This document shows, piece after piece, positions 1 to 64,000 of a stretch of DNA of 64,000 nt; the first letter of the stretch is position 1; each line of letters opens with the position of its first letter. This stretch comes from Humisphaera borealis (GTDB lineage Bacteria; Planctomycetota; Phycisphaerae; Tepidisphaerales; Tepidisphaeraceae). Both the position numbers and the translations under genes were made by a program. Below the pieces are notes generated by a model. That model searched no databases. It had not been told where the DNA came from and saw only the letters and a list, made by a program, of their open reading frames with translations. The stretch is from NCBI RefSeq assembly GCF_015169395.1, contig NZ_CP063458.1, forward strand, positions 2,976,001-3,040,000. Direction: 5' to 3'.

Positions 1-8241: not shown

Positions 8242-8363
8242 GTAGGGTCCGCCTTGGCGGACGCGAGGCCCCGTCGGTAGGGTCCGCCTTGGCGGACGCG
8301 AAGCCTCGTTCGCCGAGCCCGTCGCGTCCGCCAAAGACACGCGTCCGCCAAGGCGGACCCTAC
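8242..8363. repeat. Palindromic repeat cluster, GGGTCCGCC family
   Basis: Two direct copies of GTAGGGTCCGCCTTGGCGG (8242-8264 and 8277-8300) face a degenerate copy (about 8321-8339) and a full inverted copy (8340-8363). Each unit is itself a small palindrome (GTCCGCC-TT-GGCGGAC). The stop codon of the adjoining phosphoesterase gene (8360-8362) lies inside the last copy. Other loci of the family are at 36818, 52481, 52678 and 57199. Confidence 0.92.
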
Positions 8364-10024
8364 GCGAGTACCTCTTCGGCGAGCAGGCGGATCTCCTGCG
8401 ACACCGCCGGCTCGAACTGGTCGAGGTTGGACGCAAGGAACTCCCGCAGGCCAACGCCCGCGGTCGTGCGGACGGATTGCAGCTTTTCCAGGTCGCGAAT
8501 GAAGAGCGACTGTCGCACTTCGACGGGCTCCGATTCGACGTCGGGATGGAATACCTCGTCGAACGGCAGGTGCGGCACGGTGACGCGTCGATACGCCAGG
8601 CCCTCGGTGGAGACATCCACCCGCAGAACGCCGGGCACATGCTCGCGGGATGCGTCCGACCGCGCGATCCGGCAAAGGCTGCCGGGGTTCATCCAGCGGG
8701 TTCGGCCAGTCGCGACATCGTGCAATTCGCGGTGGATGTGCCCGTTGACGATCAGGTCCACCCCTTTGACCTCGCGGCAATCCATCCGGCCGGCCTCTTC
8801 GAATCCGGGGAAGCGCAAGTCGTGGTGCGTCGCCCAGAGAACGTACGACGGCTCGCCGGAACGTGCGGCGGTGGCGACGGCTTCGCGGTCGAACGTCCAG
8901 GGGATCTTTTGCCCCCAGCAGGTTCCGCCGATGAAAACGCGGCACCCGTTCATGACGCCGGTCCAGGGGTGTTCGGCCGACAGCAGCCGAAGCAGACCGG
9001 ACGCGACCAGGATCGAGACGGTGTCGTGCTCGCCGGGCGTGTTCTCCTTGCAGTCGTGGTTGCCGTAGATCGCCGGCGTTTGCGGGTCCAGAAGGTGGTG
9101 AAGTTCGACGAGCAGCCAGTTGGCGTTGTCGCGCGGGAAGTCGAACAGGTCGCCGAGCAGGACCGGGAGCAGGCGTTCGGCCTTGGCGTACTCGATCGCC
9201 CAGCGGAGCTTTTGCAGGATTGCCCGGGGGTAGTCATCCCGGCGGAAGCCGGGCACGCGGTGGGCGAGGTGAAGGTCACCGATGAAGAGCACGCCGGCCC
9301 AGGCGGAGACAGGGGCGCTCTGCGTAGGAGAGCCGGGAGCACGGGCGGGCACGTCTGCTAGTTGTGGTTCGGGTTCGATGAGTATTTCCGGCTCCGCCGC
9401 ACTGGCGGGCGAGGACACCGGCGCTGCCGACTGCGGTGGTGCAAACTCTGGCACATCGACTGCCGGGAGTTCCGCGAGCCGCACATCATCAATACTCGGA
9501 TCGCGCATCCGAACGCCGGCGTCTGAGGTACTCCGAAGACCCGGATTCTCGTGCTGCGATGTCGAAGCATCCGGGTCTTCGCGGGTACGCTCAGACAACG
9601 GCGTGGGCGTTTCGACGACCGTGGGTGCTGGTGGCGCGGGCGGAGCATCGATCGCGGGTGCCACTTCCCGTAGCGCGGGGGGCGTCAGCAGGTCTTCCAT
9701 CGACGGCAGTTGCAGTTCGGGCGGGAACTCGAAGTCGTCGAGCGGGTCTGGAAGGTCGATTGGGGCGCGTGAGCGCGGGTCGCCCCATGTGGTGTCGGAG
9801 GTCGGAGCGACAGCGGGTCGGGGTCGCCCGCCGTGGTTACGAGGAGGGATGTCCGCCAAATCGAGATCGTCGTTCTTGTGAGCGTGCCCGGCGTCGATTG
9901 ATCCGGGCACACTGCCGTGTGCGACTACGGGAGACTCGTCACGATCGTTTGCTTCGCGTGGCGCGAAAAGTTCTTCCGTGGGTTGTGATACCTGCGTCGA
10001 CTTCGAAACCTTACGTTTCGCCAT
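8360..10024 (-). CDS. Metallophosphoesterase, SbcD/Mre11-like, with long disordered N-terminus
   Basis: 554 residues. The last 310 form a calcineurin-like phosphoesterase with all metal motifs: FIGDLHLAH (DxH), LLGDLFDFP (GD), AIYGNHDCKE (GNHD), WATHHDLRFPG and LIVNGHIHREL (GHxH). Mre11/SbcD enzymes are Mn-dependent nucleases that act with Rad50/SbcC at DNA ends. The first 240 residues are low-complexity Pro/Ala/Asp-rich sequence with no fold, and contain a palindromic repeat insertion (9512-9603) encoding NPGLRSTSDAGV. The gene starts 14 bp before the stop of the upstream Rad50-like gene, so translation is probably coupled. No capping domain of SbcD is evident. The stop codon lies in a dispersed repeat. 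Confidence 0.85.
   Translation of the reverse strand: MAKRKVSKSTQVSQPTEELFAPREANDRDESPVVAHGSVPGSIDAGHAHKNDDLDLADIPPRNHGGRPRPAVAPTSDTTWGDPRSRAPIDLPDPLDDFEFPPELQLPSMEDLLTPPALREVAPAIDAPPAPPAPTVVETPTPLSERTREDPDASTSQHENPGLRSTSDAGVRMRDPSIDDVRLAELPAVDVPEFAPPQSAAPVSSPASAAEPEILIEPEPQLADVPARAPGSPTQSAPVSAWAGVLFIGDLHLAHRVPGFRRDDYPRAILQKLRWAIEYAKAERLLPVLLGDLFDFPRDNANWLLVELHHLLDPQTPAIYGNHDCKENTPGEHDTVSILVASGLLRLLSAEHPWTGVMNGCRVFIGGTCWGQKIPWTFDREAVATAARSGEPSYVLWATHHDLRFPGFEEAGRMDCREVKGVDLIVNGHIHRELHDVATGRTRWMNPGSLCRIARSDASREHVPGVLRVDVSTEGLAYRRVTVPHLPFDEVFHPDVESEPVEVRQSLFIRDLEKLQSVRTTAGVGLREFLASNLDQFEPAVSQEIRLLAEEVLA
9512..9603. repeat. Imperfect inverted repeat inside the phosphoesterase coding region
   Basis: The left arm 9512-9545 matches the 5440 element (GTCTGAGGTACTCCGAAGAC). 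The right arm 9568-9603 pairs with it but carries small insertions and changes. The reading frame stays open, adding about 30 residues to the disordered N-terminal region of the protein. Confidence 0.9.
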
Positions 10025-11345
10025 GGTCCAAGCCTCCGTGCATCACATGGCTGGCCGTCAATGGCCCGCCGCATGTCGGACACAGCGGGTGCTGCGTCAC
10101 GAACCGAACGATCTCCGCCTCGACCCCGGCCACGGCGTTCTCGGCCGCGACGAGGTCGGCTTCCGCGGCGTGCAACTGTGCCGCGGTCTTCCCCAAGTGT
10201 AGCAGCGTTGTCTCCAAAGGCGTCAAATCGGCAACGCTCGGAACATCCGCCAGCGGCTCGAGAACCGCAGCAATGTTCTGCGCAGCGGCCAGGCGGGTCT
10301 GTGCCTCCCGGATCGACCTGCCGAGCGATTCCAGCGGTTGAAGGTCCGCCAGCGCGGGGACCTCCGAAAGCCCCTCGAGTGCGCTCGCGGATGCCGACCA
10401 GCGCCGGACCTCGTCGCTCGAACGACCTATCGCCGCGACGACCGCTGCCAGAGGGGCGGGGTCCTGCTCTGCCGGCGGCGATTGCAGCGTTGCCAGCGCC
10501 TCGTGCTCCGCCTGCCGCAAAGAAAGGTCGTGCCGCCAGCGATCCATGTCGGCGATCGTCGCCGCCAGCGGCGCCGGGTCGGCTAGCGTCGGCGGCGGCT
10601 GAAGTTCGTTCGTCGCGGCCAGCTCGGCCGAGAGGCGTTGTGCCTGCCGCGAGAGCCGGTCGAGGCGGTCGATCCGGTCCTTCAGAATCTTGAATGCGCG
10701 ATCGGCCTCCAGGAGCGCCCGGTGATCGGCCTCGGCCTTCTGCACGCCGGGCGTGAGGTCTTCGAGCTTTTCCAGCGAGGCCAGTTTTCCGCCCAACCGG
10801 GCCAGGTCGGCCTCGATGGCCCGCTGCTCTGCCCGGCGACTGGTGACCTTCGACTTGTGCCGCCGCTGCATTTCCATCAGCCGTTCCGACTCGGCCGAAC
10901 TGGAAAAGAATGCCGCCAGGTCCGAATCGCTGTCGAGCAGGAAGATCGGCTCTTTCTGGGAGCCGAAGTGGACCTGAAACTTGCGTCCGCTCGGGGATTC
11001 GATCAGCGGCATCCGCAGCAGGGTGTGCAGGTCGTCCGGCAGTCCGTTACGGCCCCGGCCGACGCGGTGGATGTCGGTGCCGTCGATGGTGTAGCTGGTC
11101 GATCCCCCCTTGCGCTGCCAGACGATGGTGTGGCCGTCGTCGGTTTCGATGGTGACGCGGGCGGTTTTCTCGCCATGGCGGACCATGTAGTCGCTGGAGG
11201 TTTCGCCGCAGACGGACTGGATCGCCGAGAGGACCGCCGACTTGCCGCAGTTGTTGGGCCCGACCAATACCGTGAGCCCGGCCGCCGGCTCGATGACGGT
11301 GTGGGCGTGCGACATGTAGTTTTCGAGCGTGATTCGGCGGATCAT
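10011..11345 (-). CDS. SbcC/Rad50-like ATPase, N-terminal half only, ending just after a CxxC hook-like motif
   Basis: 444 residues from ATG 11345 (MIRRITLENYMSHAHTVI, a typical SMC/Rad50 start). It has Walker A GPNNCGKS (29-36), a Q-loop region (FQVHFGSQKEPIFLLD), then about 260 residues of coiled coil. The coil carries four spaced repeats of the form P-x-LAD-x-x-PL (for example VPALADLQPLESL and VPSVADLTPLETTL). It ends with HPLCPTCGGPLTASHVMHGG: CxxC at 422-425 and HxxH at 433-436, like a Rad50 zinc hook or a small zinc finger. In Rad50/SbcC the chain then returns through a second coil to the Walker B/signature lobe. Here it simply stops, and no such lobe is encoded nearby. It overlaps the phosphoesterase gene by 14 bp. 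Function at DNA ends is inferred. Confidence 0.85.
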   Translation of the reverse strand: MIRRITLENYMSHAHTVIEPAAGLTVLVGPNNCGKSAVLSAIQSVCGETSSDYMVRHGEKTARVTIETDDGHTIVWQRKGGSTSYTIDGTDIHRVGRGRNGLPDDLHTLLRMPLIESPSGRKFQVHFGSQKEPIFLLDSDSDLAAFFSSSAESERLMEMQRRHKSKVTSRRAEQRAIEADLARLGGKLASLEKLEDLTPGVQKAEADHRALLEADRAFKILKDRIDRLDRLSRQAQRLSAELAATNELQPPPTLADPAPLAATIADMDRWRHDLSLRQAEHEALATLQSPPAEQDPAPLAAVVAAIGRSSDEVRRWSASASALEGLSEVPALADLQPLESLGRSIREAQTRLAAAQNIAAVLEPLADVPSVADLTPLETTLLHLGKTAAQLHAAEADLVAAENAVAGVEAEIVRFVTQHPLCPTCGGPLTASHVMHGGLDHGET

Positions 11346-11499
11346 GGGCGGCGATCCTGGGTTCACGAAAACGGACACGGTCCGTCCACGCACCGAGTGT
11401 GCCTGCTACCGCGGGTGCGTCAAGCAACAGATGAGTATGCTGACAGGTACTCCCTGCACGCAGCAACGTGCCACATCGCAAGCTTTGAGATCGAACCTC

Positions 11500-12861
11500 A
11501 TGACGCACCCAACGCTCGACTACGCCTCGACAGCGGACGAAGTCCTGACCCGCCGAACGGTCAGCAAGGTGCTTTGGCGGCTCATCCCGCTGATGTGCTT
11601 CCTGTATTTGTTCAACTATCTCGATCGCGTCAACGTTTCGTTCGCCAAGCTGCAGATGAGCACGGACCTGAAGTTCAACGACGCGATCTACGGCCTTGGC
11701 GCGAGCATCTTCTTCATCGGGTATTTCATTTTCGAAGTGCCGAGCAACCTGATCATGGAGAAGGTCGGTGCCCGGCTCTGGATGGCCCGGATCATGGTGA
11801 CCTGGGGGCTGATTTCAGTCGCGATGATGTTCGTGAAGGAGCCTTGGCACTTTTACGGACTGCGCCTGCTTCTGGGCATCGCCGAAGCCGGGTTTTTCCC
11901 CGGCATGATTCTCTACATGACCTACTGGATTCCCGCCGAGCAGCGGGCCCGGGCGGCAGCACTGTTCCTGACGTCAACGGCGCTGTCCGGTGTCGTCGGC
12001 GGGCCACTGGCGGACGTGCTGATGCAGATCGACCACTTCGGCCTGCGCGGCTGGCAATGGCTGTTCCTGCTGGAAGGCATCCCTTCGGTCATTCTCGGCT
12101 TCGGAATTCTCTTCTTCCTGACCGACAGGCCCGAGCAGGCCCGCTGGCTTTCGGCGGATGAGAAGCGTGTTCTGCTCAACCGACTGGCCACGGATCACGC
12201 CGCGATGGGGCATACGAAGCACAGCCTGATGCACGCTGTCGGCGACCCGCGGGTCTGGATTCTGTGCCTGCTCTACGGCACGGTCATCTTCGGGTTTTAT
12301 GTGATCAACTATTGGACGCCTTCACTGATCAAGATCACCCTCGCACCCGGCAGCACGGCACCGATCGGGGCGTTGTCGGCGATCCCGTTCTTCGCGGCGG
12401 CGGTGACGATGTCGGTCGCCGGCTGGTGGGCCGATCACACGGGCAAACGAACGCTCACCATTGTCCTGTTCGCGCTAGGCGGCGCCTGCGGCTACGCGAT
12501 CGCCGCGATGGCGCATACCCCGATTACGATGATCGTCGGCCTGTCCATCGCCGCCGCCGGCATCTGGAGCACCCTCGGGCCGATCTGGGCGCTGCCCAGC
12601 CGCTTTCTCACAGGCACCGCCGCCGCCGCGGGCATCGGCATGATCAACTCGTTCGGCAACCTGATCGGCGGGTTCATCGGGCCGAACATGATGGGGCAGA
12701 TCAAGGAGCGCTACGGCAACTATGACATAGGACTGTGGGTTAGCGCCGCGGTTTCAGTACTGGCGGCGGTCGTCGCGGGACTGCTGGTGAAGGAACGTCA
12801 CGAGCCGGCGGTGTCAGTGCCATCGCACCCGATCCCGCCGCTAACCGACCCGCGGCCATGA
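11500..12861 (+). CDS. MFS transporter, anion:cation symporter (ACS) family
   Basis: 453 residues, twelve predicted membrane helices. The first helix ends FLYLFNYLDRVNVSFAK, the signature of the ACS/phthalate-permease family of organic-anion symporters. It is followed by GLGASIFFIGYFIFEVPSNLIMEKVGARLWMARIM (loop 2-3) and the second-half start VGDPRVWILCLLYG. Substrates in the family include hexuronates, glucarate, tartrate and phthalate; the sequence alone does not choose. The start at ATG 11500 gives the usual short cytoplasmic N-terminus (MTHPTLDYASTADEVLTRRT); a longer frame upstream has no family similarity. It is divergent from the Rad50-like gene. Confidence 0.9.
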   Translation: MTHPTLDYASTADEVLTRRTVSKVLWRLIPLMCFLYLFNYLDRVNVSFAKLQMSTDLKFNDAIYGLGASIFFIGYFIFEVPSNLIMEKVGARLWMARIMVTWGLISVAMMFVKEPWHFYGLRLLLGIAEAGFFPGMILYMTYWIPAEQRARAAALFLTSTALSGVVGGPLADVLMQIDHFGLRGWQWLFLLEGIPSVILGFGILFFLTDRPEQARWLSADEKRVLLNRLATDHAAMGHTKHSLMHAVGDPRVWILCLLYGTVIFGFYVINYWTPSLIKITLAPGSTAPIGALSAIPFFAAAVTMSVAGWWADHTGKRTLTIVLFALGGACGYAIAAMAHTPITMIVGLSIAAAGIWSTLGPIWALPSRFLTGTAAAAGIGMINSFGNLIGGFIGPNMMGQIKERYGNYDIGLWVSAAVSVLAAVVAGLLVKERHEPAVSVPSHPIPPLTDPRP

Positions 12862-12938
12862 CCGATTGGCGGTCGCTCCGCAGGTGCACGCTTTGGTGCA
12901 CATCAAATGGAATGACCCCTCGAAGACACAGGGCATGC

Positions 12939-13589
12939 TCATTCCAGTTCCACGCGCACCGGGTAAACAAGGTCTTTCAGCGACTGACCAACTTCCCCCT
13001 TCTGCCGCTTATTCAATACGAATGTGAAGCGTCCATCTTTCGTCTGCACGTCAAGCGGCGCGACAACGCCACCCTCGACCCGGTTGCCATCAGTCAGGGT
13101 CAGCGTGTACTGGAGTTCGCGAAGGGGATAGGTCTTGCCGCTGTAGATTTTCACGTCGCTGCCGCTTTCGCGAAATCGCCACTCCTTCTCGTCGCGCTCC
13201 CATAGCAGCGTGGCATCGACCGACGCGATCGATTCAAACGCGACGTCGTGATAGTCCTTGTCCTTCTCCACCCAGACGCGCAGGGGCTTGCCCTGCGTCG
13301 TGGCGATCTTGCCGCGGATCTTCTGACCGTTGGAAAGATGGATCACGCCGGGGCGAACACCGGCGTTCTTGCGGCCATCCGTGAAAGGGTTGGCGGGCCT
13401 GGTCGATGGCGGCTTCGAAGGCAGTGTCGTGGGCGTCCGCGCGAGGTCGGAGGCGCTTTCGAGCAGAAAGTCGAGGGCCGGATCTCCGGTGGAGCCGGCA
13501 GGCCGGGTAGCCGGCTGCGTCGAGGGCCTGGTCGCCGCAGCGCACGTGCACGCGATCAGGATCACGAAGATGAGCCGTCGATGGTGCAT
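12939..13589 (-). CDS. Exported hypothetical protein, possible lipoprotein
   Basis: 216 residues. The N-terminus MHHRRLIFVILIACTCAAA is a signal peptide, and LIAC could be a lipobox. A Thr/Pro/Ser-rich linker (residues 20-75) leads to a C-terminal beta-rich domain with VIHLSNGQKIRGKI, VWVEKDKDYHDVAFESIASVD and a second related segment LTLTDGNRVEGGVV. These two segments look like a duplicated small beta-barrel that may bind a ligand or the envelope. No named family is recognised. It faces the MFS gene tail to tail across 77 bases. Confidence 0.75.
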   Translation of the reverse strand: MHHRRLIFVILIACTCAAATRPSTQPATRPAGSTGDPALDFLLESASDLARTPTTLPSKPPSTRPANPFTDGRKNAGVRPGVIHLSNGQKIRGKIATTQGKPLRVWVEKDKDYHDVAFESIASVDATLLWERDEKEWRFRESGSDVKIYSGKTYPLRELQYTLTLTDGNRVEGGVVAPLDVQTKDGRFTFVLNKRQKGEVGQSLKDLVYPVRVELE

Positions 13590-13937
13590 GGTCGAGCCGC
13601 CGACGATCTTACTCCGCCTGGCGTACTGTGACGTAGTCGAGCAACCGCATGTGGAGTGATTGGCCGGACTACCGCCGTTGACCCGACCTTCGCGCTCGCC
13701 GGGACCCGCCGGACCCGCTTACTTCGTGCGCGGCTCTTTGGCTGCACTACCGAGTTCCGGAGTTCTCGATCGTTGTCGGCCAAATTCTTTACTTTTTTTC
13801 CCGATCTGGTATGACCAATCCACCGCGAGGGCTTATCTGCCCCTGCGGCTGAGCGGGAGGCCGCGTTCGCGCCCCGCCATCAGTTCACGCGTCCGGCTGC
13901 TGTCGTCGGTCGGGCCAATGCACATGGAGGTGCCCTC

Positions 13938-15449
13938 ATGGCCGCTCTTTCCCGGCGTTCCCTGTCGTCGATTTCCCGGCTTTCCCGCAGTGTCGCGTTT
14001 GCCGCGGCGGTGCTGGTCGTTCCGGCGTTCGGCCCTATCCTGAGCGTTTCCGCCCAGACGTCTACCGAAGCCGTCCAGCCTGACGTCGAGAACGGCAAGT
14101 TCCAGTTCGAAGGCGTTCTGACCCGCCCGGAATTCGTCCGGTCGCTCCCCGGCGACAACTTCTACCCGACCACCAAGCTGGACGCCGGTGCCAAGGTGAT
14201 CGTCGTCGGCTCCAAGAACAACTGGCTCAAGATTCTCCCGCCCGGCGGCAGCTTCTCGTACGTTCAGAAGGCGTTCGTGCAGGTGCATGGCGACGGCAAG
14301 CAGGGCAAGGCGACCTCGCAACTCATCGTGCGGGCCGGCAGTTCGCTGCAGCCGGTGATGTGGGTGACGCAGGCCAAGCTCGAAAAGGGTGAGCCGGTCG
14401 AGATCATCGGCGAGGAAGAGCAGTACTTTAAGATCAAGCCGCCGATCGGTGCTTACCTGTACGTTGCGACCGACGCAGTCAAGCCGGGACAGCAGGTCGT
14501 CGTCACGGCGACCGGCCAGGTGCAGCCAGTGGCGCCGGTCGCGATTGCCGAAGCCACGCCCGCGGCGGCACCAGAGAAGGCCGCCCCTGAGGCCGTTCCC
14601 GCCCCTGCCGCCCCGACACCTGAAACGCCGGCGGTCCTGATCCCCAAGTCGGAACAAGCCGTCGTGCCGCCGGATGCATCGGTGCCGGCCGCCCCCGCCA
14701 CCCGTCCAACGCTAACGGCCGATGCGGAGCCGAAGCTGATCGAGCCGGTGCCTGCCGAAGCCGTGCCGACCGAGCCGGCCCCGCGTCCGGTGAACCCGCT
14801 GGCCGCCGCCCGTCCGCTGTCGCCGGCCGAAGCGATTGCCAAGCTGCAGTCGCTCGAACAGGAGTTCACCGCTGCCAGCCAGCTCCCGTTGACCGAACAG
14901 CCGCTGGCGGAGCTGACGGCCGGCTACGAGCAGGTCGCCGGTGCCGACGGCACGACCGAGATGACCCGCCGCATCGCCGAGGCCCGTCTGCAAACGTTGA
15001 AGGTCCGATCCGAGTCCCGCGAACAGTTGCTGACCGTGCAGGCCTCCCGCAAAGACGCGGGTGGCAAGCTGCAGGCCCAGCAGGCCGAACAGGTCGAGAT
15101 TCGCGACCGGATCAGGCAGTCTGAGGTTCGGTCGTACACGGCCGTCGGGACGATTCGTCCCAGCAGCCTGCAGGTCGCCCGCACGCCGATCTTCCGTCTG
15201 ACCGACCCGCAAACCGGCCGCACGCTCGCTTACGTCTGGGCGACCGATACCAAGATCGCCGGCGGCGACGGGCAGTTCGTCGGAGTTCGCGGGGAGATCA
15301 AGACCGATCCCCGCTTTAACTTCAAGGTGATTACGCCGTCCTCGGTGGAGATCATCGACGCCCGCGGCCTGTACACCGCCTACGCCGCCGAGATCGCCCC
15401 GCCGAGCCTGCTCCCCAAGAGCACGGCGACGATCTCACCGGAACAGTAA
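13938..15449 (+). CDS. Exported protein with two SH3-like repeats and a Pro/Ala-rich linker
   Basis: 503 residues. A signal peptide (SISRLSRSVAFAAAVLVVPAFGPILSVSA) is followed by two bacterial SH3-like units: residues about 45-110 (FYPTTKLDAGAKVIVVGSKNNWLKILPP) and 112-180 (IVRAGSSLQPVMWVTQ then GEPVEIIGEEEQYFKIKPP). A 120-residue Ala/Pro/Glu linker leads to a helical segment and a C-terminal beta domain (TAVGTIRPSSLQVARTPIFRLTDPQTGRTLAYV). SH3b units usually contact peptidoglycan or its peptides, so a cell-envelope role is likely but not shown. A GGAGG lies eight bases before ATG 13938. A terminator-like hairpin follows at 15476. Confidence 0.8.
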   Translation: MAALSRRSLSSISRLSRSVAFAAAVLVVPAFGPILSVSAQTSTEAVQPDVENGKFQFEGVLTRPEFVRSLPGDNFYPTTKLDAGAKVIVVGSKNNWLKILPPGGSFSYVQKAFVQVHGDGKQGKATSQLIVRAGSSLQPVMWVTQAKLEKGEPVEIIGEEEQYFKIKPPIGAYLYVATDAVKPGQQVVVTATGQVQPVAPVAIAEATPAAAPEKAAPEAVPAPAAPTPETPAVLIPKSEQAVVPPDASVPAAPATRPTLTADAEPKLIEPVPAEAVPTEPAPRPVNPLAAARPLSPAEAIAKLQSLEQEFTAASQLPLTEQPLAELTAGYEQVAGADGTTEMTRRIAEARLQTLKVRSESREQLLTVQASRKDAGGKLQAQQAEQVEIRDRIRQSEVRSYTAVGTIRPSSLQVARTPIFRLTDPQTGRTLAYVWATDTKIAGGDGQFVGVRGEIKTDPRFNFKVITPSSVEIIDARGLYTAYAAEIAPPSLLPKSTATISPEQ

Positions 15450-15475
15450 TCGCACCGGACCAAAGTGAATCCATG

Positions 15476-15510
15476 ACAAGGGCAGGCGATCGGCTTGCCC
15501 TTGTCCTTTT
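15476..15510 (+). terminator. Rho-independent-like terminator
   Basis: ACAAGGGCA (15476-15484) pairs exactly with TGCCCTTGT (15496-15504) and is followed by CCTTTT. It lies 26 bases after the SH3-protein stop. It argues against the upstream in-frame ATG 15473 as the start of the next gene. Confidence 0.75.
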
Positions 15511-15535
15511 CACCGACGACGATTCGTCCGCGACG

Positions 15536-16798
15536 ATGCTCAATCCTGCCGACCGACCTACGCGCCAGCGGGTCGCCGCAACCGCGGCGGTCGTGCTGGC
15601 ATTCCTCATTCCCGCCGCGGTGCTGATCGCCTCGGGCATCGAGCGGACCGCCGCCGCCGCCGACCAGAACGAATACCACCTTCCCACCATCCGGCAGTTC
15701 GCCCGCCAGTGGCCTGCGGTCGATCTCAGCAGCTACCCCGCGGCGATGACGCCCGGTTATCACCTGTTGATGACGGCGGTCGTGAAACTCGGCGGCGACG
15801 TCGGTTCAATGCGCTGGGCCACGCTGCTGATCACCGCGGGCCTTGTCGGCACGCTCGCCTGGGCGGCCTCGGGACGACGCATGGGGACCTGGGACGTTGT
15901 CCTGCTCTGCCTTCCGTTCGCCTGGTCGCAGTACATCCTTCCCTCGGGCGTGTATGTTGTGCCGCACACGCTGAGTTGGTGGGGACTGCTTCTGGTCCTC
16001 GTATTGGCGATCGATTGTCGATGGTCCGGCCGATCGGCGGTGGTTGGGGGGATCCTGCTGTCCGCGACGGTGATGGTTCGGCAGATTTACATCTGGGCGG
16101 CCGCCCCGCTGGTCGCCGCGGCGATGACGGCCGCACCCTCAGGGGGCGGCGGTCGGGCCAGCGCGTTCAAACGGGCGCTGATCGCCGGGCTCTGCTGTGT
16201 GCCCGCTGCGGCACTGCTGTTCTACTTCTACAAACTATGGGGAAGCCTCGCCCCCTCCAGTCAGCCCTGGGCGAAGCCTGCCCAAGGCGTCAACCTGGCG
16301 GCGATCACCATGATCCTGGCGACTTTCGGGCTTCTCGCTCCGCTGGCGATCGCAAGGTTGCCCGTCGGGCCCAAACAATGGCTCGCGGCTCTAGCCGGGG
16401 TGGCGGTGGGACTGGTCCATTCGCTCATCGGCCCCACGACCTACAGCTTCGCCGACGGCCGATGGTCCGGCCTCTGGAATCTCGCCGCCCTCCTCGGAAC
16501 CGCCGGCGAACGGTCGGTGCTGATCACGATCCTGGCTGGTCTCGGAGGCGGCTGCGTCGGTTTGCTGCTGGCGATGTGCCGGCCATGGTTCGTCTGGGGT
16601 GCTGCGATTGCCGGCTTCATCGCGTCCAATGCCGCGGTCAACCTCGCCTGGCCCCGATATTACGAACCGATGGTGTTGATGACCTGCGTACTGATTGTTC
16701 GCGATCAGGGGGGAACAAGAACGTCTCACCGCGTCGCACGCGGCGCGCTGTGCCTGATGCAGGCGGGCCTGACCGTGTGGGCCTTTCGCAACGGATAG
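15536..16798 (+). CDS. GT-C type membrane glycosyltransferase-like protein, ALG10-like
   Basis: 420 residues with about ten membrane helices. After the first helix comes an extracytoplasmic loop, AADQNEYHLPTIRQFARQW...YPAAMTPGYHLL. Its acidic/His pattern (D/E-x-x-H followed by Y-P-x-x-T-P-G-Y-H) resembles the catalytic loop of ALG10/DIE2 glucosyltransferases. A later VMVRQIYIWAAAPLV resembles the family RQ motif. GT-C enzymes transfer sugars from lipid-phosphate donors outside the membrane. Start ATG 15536 is preferred over 15473 because the latter would translate the terminator hairpin. The ALG10-like assignment is by eye and moderate; integral membrane nature is certain. Confidence 0.7.
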   Translation: MLNPADRPTRQRVAATAAVVLAFLIPAAVLIASGIERTAAAADQNEYHLPTIRQFARQWPAVDLSSYPAAMTPGYHLLMTAVVKLGGDVGSMRWATLLITAGLVGTLAWAASGRRMGTWDVVLLCLPFAWSQYILPSGVYVVPHTLSWWGLLLVLVLAIDCRWSGRSAVVGGILLSATVMVRQIYIWAAAPLVAAAMTAAPSGGGGRASAFKRALIAGLCCVPAAALLFYFYKLWGSLAPSSQPWAKPAQGVNLAAITMILATFGLLAPLAIARLPVGPKQWLAALAGVAVGLVHSLIGPTTYSFADGRWSGLWNLAALLGTAGERSVLITILAGLGGGCVGLLLAMCRPWFVWGAAIAGFIASNAAVNLAWPRYYEPMVLMTCVLIVRDQGGTRTSHRVARGALCLMQAGLTVWAFRNG

Positions 16799-16825
16799 CC
16801 CGGGTTTGCACCCGCGGCGCGACCT

Positions 16826-19540
16826 CTAAACCATGCGTACATCGAGGTGCCCCTGCCGCGCGGCGCCGATCCGCTGCAACGCCATGTTGTGCGCCTCGGT
16901 GTAGTGGTTGACGAGGGTCGACCAGTCGAACTGCTCGCTGAGCCGTTCGGTGCGGTTGCGCATCTCGATTCTCTGCCTGCGGTTGAGCTGCGCGAAGTTG
17001 AACAGGTGGTTGACCAGCGCGTCGCACGCCTCGTCGAACCCCTTGCCCCGCCGCTGCAGGATGTGAATGCCCTGCCGGTCGGCGTCGCGGCGTTCCTTCG
17101 CCCAGACGTGCTTCTGCACGTACGACCCGAAGCCGGACAGGTCGCTCGTCACCGTCGGCACGCCCAGCGCGATGCACTCGAGCGGCGTGTAGCCCCACGG
17201 CTCGTAGTAGCTCGGGAAGATGCCCATGTGACACCCGCGCACGAACTGGTCGTAGTCCATGCTCATGACCGGATTGGTCGCGCTGAGGAACTCCGGATGG
17301 AAGACCATTTTCACCGGGTCGTCGGCGGCATTGAACATGTGCCGATGACGCAGGTGGTTGAGGATCGGGTCGTTCGCGTCGTCGGCAAGGTCGTGCGTCA
17401 CGATCAGCGGCTGCTGATGCGTCTTCCAGGCGTGCATGGCACGCTTGAGACGCACCTGCTCGTCCTCTTTCAGCAAGTCTCCAAACGCCGGCAGCTTGCC
17501 GTGTGCCGTGCAGTTGAGCAGCCTGCTGCCCATCTCGCGCTGGATTGACTGGCAGGTGTTGCGCAGGTCTTCGTACATCGACTGGTTCTGAAGCACCCGC
17601 ACGTTGATGTTCCGCGTCGGTGCCCGGGTAATGACGAACCCGATGACGGTCGGCGGATCCTGAATGCCCTTGAGCCGCCAGTTCAGGCGGTGCATCGCCT
17701 CGATGAACAGGTCCATGCCCTTGTTGCGGTATTCGTACCGGCCCGACGTGAAGACGTAGAGGGTGCGGTCCAGGTCGAACGAATAGCTCGGGAAGAAGTG
17801 CCCTTTCACGAAATCGTGAATGCGCTCCTTGCTCTGGGCGTGCAGGTGCTGGAACTCGTGCGGGGCGGCGAATTTGTGCAGGTTGATGCCGTTGGGCACG
17901 ATCACATCGGCCGTGCGGCCCAGCAGTTTTTCGGCCTCGAATGCCGTCACGTCGGACACGGTGGTGAACACCGTGCAGGCATGGGCGGCGGCGCGTTCGA
18001 TCGCGAAGCGGGGATAGATGTTGTACTTGCCGGCTTCCTGGTCGGGGTTCAGGAACGGCAGGTGGTCGTAGAAGAACGGGTTGTCGCCGGCGAGATACCG
18101 CCCCAGCAGGGTCGCGTGGGTGGTGAAGACGGTGGACACCGGCAGCCGCAGGTGCGCGATCCGCGGTACGGCGACGCCGCCCATCCACTCGTGGAAGTGG
18201 GCCAGGATCGCGCGGTCTTTGACGACCTGCGTCAGGACGCGGAAGAACTCGGCGACCGAGAAACCGAACGCGGTCACGTCGTTCACTTCGCCGTCGTCGC
18301 TCGGCAGCGAGATGCGGTGGTCTTCCCACATCAGGTACTTGTCGACGTGGAGCTGGTTGTAGCGGGCCCGCTGGTCGATCAGGATCACCCGCGGGCGACC
18401 GGGAATGAGCCAGCGGCCGAAGTGACACGGCACGCCGAGGTCGCGCAGCTTATTGATGACTTCGCGGATCGGGCCGTAGGCAGGCTGCTCTTCGAACTCG
18501 ATCGCGGCAGTGCCCGGGTTGTAGGGACCGATCAGACAGTAGCGGTCGCCCCAGCGGTCGATCATCGCCTGGGCCTTGCTCCGCAGCACCGTATAGATTC
18601 CGCCGAGCTGCCAGCAGACTTCCCACGCGACTTCGAACAGCATCGGCGGCTGCTGGGGCTGCTCGATATCAGCCGGCGTGACCGGCGGTCGCGGCTCGGC
18701 GACGGCAGCGACCGGCTGAAACGTCGTCGGTTGCGGCTTGGCGACCGGCGCTGCAGGAGCGGGCGCCGGGGCCTTGGCTTCCGGGTGCGGCGCGTGGGCG
18801 GCGGCCGCGCGTTCGGCATCGGCCGCCGCGGCCGGCGACGTCGTCGGTGCCGGCGATGCCGGAGCGGGCGCGGAAACCGGCGCTTTGACTTCTGCGGTCA
18901 CGGACGCGGGCTGCGCCGGGTTCGCCGGACCGACTTCCGCCTTGATCTCCGTCGCTCCCGCCGTCGCAGCCGCGCTGATCCCACTGACCGGCGCACTGTC
19001 GGAAGGCGACTTGGGCTTGGGGTTCGTCGGGCGGTCGGAGAATCCACGGCTCCACCCGGGCACGGCGTCAGGCGTTGGGTTTACCTGGGGCGTGGTCGGG
19101 GCTGATGCCTGCGCCTTGCCGACGATCAGCGACGCCGGCGGCGCAAACGCGGCCGGGCTCGGCGAGCCGCAGCTGTACGAAGACGTCTGCACAACAGGCG
19201 TGGGCGGCGTGATGATTGGCGCGGTCGCGCGAGCGGGAACGACCGGCGATGTCACCGGCGATGCGGCAGGCGGCTTGACCTCGGCTTTGGTCTCGGGCTT
19301 GGTCGCGGAGGCAGCCGGAGTGGCGGGCTTGGCGGCGGGAGCGACGGTTGCCGACGGAGGTGTCGCCGTCGTCGCCGCGGTCTTGCCCGCGGGTGATGGC
19401 TTTGCCGTCGCCGGGGCGGCACTGACCGCGGGTCCGGCGGCCTTGGTCGATGCTGCGTCCGCCTTCCCCGCGTCTGCCTTGTTCACCTTTTCTCCTCGGG
19501 TTGCCATGGGCCGCATTATGCAGTCGATGGCCCTTATCAC
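16826..19540 (-). CDS. Eukaryotic-type glycogen synthase (GT3-like) with long disordered N-terminus
   Basis: 904 residues. From residue about 300 it matches the animal/fungal GT3 glycogen synthase: PMLFEVAWEVCWQLGGIYTVL (start of the GT-B N-lobe), IGPYNPGTAAIEFEE, HFHEWMGGV, TTHATLLGRYLAGD, VSDVTAFEAEKLLGRTADVIVPNGIN, FTSGRYEYRNKGMDLFIEAM and the late donor-site FPSYYEPWGYTPLECIALGVPTVTSDLSGFG. The residues around E-P-W-G-Y-T-P-L-E are the catalytic acidic site. It would build alpha-1,4-glucan, in this family from UDP-glucose. The first 300 residues are Ala/Pro/Lys-rich, repetitive and probably disordered. Internal starts at 19516 or 19507 are equally possible. Confidence 0.85.
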   Translation of the reverse strand: MIRAIDCIMRPMATRGEKVNKADAGKADAASTKAAGPAVSAAPATAKPSPAGKTAATTATPPSATVAPAAKPATPAASATKPETKAEVKPPAASPVTSPVVPARATAPIITPPTPVVQTSSYSCGSPSPAAFAPPASLIVGKAQASAPTTPQVNPTPDAVPGWSRGFSDRPTNPKPKSPSDSAPVSGISAAATAGATEIKAEVGPANPAQPASVTAEVKAPVSAPAPASPAPTTSPAAAADAERAAAAHAPHPEAKAPAPAPAAPVAKPQPTTFQPVAAVAEPRPPVTPADIEQPQQPPMLFEVAWEVCWQLGGIYTVLRSKAQAMIDRWGDRYCLIGPYNPGTAAIEFEEQPAYGPIREVINKLRDLGVPCHFGRWLIPGRPRVILIDQRARYNQLHVDKYLMWEDHRISLPSDDGEVNDVTAFGFSVAEFFRVLTQVVKDRAILAHFHEWMGGVAVPRIAHLRLPVSTVFTTHATLLGRYLAGDNPFFYDHLPFLNPDQEAGKYNIYPRFAIERAAAHACTVFTTVSDVTAFEAEKLLGRTADVIVPNGINLHKFAAPHEFQHLHAQSKERIHDFVKGHFFPSYSFDLDRTLYVFTSGRYEYRNKGMDLFIEAMHRLNWRLKGIQDPPTVIGFVITRAPTRNINVRVLQNQSMYEDLRNTCQSIQREMGSRLLNCTAHGKLPAFGDLLKEDEQVRLKRAMHAWKTHQQPLIVTHDLADDANDPILNHLRHRHMFNAADDPVKMVFHPEFLSATNPVMSMDYDQFVRGCHMGIFPSYYEPWGYTPLECIALGVPTVTSDLSGFGSYVQKHVWAKERRDADRQGIHILQRRGKGFDEACDALVNHLFNFAQLNRRQRIEMRNRTERLSEQFDWSTLVNHYTEAHNMALQRIGAARQGHLDVRMV

Positions 19541-19617
19541 ACAAACGCCGGCGCTAAAAGCGTCCGAGAATCGTTAATCCCTGAGGCCGCCTTACCGCCG
19601 ACATGTGGCGCGACGGC

Positions 19618-21159
19618 TCAGGAAAACAGCGACATCTGTCCGTCGCCGGCCGTCCATTCGTACGCGTCGTCGGCGAAGCGGGTGATCATCTGGTCGCCCG
19701 GCCGAATCTCGGCGGCACTGCGGATGATCTGCCGGTCCTTCTTTCGCATGGTGATCGAGTAGCCCCGCCGCAACACCTGCTGGGGACCGATGGCATCGAG
19801 CTGGCGGGTGAGTGCATCGAGCACGTTCCGCCGCGACACGACCGCCTGCCGCATTGCGGTCTGAAGCCGGCTCTGCAGTTCAGCCAGCCGGTCCGACTGA
19901 CGCTGGACCTGGTGCCGCGGGTGCCGCTCGGCGAACCGCGTCGCCAGGCGATCGAGCCTTTGCCGCAGGTCGGCCAACACCTGCGCCGGGCGGTGCTTCT
20001 GCAGGCGGACGTCGGCGATTTCGACGCGGGCGCGCAGGCCGTCCAGCCGCCGGCGCAGCGCGATCTGCGTCGACTTCTGCACGTCGTCCAGCCGCTGCTG
20101 GCGCGAGCGGACGATCACGTCCATCGGCCGGCGGAATGCTTCGTGGCCGGCGATCGCGCCCAGCTCGCGGCGGGCGGACCGCAGCGTGTCGCGGACGTGC
20201 ATCGCCAGTCGCCCGGTCGCCTCCTGCAGCAGTCGCGCCGACTGCCGCCAGTGGTGCGTGATGACCCGCGCCGCCTCGGTGGGCGTGTGGGCGTGGTAGT
20301 CAGCGGCGAGGTCGGCGATGCTGACGTCTACCTCATGGCCGATGCCCGTCACGACGGGGATGGCGCTATCGGCGACGGCGCGAGCAACGACTTCTTCGTT
20401 AAACGCCCAGAGGTCCTCCAGCGATCCACCGCCGCGACCCAACAGGATGACATCCACGCCGCCAAGCCGCTCGGCATGTCGATTGATCGCATGGAGCGCT
20501 CCGGCGATCGCCGGGTGCGCCGCTGTCCCCTGTACCGGCACGTGAAAGAGCATCAGCTTCAACCAGGGAAAGGGCCGAAACACCTTCAGCATGTCGGCCA
20601 GCCCGGCGGCCTCGCGACTGGTGACCAGCGCGATCCGCCGGGGGTAAACGGGAATCGGCTTCTTCCGCTCGTCGGCGAACAGGCCTTCGCGTTCCAGCCG
20701 TTCCTTGAGTTGCCGGAACGCCAGCTCCAACGCCCCCTGGCCGACGGGCAGCAGCTGGATCAGCTTGAGCTGGTAGGTGCTCTTGCCGGGAAACGTGGCG
20801 ACCGATCCGCAGGCCAGGACCTCCATGCCGTCGGCCCACTTGAAGCGGATGCGGGAGGCCTCGCTCGCCCAGACGACGACGTCGATTGCGCTGCGGTCGT
20901 CCTTCAGTCGAAAATAGTGATGCCCCGATGCCGCCGGCCCGCGATAGCCGGTGACTTCGCCTTTCACCCAGACCGGCGACGGGAAACCAGCCCGCAGCGT
21001 ACCGGCGATGCGGGTGGCCAGTTCCGATACGGTCAGCGCGTCGGGCTGGCCGGGGCGGCCCTGCTTTGCGGGCGTGCCCGGCGGTTCGGCCGGCACATCC
21101 GGCTGGCCGCGCTGACCTCGAACGACCCTGGAATGAAAATCGAAGAATCCGCTCGCCAT
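19618..21159 (-). CDS. xseA: Exodeoxyribonuclease VII large subunit
   Basis: 513 residues from ATG 21159 (MASGFFDFHSR). An OB-fold domain (LTVSELATRIAGTL, SPVWVKGEVTGYRGPAASGHHYFRLKD) precedes the catalytic domain, with PRRIALVTSREAAGLADML, DVILLGRGGGSLEDLWAFNEE and PVVTGIGHEVDVSIADLAADYHAHTPTEAA, all family hallmarks. A long helical coiled region and a C-terminal RGYSITMRKKDRQIIRSAAEIRPGD close it. With the small subunit XseB it degrades single-stranded DNA to short oligonucleotides. No xseB is visible nearby. About 25 residues between the start and the OB fold are Gly/Pro-rich and not typical. Confidence 0.95.
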   Translation of the reverse strand: MASGFFDFHSRVVRGQRGQPDVPAEPPGTPAKQGRPGQPDALTVSELATRIAGTLRAGFPSPVWVKGEVTGYRGPAASGHHYFRLKDDRSAIDVVVWASEASRIRFKWADGMEVLACGSVATFPGKSTYQLKLIQLLPVGQGALELAFRQLKERLEREGLFADERKKPIPVYPRRIALVTSREAAGLADMLKVFRPFPWLKLMLFHVPVQGTAAHPAIAGALHAINRHAERLGGVDVILLGRGGGSLEDLWAFNEEVVARAVADSAIPVVTGIGHEVDVSIADLAADYHAHTPTEAARVITHHWRQSARLLQEATGRLAMHVRDTLRSARRELGAIAGHEAFRRPMDVIVRSRQQRLDDVQKSTQIALRRRLDGLRARVEIADVRLQKHRPAQVLADLRQRLDRLATRFAERHPRHQVQRQSDRLAELQSRLQTAMRQAVVSRRNVLDALTRQLDAIGPQQVLRRGYSITMRKKDRQIIRSAAEIRPGDQMITRFADDAYEWTAGDGQMSLFS

Positions 21160-21313
21160 TGCAGCGGAGTATACTGTGATCCAGTCATGGATGGTTGACC
21201 GTGCCAAGGCCGATTGTTGAAGCCCCGACCCCTGCGGCAACAATCACCGCGACGGCAATCCCCCGGCGGCATTCCATCACCGAAGCGCGACTCTCGACAT
21301 CGTCCCAAATCCC

Positions 21314-21874
21314 ATGGAACTACGTCCTGTCACCCCGAACGATCTGGCCCTGCTCGGAGAGATCGACGGCACCATCGAAACGCGGCAGTATCTGCACATC
21401 GAGCGCAGCGGGACCGGGCTTGCCGCAAGCTGGCAGATTCACGAGCGGCCCCTGCGCGAACGCATCGTCCGGGCCAATCCGATCGACGACGAGCGGCGAC
21501 TGATGCTGAAGATGATCGCCACCGGCGCCGACGAAGGCGTCGCCATGATGGCGTCTCACGACGACATGCCCGTGGCGCTGGTCGCCGCCGTTCCCGAGCC
21601 GGCTTTAGGCACGCTGCGCATCGCCGAGCTGCGGGTTGATTTCGATCTTCGCCGCCAGGGGCTCGCCAGTGCCCTGGTGTACTCGATGATCGCCGAGGCC
21701 AAAACGCGGGGCTTGCGGGCGGTGTCGGCGGAAACCACGACCGATAACTTTCCCGCGGCGCAACTGCTTTCCCGATGCGGATTTGAGATCACCGGCCTGG
21801 ACGAACGCCGGCGGTCCAACCACGACCTGGTGAAAGAAACGGTCTCGATCTTCTGGCACGCCTCCCTCGATTAA
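21314..21874 (+). CDS. GNAT-family N-acetyltransferase
   Basis: 186 residues starting MELRPVTPNDLALLGEIDGTIE. The acetyl-CoA pyrophosphate-binding motif A is ELRVDFDLRRQGLASALV (R-R-Q-G-L-A), preceded by the beta4 strand and followed by EAKTRGLRAVSAETTTDNFPAAQLLSRCGFEITG (motif B, with the conserved N and C-G-F). These enzymes acetylate amino groups on small molecules, proteins or RNA; nothing here narrows the substrate. It is transcribed away from xseA, in the same direction as the small gene that follows. Confidence 0.88.
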   Translation: MELRPVTPNDLALLGEIDGTIETRQYLHIERSGTGLAASWQIHERPLRERIVRANPIDDERRLMLKMIATGADEGVAMMASHDDMPVALVAAVPEPALGTLRIAELRVDFDLRRQGLASALVYSMIAEAKTRGLRAVSAETTTDNFPAAQLLSRCGFEITGLDERRRSNHDLVKETVSIFWHASLD

Positions 21875-21949
21875 TCGCAATTTTTCGGCATTTTTGCTCA
21901 TTTTGCTCCGCCGACCGGCCGATCCGATAAGTGAGGCACGTGTGTCACC

Positions 21950-22228
21950 ATGACATACATCAACCCCATCTCCGGAACCGCGATGGCGGGAGCAGCACAG
22001 CAGGAGCAGCTCTCGGCCGACAAGACGCGGCAACTGCGCCGACAGCAGCAGGTCAAGCGAAACGTCGCCGCTGCGTCGGACCACTTTGAACATTCGGTGG
22101 AGAACGCCGAGGAAGTGTCCCCGGTACAGGAAGACAAACGCCGACAGCAGCAGGGCGGAACCGGTTCCCGGAAGAAGCAGCGTAAACCGGACGAAGGGGA
22201 CCTGCCGCACATCGACACGACGGCGTGA
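21950..22228 (+). CDS. Small charged hypothetical protein
   Basis: 92 residues, MTYINPISGTAMAGAAQQEQL. The rest is very rich in Gln, Arg, Lys, Glu and Asp (RQLRRQQQVKRN, EDKRRQQQGGTG, GSRKKQRKPDEGDLPH) and probably disordered, with no membrane segment or Cys. The ATG sits 12 bases after an AGGCACG, a weak ribosome site. The codon pattern matches its neighbours. I do not recognise a family. The 75 bases before it are AT-rich for this genome (runs of TTTTT near 21885), a plausible promoter area. Confidence 0.6.
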   Translation: MTYINPISGTAMAGAAQQEQLSADKTRQLRRQQQVKRNVAAASDHFEHSVENAEEVSPVQEDKRRQQQGGTGSRKKQRKPDEGDLPHIDTTA

Positions 22229-22321
22229 ACGATCTAGCCCCCCACTCGCCGCGTGGTGGCAGCGAAAGACGCAACGGCCGGTGTGACCGGCGCAACTTGG
22301 TATCATCCGTCAGGAGGCTCC

Positions 22322-24538
22322 ATGCCGACTGACGACCCGCTCTTCTCAAATCTATCCGCGGCCGCCCGACCGCTACCCTCGAACGCTTCAGTCCGTCTCC
22401 ATCTGAAACTCAGTCGCTTATCCGCCGCGATGGTCTTCGGCATCGCGTCGCTGGTGCTGGTGGGTTGGGTCTTCGAGAACGAACTGCTCAAGAGCCTGCT
22501 TCACCCGGCCCGCATCGCGATGAACCCGCTCTCGGCGGTCGCGTTCATTCTTTCCGCGGTCGCCGCGCTGCTGCTCGCGGCGCCAGCCGAAGCGGCGCAT
22601 CGGCGACGATTGCTGATCGACATCATGGCGGCGCTAGTGTTGGCGATCGGACTGGTACAGACCGCCGCCAGTGCCGGGCTTCCGCTGGTGCTGGATCAGG
22701 TGCTGTTCCGAAGCCGGCTCGACGGCAACGTCATGGCACCGAACACCGCGTTGGGATTCGCGTTGATCGGCGCAGCCCTGCTGTCGATGGATCGCCGGGT
22801 CTTTCGCCGCCGGGTTACCGCCTGGATCACCCTGTGCGCCTTCGCGCTGGCGCTGATGGCGCTGCTGGGCTACGCGTACAACGTAAGTTCGCTGTATCAG
22901 TTGCGCGGCTTCATCGCGATGGCGCTGAACACGGCGATCTGCTTCTACGCACTGTCGCTAGCCATCCTCGCCGCCCGGCCGACCCTCCCGCCGATCTCCA
23001 CGCTGTTGTCGGATTCGATCGGCGGGCTGGTGCTTCGACGACTGCTGCCGGCGGCGATCATCATGCCTTCGCTGGTGGGCTTTGGCGCGCTGTCAGTGGT
23101 GCGGCGCGGGGGACTTGATGCCGAGATCGCCGTCCTGATCTTTACCCTCACGACGATCATCGTCTTTGTCGCGCTGACGAGTTGGACCGCCGACCGCCTC
23201 TACCGCCTGGACATGGCCAACCGCCTGACAGTCGATCGGCTGCAGCGGGCCGAGGCGGTCTACCACTCGCTCGTCGAAACACTGCCACAGAACATTTTCC
23301 GCAAGGACTTCGCCGGCCGGTTCAGTTTCGGCAATCGCAACTTCTGCAAGACCCTCGGCCGCCCGCTGGACCAGATCGTCGGCCGTACCGACTTCGACTT
23401 TTACGCGCCCGAACTCGCCGCCCGCTACCGTCACGACGACATGGAGGTTGCCCGCGGCGGGGTTGCCAAGGACGTCGTGGAGGAACACGTCACCCCGGCC
23501 GGCAGCCAGCTTTACGTGCAGGTGATCAAGACGCCGGTGCTCGGCCCCGACGGCGTCGTCATCGGCGTGCAGGGAATCTTCTGGGACGTCACCGACCGTG
23601 TCGTGGCCCAGCAGATGCTGGAGAAGCGAAACGTCGAGCTGCGCGAAGCCAACGTCCAGCTCGAACGGGCCGTCGGCGCCGAACGCGCCGCCCGCGAGGA
23701 ACTGCAACGCACCCAGACGCACCTGGTGCAATCCGAAAAGATGGTCGGCCTCGGACAGATGGTGGCCGGCGTCGCGCACGAGATCAACAATCCGCTGGCG
23801 TTCGTAAGCAACAACGTCGCCGTTCTTCAGCGCGACGCCCGGAGCTTGGGCCAGGTGATCGACCTTTACCGCAGCGCCGACAAGGATCTGGCCACCGTGC
23901 GGCCGGACCTGATGGCCGAGATCGCCGAACTGGCCGAGAACATCGACCTGGGGTACACGCGAAGCAATATCGACGATCTCCTGACGCGGTCGCGGGAGGG
24001 GCTCCGCCGCATCCAGCAGATCGTCCGCGATCTTCGCGACTTCGTTCGACTGGACGAAAGCGATCTGCAGGCGGTCGATCTCAATGCCGGCGTTCAAAGC
24101 ACGCTCAACATCATCAGCGGTCACGCCAAGAAAAAGCAGGTCCAGCTGGAGACGGAACTGGTCGATCTGCCCGCCGTGACCTGTTACCCCGCGAAGGTCA
24201 ACCAGGTCATCATGAACCTGGTGGGCAACGCGATCGATGCCTCGAAGGAGCACGGGCGCGTTCTGATCCGCACCCGCGGCGGCCCGGACGGGCGATCGGT
24301 CATCCTGGAGGTGTCGGACGCCGGGTGCGGCATCCCGCCGGAACTGAAGCAGCGGATCTTCGATCCGTTTTTCACCACCAAGCCGATCGGCCAGGGAACG
24401 GGACTGGGATTGAGCATCAGTTACGGAATCGTCCGCGATCACGGCGGCGAGATCGAAGTCGACAGCGAGGTGGGCAATGGCACGACGTTCCGGGTCATTC
24501 TCCCCGTGGACGGCCCTAAAGCACGAGCGGGTGAATGA
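22322..24538 (+). CDS. Membrane-bound PAS sensor histidine kinase
   Basis: 738 residues from ATG 22322, set by an AGGAGG eight bases upstream. The N-terminal 290 residues hold seven or eight membrane helices. A PAS domain follows (YHSLVETLPQNIFRKDFAGRFSFGNRNFCKTLG to QGIFWDVTDR), then a short coil. The HisKA dimerisation domain carries GVAHEINNPLAFVSNN with phospho-acceptor His486, and the ATPase domain has N-box VNQVIMNLVGNAIDAS, G1 DAGCGIP and G2 GTGLGLSISYGIV. It should autophosphorylate on a membrane or PAS signal and pass phosphate to an unlinked response regulator, since none is adjacent. It overlaps the next gene by four bases (ATGA), so the two are probably translationally coupled. 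Confidence 0.93.
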   Translation: MPTDDPLFSNLSAAARPLPSNASVRLHLKLSRLSAAMVFGIASLVLVGWVFENELLKSLLHPARIAMNPLSAVAFILSAVAALLLAAPAEAAHRRRLLIDIMAALVLAIGLVQTAASAGLPLVLDQVLFRSRLDGNVMAPNTALGFALIGAALLSMDRRVFRRRVTAWITLCAFALALMALLGYAYNVSSLYQLRGFIAMALNTAICFYALSLAILAARPTLPPISTLLSDSIGGLVLRRLLPAAIIMPSLVGFGALSVVRRGGLDAEIAVLIFTLTTIIVFVALTSWTADRLYRLDMANRLTVDRLQRAEAVYHSLVETLPQNIFRKDFAGRFSFGNRNFCKTLGRPLDQIVGRTDFDFYAPELAARYRHDDMEVARGGVAKDVVEEHVTPAGSQLYVQVIKTPVLGPDGVVIGVQGIFWDVTDRVVAQQMLEKRNVELREANVQLERAVGAERAAREELQRTQTHLVQSEKMVGLGQMVAGVAHEINNPLAFVSNNVAVLQRDARSLGQVIDLYRSADKDLATVRPDLMAEIAELAENIDLGYTRSNIDDLLTRSREGLRRIQQIVRDLRDFVRLDESDLQAVDLNAGVQSTLNIISGHAKKKQVQLETELVDLPAVTCYPAKVNQVIMNLVGNAIDASKEHGRVLIRTRGGPDGRSVILEVSDAGCGIPPELKQRIFDPFFTTKPIGQGTGLGLSISYGIVRDHGGEIEVDSEVGNGTTFRVILPVDGPKARAGE

Positions 24539-25191
24539 AACGGGCGTGTCTGTTTCCCGGATCGATCGGTATCATTGGAAGCGGTATGCCCAACCCATAC
24601 GTCTATACCCAGCGGCGGCGCATCCTCATGCAGGTTGTGATGGTTGGTATCTTCGGCCTGACGCTCGCCATGGCAGCGCTGGTCAGCAACGCGCGGAATG
24701 CGGCCGAAGCGGTCAAGCTGGGACCTGCCGTCGGGATCGGACGGTATTGGGTTTCGCCGCCGCAGGGGTGGACGCTCAAGCGGAAGTGGGTCACCGTCCT
24801 TCCCCCCGTGCCGAGCCTGCAGGCGAATGATCCGGTCGGCGGTCGGGTGCTGGACGTGACGCAGCAGTTTCTGAGTTACGACGTTACGCCGGACTCGTAC
24901 CTCGACACGTTTCACGGGATCGACGGTGAAAACAGCATTGCGACGCCGATCACGGTCGCCGGTCAGCCGGGCCTGGCGGTATCGGTCGTCAAGCAGCGCC
25001 AGGGGGCCGGGTGGAGCAGCACGACGTCGCACCAGTACGCGGTGCTGGTGACGGACCGGCGCCTGGTGCTCCTGGTGGAACTGGAATCGCCGGGCGGGGC
25101 GACCACGGCGTCCGACCGCCGGGTCTTCCGCGACGTGGTCGCGTCGATCAAGAACGCCCCGGCGGATGAGCCGGTGCCCGACGAGCCCTGA
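24535..25191 (+). CDS. Single-pass membrane protein coupled to the histidine kinase
   Basis: 218 residues. Basic residues (YTQRRRIL) precede one membrane helix (VVMVGIFGLTLAMAALV). The outer domain begins VGIGRYWVSPPQGWTLKRK and contains QQFLSYDVTPDSYLDTF and VLVTDRRLVLLVELESPGG, resembling PsbP/DUF1795-like folds seen in exported planctomycete proteins. An alternative start at ATG 24586, with GGAAG upstream, would trim 17 residues and leave the helix intact. The four-base overlap with the kinase suggests a role in the same pathway, perhaps an accessory sensor; this is inference from position. Confidence 0.7.
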   Translation: MKRACLFPGSIGIIGSGMPNPYVYTQRRRILMQVVMVGIFGLTLAMAALVSNARNAAEAVKLGPAVGIGRYWVSPPQGWTLKRKWVTVLPPVPSLQANDPVGGRVLDVTQQFLSYDVTPDSYLDTFHGIDGENSIATPITVAGQPGLAVSVVKQRQGAGWSSTTSHQYAVLVTDRRLVLLVELESPGGATTASDRRVFRDVVASIKNAPADEPVPDEP

Positions 25192-25396
25192 TCCATACTG
25201 CGTCTGTACCCTCGTTGTCGTAGACGACTGCAAATAGTGCCCAGCCTCGATTCTTCGTGGACTGGCCACGGCCCCCCTAGGTAAGATGACTCCCTAAACA
25301 CCGAGGCGTCGGTTGGGTAGCTGTAGGTCGCGGCCGTCACATCTGGTGTTACTGGGTCGCCATTCAACTCGCTGTCGGGTTTCCAGGAGGTTTCAG

Positions 25397-28300
25397 ATGC
25401 GCTCAGGCGGCATCCAAGCTAGGTCGGCGCTTTACTGCGCCTGCAGTCTTCTGGCCATTTCGGCGCTGGTCGCCGCGTTCGCGACTAATCCGGCGTCCGG
25501 GCAGGCAACGCCCGCCAAGCCCGCGGTACCGGCCGCCCCGGCCGCCAAGCCCGCCACCCGGCCGGTTGCCAAAACGGTCGCACCGCCGACGGTCGAAAGC
25601 GCTGTCGCGGCCCTGATCGCCGAGGCCAACGAGCGATTCGTCCCCGACACCAAGCTTCAGATCACCCTCGTCCGCCCGCACCGGGCAGTCGCGCTCCTGC
25701 CCCTTTCCGATGCCGCAAAGGTGCTGTCGGCGATGAAGCAGAAGCTGACCGGCGACGCGCTGAAGGATGTTTACATCCGCTATCACCTGATGGACGTGGT
25801 GAACCGGGCGCTGCTGACGGCACCGGAGCCGTTCACCGCCGAGCTTCTGGCACTGGCGCCGATGATCCCCGACGACATCGAGATCGAACTGAAGGAGTGG
25901 TATGCGTATGACCCTCCCGAAGTCGGCAAGCGGTACCGGCAGTTGATCGATTCGTGCGCGCTGAGCATCGGCTTTCCGCCGTTCAAACGCCGGGTCGATG
26001 CGCCGGAATCATTCCAGTACATGGATGGGGTCACGCGGAAGAAGGCCGAGGCAATGTACGCGGAGGCCAAGACGCTCGAAGGCAAGTTCAAAAGCACGAT
26101 GAGCCAGGAGAACCATGTATACAACTACAAGGTCATCTGGATGAACTGGCTCGTCCGGCAGTACCGGGGCGAACTGCTCTACGCGATGGTGGCCCAGGGG
26201 GACAAGAACGCGCTCAACCTGATCACCGACGCGGTCTCCGACGCCGCCAGCCGAAACCCGATCCGCGCCGCCGACCTGATCTCGTTCCTGAACGCCGCCT
26301 ACTTCAACGGCTTCATGGGCAAGTATGACGACGCCGAGCTGAAGCGCGTCGCGGCCAAGCTGCGATCGGCGGCGGCCGCCAGCGAACGCGCCGCCCGCGA
26401 CGCCGCCGCCAAGGGGCAAACGCTCAAAGGCTTCCGCTCGCCCGGCCAGGGCCCGACCATGAGCACCGGCTGGATCAACGGCGGCGGCAAATGGCGGCAG
26501 GTTCCCGAAGCGCTTTTCACCATCGTCTACGGCATCGAGAATAACCGCGTTCCCAAGCCCATTGCCGCCGACAAGATGGATAGGCCCGAAGTGGCCGGCC
26601 TGCTACCGGCGGACAAGCAGGCGGCGAACTGGGAACCGGCATCGGGCCGGCACCGGGCCGAGCCGGCGTCGCGGCCGAGCACAACGCAGCCGGTCATGCC
26701 GCAGGACGTCACACTCGAGCTGATCGACGCAGCCGTCGCCCGCGCCATCCCGGCGTTGGAACGTTTCCGCCAGCCCGATGTCGACCTCAACTGGTGCTCG
26801 TACATCGCCAAGCGCCTGCCGAGCAACTACTGGTATTCCGACTTCACCTTGCCCGGCCAGGCCGCGCTGACGAGCTGGGCGATGCTCAGTTGCAACGAGC
26901 CTTTCAAGGAATCCTGGTTCCAGCGGCGCATCGGTTGGGTGCAGTGCTATGACAGCCCCAACACCTACGACCGCGCCATGCGGCTGATGTTCCTGTCGAA
27001 CCTGCGCTACCAGGGCATGGACCCCTGGCTCAAGCGCGATGCCGCCTGGCTCATCGACACCATGACCGGCCAGGGAAACTGGGAAGCCCGCAACGTCGGC
27101 GTCCGCTCGAATGACTACGGCGACAACGCCAACGGCCAGTACGCCGTCCTGGGCCTCTGGGCCGCCGATCAGGCCGGAATCGACATCCCCATGACCACCT
27201 GGCAGAAGGTGGACAACTACTGGCGACTGGCCCAGCGACCGGCCGGCGCTCCTGAAGAAGGCGCCTGGATGGTCGTCAGCACCTCGGCACTTCAGAAAGG
27301 CGCCAACCTCAACGCGTTCGCCAACCGTGTCTCGGCCCCGATGACCGCCGGCGGCGTGTTGTCGCTGCACATCGCCGAGATGTTCCTCTACGGCCCCAAG
27401 CGGGTGGATGTCGGCCAGACGTTGTCTCCGCAGTTGCTCGCGGGCATCGACTGGCTCGACCGACACTTCAGCCTCGACGAACTCGACGGCGACCAGGACT
27501 TTTACTACTACATGTGGACGATCCAGAACGTCGGCCAGGCGACGGGGTTCCGCACGTTTAACAACATCGACTGGTTCCGCGAGGTCACCGCACGCCTGCT
27601 CAGCGCCCAGCAGCCCGACGGCACCTGGAAAGGCCCCAAGGGGCAGCACGTTTCGACCAGTTTCGCGTTGCTGTACCTGTCGCGCGCCCGCGGCCCGCTG
27701 GCGATCTGCAAGGTGCGGTTCGACCCCACCGCCGGCATCACACCCGGCAAGACCGAAGCGAAGAAAAAGCTCACCGCCAAGGACCTAGCCAAGGTCAACG
27801 CCTGGAACAACCGTCCGAACGACCTCTACAACTTCGTCCAGGACATCAGCCGGCAGCTCGAAGTGCCGACCAATTGGCAGATCGCCGACCTCGACCAGTC
27901 GGTCTATGAACTGATCGAAAGCCCGGTGCTGTACCTGGCAACCGACAAGGCGTTCAAGTTGCCGGCCGACCAGATCAAGCGTCTTCAGGAGTACGTGGAC
28001 GCCGGCGGCACGCTGGTCTGCGCGCCCGAAGGCCGCAACCTCACCGCCGCCGTCGGATCGATGAAGGCGCTTGCGGCGGCAATCGTTCCCGGCGTCGAAC
28101 CTAAGCGGGTCACGGACAACAACCACCCCTACTTCTCGCTCAACGGCAAGATCAAGACCCCGACACCCACGAATATCTACGGCACGGCGACCCGGCCGAA
28201 GGTGGTCGTCGTCGAACGCGATCTCAGCCACGACCTGCAGGCCAACAGCACCAAGGAGCGCGACGCTTTCACCTTCCTGATGAACGTCTACCTCTACGCC

Positions 28301-29464
28301 GCCGGCAAAGACCCCGCCCGCCCGCGGATCGTCACCAACTATCTGACGCAGAAGAACGCGGCGCCGAAAACGAAGATCCCCGTCGCCCGAATCAAGACCG
28401 GCGAACCCGAGGCCGAGGCGATCACCATGTCGCAGCTCAAGGCATTCCTGGCGAACAAGAACGATGTCGATCTGGATGTCGCCGACATGCTGCCCGAGGC
28501 GATCGTCGGCACCTCGGTCAAGGTTGCCTTCCTGACCGTGACCGCCAACACCACGCTCACCACCGAGCAAGGCGAAGCCTTGCGCAAGTGGGTGGACGCG
28601 GGTGGAACGCTCTGGGTCGACGCGCTGGCCGGCAGCTCCGCGGCACTCGACCGCATGGAAACCGTGCTGGCCGGGCTGAAGGTGACGTCGAGCGACCTTA
28701 AGCCGATGGCCGAAAACGCGATCGTGACCGGGGAAGGGCTCTATCGCGGGTACGACGCCGCCGACGGCAAGCCGCTCCGCCTGTTCCGGAACGAGCGCAA
28801 TGACCGCATCACGCTGAATGCACTCTTCATCGGCGGCGAACCGCCGAAGTCAGACAATGTCGCGGCCGATGCGGCAGTCACCGCATCGCCGGATGCCCCG
28901 GCGACGCCCGCCACTTCACCCGCGGCAGCACCGGCAACACCAGCAGTACCGGCGACCAAGCCGGCGACGGCACCCGCCGCGCCGGTCGCCGTCGCACCTG
29001 TCGCGCCGAAGGCTTCGGCCCCGGCCGAACCGACGGCGGAACCGGAACCGGGTCCGGCGGTGGCGGCCAAGTGGCTTGCGGGCGAGCCGGCGGCCCCGGC
29101 CACCAAGCCGGCCGTCAAGCCGGCACCGGCGACAAAGCCCGTAGTCGCTGTCGCCACCACGAAGCCCGCGACGAACCCAGCGGCGACAAAGCCGGTCGTC
29201 GTCGTACCCCCCGCACCGCCGCCTGCCCGGCCGGCGATCATCGTCTGCCGCGGCGACATCATGACCGGTGTCGCCGGCATGAATCACTGGGGCATCGCCG
29301 GCTACACCCCGGCGACGGCGCGGGAACTGGTGGCGAACACCGTGATCCAGTTCGTCCCCCCGCCGCCCAAACCCGCGGCGACCATGCCCGCCACGGCACC
29401 GGCTACCAAGCCGATCGCCCGGCCGACAACCAAGCCCGCAGCCCCCACGGCGGCGGCGAAGTGA
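25397..29464 (+). CDS. Large exported alpha-toroid/DUF4159 domain protein
   Basis: 1355 residues from ATG 25397 with an ideal CAGGAGG nine bases upstream. A signal peptide (SALYCACSLLAISALVAAFATNPASG) precedes a prenyltransferase/terpene-cyclase-like toroid (repeats such as GNWEARNVGVRSNDYGDNANGQYAVLGLWAA and PDGTWKGPKGQHVSTSFALLYLSRA). Next is a DUF4159-type region (WQIADLDQSVYELIESPVLYLATDK, LQEYVDAGGTLVCAPEGR, NSTKERDAFTFLMNVYLYA). A second, related domain (LRKWVDAGGTLWVDALAG) leads to a 250-residue Ala/Pro/Thr/Lys-rich tail. These proteins are widespread in planctomycetes and of unknown function; the glutamine-amidotransferase-like DAGG fold lacks an obvious catalytic Cys. Confidence 0.85.
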   Translation: MRSGGIQARSALYCACSLLAISALVAAFATNPASGQATPAKPAVPAAPAAKPATRPVAKTVAPPTVESAVAALIAEANERFVPDTKLQITLVRPHRAVALLPLSDAAKVLSAMKQKLTGDALKDVYIRYHLMDVVNRALLTAPEPFTAELLALAPMIPDDIEIELKEWYAYDPPEVGKRYRQLIDSCALSIGFPPFKRRVDAPESFQYMDGVTRKKAEAMYAEAKTLEGKFKSTMSQENHVYNYKVIWMNWLVRQYRGELLYAMVAQGDKNALNLITDAVSDAASRNPIRAADLISFLNAAYFNGFMGKYDDAELKRVAAKLRSAAAASERAARDAAAKGQTLKGFRSPGQGPTMSTGWINGGGKWRQVPEALFTIVYGIENNRVPKPIAADKMDRPEVAGLLPADKQAANWEPASGRHRAEPASRPSTTQPVMPQDVTLELIDAAVARAIPALERFRQPDVDLNWCSYIAKRLPSNYWYSDFTLPGQAALTSWAMLSCNEPFKESWFQRRIGWVQCYDSPNTYDRAMRLMFLSNLRYQGMDPWLKRDAAWLIDTMTGQGNWEARNVGVRSNDYGDNANGQYAVLGLWAADQAGIDIPMTTWQKVDNYWRLAQRPAGAPEEGAWMVVSTSALQKGANLNAFANRVSAPMTAGGVLSLHIAEMFLYGPKRVDVGQTLSPQLLAGIDWLDRHFSLDELDGDQDFYYYMWTIQNVGQATGFRTFNNIDWFREVTARLLSAQQPDGTWKGPKGQHVSTSFALLYLSRARGPLAICKVRFDPTAGITPGKTEAKKKLTAKDLAKVNAWNNRPNDLYNFVQDISRQLEVPTNWQIADLDQSVYELIESPVLYLATDKAFKLPADQIKRLQEYVDAGGTLVCAPEGRNLTAAVGSMKALAAAIVPGVEPKRVTDNNHPYFSLNGKIKTPTPTNIYGTATRPKVVVVERDLSHDLQANSTKERDAFTFLMNVYLYAAGKDPARPRIVTNYLTQKNAAPKTKIPVARIKTGEPEAEAITMSQLKAFLANKNDVDLDVADMLPEAIVGTSVKVAFLTVTANTTLTTEQGEALRKWVDAGGTLWVDALAGSSAALDRMETVLAGLKVTSSDLKPMAENAIVTGEGLYRGYDAADGKPLRLFRNERNDRITLNALFIGGEPPKSDNVAADAAVTASPDAPATPATSPAAAPATPAVPATKPATAPAAPVAVAPVAPKASAPAEPTAEPEPGPAVAAKWLAGEPAAPATKPAVKPAPATKPVVAVATTKPATNPAATKPVVVVPPAPPPARPAIIVCRGDIMTGVAGMNHWGIAGYTPATARELVANTVIQFVPPPPKPAATMPATAPATKPIARPTTKPAAPTAAAK

Positions 29465-29508
29465 GACAAAACGCCTTCCTCCGGTTCTCCGGAGGACGGG
29501 GATATTCC

Positions 29509-31533
29509 ATGACCACCCTTCTACGACGACTGTTTGTTGCCGTCCTGCTCGTCCGCGCCACCACCCCCGCGTCCGCCGCCGATGCAACGCGCGTCATCGA
29601 GGCCGACCTTCTCGTCGTCGGCGGGAATGAATCCGCCGTCGCGGCGGCGGTGCAGGCGTCGCGGCTGGGGGTGAAGAAGGTCGTGCTGGTCAATGACATC
29701 GACTGGCTCGGCGGACAATTCAGCGCCGAAGGCGTGGGCAATGTTGACGAGTGGACCACCGTCAACGGCAAACGCGTCGACTTCCCCCGTTCCGGCCTGT
29801 TTCTCGAAGTCGTCCAAGCGATCCAGAAGTTCAACCGCGACACCTACGGCACCGCCGAGCCGGCCAACAGCTTCTGTGCCCGCCTGACAATCGAACCGGC
29901 CGCTGCCGCCAAAATCTTCGACGCACTGGTTGAACCCGAAATCAAATCCGGCCGACTGCGCATCGAGCGCGGCTACACGCCCGTCGCCACCGGGCTCGAA
30001 GGCAGCCGTCTGGCCAGCGTTACATTTGCCCGGGGCGAGCAGAAGCTTCAAGTGACGGCCCGGCTGACCATCGACGCCAGCGACTGGGGCGACGTCATCC
30101 GCCTGAGCGGCGCGAAGTACAGTGCCGGACCCGACCCCAGGTCGCGATTCAACGAGCCGAGTGCGCCGACGACGATCGATGAATCGAACCGGCGGGAAAT
30201 GAACCCGCTGACCTACTGCGTCGTCGTGCGCGGCAAAGGCGATCAGGACGATCCGTCGCAGATCGTTCCGAAGCCGCCGGGTTTTGATGTTCGGCGGTAC
30301 TTCGGCGTCAGCCGGGAAACAAAAGCCCAGTTCACCGGTGTGGGCTGGCCGAAGAAGACCTTGTTCATGAACGTGCCGGCCTTTGCCGACACGAAGCACG
30401 AGGCCGGGCCCTACTCGCCGCCGGTCAACGTCTACACCCATCGCCGCGTCGTTGATGCCGTCCATCGCGGCCTGCCGTATGCCAGGGAATGCCTCTTCTT
30501 CAATTGGCCGGTGCAGGACTATCCGCTGGACGTCTGGCCGAAACCGGTCTGTGACCTGCTGGAGGCAACGGAAAAGGGCGCTTCGCTGAAGAACATCGTC
30601 GACCTGAGCCCAAGCCAGCGGCAGATCGTGTTCGAAGACGCCAAGCGGCACGCGCTGGGAATGCTGCACCACCTGCAGACGATCGAGCCGCGTTTCGCGA
30701 GGCTGAAGTTGACCGATGAATTCGGGACGCCGGACCGGCTCCCGCCCAAGCCCTACATCCGCGAGGGGCTGCGTCTTGAAGCGATGACGATGCTCCGCGA
30801 GCAGGATCTTCGAACGCCGCACGAGGAGCCGCGCTGGGCGAAGTTCATGCCCGCCGACGGCGTCTTCGGCTTTCAGTTCAACATCGACTTCCACCCGACC
30901 CGCCGACAGTTCCTGAACGACGACGCCGCCGGGCCCTGGGCGACCATCCACACCGCGACCCGCAACTGGAGCACACACACCGACCGCGGCGTTTTCCCGC
31001 TGCGCGGGCTTATACCCGTCGAACGCGACGGCCTGCTCGGTGCCTCCAAGAACATCGGATACAGCAGCATCGTCAGCAGCGCCCTGCGGCTGCACGGGCA
31101 GATGATGCTCTGCGGCCAGGCCAGTGGAGCCGTCGCCTCGCTCTGCCTGGCGGAAAACATCCAACCGCGGCAGCTCTCCGCCGACGGCAAAATGGTACGA
31201 CGGCTTCAAAAGTCCCTCGCGGACGGATCGAAACACCCGGGCGTCCTCCTCTGGCCGTACCACGACCTGCCCGTCGGTGATCCCGCCTTCGAATCGGCGA
31301 CACTTCTCACGCAGTCCGGAATCTGGGAGGCCGACCCCGACAGCGTGATGTTCTCGCCCAACCAACCCATCACCGACGACGCCTGGAAAGCCGCGACGGA
31401 CCGCGCCAAGGCCTACTTGAAGGTGAAAGAGTTCCCCGCCCGCCCGGCAAGCCGTGGCGAAGCCGTTCGGGCGATCTTCTCGGCGATCGATTTTGAAGCG
31501 ATTCCCCTCAGGAAGGACAAACGGCCGGAGTGA
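29509..31533 (+). CDS. Secreted FAD-dependent oxidoreductase
   Basis: 674 residues from ATG 29509, where a signal peptide begins (MTTLLRRLFVAVLLVRATTPASA). The Rossmann dinucleotide motif is EADLLVVGGNESAVAAAVQASRLG, followed by VNDIDWLGGQFSAEGVG. The substrate/FAD region has TIDASDWGDVIRLSGAKYSAGPDPRSRFNEPSAP, and a late segment YSSIVSSALRLHGQMMLCGQASGAVASL is a typical FAD-closing helix. It belongs to the PF12831-type FAD oxidoreductases common in planctomycetes. A substrate cannot be assigned. It lies 44 bases after the DUF4159 gene, probably in one operon. A hairpin follows its stop. Confidence 0.87.
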   Translation: MTTLLRRLFVAVLLVRATTPASAADATRVIEADLLVVGGNESAVAAAVQASRLGVKKVVLVNDIDWLGGQFSAEGVGNVDEWTTVNGKRVDFPRSGLFLEVVQAIQKFNRDTYGTAEPANSFCARLTIEPAAAAKIFDALVEPEIKSGRLRIERGYTPVATGLEGSRLASVTFARGEQKLQVTARLTIDASDWGDVIRLSGAKYSAGPDPRSRFNEPSAPTTIDESNRREMNPLTYCVVVRGKGDQDDPSQIVPKPPGFDVRRYFGVSRETKAQFTGVGWPKKTLFMNVPAFADTKHEAGPYSPPVNVYTHRRVVDAVHRGLPYARECLFFNWPVQDYPLDVWPKPVCDLLEATEKGASLKNIVDLSPSQRQIVFEDAKRHALGMLHHLQTIEPRFARLKLTDEFGTPDRLPPKPYIREGLRLEAMTMLREQDLRTPHEEPRWAKFMPADGVFGFQFNIDFHPTRRQFLNDDAAGPWATIHTATRNWSTHTDRGVFPLRGLIPVERDGLLGASKNIGYSSIVSSALRLHGQMMLCGQASGAVASLCLAENIQPRQLSADGKMVRRLQKSLADGSKHPGVLLWPYHDLPVGDPAFESATLLTQSGIWEADPDSVMFSPNQPITDDAWKAATDRAKAYLKVKEFPARPASRGEAVRAIFSAIDFEAIPLRKDKRPE

Positions 31534-31550
31534 TTCGGGACAGGCGATGC

Positions 31551-31584
31551 AGGTGCCACGGGTCGCGGTACTCCGAGACCCGTG
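31551..31584. repeat. Single-arm hairpin of the GGTGCCACGGGTC family
   Basis: CACGGGTC (31557-31564) pairs with GACCCGTG (31577-31584). The sequence is one arm of the element seen complete at 54695-54782. It lies 17 bases after the oxidoreductase stop and may act as a terminator, though no T-run follows. Confidence 0.8.
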
Positions 31585-31645
31585 CGGCGCATGGCTCCAA
31601 CCGGCATGGATCACCGGCGTACCGGCGACCTGATAGCACCAGGCA

Positions 31646-32869
31646 TTACTCCTTTGCCTTCAACCGCTCGCGGATGATGTCCCACGCCGCCGGCGGTTGC
31701 CCGCACGCCAGGCCCGTGTGGTCGGCGGTGACGACGACAAAGTCGGCCACCCCATCCAGCTTGGCGCTCTCGATCGTCACCGGCCCGTCGCACTCGGCCG
31801 CGGTCTTATGAAGCTCTTCGGCCTTGGCGACCAGGCTCTGCTGCGCCTGTCGCAATCCCCAGACGTTCTTCGGCATCCAGTCGGCCGTGCAGGCCACCCA
31901 GTCAGCGCCGACTTCCCGCACCGCGCTGCGGTTGCCCGCGACGATGGTGTACTGAACCCCCTTGCGCCTCGGCTGCGCGTTCAGCGACGTCAGCAGCGCC
32001 GATCCCGGCTGCAGATCGGTTGCCGCTTCTCCGTTGCCGTCCTCAGTGAGCTTCGACCAGGTCCAGTTGCCGTCGCGCTGGCACACCTTGTACTGCGAGT
32101 TCCATTCGGTCGCCCAGCGCCAGCCGGTCCAGGTGGAACCGTGGTTCGGCGTGCCGAGCATGATCAGTCGCTCCACTCCGCCGCGATAGCCGACGCCCTC
32201 GACATAGTGACGGGCAACCAGACCGCCCATGCTGTGCGCGATGATCGACACCGGTTTGGCGGCCGGGTACTGCATGCGCCAGTCGGCCAGACCGTCGGCA
32301 AGCAGCATCCCCGACTCGGCGATCGGCCCGTCATCGGGATAGGCAAAAGAACCGACCTGATAGCCTTCCTGTTGCAGCAGTTTGACCATCGTCCCCCACA
32401 TGTGATTGTCGCTGTCCAGACCGTGGATGAGGACGACCAGTGGCTTGGCCGGGTCGTACTGCGCCGGGATAAGCAGGCCATGACGGTCGCTCTTGGGCGT
32501 CGCGGCGTTACCGGTGAGCAAGAGCCTCGTCGTTCGACGCATCGCCCAGGCATCGCCGGGAATGGCGGATCGGTCAACGCGAACACACAGTGCCCCGCCT
32601 TCGACAACCGCGCGGCAACCGGGTGCCAGGGCATCGGTCAGTTGACGGCAGAACCGGGTCGCGTTGTCGCCCCGGAGATCGATCGTGCTGAACGGTAACG
32701 GGATCGCCGGGGCACCCAGGTCTTTTCCGAGCGTGCTGACCAGCTGCTCGACCGACACCTGTCCGTCGTTCAGCGGAATGACCCGCTCCTTCACTTCCGC
32801 GCGCGCCGGCAATGCCAGCGATCCACACGACAGTACACCCAGTACGACAGATTTCAGAAGACGCTTCAT
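31646..32869 (-). CDS. Exported lipase-like alpha/beta hydrolase
   Basis: 407 residues from ATG 32869, which starts a signal peptide (MKRLLKSVVLGVLSCGSLALPARA) and has AAGG 12 bases upstream. A short N-terminal domain (residues 25-125) precedes the hydrolase core: PLVVLIHGLDSDNHMWGTMV (oxyanion loop), SIIAHSMGGLVARHYVEG (nucleophilic Ser in AHSMGG), LIMLGTPNHGSTW and a C-terminal VVTADHTGLACGQPPAAW with the catalytic His. This is the lipase/acyl-transferase pattern. Likely substrates are esters or lipids outside the cytoplasm; none is indicated by neighbours. Confidence 0.88.
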   Translation of the reverse strand: MKRLLKSVVLGVLSCGSLALPARAEVKERVIPLNDGQVSVEQLVSTLGKDLGAPAIPLPFSTIDLRGDNATRFCRQLTDALAPGCRAVVEGGALCVRVDRSAIPGDAWAMRRTTRLLLTGNAATPKSDRHGLLIPAQYDPAKPLVVLIHGLDSDNHMWGTMVKLLQQEGYQVGSFAYPDDGPIAESGMLLADGLADWRMQYPAAKPVSIIAHSMGGLVARHYVEGVGYRGGVERLIMLGTPNHGSTWTGWRWATEWNSQYKVCQRDGNWTWSKLTEDGNGEAATDLQPGSALLTSLNAQPRRKGVQYTIVAGNRSAVREVGADWVACTADWMPKNVWGLRQAQQSLVAKAEELHKTAAECDGPVTIESAKLDGVADFVVVTADHTGLACGQPPAAWDIIRERLKAKE

Positions 32870-33022
32870 ACAACGCACCTTCCCTGACTGACATCGGATT
32901 GCGGCCATCGTTGGTCACGGCGCAAGATCGCCACGGGCGGCAATGCTCGCCGCCCGTGGCGCTTCGTTGGTTGCATTCATCGGCACACGACCTGTGCCGG
33001 CTCAACTTCGTTCGCGTGCTGC

Positions 33023-33577
33023 TTACTTCGCAGCCAGCGCCTTCTCGACGGCGGCGTCGATGTTGGCATCGTTGCCGGAACCGACGAACACGTTGCTGAC
33101 CTTGCCGTCACGGCCGACAACAACCGTCGTCGGGATACCCTGCACGAGGTACGCGCCCATCGTCGCGCCCTGGGCGTCCATCGGGATGGTCAGGTTCTTC
33201 AGGCCCTTGCTGTCGATGAACTTCTCGACCGTCGGGGCCTTCTCGCGGGCGTTCACCGCGTAGACGACCAGGCCCTTTTCAGTCAGCGCCTTCTTGCCGG
33301 CCAGTTCGTTCACGTGCGGAAGCGACTTCACGCACGGGGGGCACCAGGTCGCCCAGAAGTCGATCAGCACAACCTTGCCCTTCTGATCCGACAGCTTGGC
33401 CGACTTGCCATCAACCGTCTTGAGATCGAAGTCGGGAGCGGCCTTGCCCACCAGACTCTTGGTGTCGTTCTCCGCCGCCGAAACGGACGAGGGGAGGAAC
33501 GAAGCCGTCACGCCGGCCGCAGCCACGAGGGCCAGGGTCGAACCGATAAAGCCACGACGAGAAAAGAATGAGGACAT
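33023..33577 (-). CDS. TlpA/ResA-like thiol-disulfide oxidoreductase
   Basis: 184 residues. The leader SRRGFIGSTLALVAAAGVTASFLPSSVSA has a twin-arginine start (SRRGF), so Tat export is possible. The thioredoxin fold is complete: VGKAAPDFDLKTVDGKSAKLSDQKGKVVLIDFWATWCPPCVKSLPHV with the WCPPC active site, then AQGATMGAYLVQGIPTTVVVGRDGKV with the cis-Pro. These periplasmic proteins reduce disulfides, often for cytochrome c maturation, but no such genes are adjacent. The start is supported by GGAGA eight bases upstream. Conserved redox motifs make the family assignment firm. Confidence 0.9.
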   Translation of the reverse strand: MSSFFSRRGFIGSTLALVAAAGVTASFLPSSVSAAENDTKSLVGKAAPDFDLKTVDGKSAKLSDQKGKVVLIDFWATWCPPCVKSLPHVNELAGKKALTEKGLVVYAVNAREKAPTVEKFIDSKGLKNLTIPMDAQGATMGAYLVQGIPTTVVVGRDGKVSNVFVGSGNDANIDAAVEKALAAK

Positions 33578-33912
33578 ATTGTCTCCGCGAGAGGTAAGTT
33601 GGCAGCGGCGAGTCCGCGGCCGAAAGTCCGGTGGGCGTAACCCAAGCCGAACGGCAATTATTCCGCCAGGTTCGCCTGTCGGGTAGTGAGCAAACTAAAG
33701 AATCCTATAAGTGCCAAAAGTCGCAACGGCGGCCCAAGCAACAATCGGAAATTAATCATTTTCCGTGGTTTGACGGCGTCTCTCCGCCGGTGCAAGACGG
33801 TCATCCTATAAGTGAAACGCCTTGCCCGCGGTTTAGTTGAACGGCATTGTGATGCGGGTTTCCAACCTGCACCCCCGCCGCACAAACGCGGTTGGTGCGT
33901 CGGCGAAGAGGG
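33578..33912. other. 335-bp intergenic region between the redoxin gene and the MgtC-like gene
   Basis: No gene is seen. The sequence ATCCTATAAGTG occurs twice (33712-33723 and 33803-33814), and a small hairpin GCGGGTTTCCAACCTGC is at about 33854-33870. The region is AT-richer than its surroundings around 33690-33770. It lies 5' of the redoxin gene and 3' of the MgtC-like gene, so the redoxin promoter must lie here. Confidence 0.6.
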
Positions 33913-35214
33913 TCACGCGCCGGCCAGCTTCATGAACCATTGCGACAGCCAGGCCGGCCAAAGCAGCAGGATGGCGATTCCCACCGCCGAGCTGATGCCG
34001 AACAGCAGTCCAACCCGCCAGGCCAGTACCCGGCTCCCCAAAAACAGCACCGCACCCGCCTTGAACGCCAGGTTCGACATCGCCGCGATCAGGATGACCC
34101 GCCAGCCGGTTTCCGTCGCGATCCGCCCTTCGTTGACCAGGCCGGCGGTCGAGAGGGTGATGGCGTCCATATCGGTCAGTCCCGAAAACACCGCAACGCC
34201 ATAAAGCGCCTGATCACCGAAGTAGTTTTTGGCCGCAGCGACCGCCAGCAGTACCGCCGCGTACAGCAATGCGAACAGCAACGCGGCTTTAAGCTCGGCG
34301 GGGTTGTTCGGTTCGGGCAGGTCCACCGGGTCGGCCCGATGCCGCCAGAAGAAGATCCCGGCGATACCGAGCATGACCAAGGCCAGTGTCGCCAGCGGCG
34401 GAGCGATCGCGGGCGCGACCTTCGGCGCGACGACGACGACTTCGCCGACGACGCGGAACATCGACACCGCCGACGCAATGATGATGACGAGTGTGGCGAG
34501 CCCGATGAGGCTGCCGGCACCGGGCGCGTTTCGGTCGGCATCGCGCGATCGACGTGCGTAGCTCACCGTGGTGGCGGTGCTTGAGATCAGCCCGCCGAGC
34601 AGGCCACCCAGCAGGGTTCCGGCCCTGCCACCGAACATCTTGAAGGCGACATAGCCACCCAGGCTGATCGCCACGATGAGCACGACGACGAGCCAAATCT
34701 GTTTTGGGTTCAGTACCGCCAGCGGGCCGTAGGTCCTGTCCGGAAGCACCGGCAGGACCACCAGCGCGATCAGCACGAAGCGCATGATGGCGGTGATATC
34801 GGTCGGGCCGATGCGCTTGACGAACGCGTGCAGCGGCTCTTTCCAGTGCAGCAGCAGCGCCGTGGCACCGCCGGCCACCACCCCCAGCGCGGTGTATCCG
34901 ACGGCGATGTAAGCGGCGATCGCAAAGACCGCCAGCCCGGCGACCTCGGTCGTCAGCCCCAGTTCCTTGTCGCTGAACCGGGCTTCGGTCCAGTGCCCCA
35001 CCGCCAGCAGCGCCGCCACGCCGATTGCGCCCGCCGCGATGACCCAGCCGCCGGCCACCGGCGACGTCAGCCCGCACACGGCACCGGCCAGCGCGATCAG
35101 GGCGAACGTGCGAATGCCGGCGGTTGCCGAGGCGGCGCGCTCGCGCTCGAGCCCGACGAGCAGGCCGAGTCCCAGTGCGATGCCGAGCTTGGTCAGCGCG
35201 GTGGAGAGTTCCAT
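33913..35214 (-). CDS. MgtC/SapB-DUF4010 family membrane protein
   Basis: 433 residues and about 12 membrane helices. The N-terminus LTKLGIALGLGLLVGLERERA is the MgtC/SapB signature (G-L-E-R-E-R). The second half is DUF4010: MRFVLIALVVLPVLPDRTYGPLAVLNPKQIWLVVVLIVAISLGGYVAFKMFG, then GLLGGLISSTATTVSYARRSR and YGVAVFSGLTDMDAITLSTAGL. The DUF4010 segment carries conserved polar residues within helices, suggesting small-ion or solute transport. Function of the family is not established. It is divergent from slyD. Confidence 0.9.
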   Translation of the reverse strand: MELSTALTKLGIALGLGLLVGLERERAASATAGIRTFALIALAGAVCGLTSPVAGGWVIAAGAIGVAALLAVGHWTEARFSDKELGLTTEVAGLAVFAIAAYIAVGYTALGVVAGGATALLLHWKEPLHAFVKRIGPTDITAIMRFVLIALVVLPVLPDRTYGPLAVLNPKQIWLVVVLIVAISLGGYVAFKMFGGRAGTLLGGLLGGLISSTATTVSYARRSRDADRNAPGAGSLIGLATLVIIIASAVSMFRVVGEVVVVAPKVAPAIAPPLATLALVMLGIAGIFFWRHRADPVDLPEPNNPAELKAALLFALLYAAVLLAVAAAKNYFGDQALYGVAVFSGLTDMDAITLSTAGLVNEGRIATETGWRVILIAAMSNLAFKAGAVLFLGSRVLAWRVGLLFGISSAVGIAILLLWPAWLSQWFMKLAGA

Positions 35215-35407
35215 GAATGCAACAAATGTACGCGATTCGGAGCGATCAGGTTTTCCGGCGGATCATGCCTGTTCGGACCCTCGGCACGCCGCTACATTAC
35301 CGCCGGATCGGTCAAACCCTGCACGGTTCGCAGGATTGACCGAAGAACCTGCGACCCGGTCGCGGGGCTCCCGTTTCGAAAACCACCCGGAAACACCGGA
35401 GAACGCC

Positions 35408-35890
35408 ATGCTCGTCGCCAAAAACACCGTCGTCAGTTTCGACTACACCCTGACCGATACGCAGGGTGCGGTCCTCGATTCCTCGCAGGGCGGCGAGCCA
35501 TTGAGCTACCTGCACGGGGCCGGCGGCATCATTCCCGGGCTCGAAAGCCAGATGGAAGGCAAGAGCGTCGGCGACGCGTTCAAGGCCACCGTCGCCCCGG
35601 AAGACGCCTACGGCATTCGTCGGGAGGACCTGGTCGCCCCGGTGTCGCGGCAGGCGTTCAAGGGCATCGCCGACATCAAGCCGGGCATGCAGTTCCAGGC
35701 CAACACCCAGCAAGGGCCGCGCGTGGTGACGGTCGTCGCCGTCGAAGGCGACGAAGTGACGATTGACGCCAACCACGAACTGGCCGGCAAGACGCTGGTG
35801 TTCGATGTGAAAGTGGTGAGCGTTCGCGAAGCGTCGCAGGACGAACTGGCCCACGGCCATGCGCACGGCCCGGGCGGGCATCATCACTAG
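35408..35890 (+). CDS. slyD: FKBP-type peptidyl-prolyl isomerase, SlyD-like
   Basis: 160 residues starting MLVAKNTVVSFDYTLTDTQG. FKBP half: GEPLSYLHGAGGIIPGLESQMEGKSVGD. The inserted IF domain starts at EDAYGIRREDLVAPVSRQAF, and the second FKBP strand set includes ELAGKTLVFDVKVVSV. The C-terminus is a histidine-rich metal-binding tail (HGHAHGPGGHHH), as in SlyD. It catalyses proline isomerisation, chaperones folding and can deliver nickel. An IS5-family element has inserted at the stop codon: the TA of TAG is target and its G is the first base of the element, so the protein is unchanged. Confidence 0.93.
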   Translation: MLVAKNTVVSFDYTLTDTQGAVLDSSQGGEPLSYLHGAGGIIPGLESQMEGKSVGDAFKATVAPEDAYGIRREDLVAPVSRQAFKGIADIKPGMQFQANTQQGPRVVTVVAVEGDEVTIDANHELAGKTLVFDVKVVSVREASQDELAHGHAHGPGGHHH

Positions 35891-36815
35891 GCTCTGTCTA
35901 ATGGATGCCAAGTTCGGCGCTCGTTAGGAATTGCGCTTTCTATTATTGCATGCCATGCTGCCTCCACACGGAGGTTCTGATGGCTCGCTACGAAATCACG
36001 GACGATCAATGGGCCCTTCTCAAGGACCTGTTTCCCAGGCAGGCTCGCGGCGGCAAGTGGCTCAATCATCGCACCGTCCTCAACGGCATGCTCTGGATTC
36101 TCCGCTCGGGCGCTCCTTGGCGTGACCTGCCCGAACGCTACGGCAAGTTCGGAACGGTCAACCAACGCTTCAACCGCTGGCGTCGCGACGGCACCTTCGA
36201 CAAGATCCTCAAGGCCCTTCAGATCCGACTGGACAAGGCCGGCAAGATCGACTGGGACCTGTGGCTGGTCGACGGCACGAACATCCGCGCCGGCCGGGCC
36301 GCGGCCGGTGCTCGCAAAAAAAGCACCCGCTCGACACCCTCGAACCCGACGACCACCATTTGGGCCGCAGCCGCGGCGGATGGGGATCGAAACTCCACCT
36401 GGTTACTGACGGCAAGGGCCTTATCCTCGGAGCCACCCTCACGGCCGGTCAGACGCACGAATCGACGCAACTCCACAACCTGATCCACAGTGTCCGCAGA
36501 CCTCGTCGGATCGGCTGGCCCGATCAACTGGCAGGCGACAAGGGATACAGCTACGAATCAACTCGCGAGTTCCTCAAAGACTGCGGCATCGAGCCGGTCA
36601 TCCCGCGAAAGAGCAACCAGAAACGCCCCATAGGCGAACGTTTCGACAAGAAAACCTACCGGAAACGATCCCGCATCGAGCAGGCCGTGGGCTGGTTGAA
36701 AGAGTGCCGGAGACTGGCCACCCGGTACGAAAAGCTCGGACTAAGCTTCCTTGGCTTCGTAAAACTCGGAATCATGCTGAAATACTTGAGGATTCTGGGT
36801 CCATTAGACAGAGCC
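35890..36815 (+). mobile_element. IS5-family insertion sequence (IS427-like), complete
   Basis: A 926-bp element with perfect 16-bp terminal inverted repeats (GGCTCTGTCTAATGGA at 35890-35905 and its complement at 36800-36815), flanked by a duplicated TA (35888-35889 and 36816-36817) in a CTAG target. It holds one two-frame transposase. Pre-insertion sequence is reconstructed as slyD ending CACTAG directly followed by TAGGGTCCGCC, the edge of a palindromic repeat. Perfect ends and an open transposase suggest a recent arrival. Confidence 0.93.
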
Positions 36816-36818
36816 TAG
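35980..36818 (+). CDS. IS5-family transposase, expressed by -1 frameshift
   Basis: Frame 1 from ATG 35980 (ACGGAGG nine bases upstream) gives MARYEITDDQWALLKDLFP, WILRSGAPWRDLPERYGKFGTVNQRFNRW and DLWLVDGTNIRA (first catalytic Asp). It must shift -1 at seven A (36316-36322) to the second frame, which gives DDHHLGRSRGGWGSKLHLV, LAGDKGYSYEST (second Asp) and RSRIEQAVGWLKECRR (Glu). The joined protein is about 279 aa, typical of the IS427 group. Without the slip the first frame ends at 36483. The stop TAG (36816-36818) is built from the duplicated TA plus host G, as in the IS630 element of this window. Confidence 0.92.
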
Positions 36819-36906
36819 TAGGGTCCGCCTTGGCGGACGCTCGGACTACCCTCGATCTTCCATCCTCGATTCCCTCGGCTTCCGCGTCCGCCAAGGCGGA
36901 CCTTAC
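36818..36906. repeat. Palindromic repeat, GGGTCCGCC family
   Basis: Left arm from 36818 (GTAGGGTCCGCCTTGGCGGA) and right arm 36883-36906 (its complement, one base different), separated by about 40 bases. It originally lay directly behind the slyD stop codon; the IS5 element now separates them. It ends seven bases before the stop of the convergent lipoprotein gene. Confidence 0.92.
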
Positions 36907-36912
36907 GGAATC

Positions 36913-37500
36913 TCATTTCGGCAACTTGATCGAATCCACAATCTTCTCGAACGTGGGCTGGTGCTTGCTCCAGACGGTGGCGTCGGCCGCGACCTGCACC
37001 TGTAGACGCGATCCCTTCTTGAGGGGTATCAGGATCGACCATTGCTGGACGGGAACATTCCCCTCGCTGACACTGACGCTGTTGTTGTATTCGATGCGGG
37101 TGTATTTGAAGCCCGCCGGATGGTCGACAACGCCGCTGTTGCGGAGCTTGTAGTCGTCCTTCGAAGCGGCCAGAAGGGCCGCGTTTTCGGCGAGTTCCTC
37201 GTCGATCGCCTTTTCCCCTTGGGTTGACTGGATTCGTAGAAACACGTTGGGCTCCCAGTCGCCGTCGCGGGCGGCGGTGACGTTTACCCCACTTCCGTCC
37301 GGCGTCTTGGTGATCTTCCAATCCGCAGGGTACTGGAACGACACGCCATTGAGTTCGGCGGTCGCCATCGAAGCAGCGGCAGCGGGCGCAGTGGCCGGGC
37401 CGGCGGCGGGTTTGTCCTTGCAGCCGCTCACGCCCGCAAGAGCGAAGGAGCAGGCCAGAAGCAGAGCGGTCCCGGCGGGCGAGCGGTGTCTTGTCGGCAT
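36913..37500 (-). CDS. Lipoprotein with PsbP/DUF1795-like domain
   Basis: 195 residues. Signal peptide and lipobox: ALLLACSFALAGVSGC, with Cys27 as the lipidation site. After an Ala/Pro linker the domain reads LNGVSFQYPADWKITKTPDGSGVNVTAARDGDWEPNVFLRIQS, IDEELAENAALLAASKDDY and VWSKHQPTFEKIVDSIKLPK, the layout of PsbP-like exported proteins (F-x-Y-P-x-x-W start, F-x-x-I-x-x-S-I end). A membrane-anchored binding protein is likely; the ligand is unknown. The 416 bases upstream of it hold no gene. Confidence 0.8.
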   Translation of the reverse strand: MPTRHRSPAGTALLLACSFALAGVSGCKDKPAAGPATAPAAAASMATAELNGVSFQYPADWKITKTPDGSGVNVTAARDGDWEPNVFLRIQSTQGEKAIDEELAENAALLAASKDDYKLRNSGVVDHPAGFKYTRIEYNNSVSVSEGNVPVQQWSILIPLKKGSRLQVQVAADATVWSKHQPTFEKIVDSIKLPK

Positions 37501-37916
37501 GTGTTGGTTTGAAAAAGGCGGTGGAGATCCTCGATCCAGTCCGCGTTCGACGCGGCGGGCTCAGCGTAATCCGCGCGGTGACCCGGAGCAAGGGAACACC
37601 GGGGCCAGGGAACATCGGGGCAAGCGACCATCGAAGATCGGACGTCCGACGTCGAACGACGAACGTCGGAAATCTCTCTTCTCGCCCTTTTAGCGCCATC
37701 CCCGAAGGGGTGGGCTTCGGCGCGCGACGTACGGTGGATCTGACCGTCTCACGCGCCGTCCACTCCGCACCCAAAACCACTCCGATCGCATTTCCGGATT
37801 GCTCGCGGGAAACTGTCGCGACCCCTTCGGTTGTCCTGCGAAATTTGGTACAATTTCCGGACTCCCCACAGCGGCAATTCGAGGTGCCGGCGGGACTGAT
37901 TTTCGACTGATTTCCT
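37501..37916. other. 416-bp divergent intergenic region, lipoprotein gene / gyrA
   Basis: No open frame with genome-typical codon use. It contains a run of short GACGTC-type repeats (about 37630-37675, for example CGGACGTCCGACGTCGAACG). Near 37850 (TTGGTACAATTTCCGG) a TACAAT box could serve as a -10 for gyrA. Both promoters must lie here. Confidence 0.5.
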
Positions 37917-40640
<2,724 letters not shown>

Positions 40641-40660
40641 TCTGTAACCGTGGACGAGAA

Positions 40661-40734
40661 AACGCGCTCCGCTTTGCGTCGCGGCTAACGGTGTGGAAAC
40701 ACTCGGTTAGCCGCGACGCAAAGCGGAGCGCGTT
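40661..40734. repeat. Perfect 29-bp inverted repeat between convergent gyrA and scpB
   Basis: AACGCGCTCCGCTTTGCGTC onward (40661-40689) is the exact complement of 40706-40734, with a 16-base loop. It lies 20 bases after the gyrA stop and 17 before the scpB stop, the position of a bidirectional terminator. Same family as the repeat split by the IS630 element at 2841-4065. Confidence 0.93.
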
Positions 40735-40751
40735 CTTTCCCCCATCGACGT

Positions 40752-41783
40752 TCAACCCTGCGGTTTGAACTCTTCCGGCTTGGGCAGGTCTTTCAAGCTG
40801 TTCAGTCCGAACAACTCCAGGAACCGCTTGGTGGTGCCGTACAGAATCGGTCGGCCGGGTTCTTCGGCGCGGCCGGCGATCTTGACCAGGTGCTTTTCCA
40901 TCAGGCTGCGGATCGTCTCGCCGCACGCCACGCCGCGGATCGCTTCGACATCGGCCCGCAGGATCGGCTGCTTGTACGCGATGATGGAGAGCGTCTCGAG
41001 CGCCGCCTTGGTGAGCTTGGCGTCGGCTTCCTTCTGGTGGAGCCGCCGCAGGGCTTCTCCGTGCTCGGGCAGGGTCAGGATCTGGTAGCCCCCCGCCACC
41101 TGCTCGATGCGGAACGATCGGCCGGACTGTTCGTACGATTCGTTGAGTGCCTGGACGGCGTTGCGGATGGCGCGGATGGAGCCGGCGCCCATGATCTCGT
41201 TCAACCGGGCCGGCGTCAGCGGGTGATGCGTGCTCATGAGCAACGCTTCGAGCGTCGCCATGGAAACGTCAACGTCGCCGCCGGCCGAGTCGCTGTCGTC
41301 GGCCTCGGGGTTTTCCTGCGGTGGAATGACGCCGTCGGTCATGTCGTCGGAGGAAGTCACAGCGGCAACGGCGTCGGTGGCGTCGAGGTCGGTGGATCGC
41401 GTCGAGTCTTCGACGACCGCATCGCCGGAGGATGACACCTGGGTTTCCCGGTCGTCTCCAGGTTCCCCTTCGGATAAGCCAAACTCGGGCACTGCAATGA
41501 CCTGCGTTTTGCTGCTCATGGGCATCCTTGCCTTGCGCGATCGCCGCCCGTTTGAGCCCGTCGTTGCTGTCGCGGCCTGACGCTTCAGGTCGCTGAGCAC
41601 GCTGGGTTCGTTTTCGGCGCCGTCGGCGCGAACTTCGTCGAGTTCCACATCCGGTTCGTCCCGGACCAATCGCATGAGCATGTTGACGTCTCCGAAATCG
41701 GCGGCAAATCGCCGCGTCATCGGAAGGTCATCGGCCATGCGAACCCGGACCGGCCAATAATGCTTCGCCTGGCCCGGTTCCAC
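40752..41783 (-). CDS. scpB: Segregation and condensation protein B
   Basis: 343 residues. The conserved core is C-terminal: MATLEALLMSTHHPLTPARLNEIMG, VQALNESYEQSGRSFRIEQVAGGYQILT, LTKAALETLSIIAYKQPILRADVEAIRGVACGETIRSLMEKHLVKIAGRAEEPGRPILYGTT, two winged-helix domains typical of ScpB, the kite subunit of the SMC-ScpAB condensin complex. The first 170 residues are acidic and low-complexity (DSDSAGGDVD and similar) and absent from most ScpB. No scpA is adjacent. A start at MADDLP (about 41738) is an alternative. Confidence 0.93.
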   Translation of the reverse strand: MEPGQAKHYWPVRVRMADDLPMTRRFAADFGDVNMLMRLVRDEPDVELDEVRADGAENEPSVLSDLKRQAATATTGSNGRRSRKARMPMSSKTQVIAVPEFGLSEGEPGDDRETQVSSSGDAVVEDSTRSTDLDATDAVAAVTSSDDMTDGVIPPQENPEADDSDSAGGDVDVSMATLEALLMSTHHPLTPARLNEIMGAGSIRAIRNAVQALNESYEQSGRSFRIEQVAGGYQILTLPEHGEALRRLHQKEADAKLTKAALETLSIIAYKQPILRADVEAIRGVACGETIRSLMEKHLVKIAGRAEEPGRPILYGTTKRFLELFGLNSLKDLPKPEEFKPQG

Positions 41784-41979
41784 CGGCGTCGAAGCGCTCG
41801 GTAGTCTACATGGGTCCGGAAAGGGTTGCGAGAGAAAGGGTTGGCGTTTTTGCGGGTAAATTTTCGCGTCGCCCGGTCACGAAAACGACTCAACTTCCGA
41901 GCCCGTCCGATGTATCATCCATCAGGGTTATCCCCTTCCGGACTTCCATTGGGATACTCGGTGTAATCGTCCTTCAGGA

Positions 41980-43974
41980 ATGCCAACCATGCGTGCAGGT
42001 TTGGTACCTCAGATCGCTCCCTGCTTCATCAGCCATAACCTCGCGCTCGGCGGCGCGCAGATCGCCGTGCTGCGGATGATCCGCGCCCTGCCCGACTGGG
42101 TTCGAGAGCGGACCAGCCTGTACGTGCAGGCCGACGACATGCCGCTGCTGGAACCCGCTGTCAAAGCTGGATTTACCTGCAAAACCATCACGACCAAGCC
42201 GATCGACGACCCTTCGTGTTACGTTTTGAGCTACGGCAACCTCGCCGGCCTCCCCGACCGGCCGACCTCGCTTCTGCTGCACTCCTGGGATGACGAAGGC
42301 TGGCGGTTCATCAACCGGGCCTACGGCGATGCCCGGGGCTGGCGCGTCGCCGGCGTTTCGCAGCAGGTGCTGAAACGCTTCCAACCCTGGATTGCCGACG
42401 GCGGGCATGAGGTCGCCGGCGTGCTGCCGCCGCCCGTCACCGAGTTCGCCCGCGTCAAAGGCCGCCAAGGCAAAAATCGCATCGTCGTCGCCTGGATGGG
42501 CCGTCCGCTCGAACAAAAAGGGCTCTTCTCCCTGCCCTACCTGATGAAGCTCGATCCGCGGATCGTCGTCCGCTGCTTCACCGGTGCCATCACCGGCGGT
42601 CACCCGTACACCCGCCGGGTGCAGACCGAAGCGATGGAGAAGTTCCTGGCCCTCTGCGACAAGCTGAAGGTCCGCCATCAGCTCGACCTTCGCCCGCTCG
42701 ATTTCGACCCGTTCAACTACCAGGAGCGCCTCCGCGGCTGCCACGTCCTGCTCGGCAACAGCCGACGCGAAGGCTTCCTGCTGACGGCGGCCGAGGCGCT
42801 GTCGTGCGGTGTGCCGGTCGTTGTCACCCGCGACTGCGGCGTGACCGAGTTCATCACCGAAGGCGTCAACGGCTGCGTCATCGACTGGAACGAAGACCCC
42901 AGGAAGCTCGCGAAGAAGTGCCTCGCCGCCATCGAACGCGCCGCGAAGCTCAAAGCCGGCGACGCCCTAACCTCCGCCCAGTCGCTCTCCACCGCCGCCA
43001 CCTATCAGGATGTTTACGGCGACGTGCTCGCAAAGCTCACCCACACGTCGCTGCAGAGCGCCGCACCTCGGGTGACTGTCGGTTTGCGCATCCATAAGGG
43101 AATGCGCATTGACCACCTCGACCAGGCCGCCAGCAGCCTGGCTTCGCAGACTTACCGCAACTTCAAAACCGTGCTGCTGGTCGACGGCCCCTGGGAGTAC
43201 GGCGAGCAGCTCGCCGCCCGTTACGACCTGCCGCTCATCTGCACCGGCGAAGAACCCGACATCACCCACTGCAGCTGGCTACACCGCCAGGCCGTCGCGC
43301 AGTGCGACACCGAGTTCTACAAGCCGCTCGATTACGACGACCAGTTACTGCCAACGTATCTCGAACGCGCGATCGCGATGCTGGACAGCCAGCAGGCCGA
43401 CGTCTACGGCTGCCTGCTGACCAGCCTCGAAAACGACCAGTTTTCCGCCCGCTGGTGGCCGAACAAGCCGATCCAGACGATGTTCGCCAGCCGCAACTCC
43501 GACCTCAACCAGTTGCCGCATTCGTCGGTGCTCATGCGCACGTCGGCGGCGATCAAAGCCGGCAACTACAACGAACGCGCCGTCGGCCTGGGTGCCGACG
43601 ACTATCAGCTCTGGTATCGGCTCTATCAGACCGGCGCCAAGTTCTTCCGCGACGACGACGTCCGCAACGTGGTCTACCGCATTCACGAGAAGAATAGCCT
43701 GAAGATTCGCAAGGCCAGGTACGGCGCGGCGTCGGCATCGGCCGCGCCATCGCCGGTGGAATCGTCGCCCGCCGCGTCGTTCACCAGCAAGGCCGGCAAG
43801 CTGATCACCGGTGCCGCGGCGGCCTCGCTGCTGCTGGCGACACCCGCGATGGCGTCCGACGTCGGCGGTAAGCCCCCCGATCGCAAACACGCCGCCCCCT
43901 CAGCGGGGCCTGACAAAAAGATCCAGCGCACCGACAGCAACCCGGACGACACGCTGATCCCGCCGCACTCGTGA
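41980..43974 (+). CDS. Two-domain glycosyltransferase (GT4 then GT2-like)
   Basis: 664 residues. The N-terminal half is a GT-B enzyme: FISHNLALGGAQIAVLRMIRALP (acceptor lobe), VAWMGRPLEQKGLFSLPYL, then GNSRREGFLLTAAEALSCGVPVVVTRDCGVTEF (GT4 donor motif, E-G-F...E-A...G-x-P-V-V). The second part (from about residue 365) is GT2-like: VTVGLRIHKGMRIDHLDQAASSLASQTYRNFKTVLLVDG and FYKPLDYDDQLLP (D-x-D-type site), then LGADDYQLWYRL. The last 70 residues include a hydrophobic stretch and a small-residue cut-like site (KLITGAAAASLLLATPAMAS). It probably adds two sugars in a polysaccharide or glycan pathway; acceptors are unknown. ATG 41989 is an alternative start. Confidence 0.85.
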   Translation: MPTMRAGLVPQIAPCFISHNLALGGAQIAVLRMIRALPDWVRERTSLYVQADDMPLLEPAVKAGFTCKTITTKPIDDPSCYVLSYGNLAGLPDRPTSLLLHSWDDEGWRFINRAYGDARGWRVAGVSQQVLKRFQPWIADGGHEVAGVLPPPVTEFARVKGRQGKNRIVVAWMGRPLEQKGLFSLPYLMKLDPRIVVRCFTGAITGGHPYTRRVQTEAMEKFLALCDKLKVRHQLDLRPLDFDPFNYQERLRGCHVLLGNSRREGFLLTAAEALSCGVPVVVTRDCGVTEFITEGVNGCVIDWNEDPRKLAKKCLAAIERAAKLKAGDALTSAQSLSTAATYQDVYGDVLAKLTHTSLQSAAPRVTVGLRIHKGMRIDHLDQAASSLASQTYRNFKTVLLVDGPWEYGEQLAARYDLPLICTGEEPDITHCSWLHRQAVAQCDTEFYKPLDYDDQLLPTYLERAIAMLDSQQADVYGCLLTSLENDQFSARWWPNKPIQTMFASRNSDLNQLPHSSVLMRTSAAIKAGNYNERAVGLGADDYQLWYRLYQTGAKFFRDDDVRNVVYRIHEKNSLKIRKARYGAASASAAPSPVESSPAASFTSKAGKLITGAAAASLLLATPAMASDVGGKPPDRKHAAPSAGPDKKIQRTDSNPDDTLIPPHS

Positions 43975-44026
43975 CGCAGTGACGCTGCTTCGACAATCAA
44001 CTTGCTGTGCACATTGGATCCACAAG

Positions 44027-44187
44027 AATCCGACTTCATCACGAAGGCATGAAGGGCACGAAGGCCACGAAGAAGCGTCGGGGAAGGAAGACAGCCGGCA
44101 ACCGTCGAAAACTGCTTCATTTCTGCCTCTTCTTCGTGCCCTTCGTGCCCTTCGTACCCTTCGTGCCTTCGTGTTGAAATCGGACTT
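44027..44187. repeat. Imperfect inverted repeat built of CGAAGGGCA-type units
   Basis: The left arm (44027-44077: AATCCGACTTCATCACGAAG then GGCAC/GGCCACGAAG units) pairs with the right arm (44126-44187: TCGTGCCCTTCGTGCCCTTC then AATCGGACTT). It occupies most of the 390-bp gap between the glycosyltransferase and the PBP2 gene; the remainder shows no gene. Confidence 0.85.
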
Positions 44188-44364
44188 CCAGCGGCCAGCC
44201 TTCGAGATCGGTGGTACTCGTTACCTACGTCGCATCCCACCCCGCAACGGTTACCCCACACGCGACAGCGGCACCGCCTCTGCGGTATGCTCTCCACCTT
44301 CGACGAACCCCCGCTGCAACGCGATCATGGATGATCGCCTGCCCCATCGTCCGGAGGACGCCCG

Positions 44365-46788
44365 ATGTTCGAACGACGCCTCAAGATTGTCCTGGCCATT
44401 CTGGCGCTGATTACGTTGCTGCTGATCGTCCGCGCCAGCCAGGTGCAGATCGTCCAGAACGCGTATTGGAACGATAAAGCCGCCGAGACGATGAAGCGGT
44501 CGCAGCTCATCGATACTGTCCGTGGGAAGATCCGCGACCGGCTTGATCGCGTGATTGCATCGGACACGCCCTGCGTCGATGTCTGTGTCGATTACCGCGC
44601 CATGACCGACCCGCCCGAGGCCAAGTGGCTGGCCGAAAAGTCGGAGAACCGGCTCAAATCCAAGCTCGGCGAAGGTTACACCTCCAAGCCCCGCGCCGAG
44701 CGACGCCAGTTGATCGCCGCCGAGTCCGAACTCGTCAAAGCCGACATCACCCGCATGTGGGCCGACTTCGCCCAGATGTCCTCCCAGCGCCCCGAGGAGA
44801 TCGAGGAAGTTCGCTCGGCGATCATCACCCGCGTCGAGATGCGCCAGCGCCTGGTGAAGATGCACAACTACAGGCTGGCGATGGAGAAAGACGATCAGCG
44901 CCGCGAAACCGAAGCGTTCTGGCGGCAATGGCTCCTCGAAGGTCTCGCCGGCGACAACAAGGACATCGAAAAGTACGCCGTCGTCGTCGCCGAGCAAACC
45001 GAAGCCCATGTCATCCTGCGTGCCGTGCCGGTGGATATTCAAAACTACCTCGGCAAGCATCGCGACAGCTACCCGGGCATGGAACTCAAGGCCAGTACGC
45101 ACCGCAGCTATCCATTCGGTCAAGCCGCGTGCCACCTCATGGGTCGCGTGACCCGCGTCAATCGCGAAGACCTCGTCGCCGACACGTCCGAAGACGAGAC
45201 GCGAAAGTACTTCCCCAATGACCAGATCGGCCGCAGCGGCCTCGAGGGGCTGCTGGAGCCGGCGCTGCGCGGCACCAAGGGCAAGGTCGTTCGCGTACCG
45301 GGCAAAGACCAGGAACTGTCGCGCCTCGACCCCGTCGCCGGCGGTGATGTCAAAGTCACCATCGATATCGAATTGCAGTCGCGGATCGAATCGATCTTCC
45401 CTTCCGCCAAGGTCTACGACGCCGAAGGCAACGCCGCCGACCTCATGCTGCATGGTGCGGCGGTGGTGCTTCACGTGCAGACCGGCGAAGTGCTCGCGCT
45501 GGCGTCCTATCCGACGTACGACCTGAACGCGTTCGACGCGCTCTACAGCAAGCTCTACGCCGACGAGATCAACAGCCCCCTTCTCAACCGGGCAACCCAG
45601 GCACAGCTCCAGCCGGGGTCAACCATCAAGCCGGCCGTCGGGCTCTCGGCGATCACGTCGGGCGTCATCAACACCGAGCAGGGCATCGAGTGCACCGGCT
45701 ACCTGGTGATCGACGGCGTCAAGCGGCGGGTCGGGCGGTGCTGGGTCGCGAGCAAGTTCGAGAACGACCCGCGCGTCCCCAGCGTGGCACATCACCCCAT
45801 CCCGCCGAGCGCCCCACACCCGACGGGCTGGCTCACCTTCAGCGACGCCCTGGAACGAAGCTGCAACCCCTACTTCGAAACCCTCGCCGACCGCCTGGGC
45901 ATGGAAGGCCTCAGCCAGTGGTACGAGCGGTTCGGCTTCGGCCGGCCGACGGGTATTGGCATTCCCGAGGCCCGCGGCCGGTTGCCACGCTCGTACGACG
46001 GCCCGACGATGGACCGCCGCTACAAGACCTGGTTCAGCGGCATCGGCCAGGACCCCGTCAGCGCGACGCCGATCCAGATGGCCAACATGGTCGCGACGGT
46101 GGCGCGGGGCGGTGTCTGGATGCGCCCGCGATTGATCGCCGCCGACGAGACCGACCGCCTGAAAATCGCGCTGCCCCCGCTGAAAGCCGCTCCGCAGGCC
46201 CTGGGCGAAGACGGCCAGCCCGTCGTCTCGGCCGACTGGCCGGAAGTCTACGACCTGCACCTGGACCCCGCCGCCCTGCTGGCGGTGCGCGACGGCATGC
46301 AGCGGGTGGTCTACGGCCCGGCGGGCACCGGCAAAGGCGTCGTCAAAAACGCCGACAAGCTGGCGGGCATCCGCATCTGCGGCAAAACCGGCACCGCCCA
46401 GGCACCCAAATTCACGGTCCGGCAGCGCGATCCCAAGACCGGCGACATCCTCCGCGACGAGCGCGGCCGGCCGAAGTTCGACATCCTCGAACCCGGCACC
46501 CTTCAGAACCCCAACCCGATCGCGCCCTGGTACCGCGGCAGCGGCAAGGAAGGCCGCGACCTCGCCCACGCCTGGTACATCGGCTTCGCCCCGGCCGACA
46601 AGCCGCAGATCGCGTTCGCGGTGATGGTCGAGTACGGCGGCAGCGGCGGCCTGGCGGCAGCGGCCGTCGCCCGCGAAACCCTCACCGCCTGCGTCGAGAT
46701 GGGATACCTCAAGTCCGGCCCGGAACTCCCCCGCGCCCAGGCGACGCCGGCGGCCGAACTGCTGACGGATATCACCCCACGCCGGTAA
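44365..46788 (+). CDS. Class B penicillin-binding protein (PBP2/MrdA-like transpeptidase)
   Basis: 807 residues. An N-terminal membrane anchor (LKIVLAILALITLLLIV) is followed by RGKIRDRLDRVIA, the class B pedestal start. The transpeptidase carries SxxK at Ser419-Thr-Ile-Lys422 (LQPGSTIKPAVG), SxN at Ser499-Cys-Asn501 and KTG at 674-676 (CGKTGTAQAP). It cross-links peptidoglycan in elongation with RodA-type partners, none of which is adjacent. A charged insertion of about 150 residues (about 80-240, with RMWADFAQMSSQRPEEIEEV) sits between anchor and pedestal and makes it longer than the usual 600-650. Peptidoglycan synthesis in this lineage agrees with the 3D-domain and scp genes here. Confidence 0.92.
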   Translation: MFERRLKIVLAILALITLLLIVRASQVQIVQNAYWNDKAAETMKRSQLIDTVRGKIRDRLDRVIASDTPCVDVCVDYRAMTDPPEAKWLAEKSENRLKSKLGEGYTSKPRAERRQLIAAESELVKADITRMWADFAQMSSQRPEEIEEVRSAIITRVEMRQRLVKMHNYRLAMEKDDQRRETEAFWRQWLLEGLAGDNKDIEKYAVVVAEQTEAHVILRAVPVDIQNYLGKHRDSYPGMELKASTHRSYPFGQAACHLMGRVTRVNREDLVADTSEDETRKYFPNDQIGRSGLEGLLEPALRGTKGKVVRVPGKDQELSRLDPVAGGDVKVTIDIELQSRIESIFPSAKVYDAEGNAADLMLHGAAVVLHVQTGEVLALASYPTYDLNAFDALYSKLYADEINSPLLNRATQAQLQPGSTIKPAVGLSAITSGVINTEQGIECTGYLVIDGVKRRVGRCWVASKFENDPRVPSVAHHPIPPSAPHPTGWLTFSDALERSCNPYFETLADRLGMEGLSQWYERFGFGRPTGIGIPEARGRLPRSYDGPTMDRRYKTWFSGIGQDPVSATPIQMANMVATVARGGVWMRPRLIAADETDRLKIALPPLKAAPQALGEDGQPVVSADWPEVYDLHLDPAALLAVRDGMQRVVYGPAGTGKGVVKNADKLAGIRICGKTGTAQAPKFTVRQRDPKTGDILRDERGRPKFDILEPGTLQNPNPIAPWYRGSGKEGRDLAHAWYIGFAPADKPQIAFAVMVEYGGSGGLAAAAVARETLTACVEMGYLKSGPELPRAQATPAAELLTDITPRR

Positions 46789-46853
46789 CGGGTGTTGGCT
46801 GACGAGCGCTAGTCCTGAAGGTTGCCAACTCAACGCGTAGCTCGCGGCGGCGA

Positions 46854-47150
46854 ATGGGACACATGAATCGAAACTTTGGCATTCCTGACGATACCATAGT
46901 AGTTACCTCCACATACGTGACGACGGACGGTCTCCCAGTTCTCGAAGTCAGTCATGAAGACGACGAGGAGGGCGGAAGTCTATGGCAATTTCATTGTGGG
47001 AACGGTGATTATGACATGGCCAAGATGCAGCTCGTGCGGCTTGACACCATTCTTCGCATCGATCCATCCGTGGCCGGTGCGGCGCAGCTTCCCTTAGGGA
47101 AGGTGGCTCGCCGAACTTCCAAGGAAGCGGATTGGGAACTCACCGAATAG
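46854..47150 (+). CDS. DUF2185 (immunity-type) protein
   Basis: 98 residues. The sequence follows the DUF2185 pattern closely: FGIPDDTIVVTSTYVTTDGLPVLEVSHEDDEEG, LWQFHCGN, MQLVRLDTILRIDPSVAGAAQLPLGKVARR and a terminal W. Members occur beside toxins in polymorphic-toxin loci and are treated as immunity proteins. Here the next genes are a toxin-tip-like ORF and a further immunity-like gene. Start ATG 46854 or 46863. Base composition is distinctly lower in GC than the flanking PBP2 gene, supporting lateral transfer of the whole block 46.85-49.5 kb. Confidence 0.75.
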   Translation: MGHMNRNFGIPDDTIVVTSTYVTTDGLPVLEVSHEDDEEGGSLWQFHCGNGDYDMAKMQLVRLDTILRIDPSVAGAAQLPLGKVARRTSKEADWELTE

Positions 47151-47180
47151 CGTCTGGTCGACCGACTAGGAAGGAGGTTC

Positions 47181-47426
47181 GTGGGAAGCGGTTACCGAGG
47201 TACCAGCGACGGCGGATTGCTCTCCAACGACGGCACGCGCGTTTTTCGACGACCGGCCGCGAAGCCGAACAATCCCTATAGTGTTACGAACGTTCAGGTC
47301 AACTTCGAGAACCGGGTTCTCGTCCCAGCGCAACGCGTCTGGAATTCATACAGGCGTGCGTGGGACGTGAGGCCGAGCAGTTGGCAGAATGTCAGTAACG
47401 GACACATCGACATCATCAAAGGGTAG
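47181..47426 (+). CDS. Orphan C-terminal toxin-tip-like fragment
   Basis: 81 residues from GTG 47181, with AAGGAGG three bases before it (short spacing). The start SGYRGTSDGGLLSNDGTRVF followed by RRPAAKPN resembles the junction of secreted polymorphic toxins (G-L-L-S-N-D-G-T-x-V-F-R-x-P). The end NVSNGHIDIIKG resembles the end of small toxin domains. No signal or repeat domain precedes it, so it may be a displaced tip, read as an orphan cassette, or a remnant. It ends three bases before the GTG of the next gene, suggesting co-translation with a partner. The toxin call is inference from pattern and context. Confidence 0.45.
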   Translation: MGSGYRGTSDGGLLSNDGTRVFRRPAAKPNNPYSVTNVQVNFENRVLVPAQRVWNSYRRAWDVRPSSWQNVSNGHIDIIKG

Positions 47427-47429
47427 CCT

Positions 47430-47963
47430 GTGGCAGCGTTGCATTACTACATCTACCGTCTCGACGCATTGACGCAGTCTTGGCACGCCGTTCCAAGCGA
47501 ACACTGGCGTTCAATTGTTGCTTTTCTTCGGGAGGATGGCATATCTACATTTGGCCTCAAGAATGTCGTCTCTCTAGATGATCTTAGAAAGGCTTGGCCA
47601 TTTCGACTTTGGACTGGGAGGGTGGAGGGGACGATCAAGTATCAACCATATCACGGGGTCGCGAAGGTTGATATAGCGCGGTGGGAGTTCAACAGCGAGG
47701 CAGAGCTGGCGTTGACGGATACTCCGTTGTCTTTATGGTCGTCGCACAATGAACATTTTCCAACTGACGAAATTGTGTTTTTTGCACAGGATGATAATAG
47801 AGCGATTGTCGTTCCATATGAGAACATGATACTATTCATGAATATGTCTGAATCGGATATTGAAAGACTGGGGAACTTCGATTGCGAAATATTGCCGCAT
47901 CTCTACCAGAAGTCGGTGACAGGTCAGCTAGAAAACGTGCGGCAGATTGGCAATCGCAGGTAA
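47430..47963 (+). CDS. Hypothetical protein, possible immunity partner
   Basis: 177 residues from GTG 47430 (AALHYYIYRLDALTQSWH). A soluble alpha/beta protein with no signal or membrane segment; segments include SIVAFLREDGISTFGLKNVVSLDDLRKAWPFRLWTG and EIVFFAQDDNRAIVVPYENMILFMNM. I do not recognise a family. The tight spacing after the preceding tip-like ORF and its low GC content, unlike the rest of the window, fit an immunity gene carried in with a toxin tip. Codon use is far less GC-rich at third positions than in flanking genes. Confidence 0.6.
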   Translation: MAALHYYIYRLDALTQSWHAVPSEHWRSIVAFLREDGISTFGLKNVVSLDDLRKAWPFRLWTGRVEGTIKYQPYHGVAKVDIARWEFNSEAELALTDTPLSLWSSHNEHFPTDEIVFFAQDDNRAIVVPYENMILFMNMSESDIERLGNFDCEILPHLYQKSVTGQLENVRQIGNRR

Positions 47964-48203
47964 TCCAAGAATCTGCGCTAAGCCGTAGTGTGCAAAAACT
48001 CAGCCACATGCTCCGCTCAGGTTTTGCCGGGTGATGGCGACCGTTCGTGCAGCTTTCGCTTGCCACTCTTGGTCGGTTGTTGCGGATCGCGAAGCGGGAT
48101 GTTTGGACATCGGCGCACGCCAGAACGCTCGCATGCGTTTTTTTTGACGGCGAGCTGGCGGTGCTGAGCAAGCCGGATAAGTTCACGCCGCAGCGCGGTA
48201 GTA

Positions 48204-48818
48204 GTGCTTCAAGATGCCGCCCAGTCGTCGGCGACAGAGAATCCTGCCGGCGATGAGGTGCTCGGCGATTCCGGCGTCCTGACCGTCATCGCCAACGCCG
48301 GCGAGGCCCACCGGCAAGGCGTGAAGGTCTACAACCTGGAGGTCGAGCAGGCCCACACGTATTTCGTCCTCGCCGAACACGCCCCGGACGGGGCGGATGC
48401 GGTTTGGGTGCATAATGCGAAGTACGGCGAAGACGCCGCACGTGCTCTCTTAAAGGGCGCAGGCACACCTGGGTTCACTCCCATCCAAGGGAGCGGTGGG
48501 CCCGGTAAGGTCTACCTGATGTCGGCCACAAGGCTCAAGAGTGGCAAGCCGTATGTCGGCGGAACTCGACGTCCCGTCGCAAAAAGAATGTCAGACGCGG
48601 ACCATCGCGCTAAGACCGTTGACGGTGCCGCTCCTGACTCAACACTTGTCGCAGACAATCTCAGTATGGATGAACGACGGGGTATTGAGGGAATCCTCGT
48701 GGATATCGGAGGGACAACTCTCTCGAATGCGCAGAAGGCACTGCGTGTGAATCTCCCTAAGAATGCAGTGCGTGTTAAAGCAGGCGATGCACTGATTACG
48801 AAGTGGCATCAGGGATGA
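48204..48818 (+). CDS. 5'-truncated pretoxin-Hint plus toxin-domain fragment
   Basis: The frame is open from 48168; GTG 48204 is only a possible start. Residues 1-70 are the C-terminal half of a pretoxin Hint (intein-like) domain: SGVLTVIANAGEAHRQGVKVYNLEVEQAHTYFVLAEH, ending VWVHNA, whose H-N is the autocleavage site that releases the toxin in RHS-type proteins. The next 130 residues would be the toxin: GKVYLMSATRLKSGKPYVGGTRRPVAKRMSDADHRAK, with a faint GIY-YIG-like layout (Y...Y-V-G-G-T...R), and ALITKWHQG at the end. The N-terminal half of Hint and all RHS repeats are missing, so the gene is probably a displaced tip. The following gene is the candidate antidote. Confidence 0.6.
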   Translation: MLQDAAQSSATENPAGDEVLGDSGVLTVIANAGEAHRQGVKVYNLEVEQAHTYFVLAEHAPDGADAVWVHNAKYGEDAARALLKGAGTPGFTPIQGSGGPGKVYLMSATRLKSGKPYVGGTRRPVAKRMSDADHRAKTVDGAAPDSTLVADNLSMDERRGIEGILVDIGGTTLSNAQKALRVNLPKNAVRVKAGDALITKWHQG

Positions 48819-48850
48819 AATCACAATAGGATCGATGGAAGCGACTCGTT

Positions 48851-49468
48851 ATGACAATGCAGTCTTCATGGGATATTACCGGATTCTGGAATGCGATTCA
48901 GTCCGTTCAAGAGGAGCTCCGAACGAACATCATGGCTGGGAACGTCGTGCCAGCATACACGTGGGTGGGCCAAGCGCTTCAACGATCGAGAATAGACATC
49001 GTTCACGAAGTCACTTCGGACGACACTGACGCCATCTTGGTCTTTACTCCGGAGTCCGATCCCAAGGTGGCTCGGGAAATCGATATGTTGCTCGCTGCTG
49101 CTCCGCGCATGAACGGATGGAAGATCTTCGGTCGCCGTCAGCGACAGGAAGTTGAAGACGCGTTGCGAATGACGGAAGAAGTATACGACGTCGACCTACG
49201 AGACGCTCGCTTCATCGTAACGAGTCTTCAGACCGGGGGCCTTGAGATTACAATGTTCACTGCAGCCGCGAGAGAGTTCGAATCAGCGGCGGCAGCCGGT
49301 CTGGCAACTTTTTTCTTGGAGCATGCGATTGGCGAAATGCTCCTGATGCAAACCGTTAGGTCGGCTAGGCTGGAGCCACTAGACGATGCGCTTGGTTCTT
49401 CTATTGGCGCGAGCGAACTTTTTGAGATGGTGGAATCGCAGATATCGCACCAATCCAAGATTCGATGA
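48851..49468 (+). CDS. Hypothetical protein, possible immunity partner of the Hint-toxin fragment
   Basis: 205 residues starting MTMQSSWDITGFWNAIQSVQ at ATG 48851, with GGAAG 12 bases upstream. A soluble alpha/beta protein: WVGQALQRSRIDIVHEVTSDDTDAILVFTPESDPKVAREIDMLLAAAP, GWKIFGRRQRQEVEDALRMTEEVY, DARFIVTSLQTGGLEITMF and a hydrophobic helix LATFFLEHAIGEMLL. Family not recognised. It lies 32 bases after the toxin fragment on the same strand and shares the island's atypical composition, so an antidote role is a reasonable but unproven guess. Confidence 0.6.
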   Translation: MTMQSSWDITGFWNAIQSVQEELRTNIMAGNVVPAYTWVGQALQRSRIDIVHEVTSDDTDAILVFTPESDPKVAREIDMLLAAAPRMNGWKIFGRRQRQEVEDALRMTEEVYDVDLRDARFIVTSLQTGGLEITMFTAAAREFESAAAAGLATFFLEHAIGEMLLMQTVRSARLEPLDDALGSSIGASELFEMVESQISHQSKIR

Positions 49469-49494
49469 AACTTTGAACTCGTCCGTCCGGTCGG

Positions 49495-49915
49495 GTGAGT
49501 ACCGTCTCTGGCTGTTGCCAAACCTCGTCCGATATCCTCATCGCCCGCGGCAGCGGCGAGATGGGCCGCGGCGGCGGGCAGTCGCTCCTCGCCCGCGACG
49601 AGCACGACCCCGATGCCCCGCCGGTCCGTCGGCGGATCGTCCGCACCTACGAGCGTACGGCGTACCATCTGCAGATCCTGACCCTGGCCGACGCCGACGG
49701 CCCCAACTTCGGCTCATTGCCAGACCCTGCGGGTGACCGACGAGCACCCGTTCTACCGCACGGCTCCCGCCGCAGGCGGATCGGCCGACTCGCCCGGCGC
49801 CGTTGTGGTGCAGCCGTCTCGGCTGCATGGCAGGCGGGACGCCTGCACCACAAGCGCCGAATCCCACACAGTCATTCCGGGGACACCCGGGGACAGCTTC
49901 ATCCATTGCGGGTAG
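49495..49915 (+). pseudogene. Frameshifted N-terminal pretoxin-Hint remnant
   Basis: One frame reads LLARDEHDPDAPPVRRRIVRTYERTAYHLQILTLADADG (49573-49690). At about 49700-49720 the homology moves to the +1 frame, QTLRVTDEHPFYRTAPAAG (49721 onward). Together these are the middle of a Hint domain (R-T-Y...Y-H-L...T-x-E-H-P-F-Y). Beyond 49800 the frame runs into a palindromic repeat and stops at 49915. No toxin follows. It is probably the decayed partner of a polymorphic toxin whose tip has been replaced. Confidence 0.7.
49803..49853. repeat. Cloverleaf-shaped palindromic repeat
   Basis: Outer stem TTGTGGTGCAG (49803-49813) pairs with CTGCACCACAA at about 49843-49853. Inside are two further small hairpins, CAGCCG-TCT-CGGCTG and CAGGCG-GGA-CGCCTG. 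The shape (one outer stem, two inner arms) differs from the other palindromes here. It interrupts the Hint pseudogene. Confidence 0.88.
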
Positions 49916-49988
49916 CATCAACTTGTGCTGCGACGCTTTTGCGTAACGCCGGCTTGCGGCCGGGGCACTGTCTTAAAACAGAAGTTGG

Positions 49989-50139
49989 TGTGCCATGCTC
50001 ACGCTGCCGTCCGGCATCCGAAATCCCAGGCCGCTTTCCGCGTGGGCATGCGAGGTGCCGAAATCACGTCGCTCGCACATGCCCACGCGGGAGATAATCG
50101 TCGAGTTCGAAAACGACTGACGGGCGTGGGCATGGCACA
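49989..50139. repeat. Nested inverted repeats, GTGGGCATG type
   Basis: TGTGCCATGCTCACGC (from 49989) pairs with GGGCGTGGGCATGGCACA (to 50139). Within it CGTGGGCATGCGAG (about 50041-50054) pairs with CTCGCACATGCCCACG (about 50072-50087). Non-coding; part of the 924-bp region before the kinase gene, which holds only a pseudogene and palindromes. Confidence 0.8.
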
Positions 50140-50188
50140 CAAATGTGGACTCGAGACAAAACCTGGCCGAGTTCTCTGTCACACGTTG

Positions 50189-50305
50189 ATCTTGGGATAG
50201 ATTGGGTGCCATGGGCTGCGGTACTCCGCTGCCCGTGGTACGACATTCCTCGCGCGAAACCACGGGCAGGCGAGTACGCCAGCCCATGGCACCCAATCCC
50301 AAGAT
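50189..50305. repeat. Inverted repeat, ATGGGCTG type
   Basis: Left arm ATCTTGGGAT...TGGGTGCCATGGGCTGCGGT (50189-50239) pairs with the right arm ending TGGCACCCAATCCCAAGAT (50305). The core GGTACTCCG is shared with the 54695 family, suggesting mosaic origin. It ends 88 bases before the kinase start. Confidence 0.85.
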
Positions 50306-50392
50306 TAAGCTGTGACGCAGCACTAGGGATCGAAGTATGCTCTGTGGGTGTGGCCGGGTGAACGAGCCTGGCCAGTGTTGTGGGAGTCGCGT

Positions 50393-52474
50393 ATGGGTGC
50401 GTCGCTGGAGACTATCGGGAATCGCGTCCGCGAACTGTTCTTTGAAGCAGTGGAAACCGGCACGACCGATCCCGCCGACTTTATTGCACGCCGATGCCGC
50501 GACCTGCCGCCCGGCGAACGGTCGGACCTGCTCGACCTCCTCCGCGCGCATCAGTCGGCCGGGCAGTTCATGGCCGAGCCGACGTTCGACGACAACAGCG
50601 GGCCTTCCAACTTCTCTTCAAAACCCGCCGAACTGCCCGTGTCCGTCGGGCCTTACCGGGTGATTCGGGAGCTCGGCGAAGGGGGCTTCGGTTCGGTGTA
50701 TCTGGCCGAGCAGGCCAGGCCGGTCCGCCGGCAGGTGGCGCTCAAGGTCATCAAGCCGGGGATGGACAGCCGGCAGGTGCTGCTGCGGTTCGACGCCGAG
50801 CGGCAGGTGCTTGCGTTGATGGAGCACCCGAACGTGGCCCGCGTGTTCGACGCCGGTACCACCGAGGCCGGCCGGCCCTGGTTCGCGATGGAGCGCGTCG
50901 ACGGGCCGCCGATCACCGCGTACGTTCAGGGCCGCCGGTTGTCGCTCGCCGCGACGCTGGAATTATTCCTCGGCGTGTGCCGCGGCGTCGGACATGCGCA
51001 CCAGAAAGGCGTGATCCACCGCGACATCAAGCCGGCCAACGTGCTGGTGGCGGAGATCGATACCCGGCCGGTCGCGAAGGTGATCGATTTCGGCATCGCC
51101 AAGGCGTTGCACGAGAACCTGATCGACTACACGGCGACGGCGGACCCTCTTCGCGGCATCGGCACGCCACAGTACATGAGCCCCGAGCAGGCCGGCGGTC
51201 CGGGGACGATCGACGTACGCACCGACGTCTACGCGCTGGGCGTGATGCTCTACGAACTGCTGACCGGCCTGCCCCCGGTCGATCCGGAGCGTTTGCGGTC
51301 GGCCGACCCGTTCGAGCGACTGCGGATCGTCCGCGAGGAAGAGTTCCCCACGCCGAGCCGACGACTGGAGCAATACCTGCAATCGGCCGGGCCGGGCTCT
51401 CGCGCGGCGGCGGAGGGTGCGAGGCGTTCCGGGGAGATTCGTGACTTGGAGATTCGTGTCAGGGAGATTCGCGGGGAACTCGACTGGATCACCACTCGCG
51501 CCACTGAGAAGGACCAGGACCGCCGGTATGGGTCGGTCGCCGAACTCGCCGACGACATTGAGCGATACCTGAGCGATCGCCCCCTTCGCGCGGTGCCGCC
51601 GACACTCGTCTACCGCACGACCAAGTTCGTCCGTCGGAATCGCGTCGCGGTCGTCGCGGCCGCAACGGTCCTCCTGGCGGTGCTGGTCGGCGGATCACTC
51701 GCGGCGGCCGGGTATCTCCGGGCCCGCGACGAACGCGCCGAACGGGTGCGGCAGGAACAGGTGTCGGCGGCAAGCCTGCAACTGGCCGACGAACGGAAGT
51801 TGCGGGCCGCACAGGCCGAGGCGGCCGCGGCGTACCAAGGCAGTCTTGTCGTGTCCGCCCAGGGCGCCCTCAGCGCGTTGTGCCTGCCGCTGGCCAACGA
51901 GACCGACGAACAGCGGGCGGCGTCGATCGAACGGCTCAGTCACCTGGCGGACAGGCTCGACAAAGGCACCGTCGATCCGCCCGACGAGCTGGCCGGCCCG
52001 CTCGAAGCGGCGCTTGCGTTCAGCTTCAACGCCTACGGGCAGGCCGCCCGGGCCGAGGACCGCGCCCGAAAGTCCGTCGCCATTCTCCGCCGGCTGGGGA
52101 CGGCCTACCGTGAAAAACTCGGGATGACGCTGACCATCCTGGCGTCGGCGATCGCGGGCCAGAAGCGATACGACGAGGCCGACACGGCTTTCAAGGAGGC
52201 GGTCGATGTGTTCAGCGAGACCGATCCACAGTCGGGCGGATGCCGCCGGCCCGGTGCGCTGCTGAACCTTGCGATCAACCGGATCAACGCCGGGAACGAG
52301 CTCGCCGCGGTGGAGACGGCGGAGGAAGCGATCGCCGCGACCGTTGCCCTCCCGGACCGACGGCAGGAGGAGCGGCAGTACGCCCGATCGGTCAGCAAGG
52401 CGTTTGCCCGCCGGGGGAATGAGCCGATGGCCCGAATGTATGCCGAACGGGCCGAGGCGGTTCCGGTGGAATAG
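50393..52474 (+). CDS. Transmembrane Ser/Thr protein kinase (PknB-like) with C-terminal repeat domain
   Basis: 693 residues from ATG 50393 (MGASLETIGNRVRELFFEAV). An N-terminal helical region precedes the kinase: GEGGFGSVYLAEQ (P-loop), VALKVIKPGMDSR (Lys), GVIHRDIKPANVLV (catalytic Asp), VIDFGIAKAL, GTPQYMSPEQAGG and DVRTDVYALGVMLYELLTGLPPV. One membrane helix (VAVVAAATVLLAVLVGGSLAAAGYL) leads to an outer domain of helical repeats, TPR-like (ARAEDRARKSVAILRRLG, EADTAFKEAVDVFSE). This Hanks-type architecture is abundant in planctomycetes. Partners and signals are unknown. It lies next to the toxin island; no functional link is implied. Confidence 0.93.
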   Translation: MGASLETIGNRVRELFFEAVETGTTDPADFIARRCRDLPPGERSDLLDLLRAHQSAGQFMAEPTFDDNSGPSNFSSKPAELPVSVGPYRVIRELGEGGFGSVYLAEQARPVRRQVALKVIKPGMDSRQVLLRFDAERQVLALMEHPNVARVFDAGTTEAGRPWFAMERVDGPPITAYVQGRRLSLAATLELFLGVCRGVGHAHQKGVIHRDIKPANVLVAEIDTRPVAKVIDFGIAKALHENLIDYTATADPLRGIGTPQYMSPEQAGGPGTIDVRTDVYALGVMLYELLTGLPPVDPERLRSADPFERLRIVREEEFPTPSRRLEQYLQSAGPGSRAAAEGARRSGEIRDLEIRVREIRGELDWITTRATEKDQDRRYGSVAELADDIERYLSDRPLRAVPPTLVYRTTKFVRRNRVAVVAAATVLLAVLVGGSLAAAGYLRARDERAERVRQEQVSAASLQLADERKLRAAQAEAAAAYQGSLVVSAQGALSALCLPLANETDEQRAASIERLSHLADRLDKGTVDPPDELAGPLEAALAFSFNAYGQAARAEDRARKSVAILRRLGTAYREKLGMTLTILASAIAGQKRYDEADTAFKEAVDVFSETDPQSGGCRRPGALLNLAINRINAGNELAAVETAEEAIAATVALPDRRQEERQYARSVSKAFARRGNEPMARMYAERAEAVPVE

Positions 52475-52480
52475 AGCGGT

Positions 52481-52563
52481 GTAGGGTCCGCCTTGGCGGA
52501 CGCGGTTCGGCGGTTCACGCAGTGCGGCGGTGACGTCCACGCGTCCGCCAAGGCGGACCCTAC
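52481..52563. repeat. Palindromic repeat, GGGTCCGCC family
   Basis: Arms 52481-52504 and 52540-52563 (GTAGGGTCCGCCTTGGCGGA and complement) with a 35-base loop, six bases after the kinase stop. First of three palindromes in 295 bases. Confidence 0.93.
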
Positions 52564-52577
52564 GACAAACAGAAGCG

Positions 52578-52657
52578 TTGAACGCCAATACGCCGAGCGG
52601 CCAAGGACGTAAGCCAAAGAAAGGCAACTCTTGGCGTCTCGGCGTCTTGGCGTTCAA
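52578..52657. repeat. Inverted repeat, TTGAACGCCAA type
   Basis: TTGAACGCCAATACGCCGAG (from 52578) pairs with CTCGGCGTCTTGGCGTTCAA (to 52657). Unrelated in sequence to the palindromes on either side. Confidence 0.85.
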
Positions 52658-52677
52658 TCTTGGGCCCGCACAGACAT

Positions 52678-52775
52678 GTAGGGTCCGCCTTGGCGGACGC
52701 GGTGCGGCGGTGGCCCGGTGCGGCGGTGACGCGATTCGGCGGTGATGTCCACGCGTCCGCCAAGGCGGACCCTAC
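52678..52775. repeat. Palindromic repeat, GGGTCCGCC family
   Basis: Arms from 52678 and to 52775 as in the copy at 52481. The loop carries repeated GGTGCGGCGGTG units. The two loci share GGCGG-GTGATGTCCACGCG-like inner sequence, so one may be a duplicate of the other. Confidence 0.92.
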
Positions 52776-53388
52776 ATTGGGGCACCGGCAAATCGGGAGG
52801 CACCGGCAAAACCGTCAAAGTCGTGCTCTCATCGACCGAGCCTAATGACGGAGCCCGTGAACCGTATTACCGGCGTTGGATTTTCGTTGACCGCATTTCC
52901 GGTACGGATATAGTGGCGGAGCGGTGGAGTTCGTCGAAGCGCAGGGTTTGCCCAGTTCTGGAGTTAGCCGCCGGCAAGGCGGACTCGAGCGGAGCGCCCC
53001 GCGGTGCTTGCGGCACTTCATCGGTCGTGTACCCCCCGTCAAGTCGATGCCTCGGATCCATTCCTTAAGCGAATCCGAAGATAGACGTCTGACGCCGGGA
53101 AAACAGGTCAGCCAGGCAAGTTGCCTCGTCGGCACTTGCCTCTTGGGCGTACCTTTTAAGACGCGGTTGTTGTGACGCCCGAGCCGACTGAAAGTTCCCA
53201 TTGATCCGGATGACCCAGCAAGCGGGCTCGTTCGGATTGGCGGGATGGATAGACAAACGAGCGCGGATCGGTTTTCGGACCGGCGTGTGAGTGGGTGACC
53301 GTGGAGCCAAGCTGGCCCGAGCCGGCCGTTCCGCCTGTCGCCGCCATGCCTCCGACCGCGGATCATCGCCGTCAAGGAGCTGAACCCA
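52776..53388. other. Non-coding region upstream of the vWA gene
   Basis: About 610 bases with no credible gene. I see no tRNA or known riboswitch. It contains short inverted segments but no long palindrome. The codon pattern in any frame is unlike real genes here. It may hold the promoter and leader of the vWA/ExbBD cluster. Confidence 0.5.
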
Positions 53389-54669
53389 ATGGCAGCGCAA
53401 CCCCCCGTTCCCCCTGGACAACCCATGATGCCCCCGGGCATGCCCGGCGGCCCCGCCGGTATGATGCCTCCTGGCATGATGCCCCCTCCGGGCATGAAGC
53501 CCGGCATGCCGATGCCCCCGAAGATGGCCGGCCCCGGCGGCCCGCCCCCCGGAATGCCACCCGGCGCCAAGCCCCCGGCACCCGGACAACCCGGCGTTCC
53601 CGGCCAGCCTGGCCAGCCCGGCGAAAACCCTGAGGAGGGCCTTCCCCAGGTCGGCTTCTTTCAGCAGCCCTGGGTGCAGAACGTTCTGCCGTTCGTAACG
53701 AGCCTTGTCGCTCATGCGGTCATCATCATCCTGGGCGTCACGCTCGCGGTGACGGTGGTGCAGGAAGGTCAGAAGATCGTTCAGGAAGAGCAGACGATCA
53801 TCCCCGAATCGACGATGGCCGAGAACGCCCCCCCGGGCGGCGTGCCGAACGTCGGCACCGGCGGCGACCCGCTGAAGCAGGCAATGCAGGACACCACCCC
53901 CGACGCCGGCTCCGCCGACGGCTGGGCCGACAAGCAGAGCCCCAACGTCGATCCGGCCGCGGCCGGTGGCGGCGCGGGTGAGAACTCCGACTCGGGCCTG
54001 ATCGGCCTGGGTATGGGCGGTCTGGGTAAAGGCGGCGGCGTGGGCACCGGCAAGGGCAACGGCTCGGGCGGTGGCTCGGGTGACGGCGGCGGCCCGCTCG
54101 CCATGTTCGGCACCCCCGGCGGTGGCGCGATCGGCCCCAAGGGTCCGGTCTTCGGTAACGGCGGCAACGCCCGCAAGATCGTTTTCGTCTGCGACGCCAC
54201 CGGCACCATGATCAACAAGCTCGGCACCCTCAAGCACGAGCTGACCAAGGCGATCGCCGGCCTGCGGCCGATCCAGTCGTACAACGTCGTCTTCTTCACC
54301 GACGGCGGCAAGTATCACATCGCCGACAAGAACGGCCTGATCATCGCCAACCCCGACAACAAGCGCAATACCTACACCTTCCTCGAAGACATCACCCCGA
54401 CCGGTACGACCGACCCGATCCCGGGCATCGAAGCCGGCTTTAAGCAGGCCCCCCAGCTGCTCTACTTCCTGTCGGACGGCGAGTTCAACAACCTCAAGAG
54501 CTATCAGGAAGTAATGGACTCGTTCAACAAGGCCAACGTCGGCAAGAAGGTCAAGGTCAACACGATCCTGTTCGAGACCTACGACAAGGAAGCCGAGCAG
54601 GTTATGCAGAAAATTGCGGCAGACAATGGCGGCAGCTATCGCTATGTGCGCGAGGCGGATCTGCAGTAG
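53389..54669 (+). CDS. vWA-domain membrane protein with Pro/Gly/Met-rich N-terminus
   Basis: 426 residues. The first 85 residues are low-complexity repeats of PPGMPGG/MMPPG type. A membrane helix follows (VLPFVTSLVAHAVIIILGVTLAVTVV), with a charged segment and a Gly-rich linker. The C-terminal half is a von Willebrand A domain: KIVFVCDATGTMINKLG, where the MIDAS is D-x-T-x-T instead of D-x-S-x-S, then VVFFTDGGKYHIAD and TGTTDPIPGIEAG. It precedes ExbB and three ExbD-like genes, so it is probably an energised envelope component, analogous to TonB/TolA-type partners. The link is inferred from neighbourhood. Confidence 0.87.
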   Translation: MAAQPPVPPGQPMMPPGMPGGPAGMMPPGMMPPPGMKPGMPMPPKMAGPGGPPPGMPPGAKPPAPGQPGVPGQPGQPGENPEEGLPQVGFFQQPWVQNVLPFVTSLVAHAVIIILGVTLAVTVVQEGQKIVQEEQTIIPESTMAENAPPGGVPNVGTGGDPLKQAMQDTTPDAGSADGWADKQSPNVDPAAAGGGAGENSDSGLIGLGMGGLGKGGGVGTGKGNGSGGGSGDGGGPLAMFGTPGGGAIGPKGPVFGNGGNARKIVFVCDATGTMINKLGTLKHELTKAIAGLRPIQSYNVVFFTDGGKYHIADKNGLIIANPDNKRNTYTFLEDITPTGTTDPIPGIEAGFKQAPQLLYFLSDGEFNNLKSYQEVMDSFNKANVGKKVKVNTILFETYDKEAEQVMQKIAADNGGSYRYVREADLQ

Positions 54670-54694
54670 TGACGAGAACGCGGAGCTGCGAACT

Positions 54695-54782
54695 GGTGCC
54701 ACGGGTCGCCGGTACTCCGGAGACCCGTGCTACCGGCCGAACTCGCGCACGGGTCTGCGGAGTACCGCCGACCCGTGGCACC
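54695..54782. repeat. Inverted repeat, GGTGCCACGGGTC family
   Basis: Arms 54695-54730 and 54747-54782 (36 bases each, two mismatches) separated by 16 bases. Lies 25 bases after the vWA stop and would form a very stable hairpin, a likely transcript end or processing site between vWA and ExbB. Confidence 0.93.
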
Positions 54783-54827
54783 GAAGCGATCTCGAGTAGG
54801 CCGCGGCGCCAAAACATCGAATTCCCC

Positions 54828-54854
54828 AAAACAAAGCCACCGCGCTGCGGTGGC
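54828..54854 (-). terminator. Terminator-like hairpin for the minus strand
   Basis: GCCACCGC (54836-54843) pairs with GCGGTGGC (54847-54854). On the minus strand it is followed by TTTGTTTT. It suggests that a minus-strand transcript ends here. Confidence 0.55.
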
Positions 54855-54929
54855 TGGACGTTCGGGAGAAGCGGCTGGAAGGACGATCGATCGCACCTAA
54901 TCTGTATCCGGTGCGTGCTTTACAGCGAA

Positions 54930-55241
54930 TCACTGAAGTGAAGACCCGTCCTCGCGTGATGCGAGCCGGGCGACAGCGTCTATGCAGGAGCCCTTCGGCG
55001 GAAGCGGCCCCGAGACGCGAATCAATATGTTCTGAGAGGGTAGTGCGACGTCGGTTGGGTTCTCGATCAGCGACAGAGACACGTTTCCGGCTGATCCGTT
55101 AGAACCGCCTTCGATCCCGCCTTCTCCCCCTCGCGACCCGACCGGGCGCACAGTGAGATCGGCTCCAGTCACCGAGCCGGGGCGAGGAACCTCCGAGGCG
55201 CACAGCGCCAGCAACGTCAGACGACGGGCCAGCCGGACCAC
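54930..55241 (-). CDS. Possible small exported protein
   Basis: 103 residues from GTG 55241 with AAAAGGGGA five bases upstream. The start VVRLARRLTLLALCASEV looks like a short signal peptide; the rest is Gly/Ser-rich (GSRGGEGGIEGGSNGSAGN, then LSLIENPTDVALPSQNILIRVSG). The frame is open for a further 88 codons upstream, but that part has atypical codons. A terminator-like hairpin lies downstream on the same strand. Family unknown. The remainder of the 859-bp gap between vWA and ExbB shows no other gene. Confidence 0.3.
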   Translation of the reverse strand: MVRLARRLTLLALCASEVPRPGSVTGADLTVRPVGSRGGEGGIEGGSNGSAGNVSLSLIENPTDVALPSQNILIRVSGPLPPKGSCIDAVARLASREDGSSLQ

Positions 55242-55549
55242 AGAATCCCCTTTTAGATCGAAGACACCGGCGCCGAGCGCCGGCGGTTCCTTCTGCGAAG
55301 AAGAGCCGGGCACGATGCGACTTCCGTCCCACGCGAACGGAGGAAGCGACCGCCCGACCCCGCAGACGGGTGCCGCCGACCGCTTCGTCTCCCCGGACAA
55401 GCCGCTCGATCGGTCCATAACGCCCCGGCAGTGCGAAGGCTCACGCGACGGGATCCCCCTGTCCGTCTTCGCGGTTCTGCAAGTCACTCTGTCGCCCGCC
55501 GGCAATCACGCCTCACACCTCTCCCTAGATGGGAGAAAGGATTCGCGTC

Positions 55550-56449
55550 ATGTCCCAGTCCCCCTCGTTCGGAGCTGAAGGCTCCAAGGCCGCTGCGATT
55601 CGCTCGCGGCTGGCAAAGTTCGGCGTGCAATTGTTTGCCGTCGCCGTGATGGCGATGGTCACCGCGGCTGCGATGGCCCAGGCCCCCGCGGCCGAAGGTG
55701 AAAAGAAGGCGCCCGAAGGCCTGATCAGTATCGTCCTCGGTCACATCGACTTCATCTTCGTGATCATCGCGATCCTGTCGGTGATCGGTCTGACCCTGAT
55801 CATCCAGGGCTTCATCAAGAATCGGGCCGGCGTATACATGCCTGAAGCGTCGGTGCAGCACATTCGCGACCTGATCGCGCAGAAGAAGTTCAAGGAGCTC
55901 ATCGAGCACACCGAGAACGATCCCAGCTTCGTCGCCCAGGCCCTCAACCCCGCCCTGAAGCGCGCCCCCAGCTTCAGCAGCATGAAGGAAGCGATGGAAA
56001 CCTCGATCGGCGAGCAGACCGCCGAACGCTTCCGCTCGATCGAGTACTTGAACATCATCGGCAACCTTGGACCCCTGCTGGGCCTGACCGGTACGGTGCT
56101 CGGTATGATCGAAGCCTTCGCGGCGATGAACGCGGCCGGCGGCTCGGCAAGCCCGGGCGACCTGGCCGGTGGTATCAGTCGCGCTCTGGCTCACACGTTC
56201 CTTGGTCTGTTCCTGGCCGTTCCGTGCCTCGGCTGCTTCGGCATCATTCGGACGATCGTGGACCGGTTGACGGTTCGCGCGTCGCTGGTGTGCGAAGAGC
56301 TTCTCCTGATGGTCAAGCCGCAGGAAGCCAAACCGGCCGGCGCCCCCGGCGGCCCGCCGCAGGCCCCGCGTCCCCCGGGCGCTCCGGGCATGCCCGCCCC
56401 CATGCGTAAGCCGGCCGCCCCGGCACCGGCTCCGTCGCCGCTTCCATAA
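55550..56449 (+). CDS. ExbB/TolQ/MotA-type proton channel protein
   Basis: 299 residues from ATG 55550, with AAAGGA nine bases before it; an ATG at 55529 is in frame but less well supported. A signal-like first helix (FGVQLFAVAVMAMVTAAAMA) precedes the ExbB core: IDFIFVIIAILSVIGLTLIIQGF, a cytoplasmic domain with EASVQHIRDLIAQKKFKELIEHTEN, and the paired helices YLNIIGNLGPLLGLTGTVLGMIEAFAAMN and AHTFLGLFLAVPCLGCFGI. The T/G-rich helix is the proton pathway. With ExbD it powers an outer-envelope process. The C-terminus is a Pro/Ala-rich tail. Three ExbD genes follow. Confidence 0.92.
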   Translation: MSQSPSFGAEGSKAAAIRSRLAKFGVQLFAVAVMAMVTAAAMAQAPAAEGEKKAPEGLISIVLGHIDFIFVIIAILSVIGLTLIIQGFIKNRAGVYMPEASVQHIRDLIAQKKFKELIEHTENDPSFVAQALNPALKRAPSFSSMKEAMETSIGEQTAERFRSIEYLNIIGNLGPLLGLTGTVLGMIEAFAAMNAAGGSASPGDLAGGISRALAHTFLGLFLAVPCLGCFGIIRTIVDRLTVRASLVCEELLLMVKPQEAKPAGAPGGPPQAPRPPGAPGMPAPMRKPAAPAPAPSPLP

Positions 56450-56588
56450 CTCGGTGGATGGGTAGAGGGGTGGATGGGTGTTTCGGTCGCCTTCGGGTCG
56501 GCACTGCGCAATCGCGCTACGCCGACCTTAAGTAACCGCGCCACCCGTCCACTCAACCGCCCCGACACCTCCTTTCACAGGAGGCCCC

Positions 56589-57197
56589 ATGGCTAAGCAT
56601 TCAATGCCCGAGATGAAGGAAGGCAGCGTCAACGTGACGCCCCTCATCGACGTCGTCATGTGCCTGATCATCTTCTTCATGCTGGTGGCGAAGATCGGCG
56701 TCTCCACCGGCGCTGCGAAGATGGAGCTGCCGGAAACCATCGTCGGCACCAAGATCGAAAACCTCGGCGAAAACCTCGTCGTCAACGTGCTCAACGACCC
56801 GCAGACGATCATCAACGATCCGACCACGGGCCAGCCCAAGAAAAACGAAAAGGGCCAGATCCAGCGCCGCAAGCTGGGCGACCCCTACGAGGAACTGATG
56901 GTCACCGCGATGGTGGACCAGTTCCAGGGCAAGGGCGAAGCCAAGCAGATCAAGCTCAAGGGCGTCGCCGCCGGCGACTTTCCGTTCCGGCGCGTGCTGG
57001 AGGCTGCAATCAAAGGCGACCCCAAGAAAGGCCTGAAGCCGAACCCCGATTTCTCGGTCACGCTGCGAGCCGAGCGGGACATCGAGTATCGGCTGCTCCA
57101 GCTCGTCCTGGCGGAAATCGCCCAGGCCGGTGTGAAGAACGTCAACTACGCCGCCGTTGGTAAGAAGATGGTCGAAGGCGCTGCGCCGGCGCACTGA
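56589..57197 (+). CDS. ExbD/TolR-family protein 1
   Basis: 202 residues, the longest of three in the cluster. Starts MAKHSMPEMKEGSVNVTPLIDVVMCLIIFFMLVAKIG: the N-P/V-T-P-L-I-D-V segment carries the channel Asp, followed by a single membrane helix. The periplasmic domain includes PETIVGTKIENLGENLVVNVLNDPQTI and RAERDIEYRLLQLVLAEIAQAGVKNVNYAAVG. The extra 45 residues relative to ExbD2 and ExbD3 are a charged insertion (GQPKKNEKGQIQRRKLGD). ACAGGAGG lies nine bases before ATG 56589. Confidence 0.92.
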   Translation: MAKHSMPEMKEGSVNVTPLIDVVMCLIIFFMLVAKIGVSTGAAKMELPETIVGTKIENLGENLVVNVLNDPQTIINDPTTGQPKKNEKGQIQRRKLGDPYEELMVTAMVDQFQGKGEAKQIKLKGVAAGDFPFRRVLEAAIKGDPKKGLKPNPDFSVTLRAERDIEYRLLQLVLAEIAQAGVKNVNYAAVGKKMVEGAAPAH

Positions 57198-57198
57198 G

Positions 57199-57308
57199 CG
57201 TACGGTCCGCCTCGGCGGACCCGCAGCTCAATCGCGTCGCCCGCGTTCGAACGGCATGCAAAACATCGCATCCGTTCGGAAGGCCTCGTCCGCCAAGGCG
57301 GACCCTAC
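57199..57308. repeat. Palindromic repeat inside the exb operon, GGGTCCGCC family
   Basis: Degenerate left arm 57199-57220 (GTACGGTCCGCCTCGGCGGA) and full right arm 57285-57308. It sits directly between the exbD1 stop (57197) and the AAGAAGG ribosome site of exbD2. The TAC end is followed by a run of A (57308-57315). Confidence 0.88.
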
Positions 57309-57325
57309 AAAAAAAGAAGGTCGTT

Positions 57326-57793
57326 ATGAAAATGAAAGGGGCCAAAGCGGTCCACTACGAATCGGGACCCAACATGACGCCGCTGGTCGACGTCGTGATG
57401 GTGATCCTGATCTTCCTGATGCTTGCCGGTAGTTTCGGCACGGGCGAGCATTACATGGTCAGTTCGGTGCCGATTCACTCGTCGGGTGGTGGCGGTGTGC
57501 CGCCGCCGCCGGGCTGGACACCGCCGGTGCTCGTCGAGATCCGCGTCGGGACCGACGGTCAGGCGTTCCTGCCGTCCAACCCCCAGAAGCCGGTCCCGCA
57601 CGTGGACCAGGTCTTCAAGGAGCTGTCCGATATCCTGGCCAAGTACAAGGCCGAGGGTAAGAGCCCCAAGGAGGTCGAAGTCGTCCTCCGCCCGGCCGAC
57701 GGTACGCGGTGGGAAGCGCTGGCGCCGCTCTACGACGCCGCCCTTCGCGCCAAGTTCGAGAAGGTCGGCTTCGCTATGACCGGATCGAAGTAA
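57326..57793 (+). CDS. ExbD/TolR-family protein 2
   Basis: 155 residues: GPNMTPLVDVVMVILIFLMLAGSFG is the channel segment and helix, nearly identical to that of ExbD3 and distinct from ExbD1. The outer domain holds PPPPGWTPPVLVEIRVGTDGQAFLPSN and KAEGKSPKEVEVVLRPADGTRWEALAPLYDAALRAKFEKVGFAM. AGAAGG lies eight bases before the ATG. Pairs of ExbD proteins are common in planctomycete ExbBD sets; having three suggests alternative or mixed channel complexes. Confidence 0.92.
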   Translation: MKMKGAKAVHYESGPNMTPLVDVVMVILIFLMLAGSFGTGEHYMVSSVPIHSSGGGGVPPPPGWTPPVLVEIRVGTDGQAFLPSNPQKPVPHVDQVFKELSDILAKYKAEGKSPKEVEVVLRPADGTRWEALAPLYDAALRAKFEKVGFAMTGSK

Positions 57794-57830
57794 CAGCGTT
57801 CACAGCCCGTTCGAATCAGACAACCACGCA

Positions 57831-57902
57831 AGGCCCCGAAGGTCCCTATGAGCCGATCGTCAACCGATCACTCGCAGCGGCATTCGTGACCTTCGTGGTT
57901 GT
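57831..57902. repeat. Imperfect inverted repeat between exbD2 and exbD3
   Basis: CAACCACGCAAGGCCCCGAAGGTC (from about 57831, broken by insertions) pairs with GACCTTCGTGGTTG (to about 57902). Weaker than the other palindromes but in the equivalent spacer. Confidence 0.6.
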
Positions 57903-57973
57903 TTGCTTTTGGCGGGATCGAGTCAATCACGCCACCCAAACTCCATTCGCCTCACACGAGGCAGGAGGCATTC

Positions 57974-58435
57974 GTGCGAAAGACCTTCCTGACACCGGCT
58001 CACATGCACGCCGGTCCGAACATGACACCGCTGGTTGATATCGTGATGGTGATCCTGATCTTCCTGATGCTCGCGGGGAGCTTCGGTATTGCCGAACACA
58101 CGCTGAAGGGAAAGTTGCCTGAAAGCCCCGTTGCTTGCGGTCCGACCGCGACCACGTTGATCGACAAACTTCCGACGCGCATCGACATTCACGTCAGCCG
58201 TTCGACGGCAGGATTTGACGTGCTTCAACTCGCCGGTGAAACGGTAAGCAGCAGCGAAGCGCTCACGGCGAAGCTGAAGGAACGTCACGCGCAGTTCGTC
58301 GCGGCCGGCTCGGCCGACGAGGTCGAGATCGTCATCCGTCCCACCGGCGACAGCGCCTGGGCACCGGTCATCGCGACGTACGACGCAGCGCTTCGGGCGG
58401 AGTTCAAGAAGGTGAACTTCGCGTACGCGAAATGA
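57974..58435 (+). CDS. ExbD/TolR-family protein 3
   Basis: 153 residues from GTG 57974, chosen because GCAGGAGG lies six bases upstream and the protein then starts VRKTFLTPAHMHAGPNMTPLVD like its paralogue. The channel helix is VDIVMVILIFLMLAGSFG. The outer domain (IDIHVSRSTAGFDVLQLAGETVSSSEALTAKLKERHAQFVAAG...) ends RPTGDSAWAPVIATYDAALRAEFKKVNFAYAK, parallel to ExbD2. It ends the cluster; a strong hairpin follows. Confidence 0.9.
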   Translation: MRKTFLTPAHMHAGPNMTPLVDIVMVILIFLMLAGSFGIAEHTLKGKLPESPVACGPTATTLIDKLPTRIDIHVSRSTAGFDVLQLAGETVSSSEALTAKLKERHAQFVAAGSADEVEIVIRPTGDSAWAPVIATYDAALRAEFKKVNFAYAK

Positions 58436-58460
58436 TGGCAGCCTTAATCCCGGCACAAAG

Positions 58461-58492
58461 CAGAAGGCCCGCCCGCAAGGGTGGGCCTTCTG
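58461..58492. terminator. Bidirectional terminator hairpin
   Basis: CAGAAGGCCCGCCC (58461-58474) pairs with GGGTGGGCCTTCTG (58479-58492), with one G-T pair and a GCAA tetraloop, between the convergent exbD3 and DUF1579 genes. Confidence 0.8.
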
Positions 58493-58534
58493 CGTAAGGT
58501 CCAATGGTGCCAACGCACCCTGTCACTTCACGCC

Positions 58535-59143
58535 TCACTTCACCTTGGTATACGTGATCGACATGATCTTCATCTCCTTGCCGTCCGGCAGGGTGGCGAT
58601 CATCTCGAAGGTCATTGCCTTGTCGTCCGCGAGAGTGGTGACCGACTTCCACTTCTCGGTCTTGCCGTCGGCGCTCTTCTGCTCGGCGAACAGGGTGAAC
58701 ACCTTGCCGTCGGCGCTGGCGTCGCCGAAGAAGATCATGACACCGGTCGACATGCTGTCGGCCCAGGTGTTGACGTACTTCTTGAGCATCTTGTCGTAGC
58801 CCATCAGCGACTGTCCGCTGAACGGCTTGCCCATCATGGAGCCTTCGAAGTGGGTCTCGACGAACCTGCCGCCGAGAACCAGCTTCGCCGATTCCTTGCC
58901 CGTCGATTTCATCGTGGTGCCGTCGGGCATGATGGTGGTGACCTCCGCGGTCCATTCGCCGACGAACTTTTTAAGGGCTTCGTGCTCGGGCCCGGGCTTT
59001 TGCAAAGCCTCCCAGGCTTCCATCTCGGAGGCGGGGTCGGGCTTCTTCTGCTGTTCCTGCGCGAGCAGGCCACTGCCACCGATACAAAGACCCGCGACCG
59101 CCAATGCCGGCGCGAACCGGCGCAGTATTGATGTGAGTTTCAT
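58535..59143 (-). CDS. Exported DUF1579 protein
   Basis: 202 residues. Signal peptide RRFAPALAVAGLCIGGSGLLAQ. The core follows DUF1579: GPEHEALKKFVGEWTAEVTTIMPDGTTMKSTGKESAKLVLGGRFVETHFEGSMMGKPFSGQSLMGYDKMLKKYVNTWADSMSTGVMIFFG, with repeated G-E-W-x and Y-D-x-x-x-K-K-Y motifs of a lipocalin-like beta barrel. Members are common in planctomycetes and probably bind a small hydrophobic molecule; no direct evidence exists here. It converges on the exb cluster. Confidence 0.88.
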   Translation of the reverse strand: MKLTSILRRFAPALAVAGLCIGGSGLLAQEQQKKPDPASEMEAWEALQKPGPEHEALKKFVGEWTAEVTTIMPDGTTMKSTGKESAKLVLGGRFVETHFEGSMMGKPFSGQSLMGYDKMLKKYVNTWADSMSTGVMIFFGDASADGKVFTLFAEQKSADGKTEKWKSVTTLADDKAMTFEMIATLPDGKEMKIMSITYTKVK

Positions 59144-59302
59144 TCCCGTTCTCCGAAAAAATGTGGATCGTCACGCACCCTCGACAAGGCTTTCAGTTAT
59201 CGCGTGTCCGCCGGTCTTCGCACAAGGGTGAATGAGGTGTGAATTCCAGACGCGGCGGGCGACGCTTTCGCCATTCGGCTGCTTCCCCGGTATCCTGCCC
59301 GA

Positions 59303-59866
59303 ATGCAAGGCGACATCGAGAAGGTGTTGATCACCCAGGAGCAAATCGCGGCGCGGGTCAAAGAGATGGCGGCGCGCATCGTTGCTGACCACGGCGGCAC
59401 CGACGGCGAACTGGCCGAGGTGACGATCGTGCCGATCCTCACCGGCGCGATGATCTTCGCCGCCGACCTGACCCGTCACATCCCCTTCGCGATGAAGATT
59501 GGCCTGCTCACCGTCAGCAGCTACCCGGGATCCAGCCTGCGCACGCAGGGCGCTCAACTGCTGGGAAGCCAGCTCGGCGACGTGCGGGGGCGGCATGTTG
59601 TGATTCTTGACGACATCCTCGACAGCGGCGGCACGCTTCGGCTGATCACGCCGATCGTCAAGGAACTGGGCGCCGAGTCGGTCCGCACCGCGGTCCTGCT
59701 TCGCAAAGACCGGCCCGAGGCCCGTTCGACGCATGTCGATTACTGGGGTTTCGAGATCCCCGATGAGTTCGTTGTCGGTTACGGTTTGGACTACAACAAC
59801 TACTACCGCAACCTCCCCTACATCGGTACGCTGACCCCCGAAGCAATCGCCCGCGGCCGGGAGTAA
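59303..59866 (+). CDS. hpt: Hypoxanthine phosphoribosyltransferase
   Basis: 187 residues. MQGDIEKVLITQEQIAARVKEMAARI is the family start. EVTIVPILTGAMIFAADLTRHI is the flexible loop region, and VVILDDILDSGGTLRLI is the PRPP-binding motif (V-V-I-L-D-D-I-L-D-S-G-G-T). The C-terminus DYWGFEIPDEFVVGYGLDYNNYYRNLPYIGTLTPEAI holds the base-binding segment. It salvages hypoxanthine and guanine to IMP and GMP. Usual bacterial length. Confidence 0.95.
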   Translation: MQGDIEKVLITQEQIAARVKEMAARIVADHGGTDGELAEVTIVPILTGAMIFAADLTRHIPFAMKIGLLTVSSYPGSSLRTQGAQLLGSQLGDVRGRHVVILDDILDSGGTLRLITPIVKELGAESVRTAVLLRKDRPEARSTHVDYWGFEIPDEFVVGYGLDYNNYYRNLPYIGTLTPEAIARGRE

Positions 59867-59883
59867 ACCGCCGGTACACACTC

Positions 59884-60525
59884 TTGCAGAAACCACCCGA
59901 CGAATCTCGCATCGATGAGCATCGCGGGGCTGATTTAGCAAGCCGCCGCGACGCCGATGACTATTGCGCCGCCGCCAGTCCCGGGGCGGCGGCGGTCGCT
60001 CCTAAACGGCCGATGTCGCCGGCGCTGGCGATTCTCCTGACGGGTCACGTGCTGCGCGACGGTGAGGTCGTGCAGTTGATTCTTAAGCCTTCGGTCTGGT
60101 TCATCCCCCTGACCAGCCTGGTCTTCGCCGCCGCCATGGCCATGTGCGCCATGGCCGCCAAGCTCTGGCTTCCGCCTCACGCCGCCTGGTATTACCTTGA
60201 GGCGGCAATCTTCCTGGTCGCCGGGCGATTGATGTGGGCCACCATCCAGTGGGTGAATCGGCTTTACATCCTGACGGATCAGCGCGTGGTCAGGCTCAGC
60301 GGCGCATTCCAGGTCGAGATCTTCGACTGCCCCCTTCGCCGGATCAGCCAGACTCGGGTGATCGTCAACTTCCGCGAGCGGATCCTGCGTCTGGGGTCGA
60401 TCGAGATTCAACCCGCCGACGACCGCAAATCGCCAGGCATGTGGCAGACCATCTCCCATCCCAGGGAAGTGGAGTCGATCATTCGCGAAGCAATGAGCAA
60501 AGCTCAGCACGGCGGCGGGGCCTGA
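59884..60525 (+). CDS. Membrane bPH2 (bacterial pleckstrin-homology) protein
   Basis: 213 residues if translation begins at TTG 59884; 170 from ATG 60013 (MSPALAILLTGHVLRDGEVV), which may be the true start. Two membrane helices (WFIPLTSLVFAAAMAMCAMAA and YYLEAAIFLVAGRLMWATI) precede a bPH2 domain: VNRLYILTDQRVVRLSGAFQVEIFDCPLRRISQTRVIVNFRERILRLGSIEIQPADD. This is the usual YdbS-like arrangement. Function unknown; a membrane scaffold is possible. It lies 17 bases after hpt. Confidence 0.82.
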   Translation: MQKPPDESRIDEHRGADLASRRDADDYCAAASPGAAAVAPKRPMSPALAILLTGHVLRDGEVVQLILKPSVWFIPLTSLVFAAAMAMCAMAAKLWLPPHAAWYYLEAAIFLVAGRLMWATIQWVNRLYILTDQRVVRLSGAFQVEIFDCPLRRISQTRVIVNFRERILRLGSIEIQPADDRKSPGMWQTISHPREVESIIREAMSKAQHGGGA

Positions 60526-60597
60526 AGGCAGGACATCTAACCCCCGCGCAGAAGATGGAACCAGTGGGCCGCGCCTCAAATCCCAGGCGAATCACCC

Positions 60598-61329
60598 TCA
60601 CTCCACGACTACCACATCGACCCACCGCTTGCCCCATTCCAATGCCGTCTGATGGCTCGGATAGTAGACGTCGAGGCGGTTCCCCTTGATCGCGCTGCCG
60701 GTATCGACCACTTCGACCATCGTCTCGTTGTGGTAACCGGGGATCATGAGCTTGGTGCCCAGCGGCAGTACTGTCCGATCGGCCGCCACAAAACGCCCGC
60801 CGTTGTACGACACGTGCTTTCCGCTCGCTGTCACCCCGCGGGCGTTGGCACCGCAGCACTTCTTGCACGCACAGTAAGCGGTCACCAGCATGCGAATCGT
60901 GCGGGTGTCGCGATCCGCCACCCGGGCGGGGGCGACGGCGGCGGCAGAGTCCTTTGCCGAACGAAGCAGTTCCGCACCCCCGGCCGGTCGAGCCGCCGAA
61001 ACCTTAGCCGATGCCGGCGTCGCAAAGTCCTGGGTCAGCTCACGTGACGCCTCAATCGCCCGCCGGGCGGCGGCGTCGTGGTCGGCGACAAGCGATGACA
61101 GCGCCTGGTGCCGTTCGGCATCCGACGCCACTCCCGAAGCCGCCGCACGCTGCGCCGCCTTGCTCGAATTGGCCGATGCCAGCGGTGCGAAAACCGCGAC
61201 CGCGGTCAGAACGATCACGGCGACCGTCGTCAAGATGGGACGAAAAGGGTGAAGTTGGAGTCGGCGTGCAGTCATCCTTGACCGTCGGGCTTCCAGAAGC
61301 ACCGCAATTTTCAGGACGCGTTCAGCCAT
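60598..61329 (-). CDS. 3D-domain protein, peptidoglycan-lytic type
   Basis: 243 residues. A basic start and hydrophobic segment (LTTVAVIVLTAVAVFAPLASA) give a signal anchor. The C-terminal domain has the 3D pattern: TIRMLVTAYCACKKCCGANARGVTASGKHVSYNGGRFVAADRTVLPLGTKLMIPGYHNETMVEVVDTGSAIKGNRLDVYYPSHQTALEWG, with the D-T-G and D-V-Y residues. In lytic transglycosylases this is the double-psi-beta-barrel core. The Cys cluster CACKKCC is unusual and could form disulfides or bind metal. Substrate inferred as peptidoglycan. Confidence 0.85.
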   Translation of the reverse strand: MAERVLKIAVLLEARRSRMTARRLQLHPFRPILTTVAVIVLTAVAVFAPLASANSSKAAQRAAASGVASDAERHQALSSLVADHDAAARRAIEASRELTQDFATPASAKVSAARPAGGAELLRSAKDSAAAVAPARVADRDTRTIRMLVTAYCACKKCCGANARGVTASGKHVSYNGGRFVAADRTVLPLGTKLMIPGYHNETMVEVVDTGSAIKGNRLDVYYPSHQTALEWGKRWVDVVVVE

Positions 61330-61673
61330 GGGCCAGGAACGTACCCTGTCTTTCGAGTCGTGGCGGCGTACTTTTCAAGTCGCGACCGCGGCTCGACCGA
61401 TGCTTGCTAATTGGAAGTTTTATGCCGCCGACCGTCCGCGGTAAAGACCCTGAACGGGGCGTTCGCGATTATCGGACCAGATCACATCAATGAGCCTCCA
61501 TGCGTCCAAGGCGATTCGGCCTGTGCGGGATGATGCCACGGCACCTCGCCCTATTTTGGTGCAGCCCATTTTAACAGCCCTGTTCGACGTCGCGGAGGCA
61601 TGCAATCTTCGCCCACCCTTGACCTACGCCACCCTGCTGGTTCCAGTGGGAACAGCCGCGTTGGCTTCGCCGA
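61330..61673. other. 344-bp divergent intergenic region
   Basis: Divergent promoters for the 3D-domain gene and the response regulator must lie here. No convincing gene, long palindrome or known RNA element is seen. Confidence 0.5.
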
Positions 61674-62327
61674 ATGTCCACCAGTTCCGCCCAACTTCGC
61701 CCGCCCGTGTCGCCTCGCGTTCTGGTTGTCGAGGATGAAGCCCGCCTGCGCGAGTTGTTGGAACGCGTTCTACCGGGCTGGGGATTTGAGGTCGTCGCCG
61801 CCCGATCCGCCGAAGAGGCGATGCGCCTCGCCGAGGCCGATCCACCCGACATCATCATCCTCGACCTCAATCTCCCCGGCGAAGGCGGCCTTTCGTTCTT
61901 CCGCCGGGTCAAGCAACGCTGGCCGAACGTGCAGGGGATCGTGCAGACCGGATTCGGCAGTGTCGAATCGGCGAAAGTCGCAATCCACCTCGAAGTGGTC
62001 GAGTTTCTGACCAAGCCCGCAAGTCTCGGTGAACTGGAACAGGCGCTGGACCGCGCCCTGCGTCGGGTCAGCACCACGCTGCCGGTCATCCCCACTTCGC
62101 CCGCCGACGACGTTCAGGACCGGCAGGACACTATCGACATCCCCGACGACGCCCCCGCCGGCGCGGCCGGCAAAACGCTCGAAGAGGTCGAGCGTCAGCA
62201 CATCCTCGCGACACTAATCAGGCACCGCGGCAACCGAACGGCGACCGCGTCGGCGCTGGGAATCAGCCGACGAACCCTCTACTACAAGATCGAGGAGTAC
62301 GAGAAGCAGGGGTTCAAGGTGGAGTGA
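61674..62327 (+). CDS. Two-component response regulator, ActR/RegA-like
   Basis: 217 residues. Receiver domain: RVLVVEDEARLRELLERVL (acidic pair), phospho-acceptor Asp64 in IIILDLNLPGEGG, Thr in GIVQTGFGS and Lys in FLTKPASLGELEQALDRAL. After a linker (PDDAPAGAAGKTLEEVERQHI) a Fis-type helix-turn-helix ends the protein: ATLIRHRGNRTATASALGISRRTLYYKIEEYEKQGF. The receiver plus Fis HTH without an AAA domain is the ActR/PrrA/RegA layout, so it binds DNA directly. No histidine kinase is adjacent; the one at 22322 is a possible partner only. Confidence 0.93.
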   Translation: MSTSSAQLRPPVSPRVLVVEDEARLRELLERVLPGWGFEVVAARSAEEAMRLAEADPPDIIILDLNLPGEGGLSFFRRVKQRWPNVQGIVQTGFGSVESAKVAIHLEVVEFLTKPASLGELEQALDRALRRVSTTLPVIPTSPADDVQDRQDTIDIPDDAPAGAAGKTLEEVERQHILATLIRHRGNRTATASALGISRRTLYYKIEEYEKQGFKVE

Positions 62328-62365
62328 GGCGGGAACTGCGAACTCGGCGCCCCATCCTCACGCCC

Positions 62366-62716
62366 TCACACCGCAAAGACGAAGAACGCCGCCGCGACCA
62401 TCAGGCCGAATGCGACGAAGTAGTTCCAGGCCAGCGGCTCCTTCAGAAACGTCCAGGAGAACACGACGAACACCACAAGCGTGATGATCTCCTGCATCAC
62501 CTTCAGTTGTCCGGTCGTGAACCCCTCGTGATTCCGCCCGATGCGATTCCCCGGCACCTGGAAGCAGTACTCGAAAAACGCGATCCCCCAACTGAGCAGG
62601 ATCACCAGGAACAGCGGCGCCGGCTTATCCTTGGCCTCGGGGAACCATCGGAGATGGCCGTACCACGCGAAGGTCATGAACACATTAGACAGGATCAATA
62701 GCAAAATCGTTTTCAT
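62366..62716 (-). CDS. DUF486 membrane protein (DMT family)
   Basis: 116 residues from ATG 62716, chosen because the family starts MKTILLLILSNVFMTFAWYGHLR. Four helices with VILLSWGIAFFEYCFQVPGNRIG, GQLKVMQEIITLVVFVVFSWTFLKEPLAWNYFVAFGLM. Members resemble half-size drug/metabolite transporters; substrates are unknown. A longer open frame to 62815 has no family similarity. Divergent from ynfA. Confidence 0.9.
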   Translation of the reverse strand: MKTILLLILSNVFMTFAWYGHLRWFPEAKDKPAPLFLVILLSWGIAFFEYCFQVPGNRIGRNHEGFTTGQLKVMQEIITLVVFVVFSWTFLKEPLAWNYFVAFGLMVAAAFFVFAV

Positions 62717-62849
62717 AACTGCCGCCAGGCGCGGCATGATTCTTATCGGCGACACGGCACGCGCCGCAACGCGTTTTTGAGTCGCTCGAGCACATCCGCA
62801 TTCATCGCCGACCACATCGCCAACCCCGGGTGATTGTTATAGTTTGCCG

Positions 62850-63176
62850 ATGGTACGAAGCCTGCTGCTGTTTCTTCTGACCGCGATCGCAGAGATCGTC
62901 GGCTGTTACCTTCCGTTTCTGTGGCTGCGCAAGGGCGGATCGGTGTGGCTCGTACTACCAGCCGCAATCAGTCTGTCGGCGTTTGCCTATTTGCTGACGC
63001 TTCATCCCACGGACGCAGGTCGTACATACGCCGCTTATGGCGGCGTTTATATCGCCGTCGCCGTGTTCTGGATCTGGTATGCCGACGGCGTCCGTCCGGA
63101 CCGCTGGGACCTGCTGGGCGCAGCCGTCTGCCTGTTCGGCATGGCGATCATCATGTTCGGGCCGCGAGCCCAATAA
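62850..63176 (+). CDS. ynfA: YnfA-family (UPF0060) small membrane protein
   Basis: 108 residues, the usual length, with four helices: [94 protein letters not shown]. Conserved A-E-I-x-G-C-Y and G-R-x-Y-A-A-Y-G-G-V-Y segments identify the family. Suggested to export quaternary ammonium or other small cations in some bacteria. It lies near DUF486, another small DMT-type protein. Confidence 0.95.
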
Positions 63177-63342
63177 CTGCCGGAGGTCTCCCGCTTCCCC
63201 CTTCCCACAGCCTCACATCGCCGCTCACGTCCGATCTCCGCGCCGAATGAACCCCCTCAGGGGCACCGCTCGTCTAGTCGGGCACCCCGTGGAAGCACCC
63301 TGCGAACCGGCGGGCAGGTTTACGGCAGAAAAGGACGCGACG

Positions 63343-63618
63343 ATGATTCGATCCTTCGATGGCGCACTTCTGATCCGCAACGGGCTTTGTCACGCGCTGC
63401 CCGGTGATGCGTCGGAGCCGGTGGTCTTTCCGGTCGACCGCCTCATCACCATGGACGGCACCCGCCCGCAGCCGCCCTACGCCGCCGGTTCCGGCGTGCT
63501 GTTTGGTCGCGTTGTTTATGAAGCCGACGACACGGCAGTTCAACCTCCCTCCTGGGACGCGATCACCACGCGGATTGTCGTCGCCGGCCGATCGAAAAGC
63601 GGTGCCGCAGCCCGGTGA
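63343..63618 (+). CDS. Hypothetical protein upstream of the nucleoside transporter
   Basis: 91 residues, MIRSFDGALLIRNGLCHALPGDASEPVVFPVDRLITMDGTRPQ, then YAAGSGVLFGRVVYEADDTAVQPPSWDAITTRIVV. No signal peptide or named domain. The stop overlaps a possible GTG start of the next gene (GTGA at 63615), typical of coupled genes. An upstream extension of the frame to 63037 lies over ynfA and is rejected. Family not recognised. Confidence 0.5.
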   Translation: MIRSFDGALLIRNGLCHALPGDASEPVVFPVDRLITMDGTRPQPPYAAGSGVLFGRVVYEADDTAVQPPSWDAITTRIVVAGRSKSGAAAR

Positions 63619-64000
63619 ACTGGGGCGTCCCCTATGTCGCACAAACCCCCTTCTTTTGGCCCGCCACTCAAGCGTCGCTAGCCTCGGCCCGCATGATTCT
63701 TGCCGATGCGCCGATCGTCGCCCCCGGAACACTCGCCGAGCGGGCTCAGGCCGCGCTGGGACTTGTCGTTTTCGTACTGATCGTCTGGCTCATCGGGTGG
63801 CTGCGCGGCGCCCGCGGATTTCCCTGGCGGGTGGTCGGCTTTGGCATTGTCCTGCAGTTCGTTTTCGCCGCGATCGTGTTGTTTCTCCCCGGCCTTCTCG
63901 AAAAGATCCAGGCCGCCGTCCAGCAACTCCTCAGCTTCACCGTGGAAGGCTCCAGGATGGTGTTCGGCAACCTCGCCGGTTCCGATGCCCCTGTCTTCTC
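63615..64000 (+). CDS. NupC-like concentrative nucleoside transporter, N-terminal part (runs off the window)
   Basis: 129 residues seen. From ATG 63693 the sequence reads GTLAERAQAALGLVVFVLIVWLIGWLRGARGFPWRVVGFGIVLQFVFAAIVLFL, then KIQAAVQQLLSFTVEGSRMVFGNLAG, the start of the NupC/CNT family (two helices, then the E-G-x-x-x-V-F-G-N segment). It would import nucleosides with protons or sodium. GTG 63615 gives 26 more residues and overlaps the previous gene by four bases. The remaining two-thirds of the gene lie beyond the window. Confidence 0.85.
   Translation, partial: MNWGVPYVAQTPFFWPATQASLASARMILADAPIVAPGTLAERAQAALGLVVFVLIVWLIGWLRGARGFPWRVVGFGIVLQFVFAAIVLFLPGLLEKIQAAVQQLLSFTVEGSRMVFGNLAGSDAPVF

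Follow-up and report, generated by a model that had tools for sequence, protein, structure and literature searches.

We propose, with a probability of about 0.88, that the gene at positions 10011-11345 (minus strand) of the 64,000-nucleotide stretch of DNA analysed here (hereafter the window) encodes the N-terminal half of a Rad50 that is naturally split in two, a component of an Mre11-Rad50 (SbcCD-type) complex. In the current view, a Rad50 or SMC protein is a single chain that doubles back on itself at a hook or hinge, and models for ATP signalling between hook and head rest on a continuous two-stranded arm. A widespread natural Rad50 whose return strand is cut would provide a direct test of this continuous-arm idea. 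It would also account for the 'half' SbcC proteins of phages, plasmids and planctomycetes, whose database labels (hypothetical protein, exonuclease or ATPase) suggest no relationship. A further implication is that genomes recorded as SbcCD-free may hold the complex in pieces.

An N-terminal Rad50 half and its operon partners

The open reading frame extends from an ATG to a stop codon, and Pfam, alignment and structure prediction all identify its 444-amino acid product as the N-terminal half of Rad50/SbcC (N-half). An ATPase N-lobe (residues 1-150) that matches Pfam AAA_23 over the cut-off (E 2.8e-13) is followed by a helical arm, a CPTC hook at residues 422-425, and then the stop. The hook codons occupy positions 10071-10082 (minus strand), 19 codons ahead of the stop, such that 19 residues remain past C425. 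The first-pass annotation, which described a half-Rad50 ending 19 residues after CPTC (C422, C425), is thereby borne out by the reading frame, the N-lobe assignment and the residue numbering. The curated SbcC model TIGR00618 has no match to the N-half.

About half the canonical SbcC/Rad50 length, the gene might be viewed as a degraded allele of full-length SbcC. However, 70 distinct homologues likewise end 10-46 residues past the last CxxC, and the closest ones, which had been named as possible full-length SbcC proteins, are half-length too. The catalytic residues are also invariant: in an alignment of 44 diverse homologues, G29, G34, K35 and S36 of Walker A do not vary, nor do the hook residues C422 and C425. 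We consider degradation to be virtually ruled out by these data. A frameshift that hides a C-terminal lobe in or near the gene was excluded as well, since none was found and the sole match to a C-lobe profile in the entire genome resides outside the window. Two N-half homologues lack the hook CxxC (L089:8001-10262 and L094:450-1886); these apparently hookless proteins have another C-terminal end, with the common sequence GYQxEVExALxKAAK.

The adjoining gene (8360-10024, minus strand) begins before the N-half gene has ended. Its product is an Mre11/SbcD-like phosphoesterase (MRE; PF00149) whose GDxH, GD, GNHD, HHD and GHxH motifs each line up with their counterparts in relatives, and thus the partner is intact, as the first-pass annotation had stated. 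The nuclease domain begins at about residue 240 and is preceded by a low-complexity extension that is absent from most relatives. The third conserved member of the operon (7936-8232, minus strand), which the first-pass annotation did not mention, encodes a coiled-coil protein (CC) of 98 amino acids that has the turn motif YGTDxLxEL. In relatives, CC is ~100 residues long and its gene is located directly before a gene for the C-terminal half.

The C-terminal half is a separate gene

A stand-alone C-terminal Rad50 lobe (C-half) is encoded in the same genome at C1:3183940-3184647 (minus strand), 197 kb from the N-half and outside the window. The path to this gene began with a profile of C-lobes from megaplasmids, plasmids and phages, which led to a fourth gene in planctomycete operons; a new profile made from the latter was then applied to the window genome. 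This C-lobe profile yields a single match in the whole genome (C1:3183949-3184596; E 3.4e-84) and none within the 64,000 nucleotides of the window. A second C-lobe query finds the same gene (E 3.8e-64; 51% identity to a relative), for which Pfam offers no model over its cut-off. The observation that no second lobe is present up or down the operon is therefore correct, and of the two readings that accompanied it, the one that places the second lobe in a separate gene elsewhere has held up: one such gene is found 197 kb away, and relatives carry it as a fourth operon gene.

The C-half retains GTGGSVANILSVGLRLFAL, RRFLVLDEQDCWL and VVMISHHS. Walker B, a D-loop and an H-loop are present, and residues D155, E156 and S188-H189-H190 are invariant among 35 C-halves. 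The signature is non-canonical: G124 and G125 are invariant, whereas LSGGE loses its serine and glutamate (consensus GQGGSVANILSVGLR), and the replacement of the LSGG serine gives the consensus GQGGS.

The C-half lies behind a sugar isomerase-like gene and is not co-transcribed with the N-half. In the window genome it has thus moved out of its operon, where two members of the same family still retain it. Its distance from the N-half and its sugar isomerase-like neighbour might instead mark it as an unrelated ABC lobe that stands alone and is no partner of the N-half. We regard this as very improbable, given that the gene is orthologous to the operonic C-halves, is the sole match to their profile, and has its nearest relatives largely in the same genomes as those of the N-half and MRE.

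The two halves behave as one unit

The computations establish that Rad50 is split, what each half is, that the two co-occur and co-evolve, and that natural fusions join them in permuted order. First, the set of genomes with an N-half and the set with a C-half are identical, comprising 17 of the 392 genomes of the phylum. Seven further genomes have no C-half beside the N-half, and each of the seven carries exactly one C-half elsewhere; in one of them, it is the N-half that stands apart from a cluster of MRE, CC and C-half. The nearest relatives of such displaced C-halves derive largely from the same genomes as those of the corresponding N-half and MRE. Second, distance matrices for 63 genomes correlate at r = 0.885 for N-half versus C-half and at 0.895 for N-half versus MRE, and 0 of 2000 permutations reach the observed value.

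Third, proteins from proteobacterial megaplasmids of Variovorax, Pseudomonas, Bosea and Alteromonas carry a C-lobe first and then an N-half ending in CxxC. The initial ~200 residues of these fusions include the GG signature region, Walker B (LDE) and the H-loop, and they are matched at E 1e-28 to 1e-36 by a C-lobe profile built solely from chromosomal planctomycete-type C-halves, with the fusions left out. From residue ~225 onward, the N-half profile matches at 1e-33 to 1e-55. This arrangement is a circular permutation, and it indicates that the two halves form one unit. Even the cyclic gene order is conserved, reading N-M-c-C in chromosomes and c-C-N-M in megaplasmids (N-half, MRE, CC and C-half, respectively, in the chromosomal order). 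The CC gene directly precedes the C-half in all planctomycete, megaplasmid and phage arrangements examined, including the phage order N, c, C, M.

The other reading offered by the first-pass annotation was that the N-half acts alone, as an end-binding clamp or an adaptor for the phosphoesterase. The position of the C-half outside the operon of the window genome would agree with this proposal. However, the halves co-occur exactly, co-evolve and fuse in permuted order, and the C-half is operonic in most relatives. Moreover, a Walker A half-site without the signature and Walker B cannot form a standard ABC ATPase site. For these reasons we consider action of the N-half alone to be quite improbable, and we favour a Rad50 made of both halves.

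Distribution and gene order of the split system

The split recurs in dozens of bacteria, in one archaeal genome bin and in many phages. Within the 392 genomes of the phylum, N-half relatives are present in 16 other genomes and are likewise half-length; 15 of them share 33-46% identity with the N-half (E < 1e-57), and one matches at E 9e-17. A joint look at orthologues of the N-half and the phosphoesterase, as had been advised, reveals the order N-half, MRE, CC in all 15 planctomycete loci examined. In each of these 15 operons, the profile detects a fourth gene directly after CC that encodes a stand-alone C-lobe of ~225 residues. All four genes in the order N-half, MRE, CC, C-half are found at 46 loci from genome contigs, and the remaining loci from such contigs mostly reflect breaks at contig ends or halves that lie apart.

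N-half relatives are known from many planctomycetes, from Desulfobacterota and Poribacteria, from a Verrucomicrobia genome, and from Sumerlaeia, Fimbriimonadaceae and archaeal Methanoregulaceae bins, although bins may carry contamination. On Bacilli plasmids and in phages, the C-lobe is a separate gene of ~205-215 residues. Phage and prophage contigs retrieved by a phage C-half carry all of N-half, CC, C-half and MRE (27 of 27), and N-half, MRE and C-half are present in five of six contigs retrieved by a large-phage N-half, the sixth contig being short. Scans of viral contigs with alignments of the planctomycete N-half, of the C-half and of the permuted fusions returned no relatives, whereas phage queries did detect them; a tblastn search of phages with the permuted Variovorax fusion likewise gave no match.

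Two loci depart from the common layouts. In a Syntrophobacterales bin (L148, L180), the N-half is apart from an MRE-CC-C-half cluster, a break in the operon that differs from the one in the window genome. Bacillus phage vB_BboS-125 has an AP2-domain gene (L059:5410-5982) between the N-half and CC.

Predicted structures and a modular arm

Profile comparisons with the PDB assign each half to its expected part of Rad50. The best matches of the N-half profile are the Rad50 N-terminal chains 3qkr_A, 1ii8_A and 1f2t_A, and its positions 367-431 match the zinc-hook structures 6zff and 1l8d; those of the C-half profile are the Rad50 C-terminal chains 1us8_B, 1f2t_B and 1ii8_B. AlphaFold2 models give a mean pLDDT of 89.2 for the C-half of a relative (L092) and of 81.7 for the N-half, whose low pTM of 0.38 means that the model does not fix the path of the arm. 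In Foldseek searches, the N-half model resembles SMC and Rad50 N-terminal heads and the L092 C-half model resembles Rad50 C-lobe chains. Structure comparison of the N-half, which is informative up to residue ~190, gives a VIA Z of 11.1 to 9a9j_A (rmsd 5.1 over 169 residues) and of 10.9 to 1f2u_C (rmsd 3.1 over 126).

The modelled arm begins with a 94-residue helix (153-246), after which helices start at residues 258, 297, 336 and 375, each 39 residues from the last. The long helix is followed by three ~39-residue helix modules (starting at 258, 297 and 336) and a helix at 375-418, and PP is frequent in the turns that link the arm helices. Homologues differ in how far CxxC lies from Walker A, with distances that group at about 305-311, 342-352, 381-394, 422-435, 461-474 and 501. 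The vector strength at a period of 40 is 0.85, compared to a maximum of 0.39 among 1000 jittered controls, in a calculation that ignores sequence kinship. From this clustering, the arm seems to lengthen and shorten in units of complete ~40-residue modules. The C-half has one helix of ~73 residues before its lobe in the L092 model, which is too short for pairing with the whole arm. Speculatively, CC may supply more of the arm's return strand.

A proposed split complex and its role

In the assembly that we envision, the N-half would contribute Walker A, the Q-loop region, one arm strand and the CxxC hook, and the separately translated C-half would add a short coil, the signature region, Walker B, the D-loop and the H-loop. 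The two would fold in trans into one ABC head. Two such heads are predicted to sandwich two ATPs and to hold the Mre11-like nuclease, and at the arm tips a pair of N-half hooks could share one zinc ion. CC probably either supplies more of the return strand or gives the arm some other form of bracing. From sequence and its comparison with known proteins we infer that the parts assemble physically, that they have ATPase and nuclease activities and bind zinc, and that the complex functions at DNA ends as an ATP-gated nuclease.

Curated SbcC (TIGR00618) and SbcD (TIGR00619) models have no match in the window genome, in tests where 12 of 14 and 13 of 14 controls, respectively, were matched. Accordingly, the split complex is probably the only Mre11-Rad50 of this genome, although TIGR00618 may miss a Rad50 of the archaeal type. 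The SbcC model matches in only one of 38 planctomycetes tested. A 1348-amino acid AAA_23 protein was considered as a full-length SbcC and rejected, as it is an SMC; four shorter AAA_23 matches are also present. A bolder reading, which we hold tentatively and at somewhat less than even odds, is that Rad50 here is built from three proteins (the N-half with its hook, CC as the return segment, and the C-lobe), that no continuous coil is needed between hook and head, that ~40-residue modules set the length of the arm, and that the trans-assembled complex is the host's sole Mre11-Rad50.

The split complex could be real and yet serve mainly as a mobile-element nuclease, or as a defence or counter-defence nuclease adopted by some chromosomes, rather than in general DNA-end repair. 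Its presence on megaplasmids and phages fits this idea, as does the weak similarity that PADLOC reports between the N-lobe and LmuB and other ATPases. However, the split complex is chromosomal and broadly kept in one planctomycete family (f32; 14 genomes), and the partner is an Mre11-type nuclease without a PADLOC match. Furthermore, a genome without SbcC and SbcD model matches makes a housekeeping replacement plausible. We therefore judge a mainly mobile or defensive role unlikely, though far from negligible. Assignment of the operon to a defence system was also tried and rejected, the PADLOC evidence being weak P-loop similarity only.

Relationship to known systems

The split system shares with Mre11-Rad50/SbcCD a Walker A N-lobe, a Walker B/H-loop C-lobe, a helical arm with a CxxC zinc hook, and a phosphoesterase with Mre11 motifs. 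In contrast to that complex, in which Rad50 is one chain with an antiparallel coil, the split Rad50 comes as two chains accompanied by a small coiled-coil protein, lacks a continuous return strand from hook to C-lobe, varies its arm in ~40-residue steps, and has an altered signature motif. A closer parallel is the Pyrococcus furiosus Rad50 head (1F2T/1F2U), which likewise consists of two separate chains, with the N-half resembling chain A and the C-half chain B. That head is an engineered construct without the long arm or hook, whose N and C parts were reportedly co-expressed, whereas the split described here is natural. Because the head was solved as separate N and C chains, a two-chain head is physically possible.

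The ATPases of Lamassu (LmuB), archaeal ASRP and retron PtuA resemble the N-half in the N-lobe. Unlike these systems, the N-half is partnered by an Mre11-type nuclease; neither operon partner matches LmuA at E <= 0.01, and the N-half scores far below the ASRP family cut-off.

A literature search of incomplete coverage returned no description of a split, half or permuted Rad50. In the parts of their article that concern Bacillus phage 0305phi8-36 and Anaerostipes fusions, Yoshida et al. (2011; PMC3175470) reported that one SbcC P-loop NTPase segment 'was not observed', and the missing segment is not identified in those parts as a separate gene. Fusions of MRE and N-half on Bacilli plasmids (L057, L058) resemble the Mre11/Rad50 fusions described there. 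In PHROGs, the phage N-half (phrog_16465, 'exonuclease') and the phage C-half (phrog_15167, 'ATPase') are listed as two unlinked families, and both occur together in 27 of 27 phage loci.

Surroundings of the operon

Just past the CC gene, a tilS-like frame (6930-7883) is convergent with it. The gap between the MRE and CC genes holds three copies of the 16-bp palindrome GTCCGCCNNGGCGGAC (8247-8358), which are probably a repeat element and not part of the function of the complex. This REP-like palindrome, GTCCGCC(TT/AA/TC)GGCGGAC, occurs 11 times in the window, where none would be expected by chance, and its sites are at 8247-8358, 36823-36901, 52486-52770 and 57205-57303. A second dispersed palindromic repeat, TGAGGTACTCCGAAGACCCGGAT, has 11 exact copies in the genome and is found in the window at 5450-5517 and 9524-9546. 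One copy falls within the part of the Mre11-like gene that encodes the low-complexity N-terminal extension, and another inverted pair lies within the open reading frame at 5395-6849.
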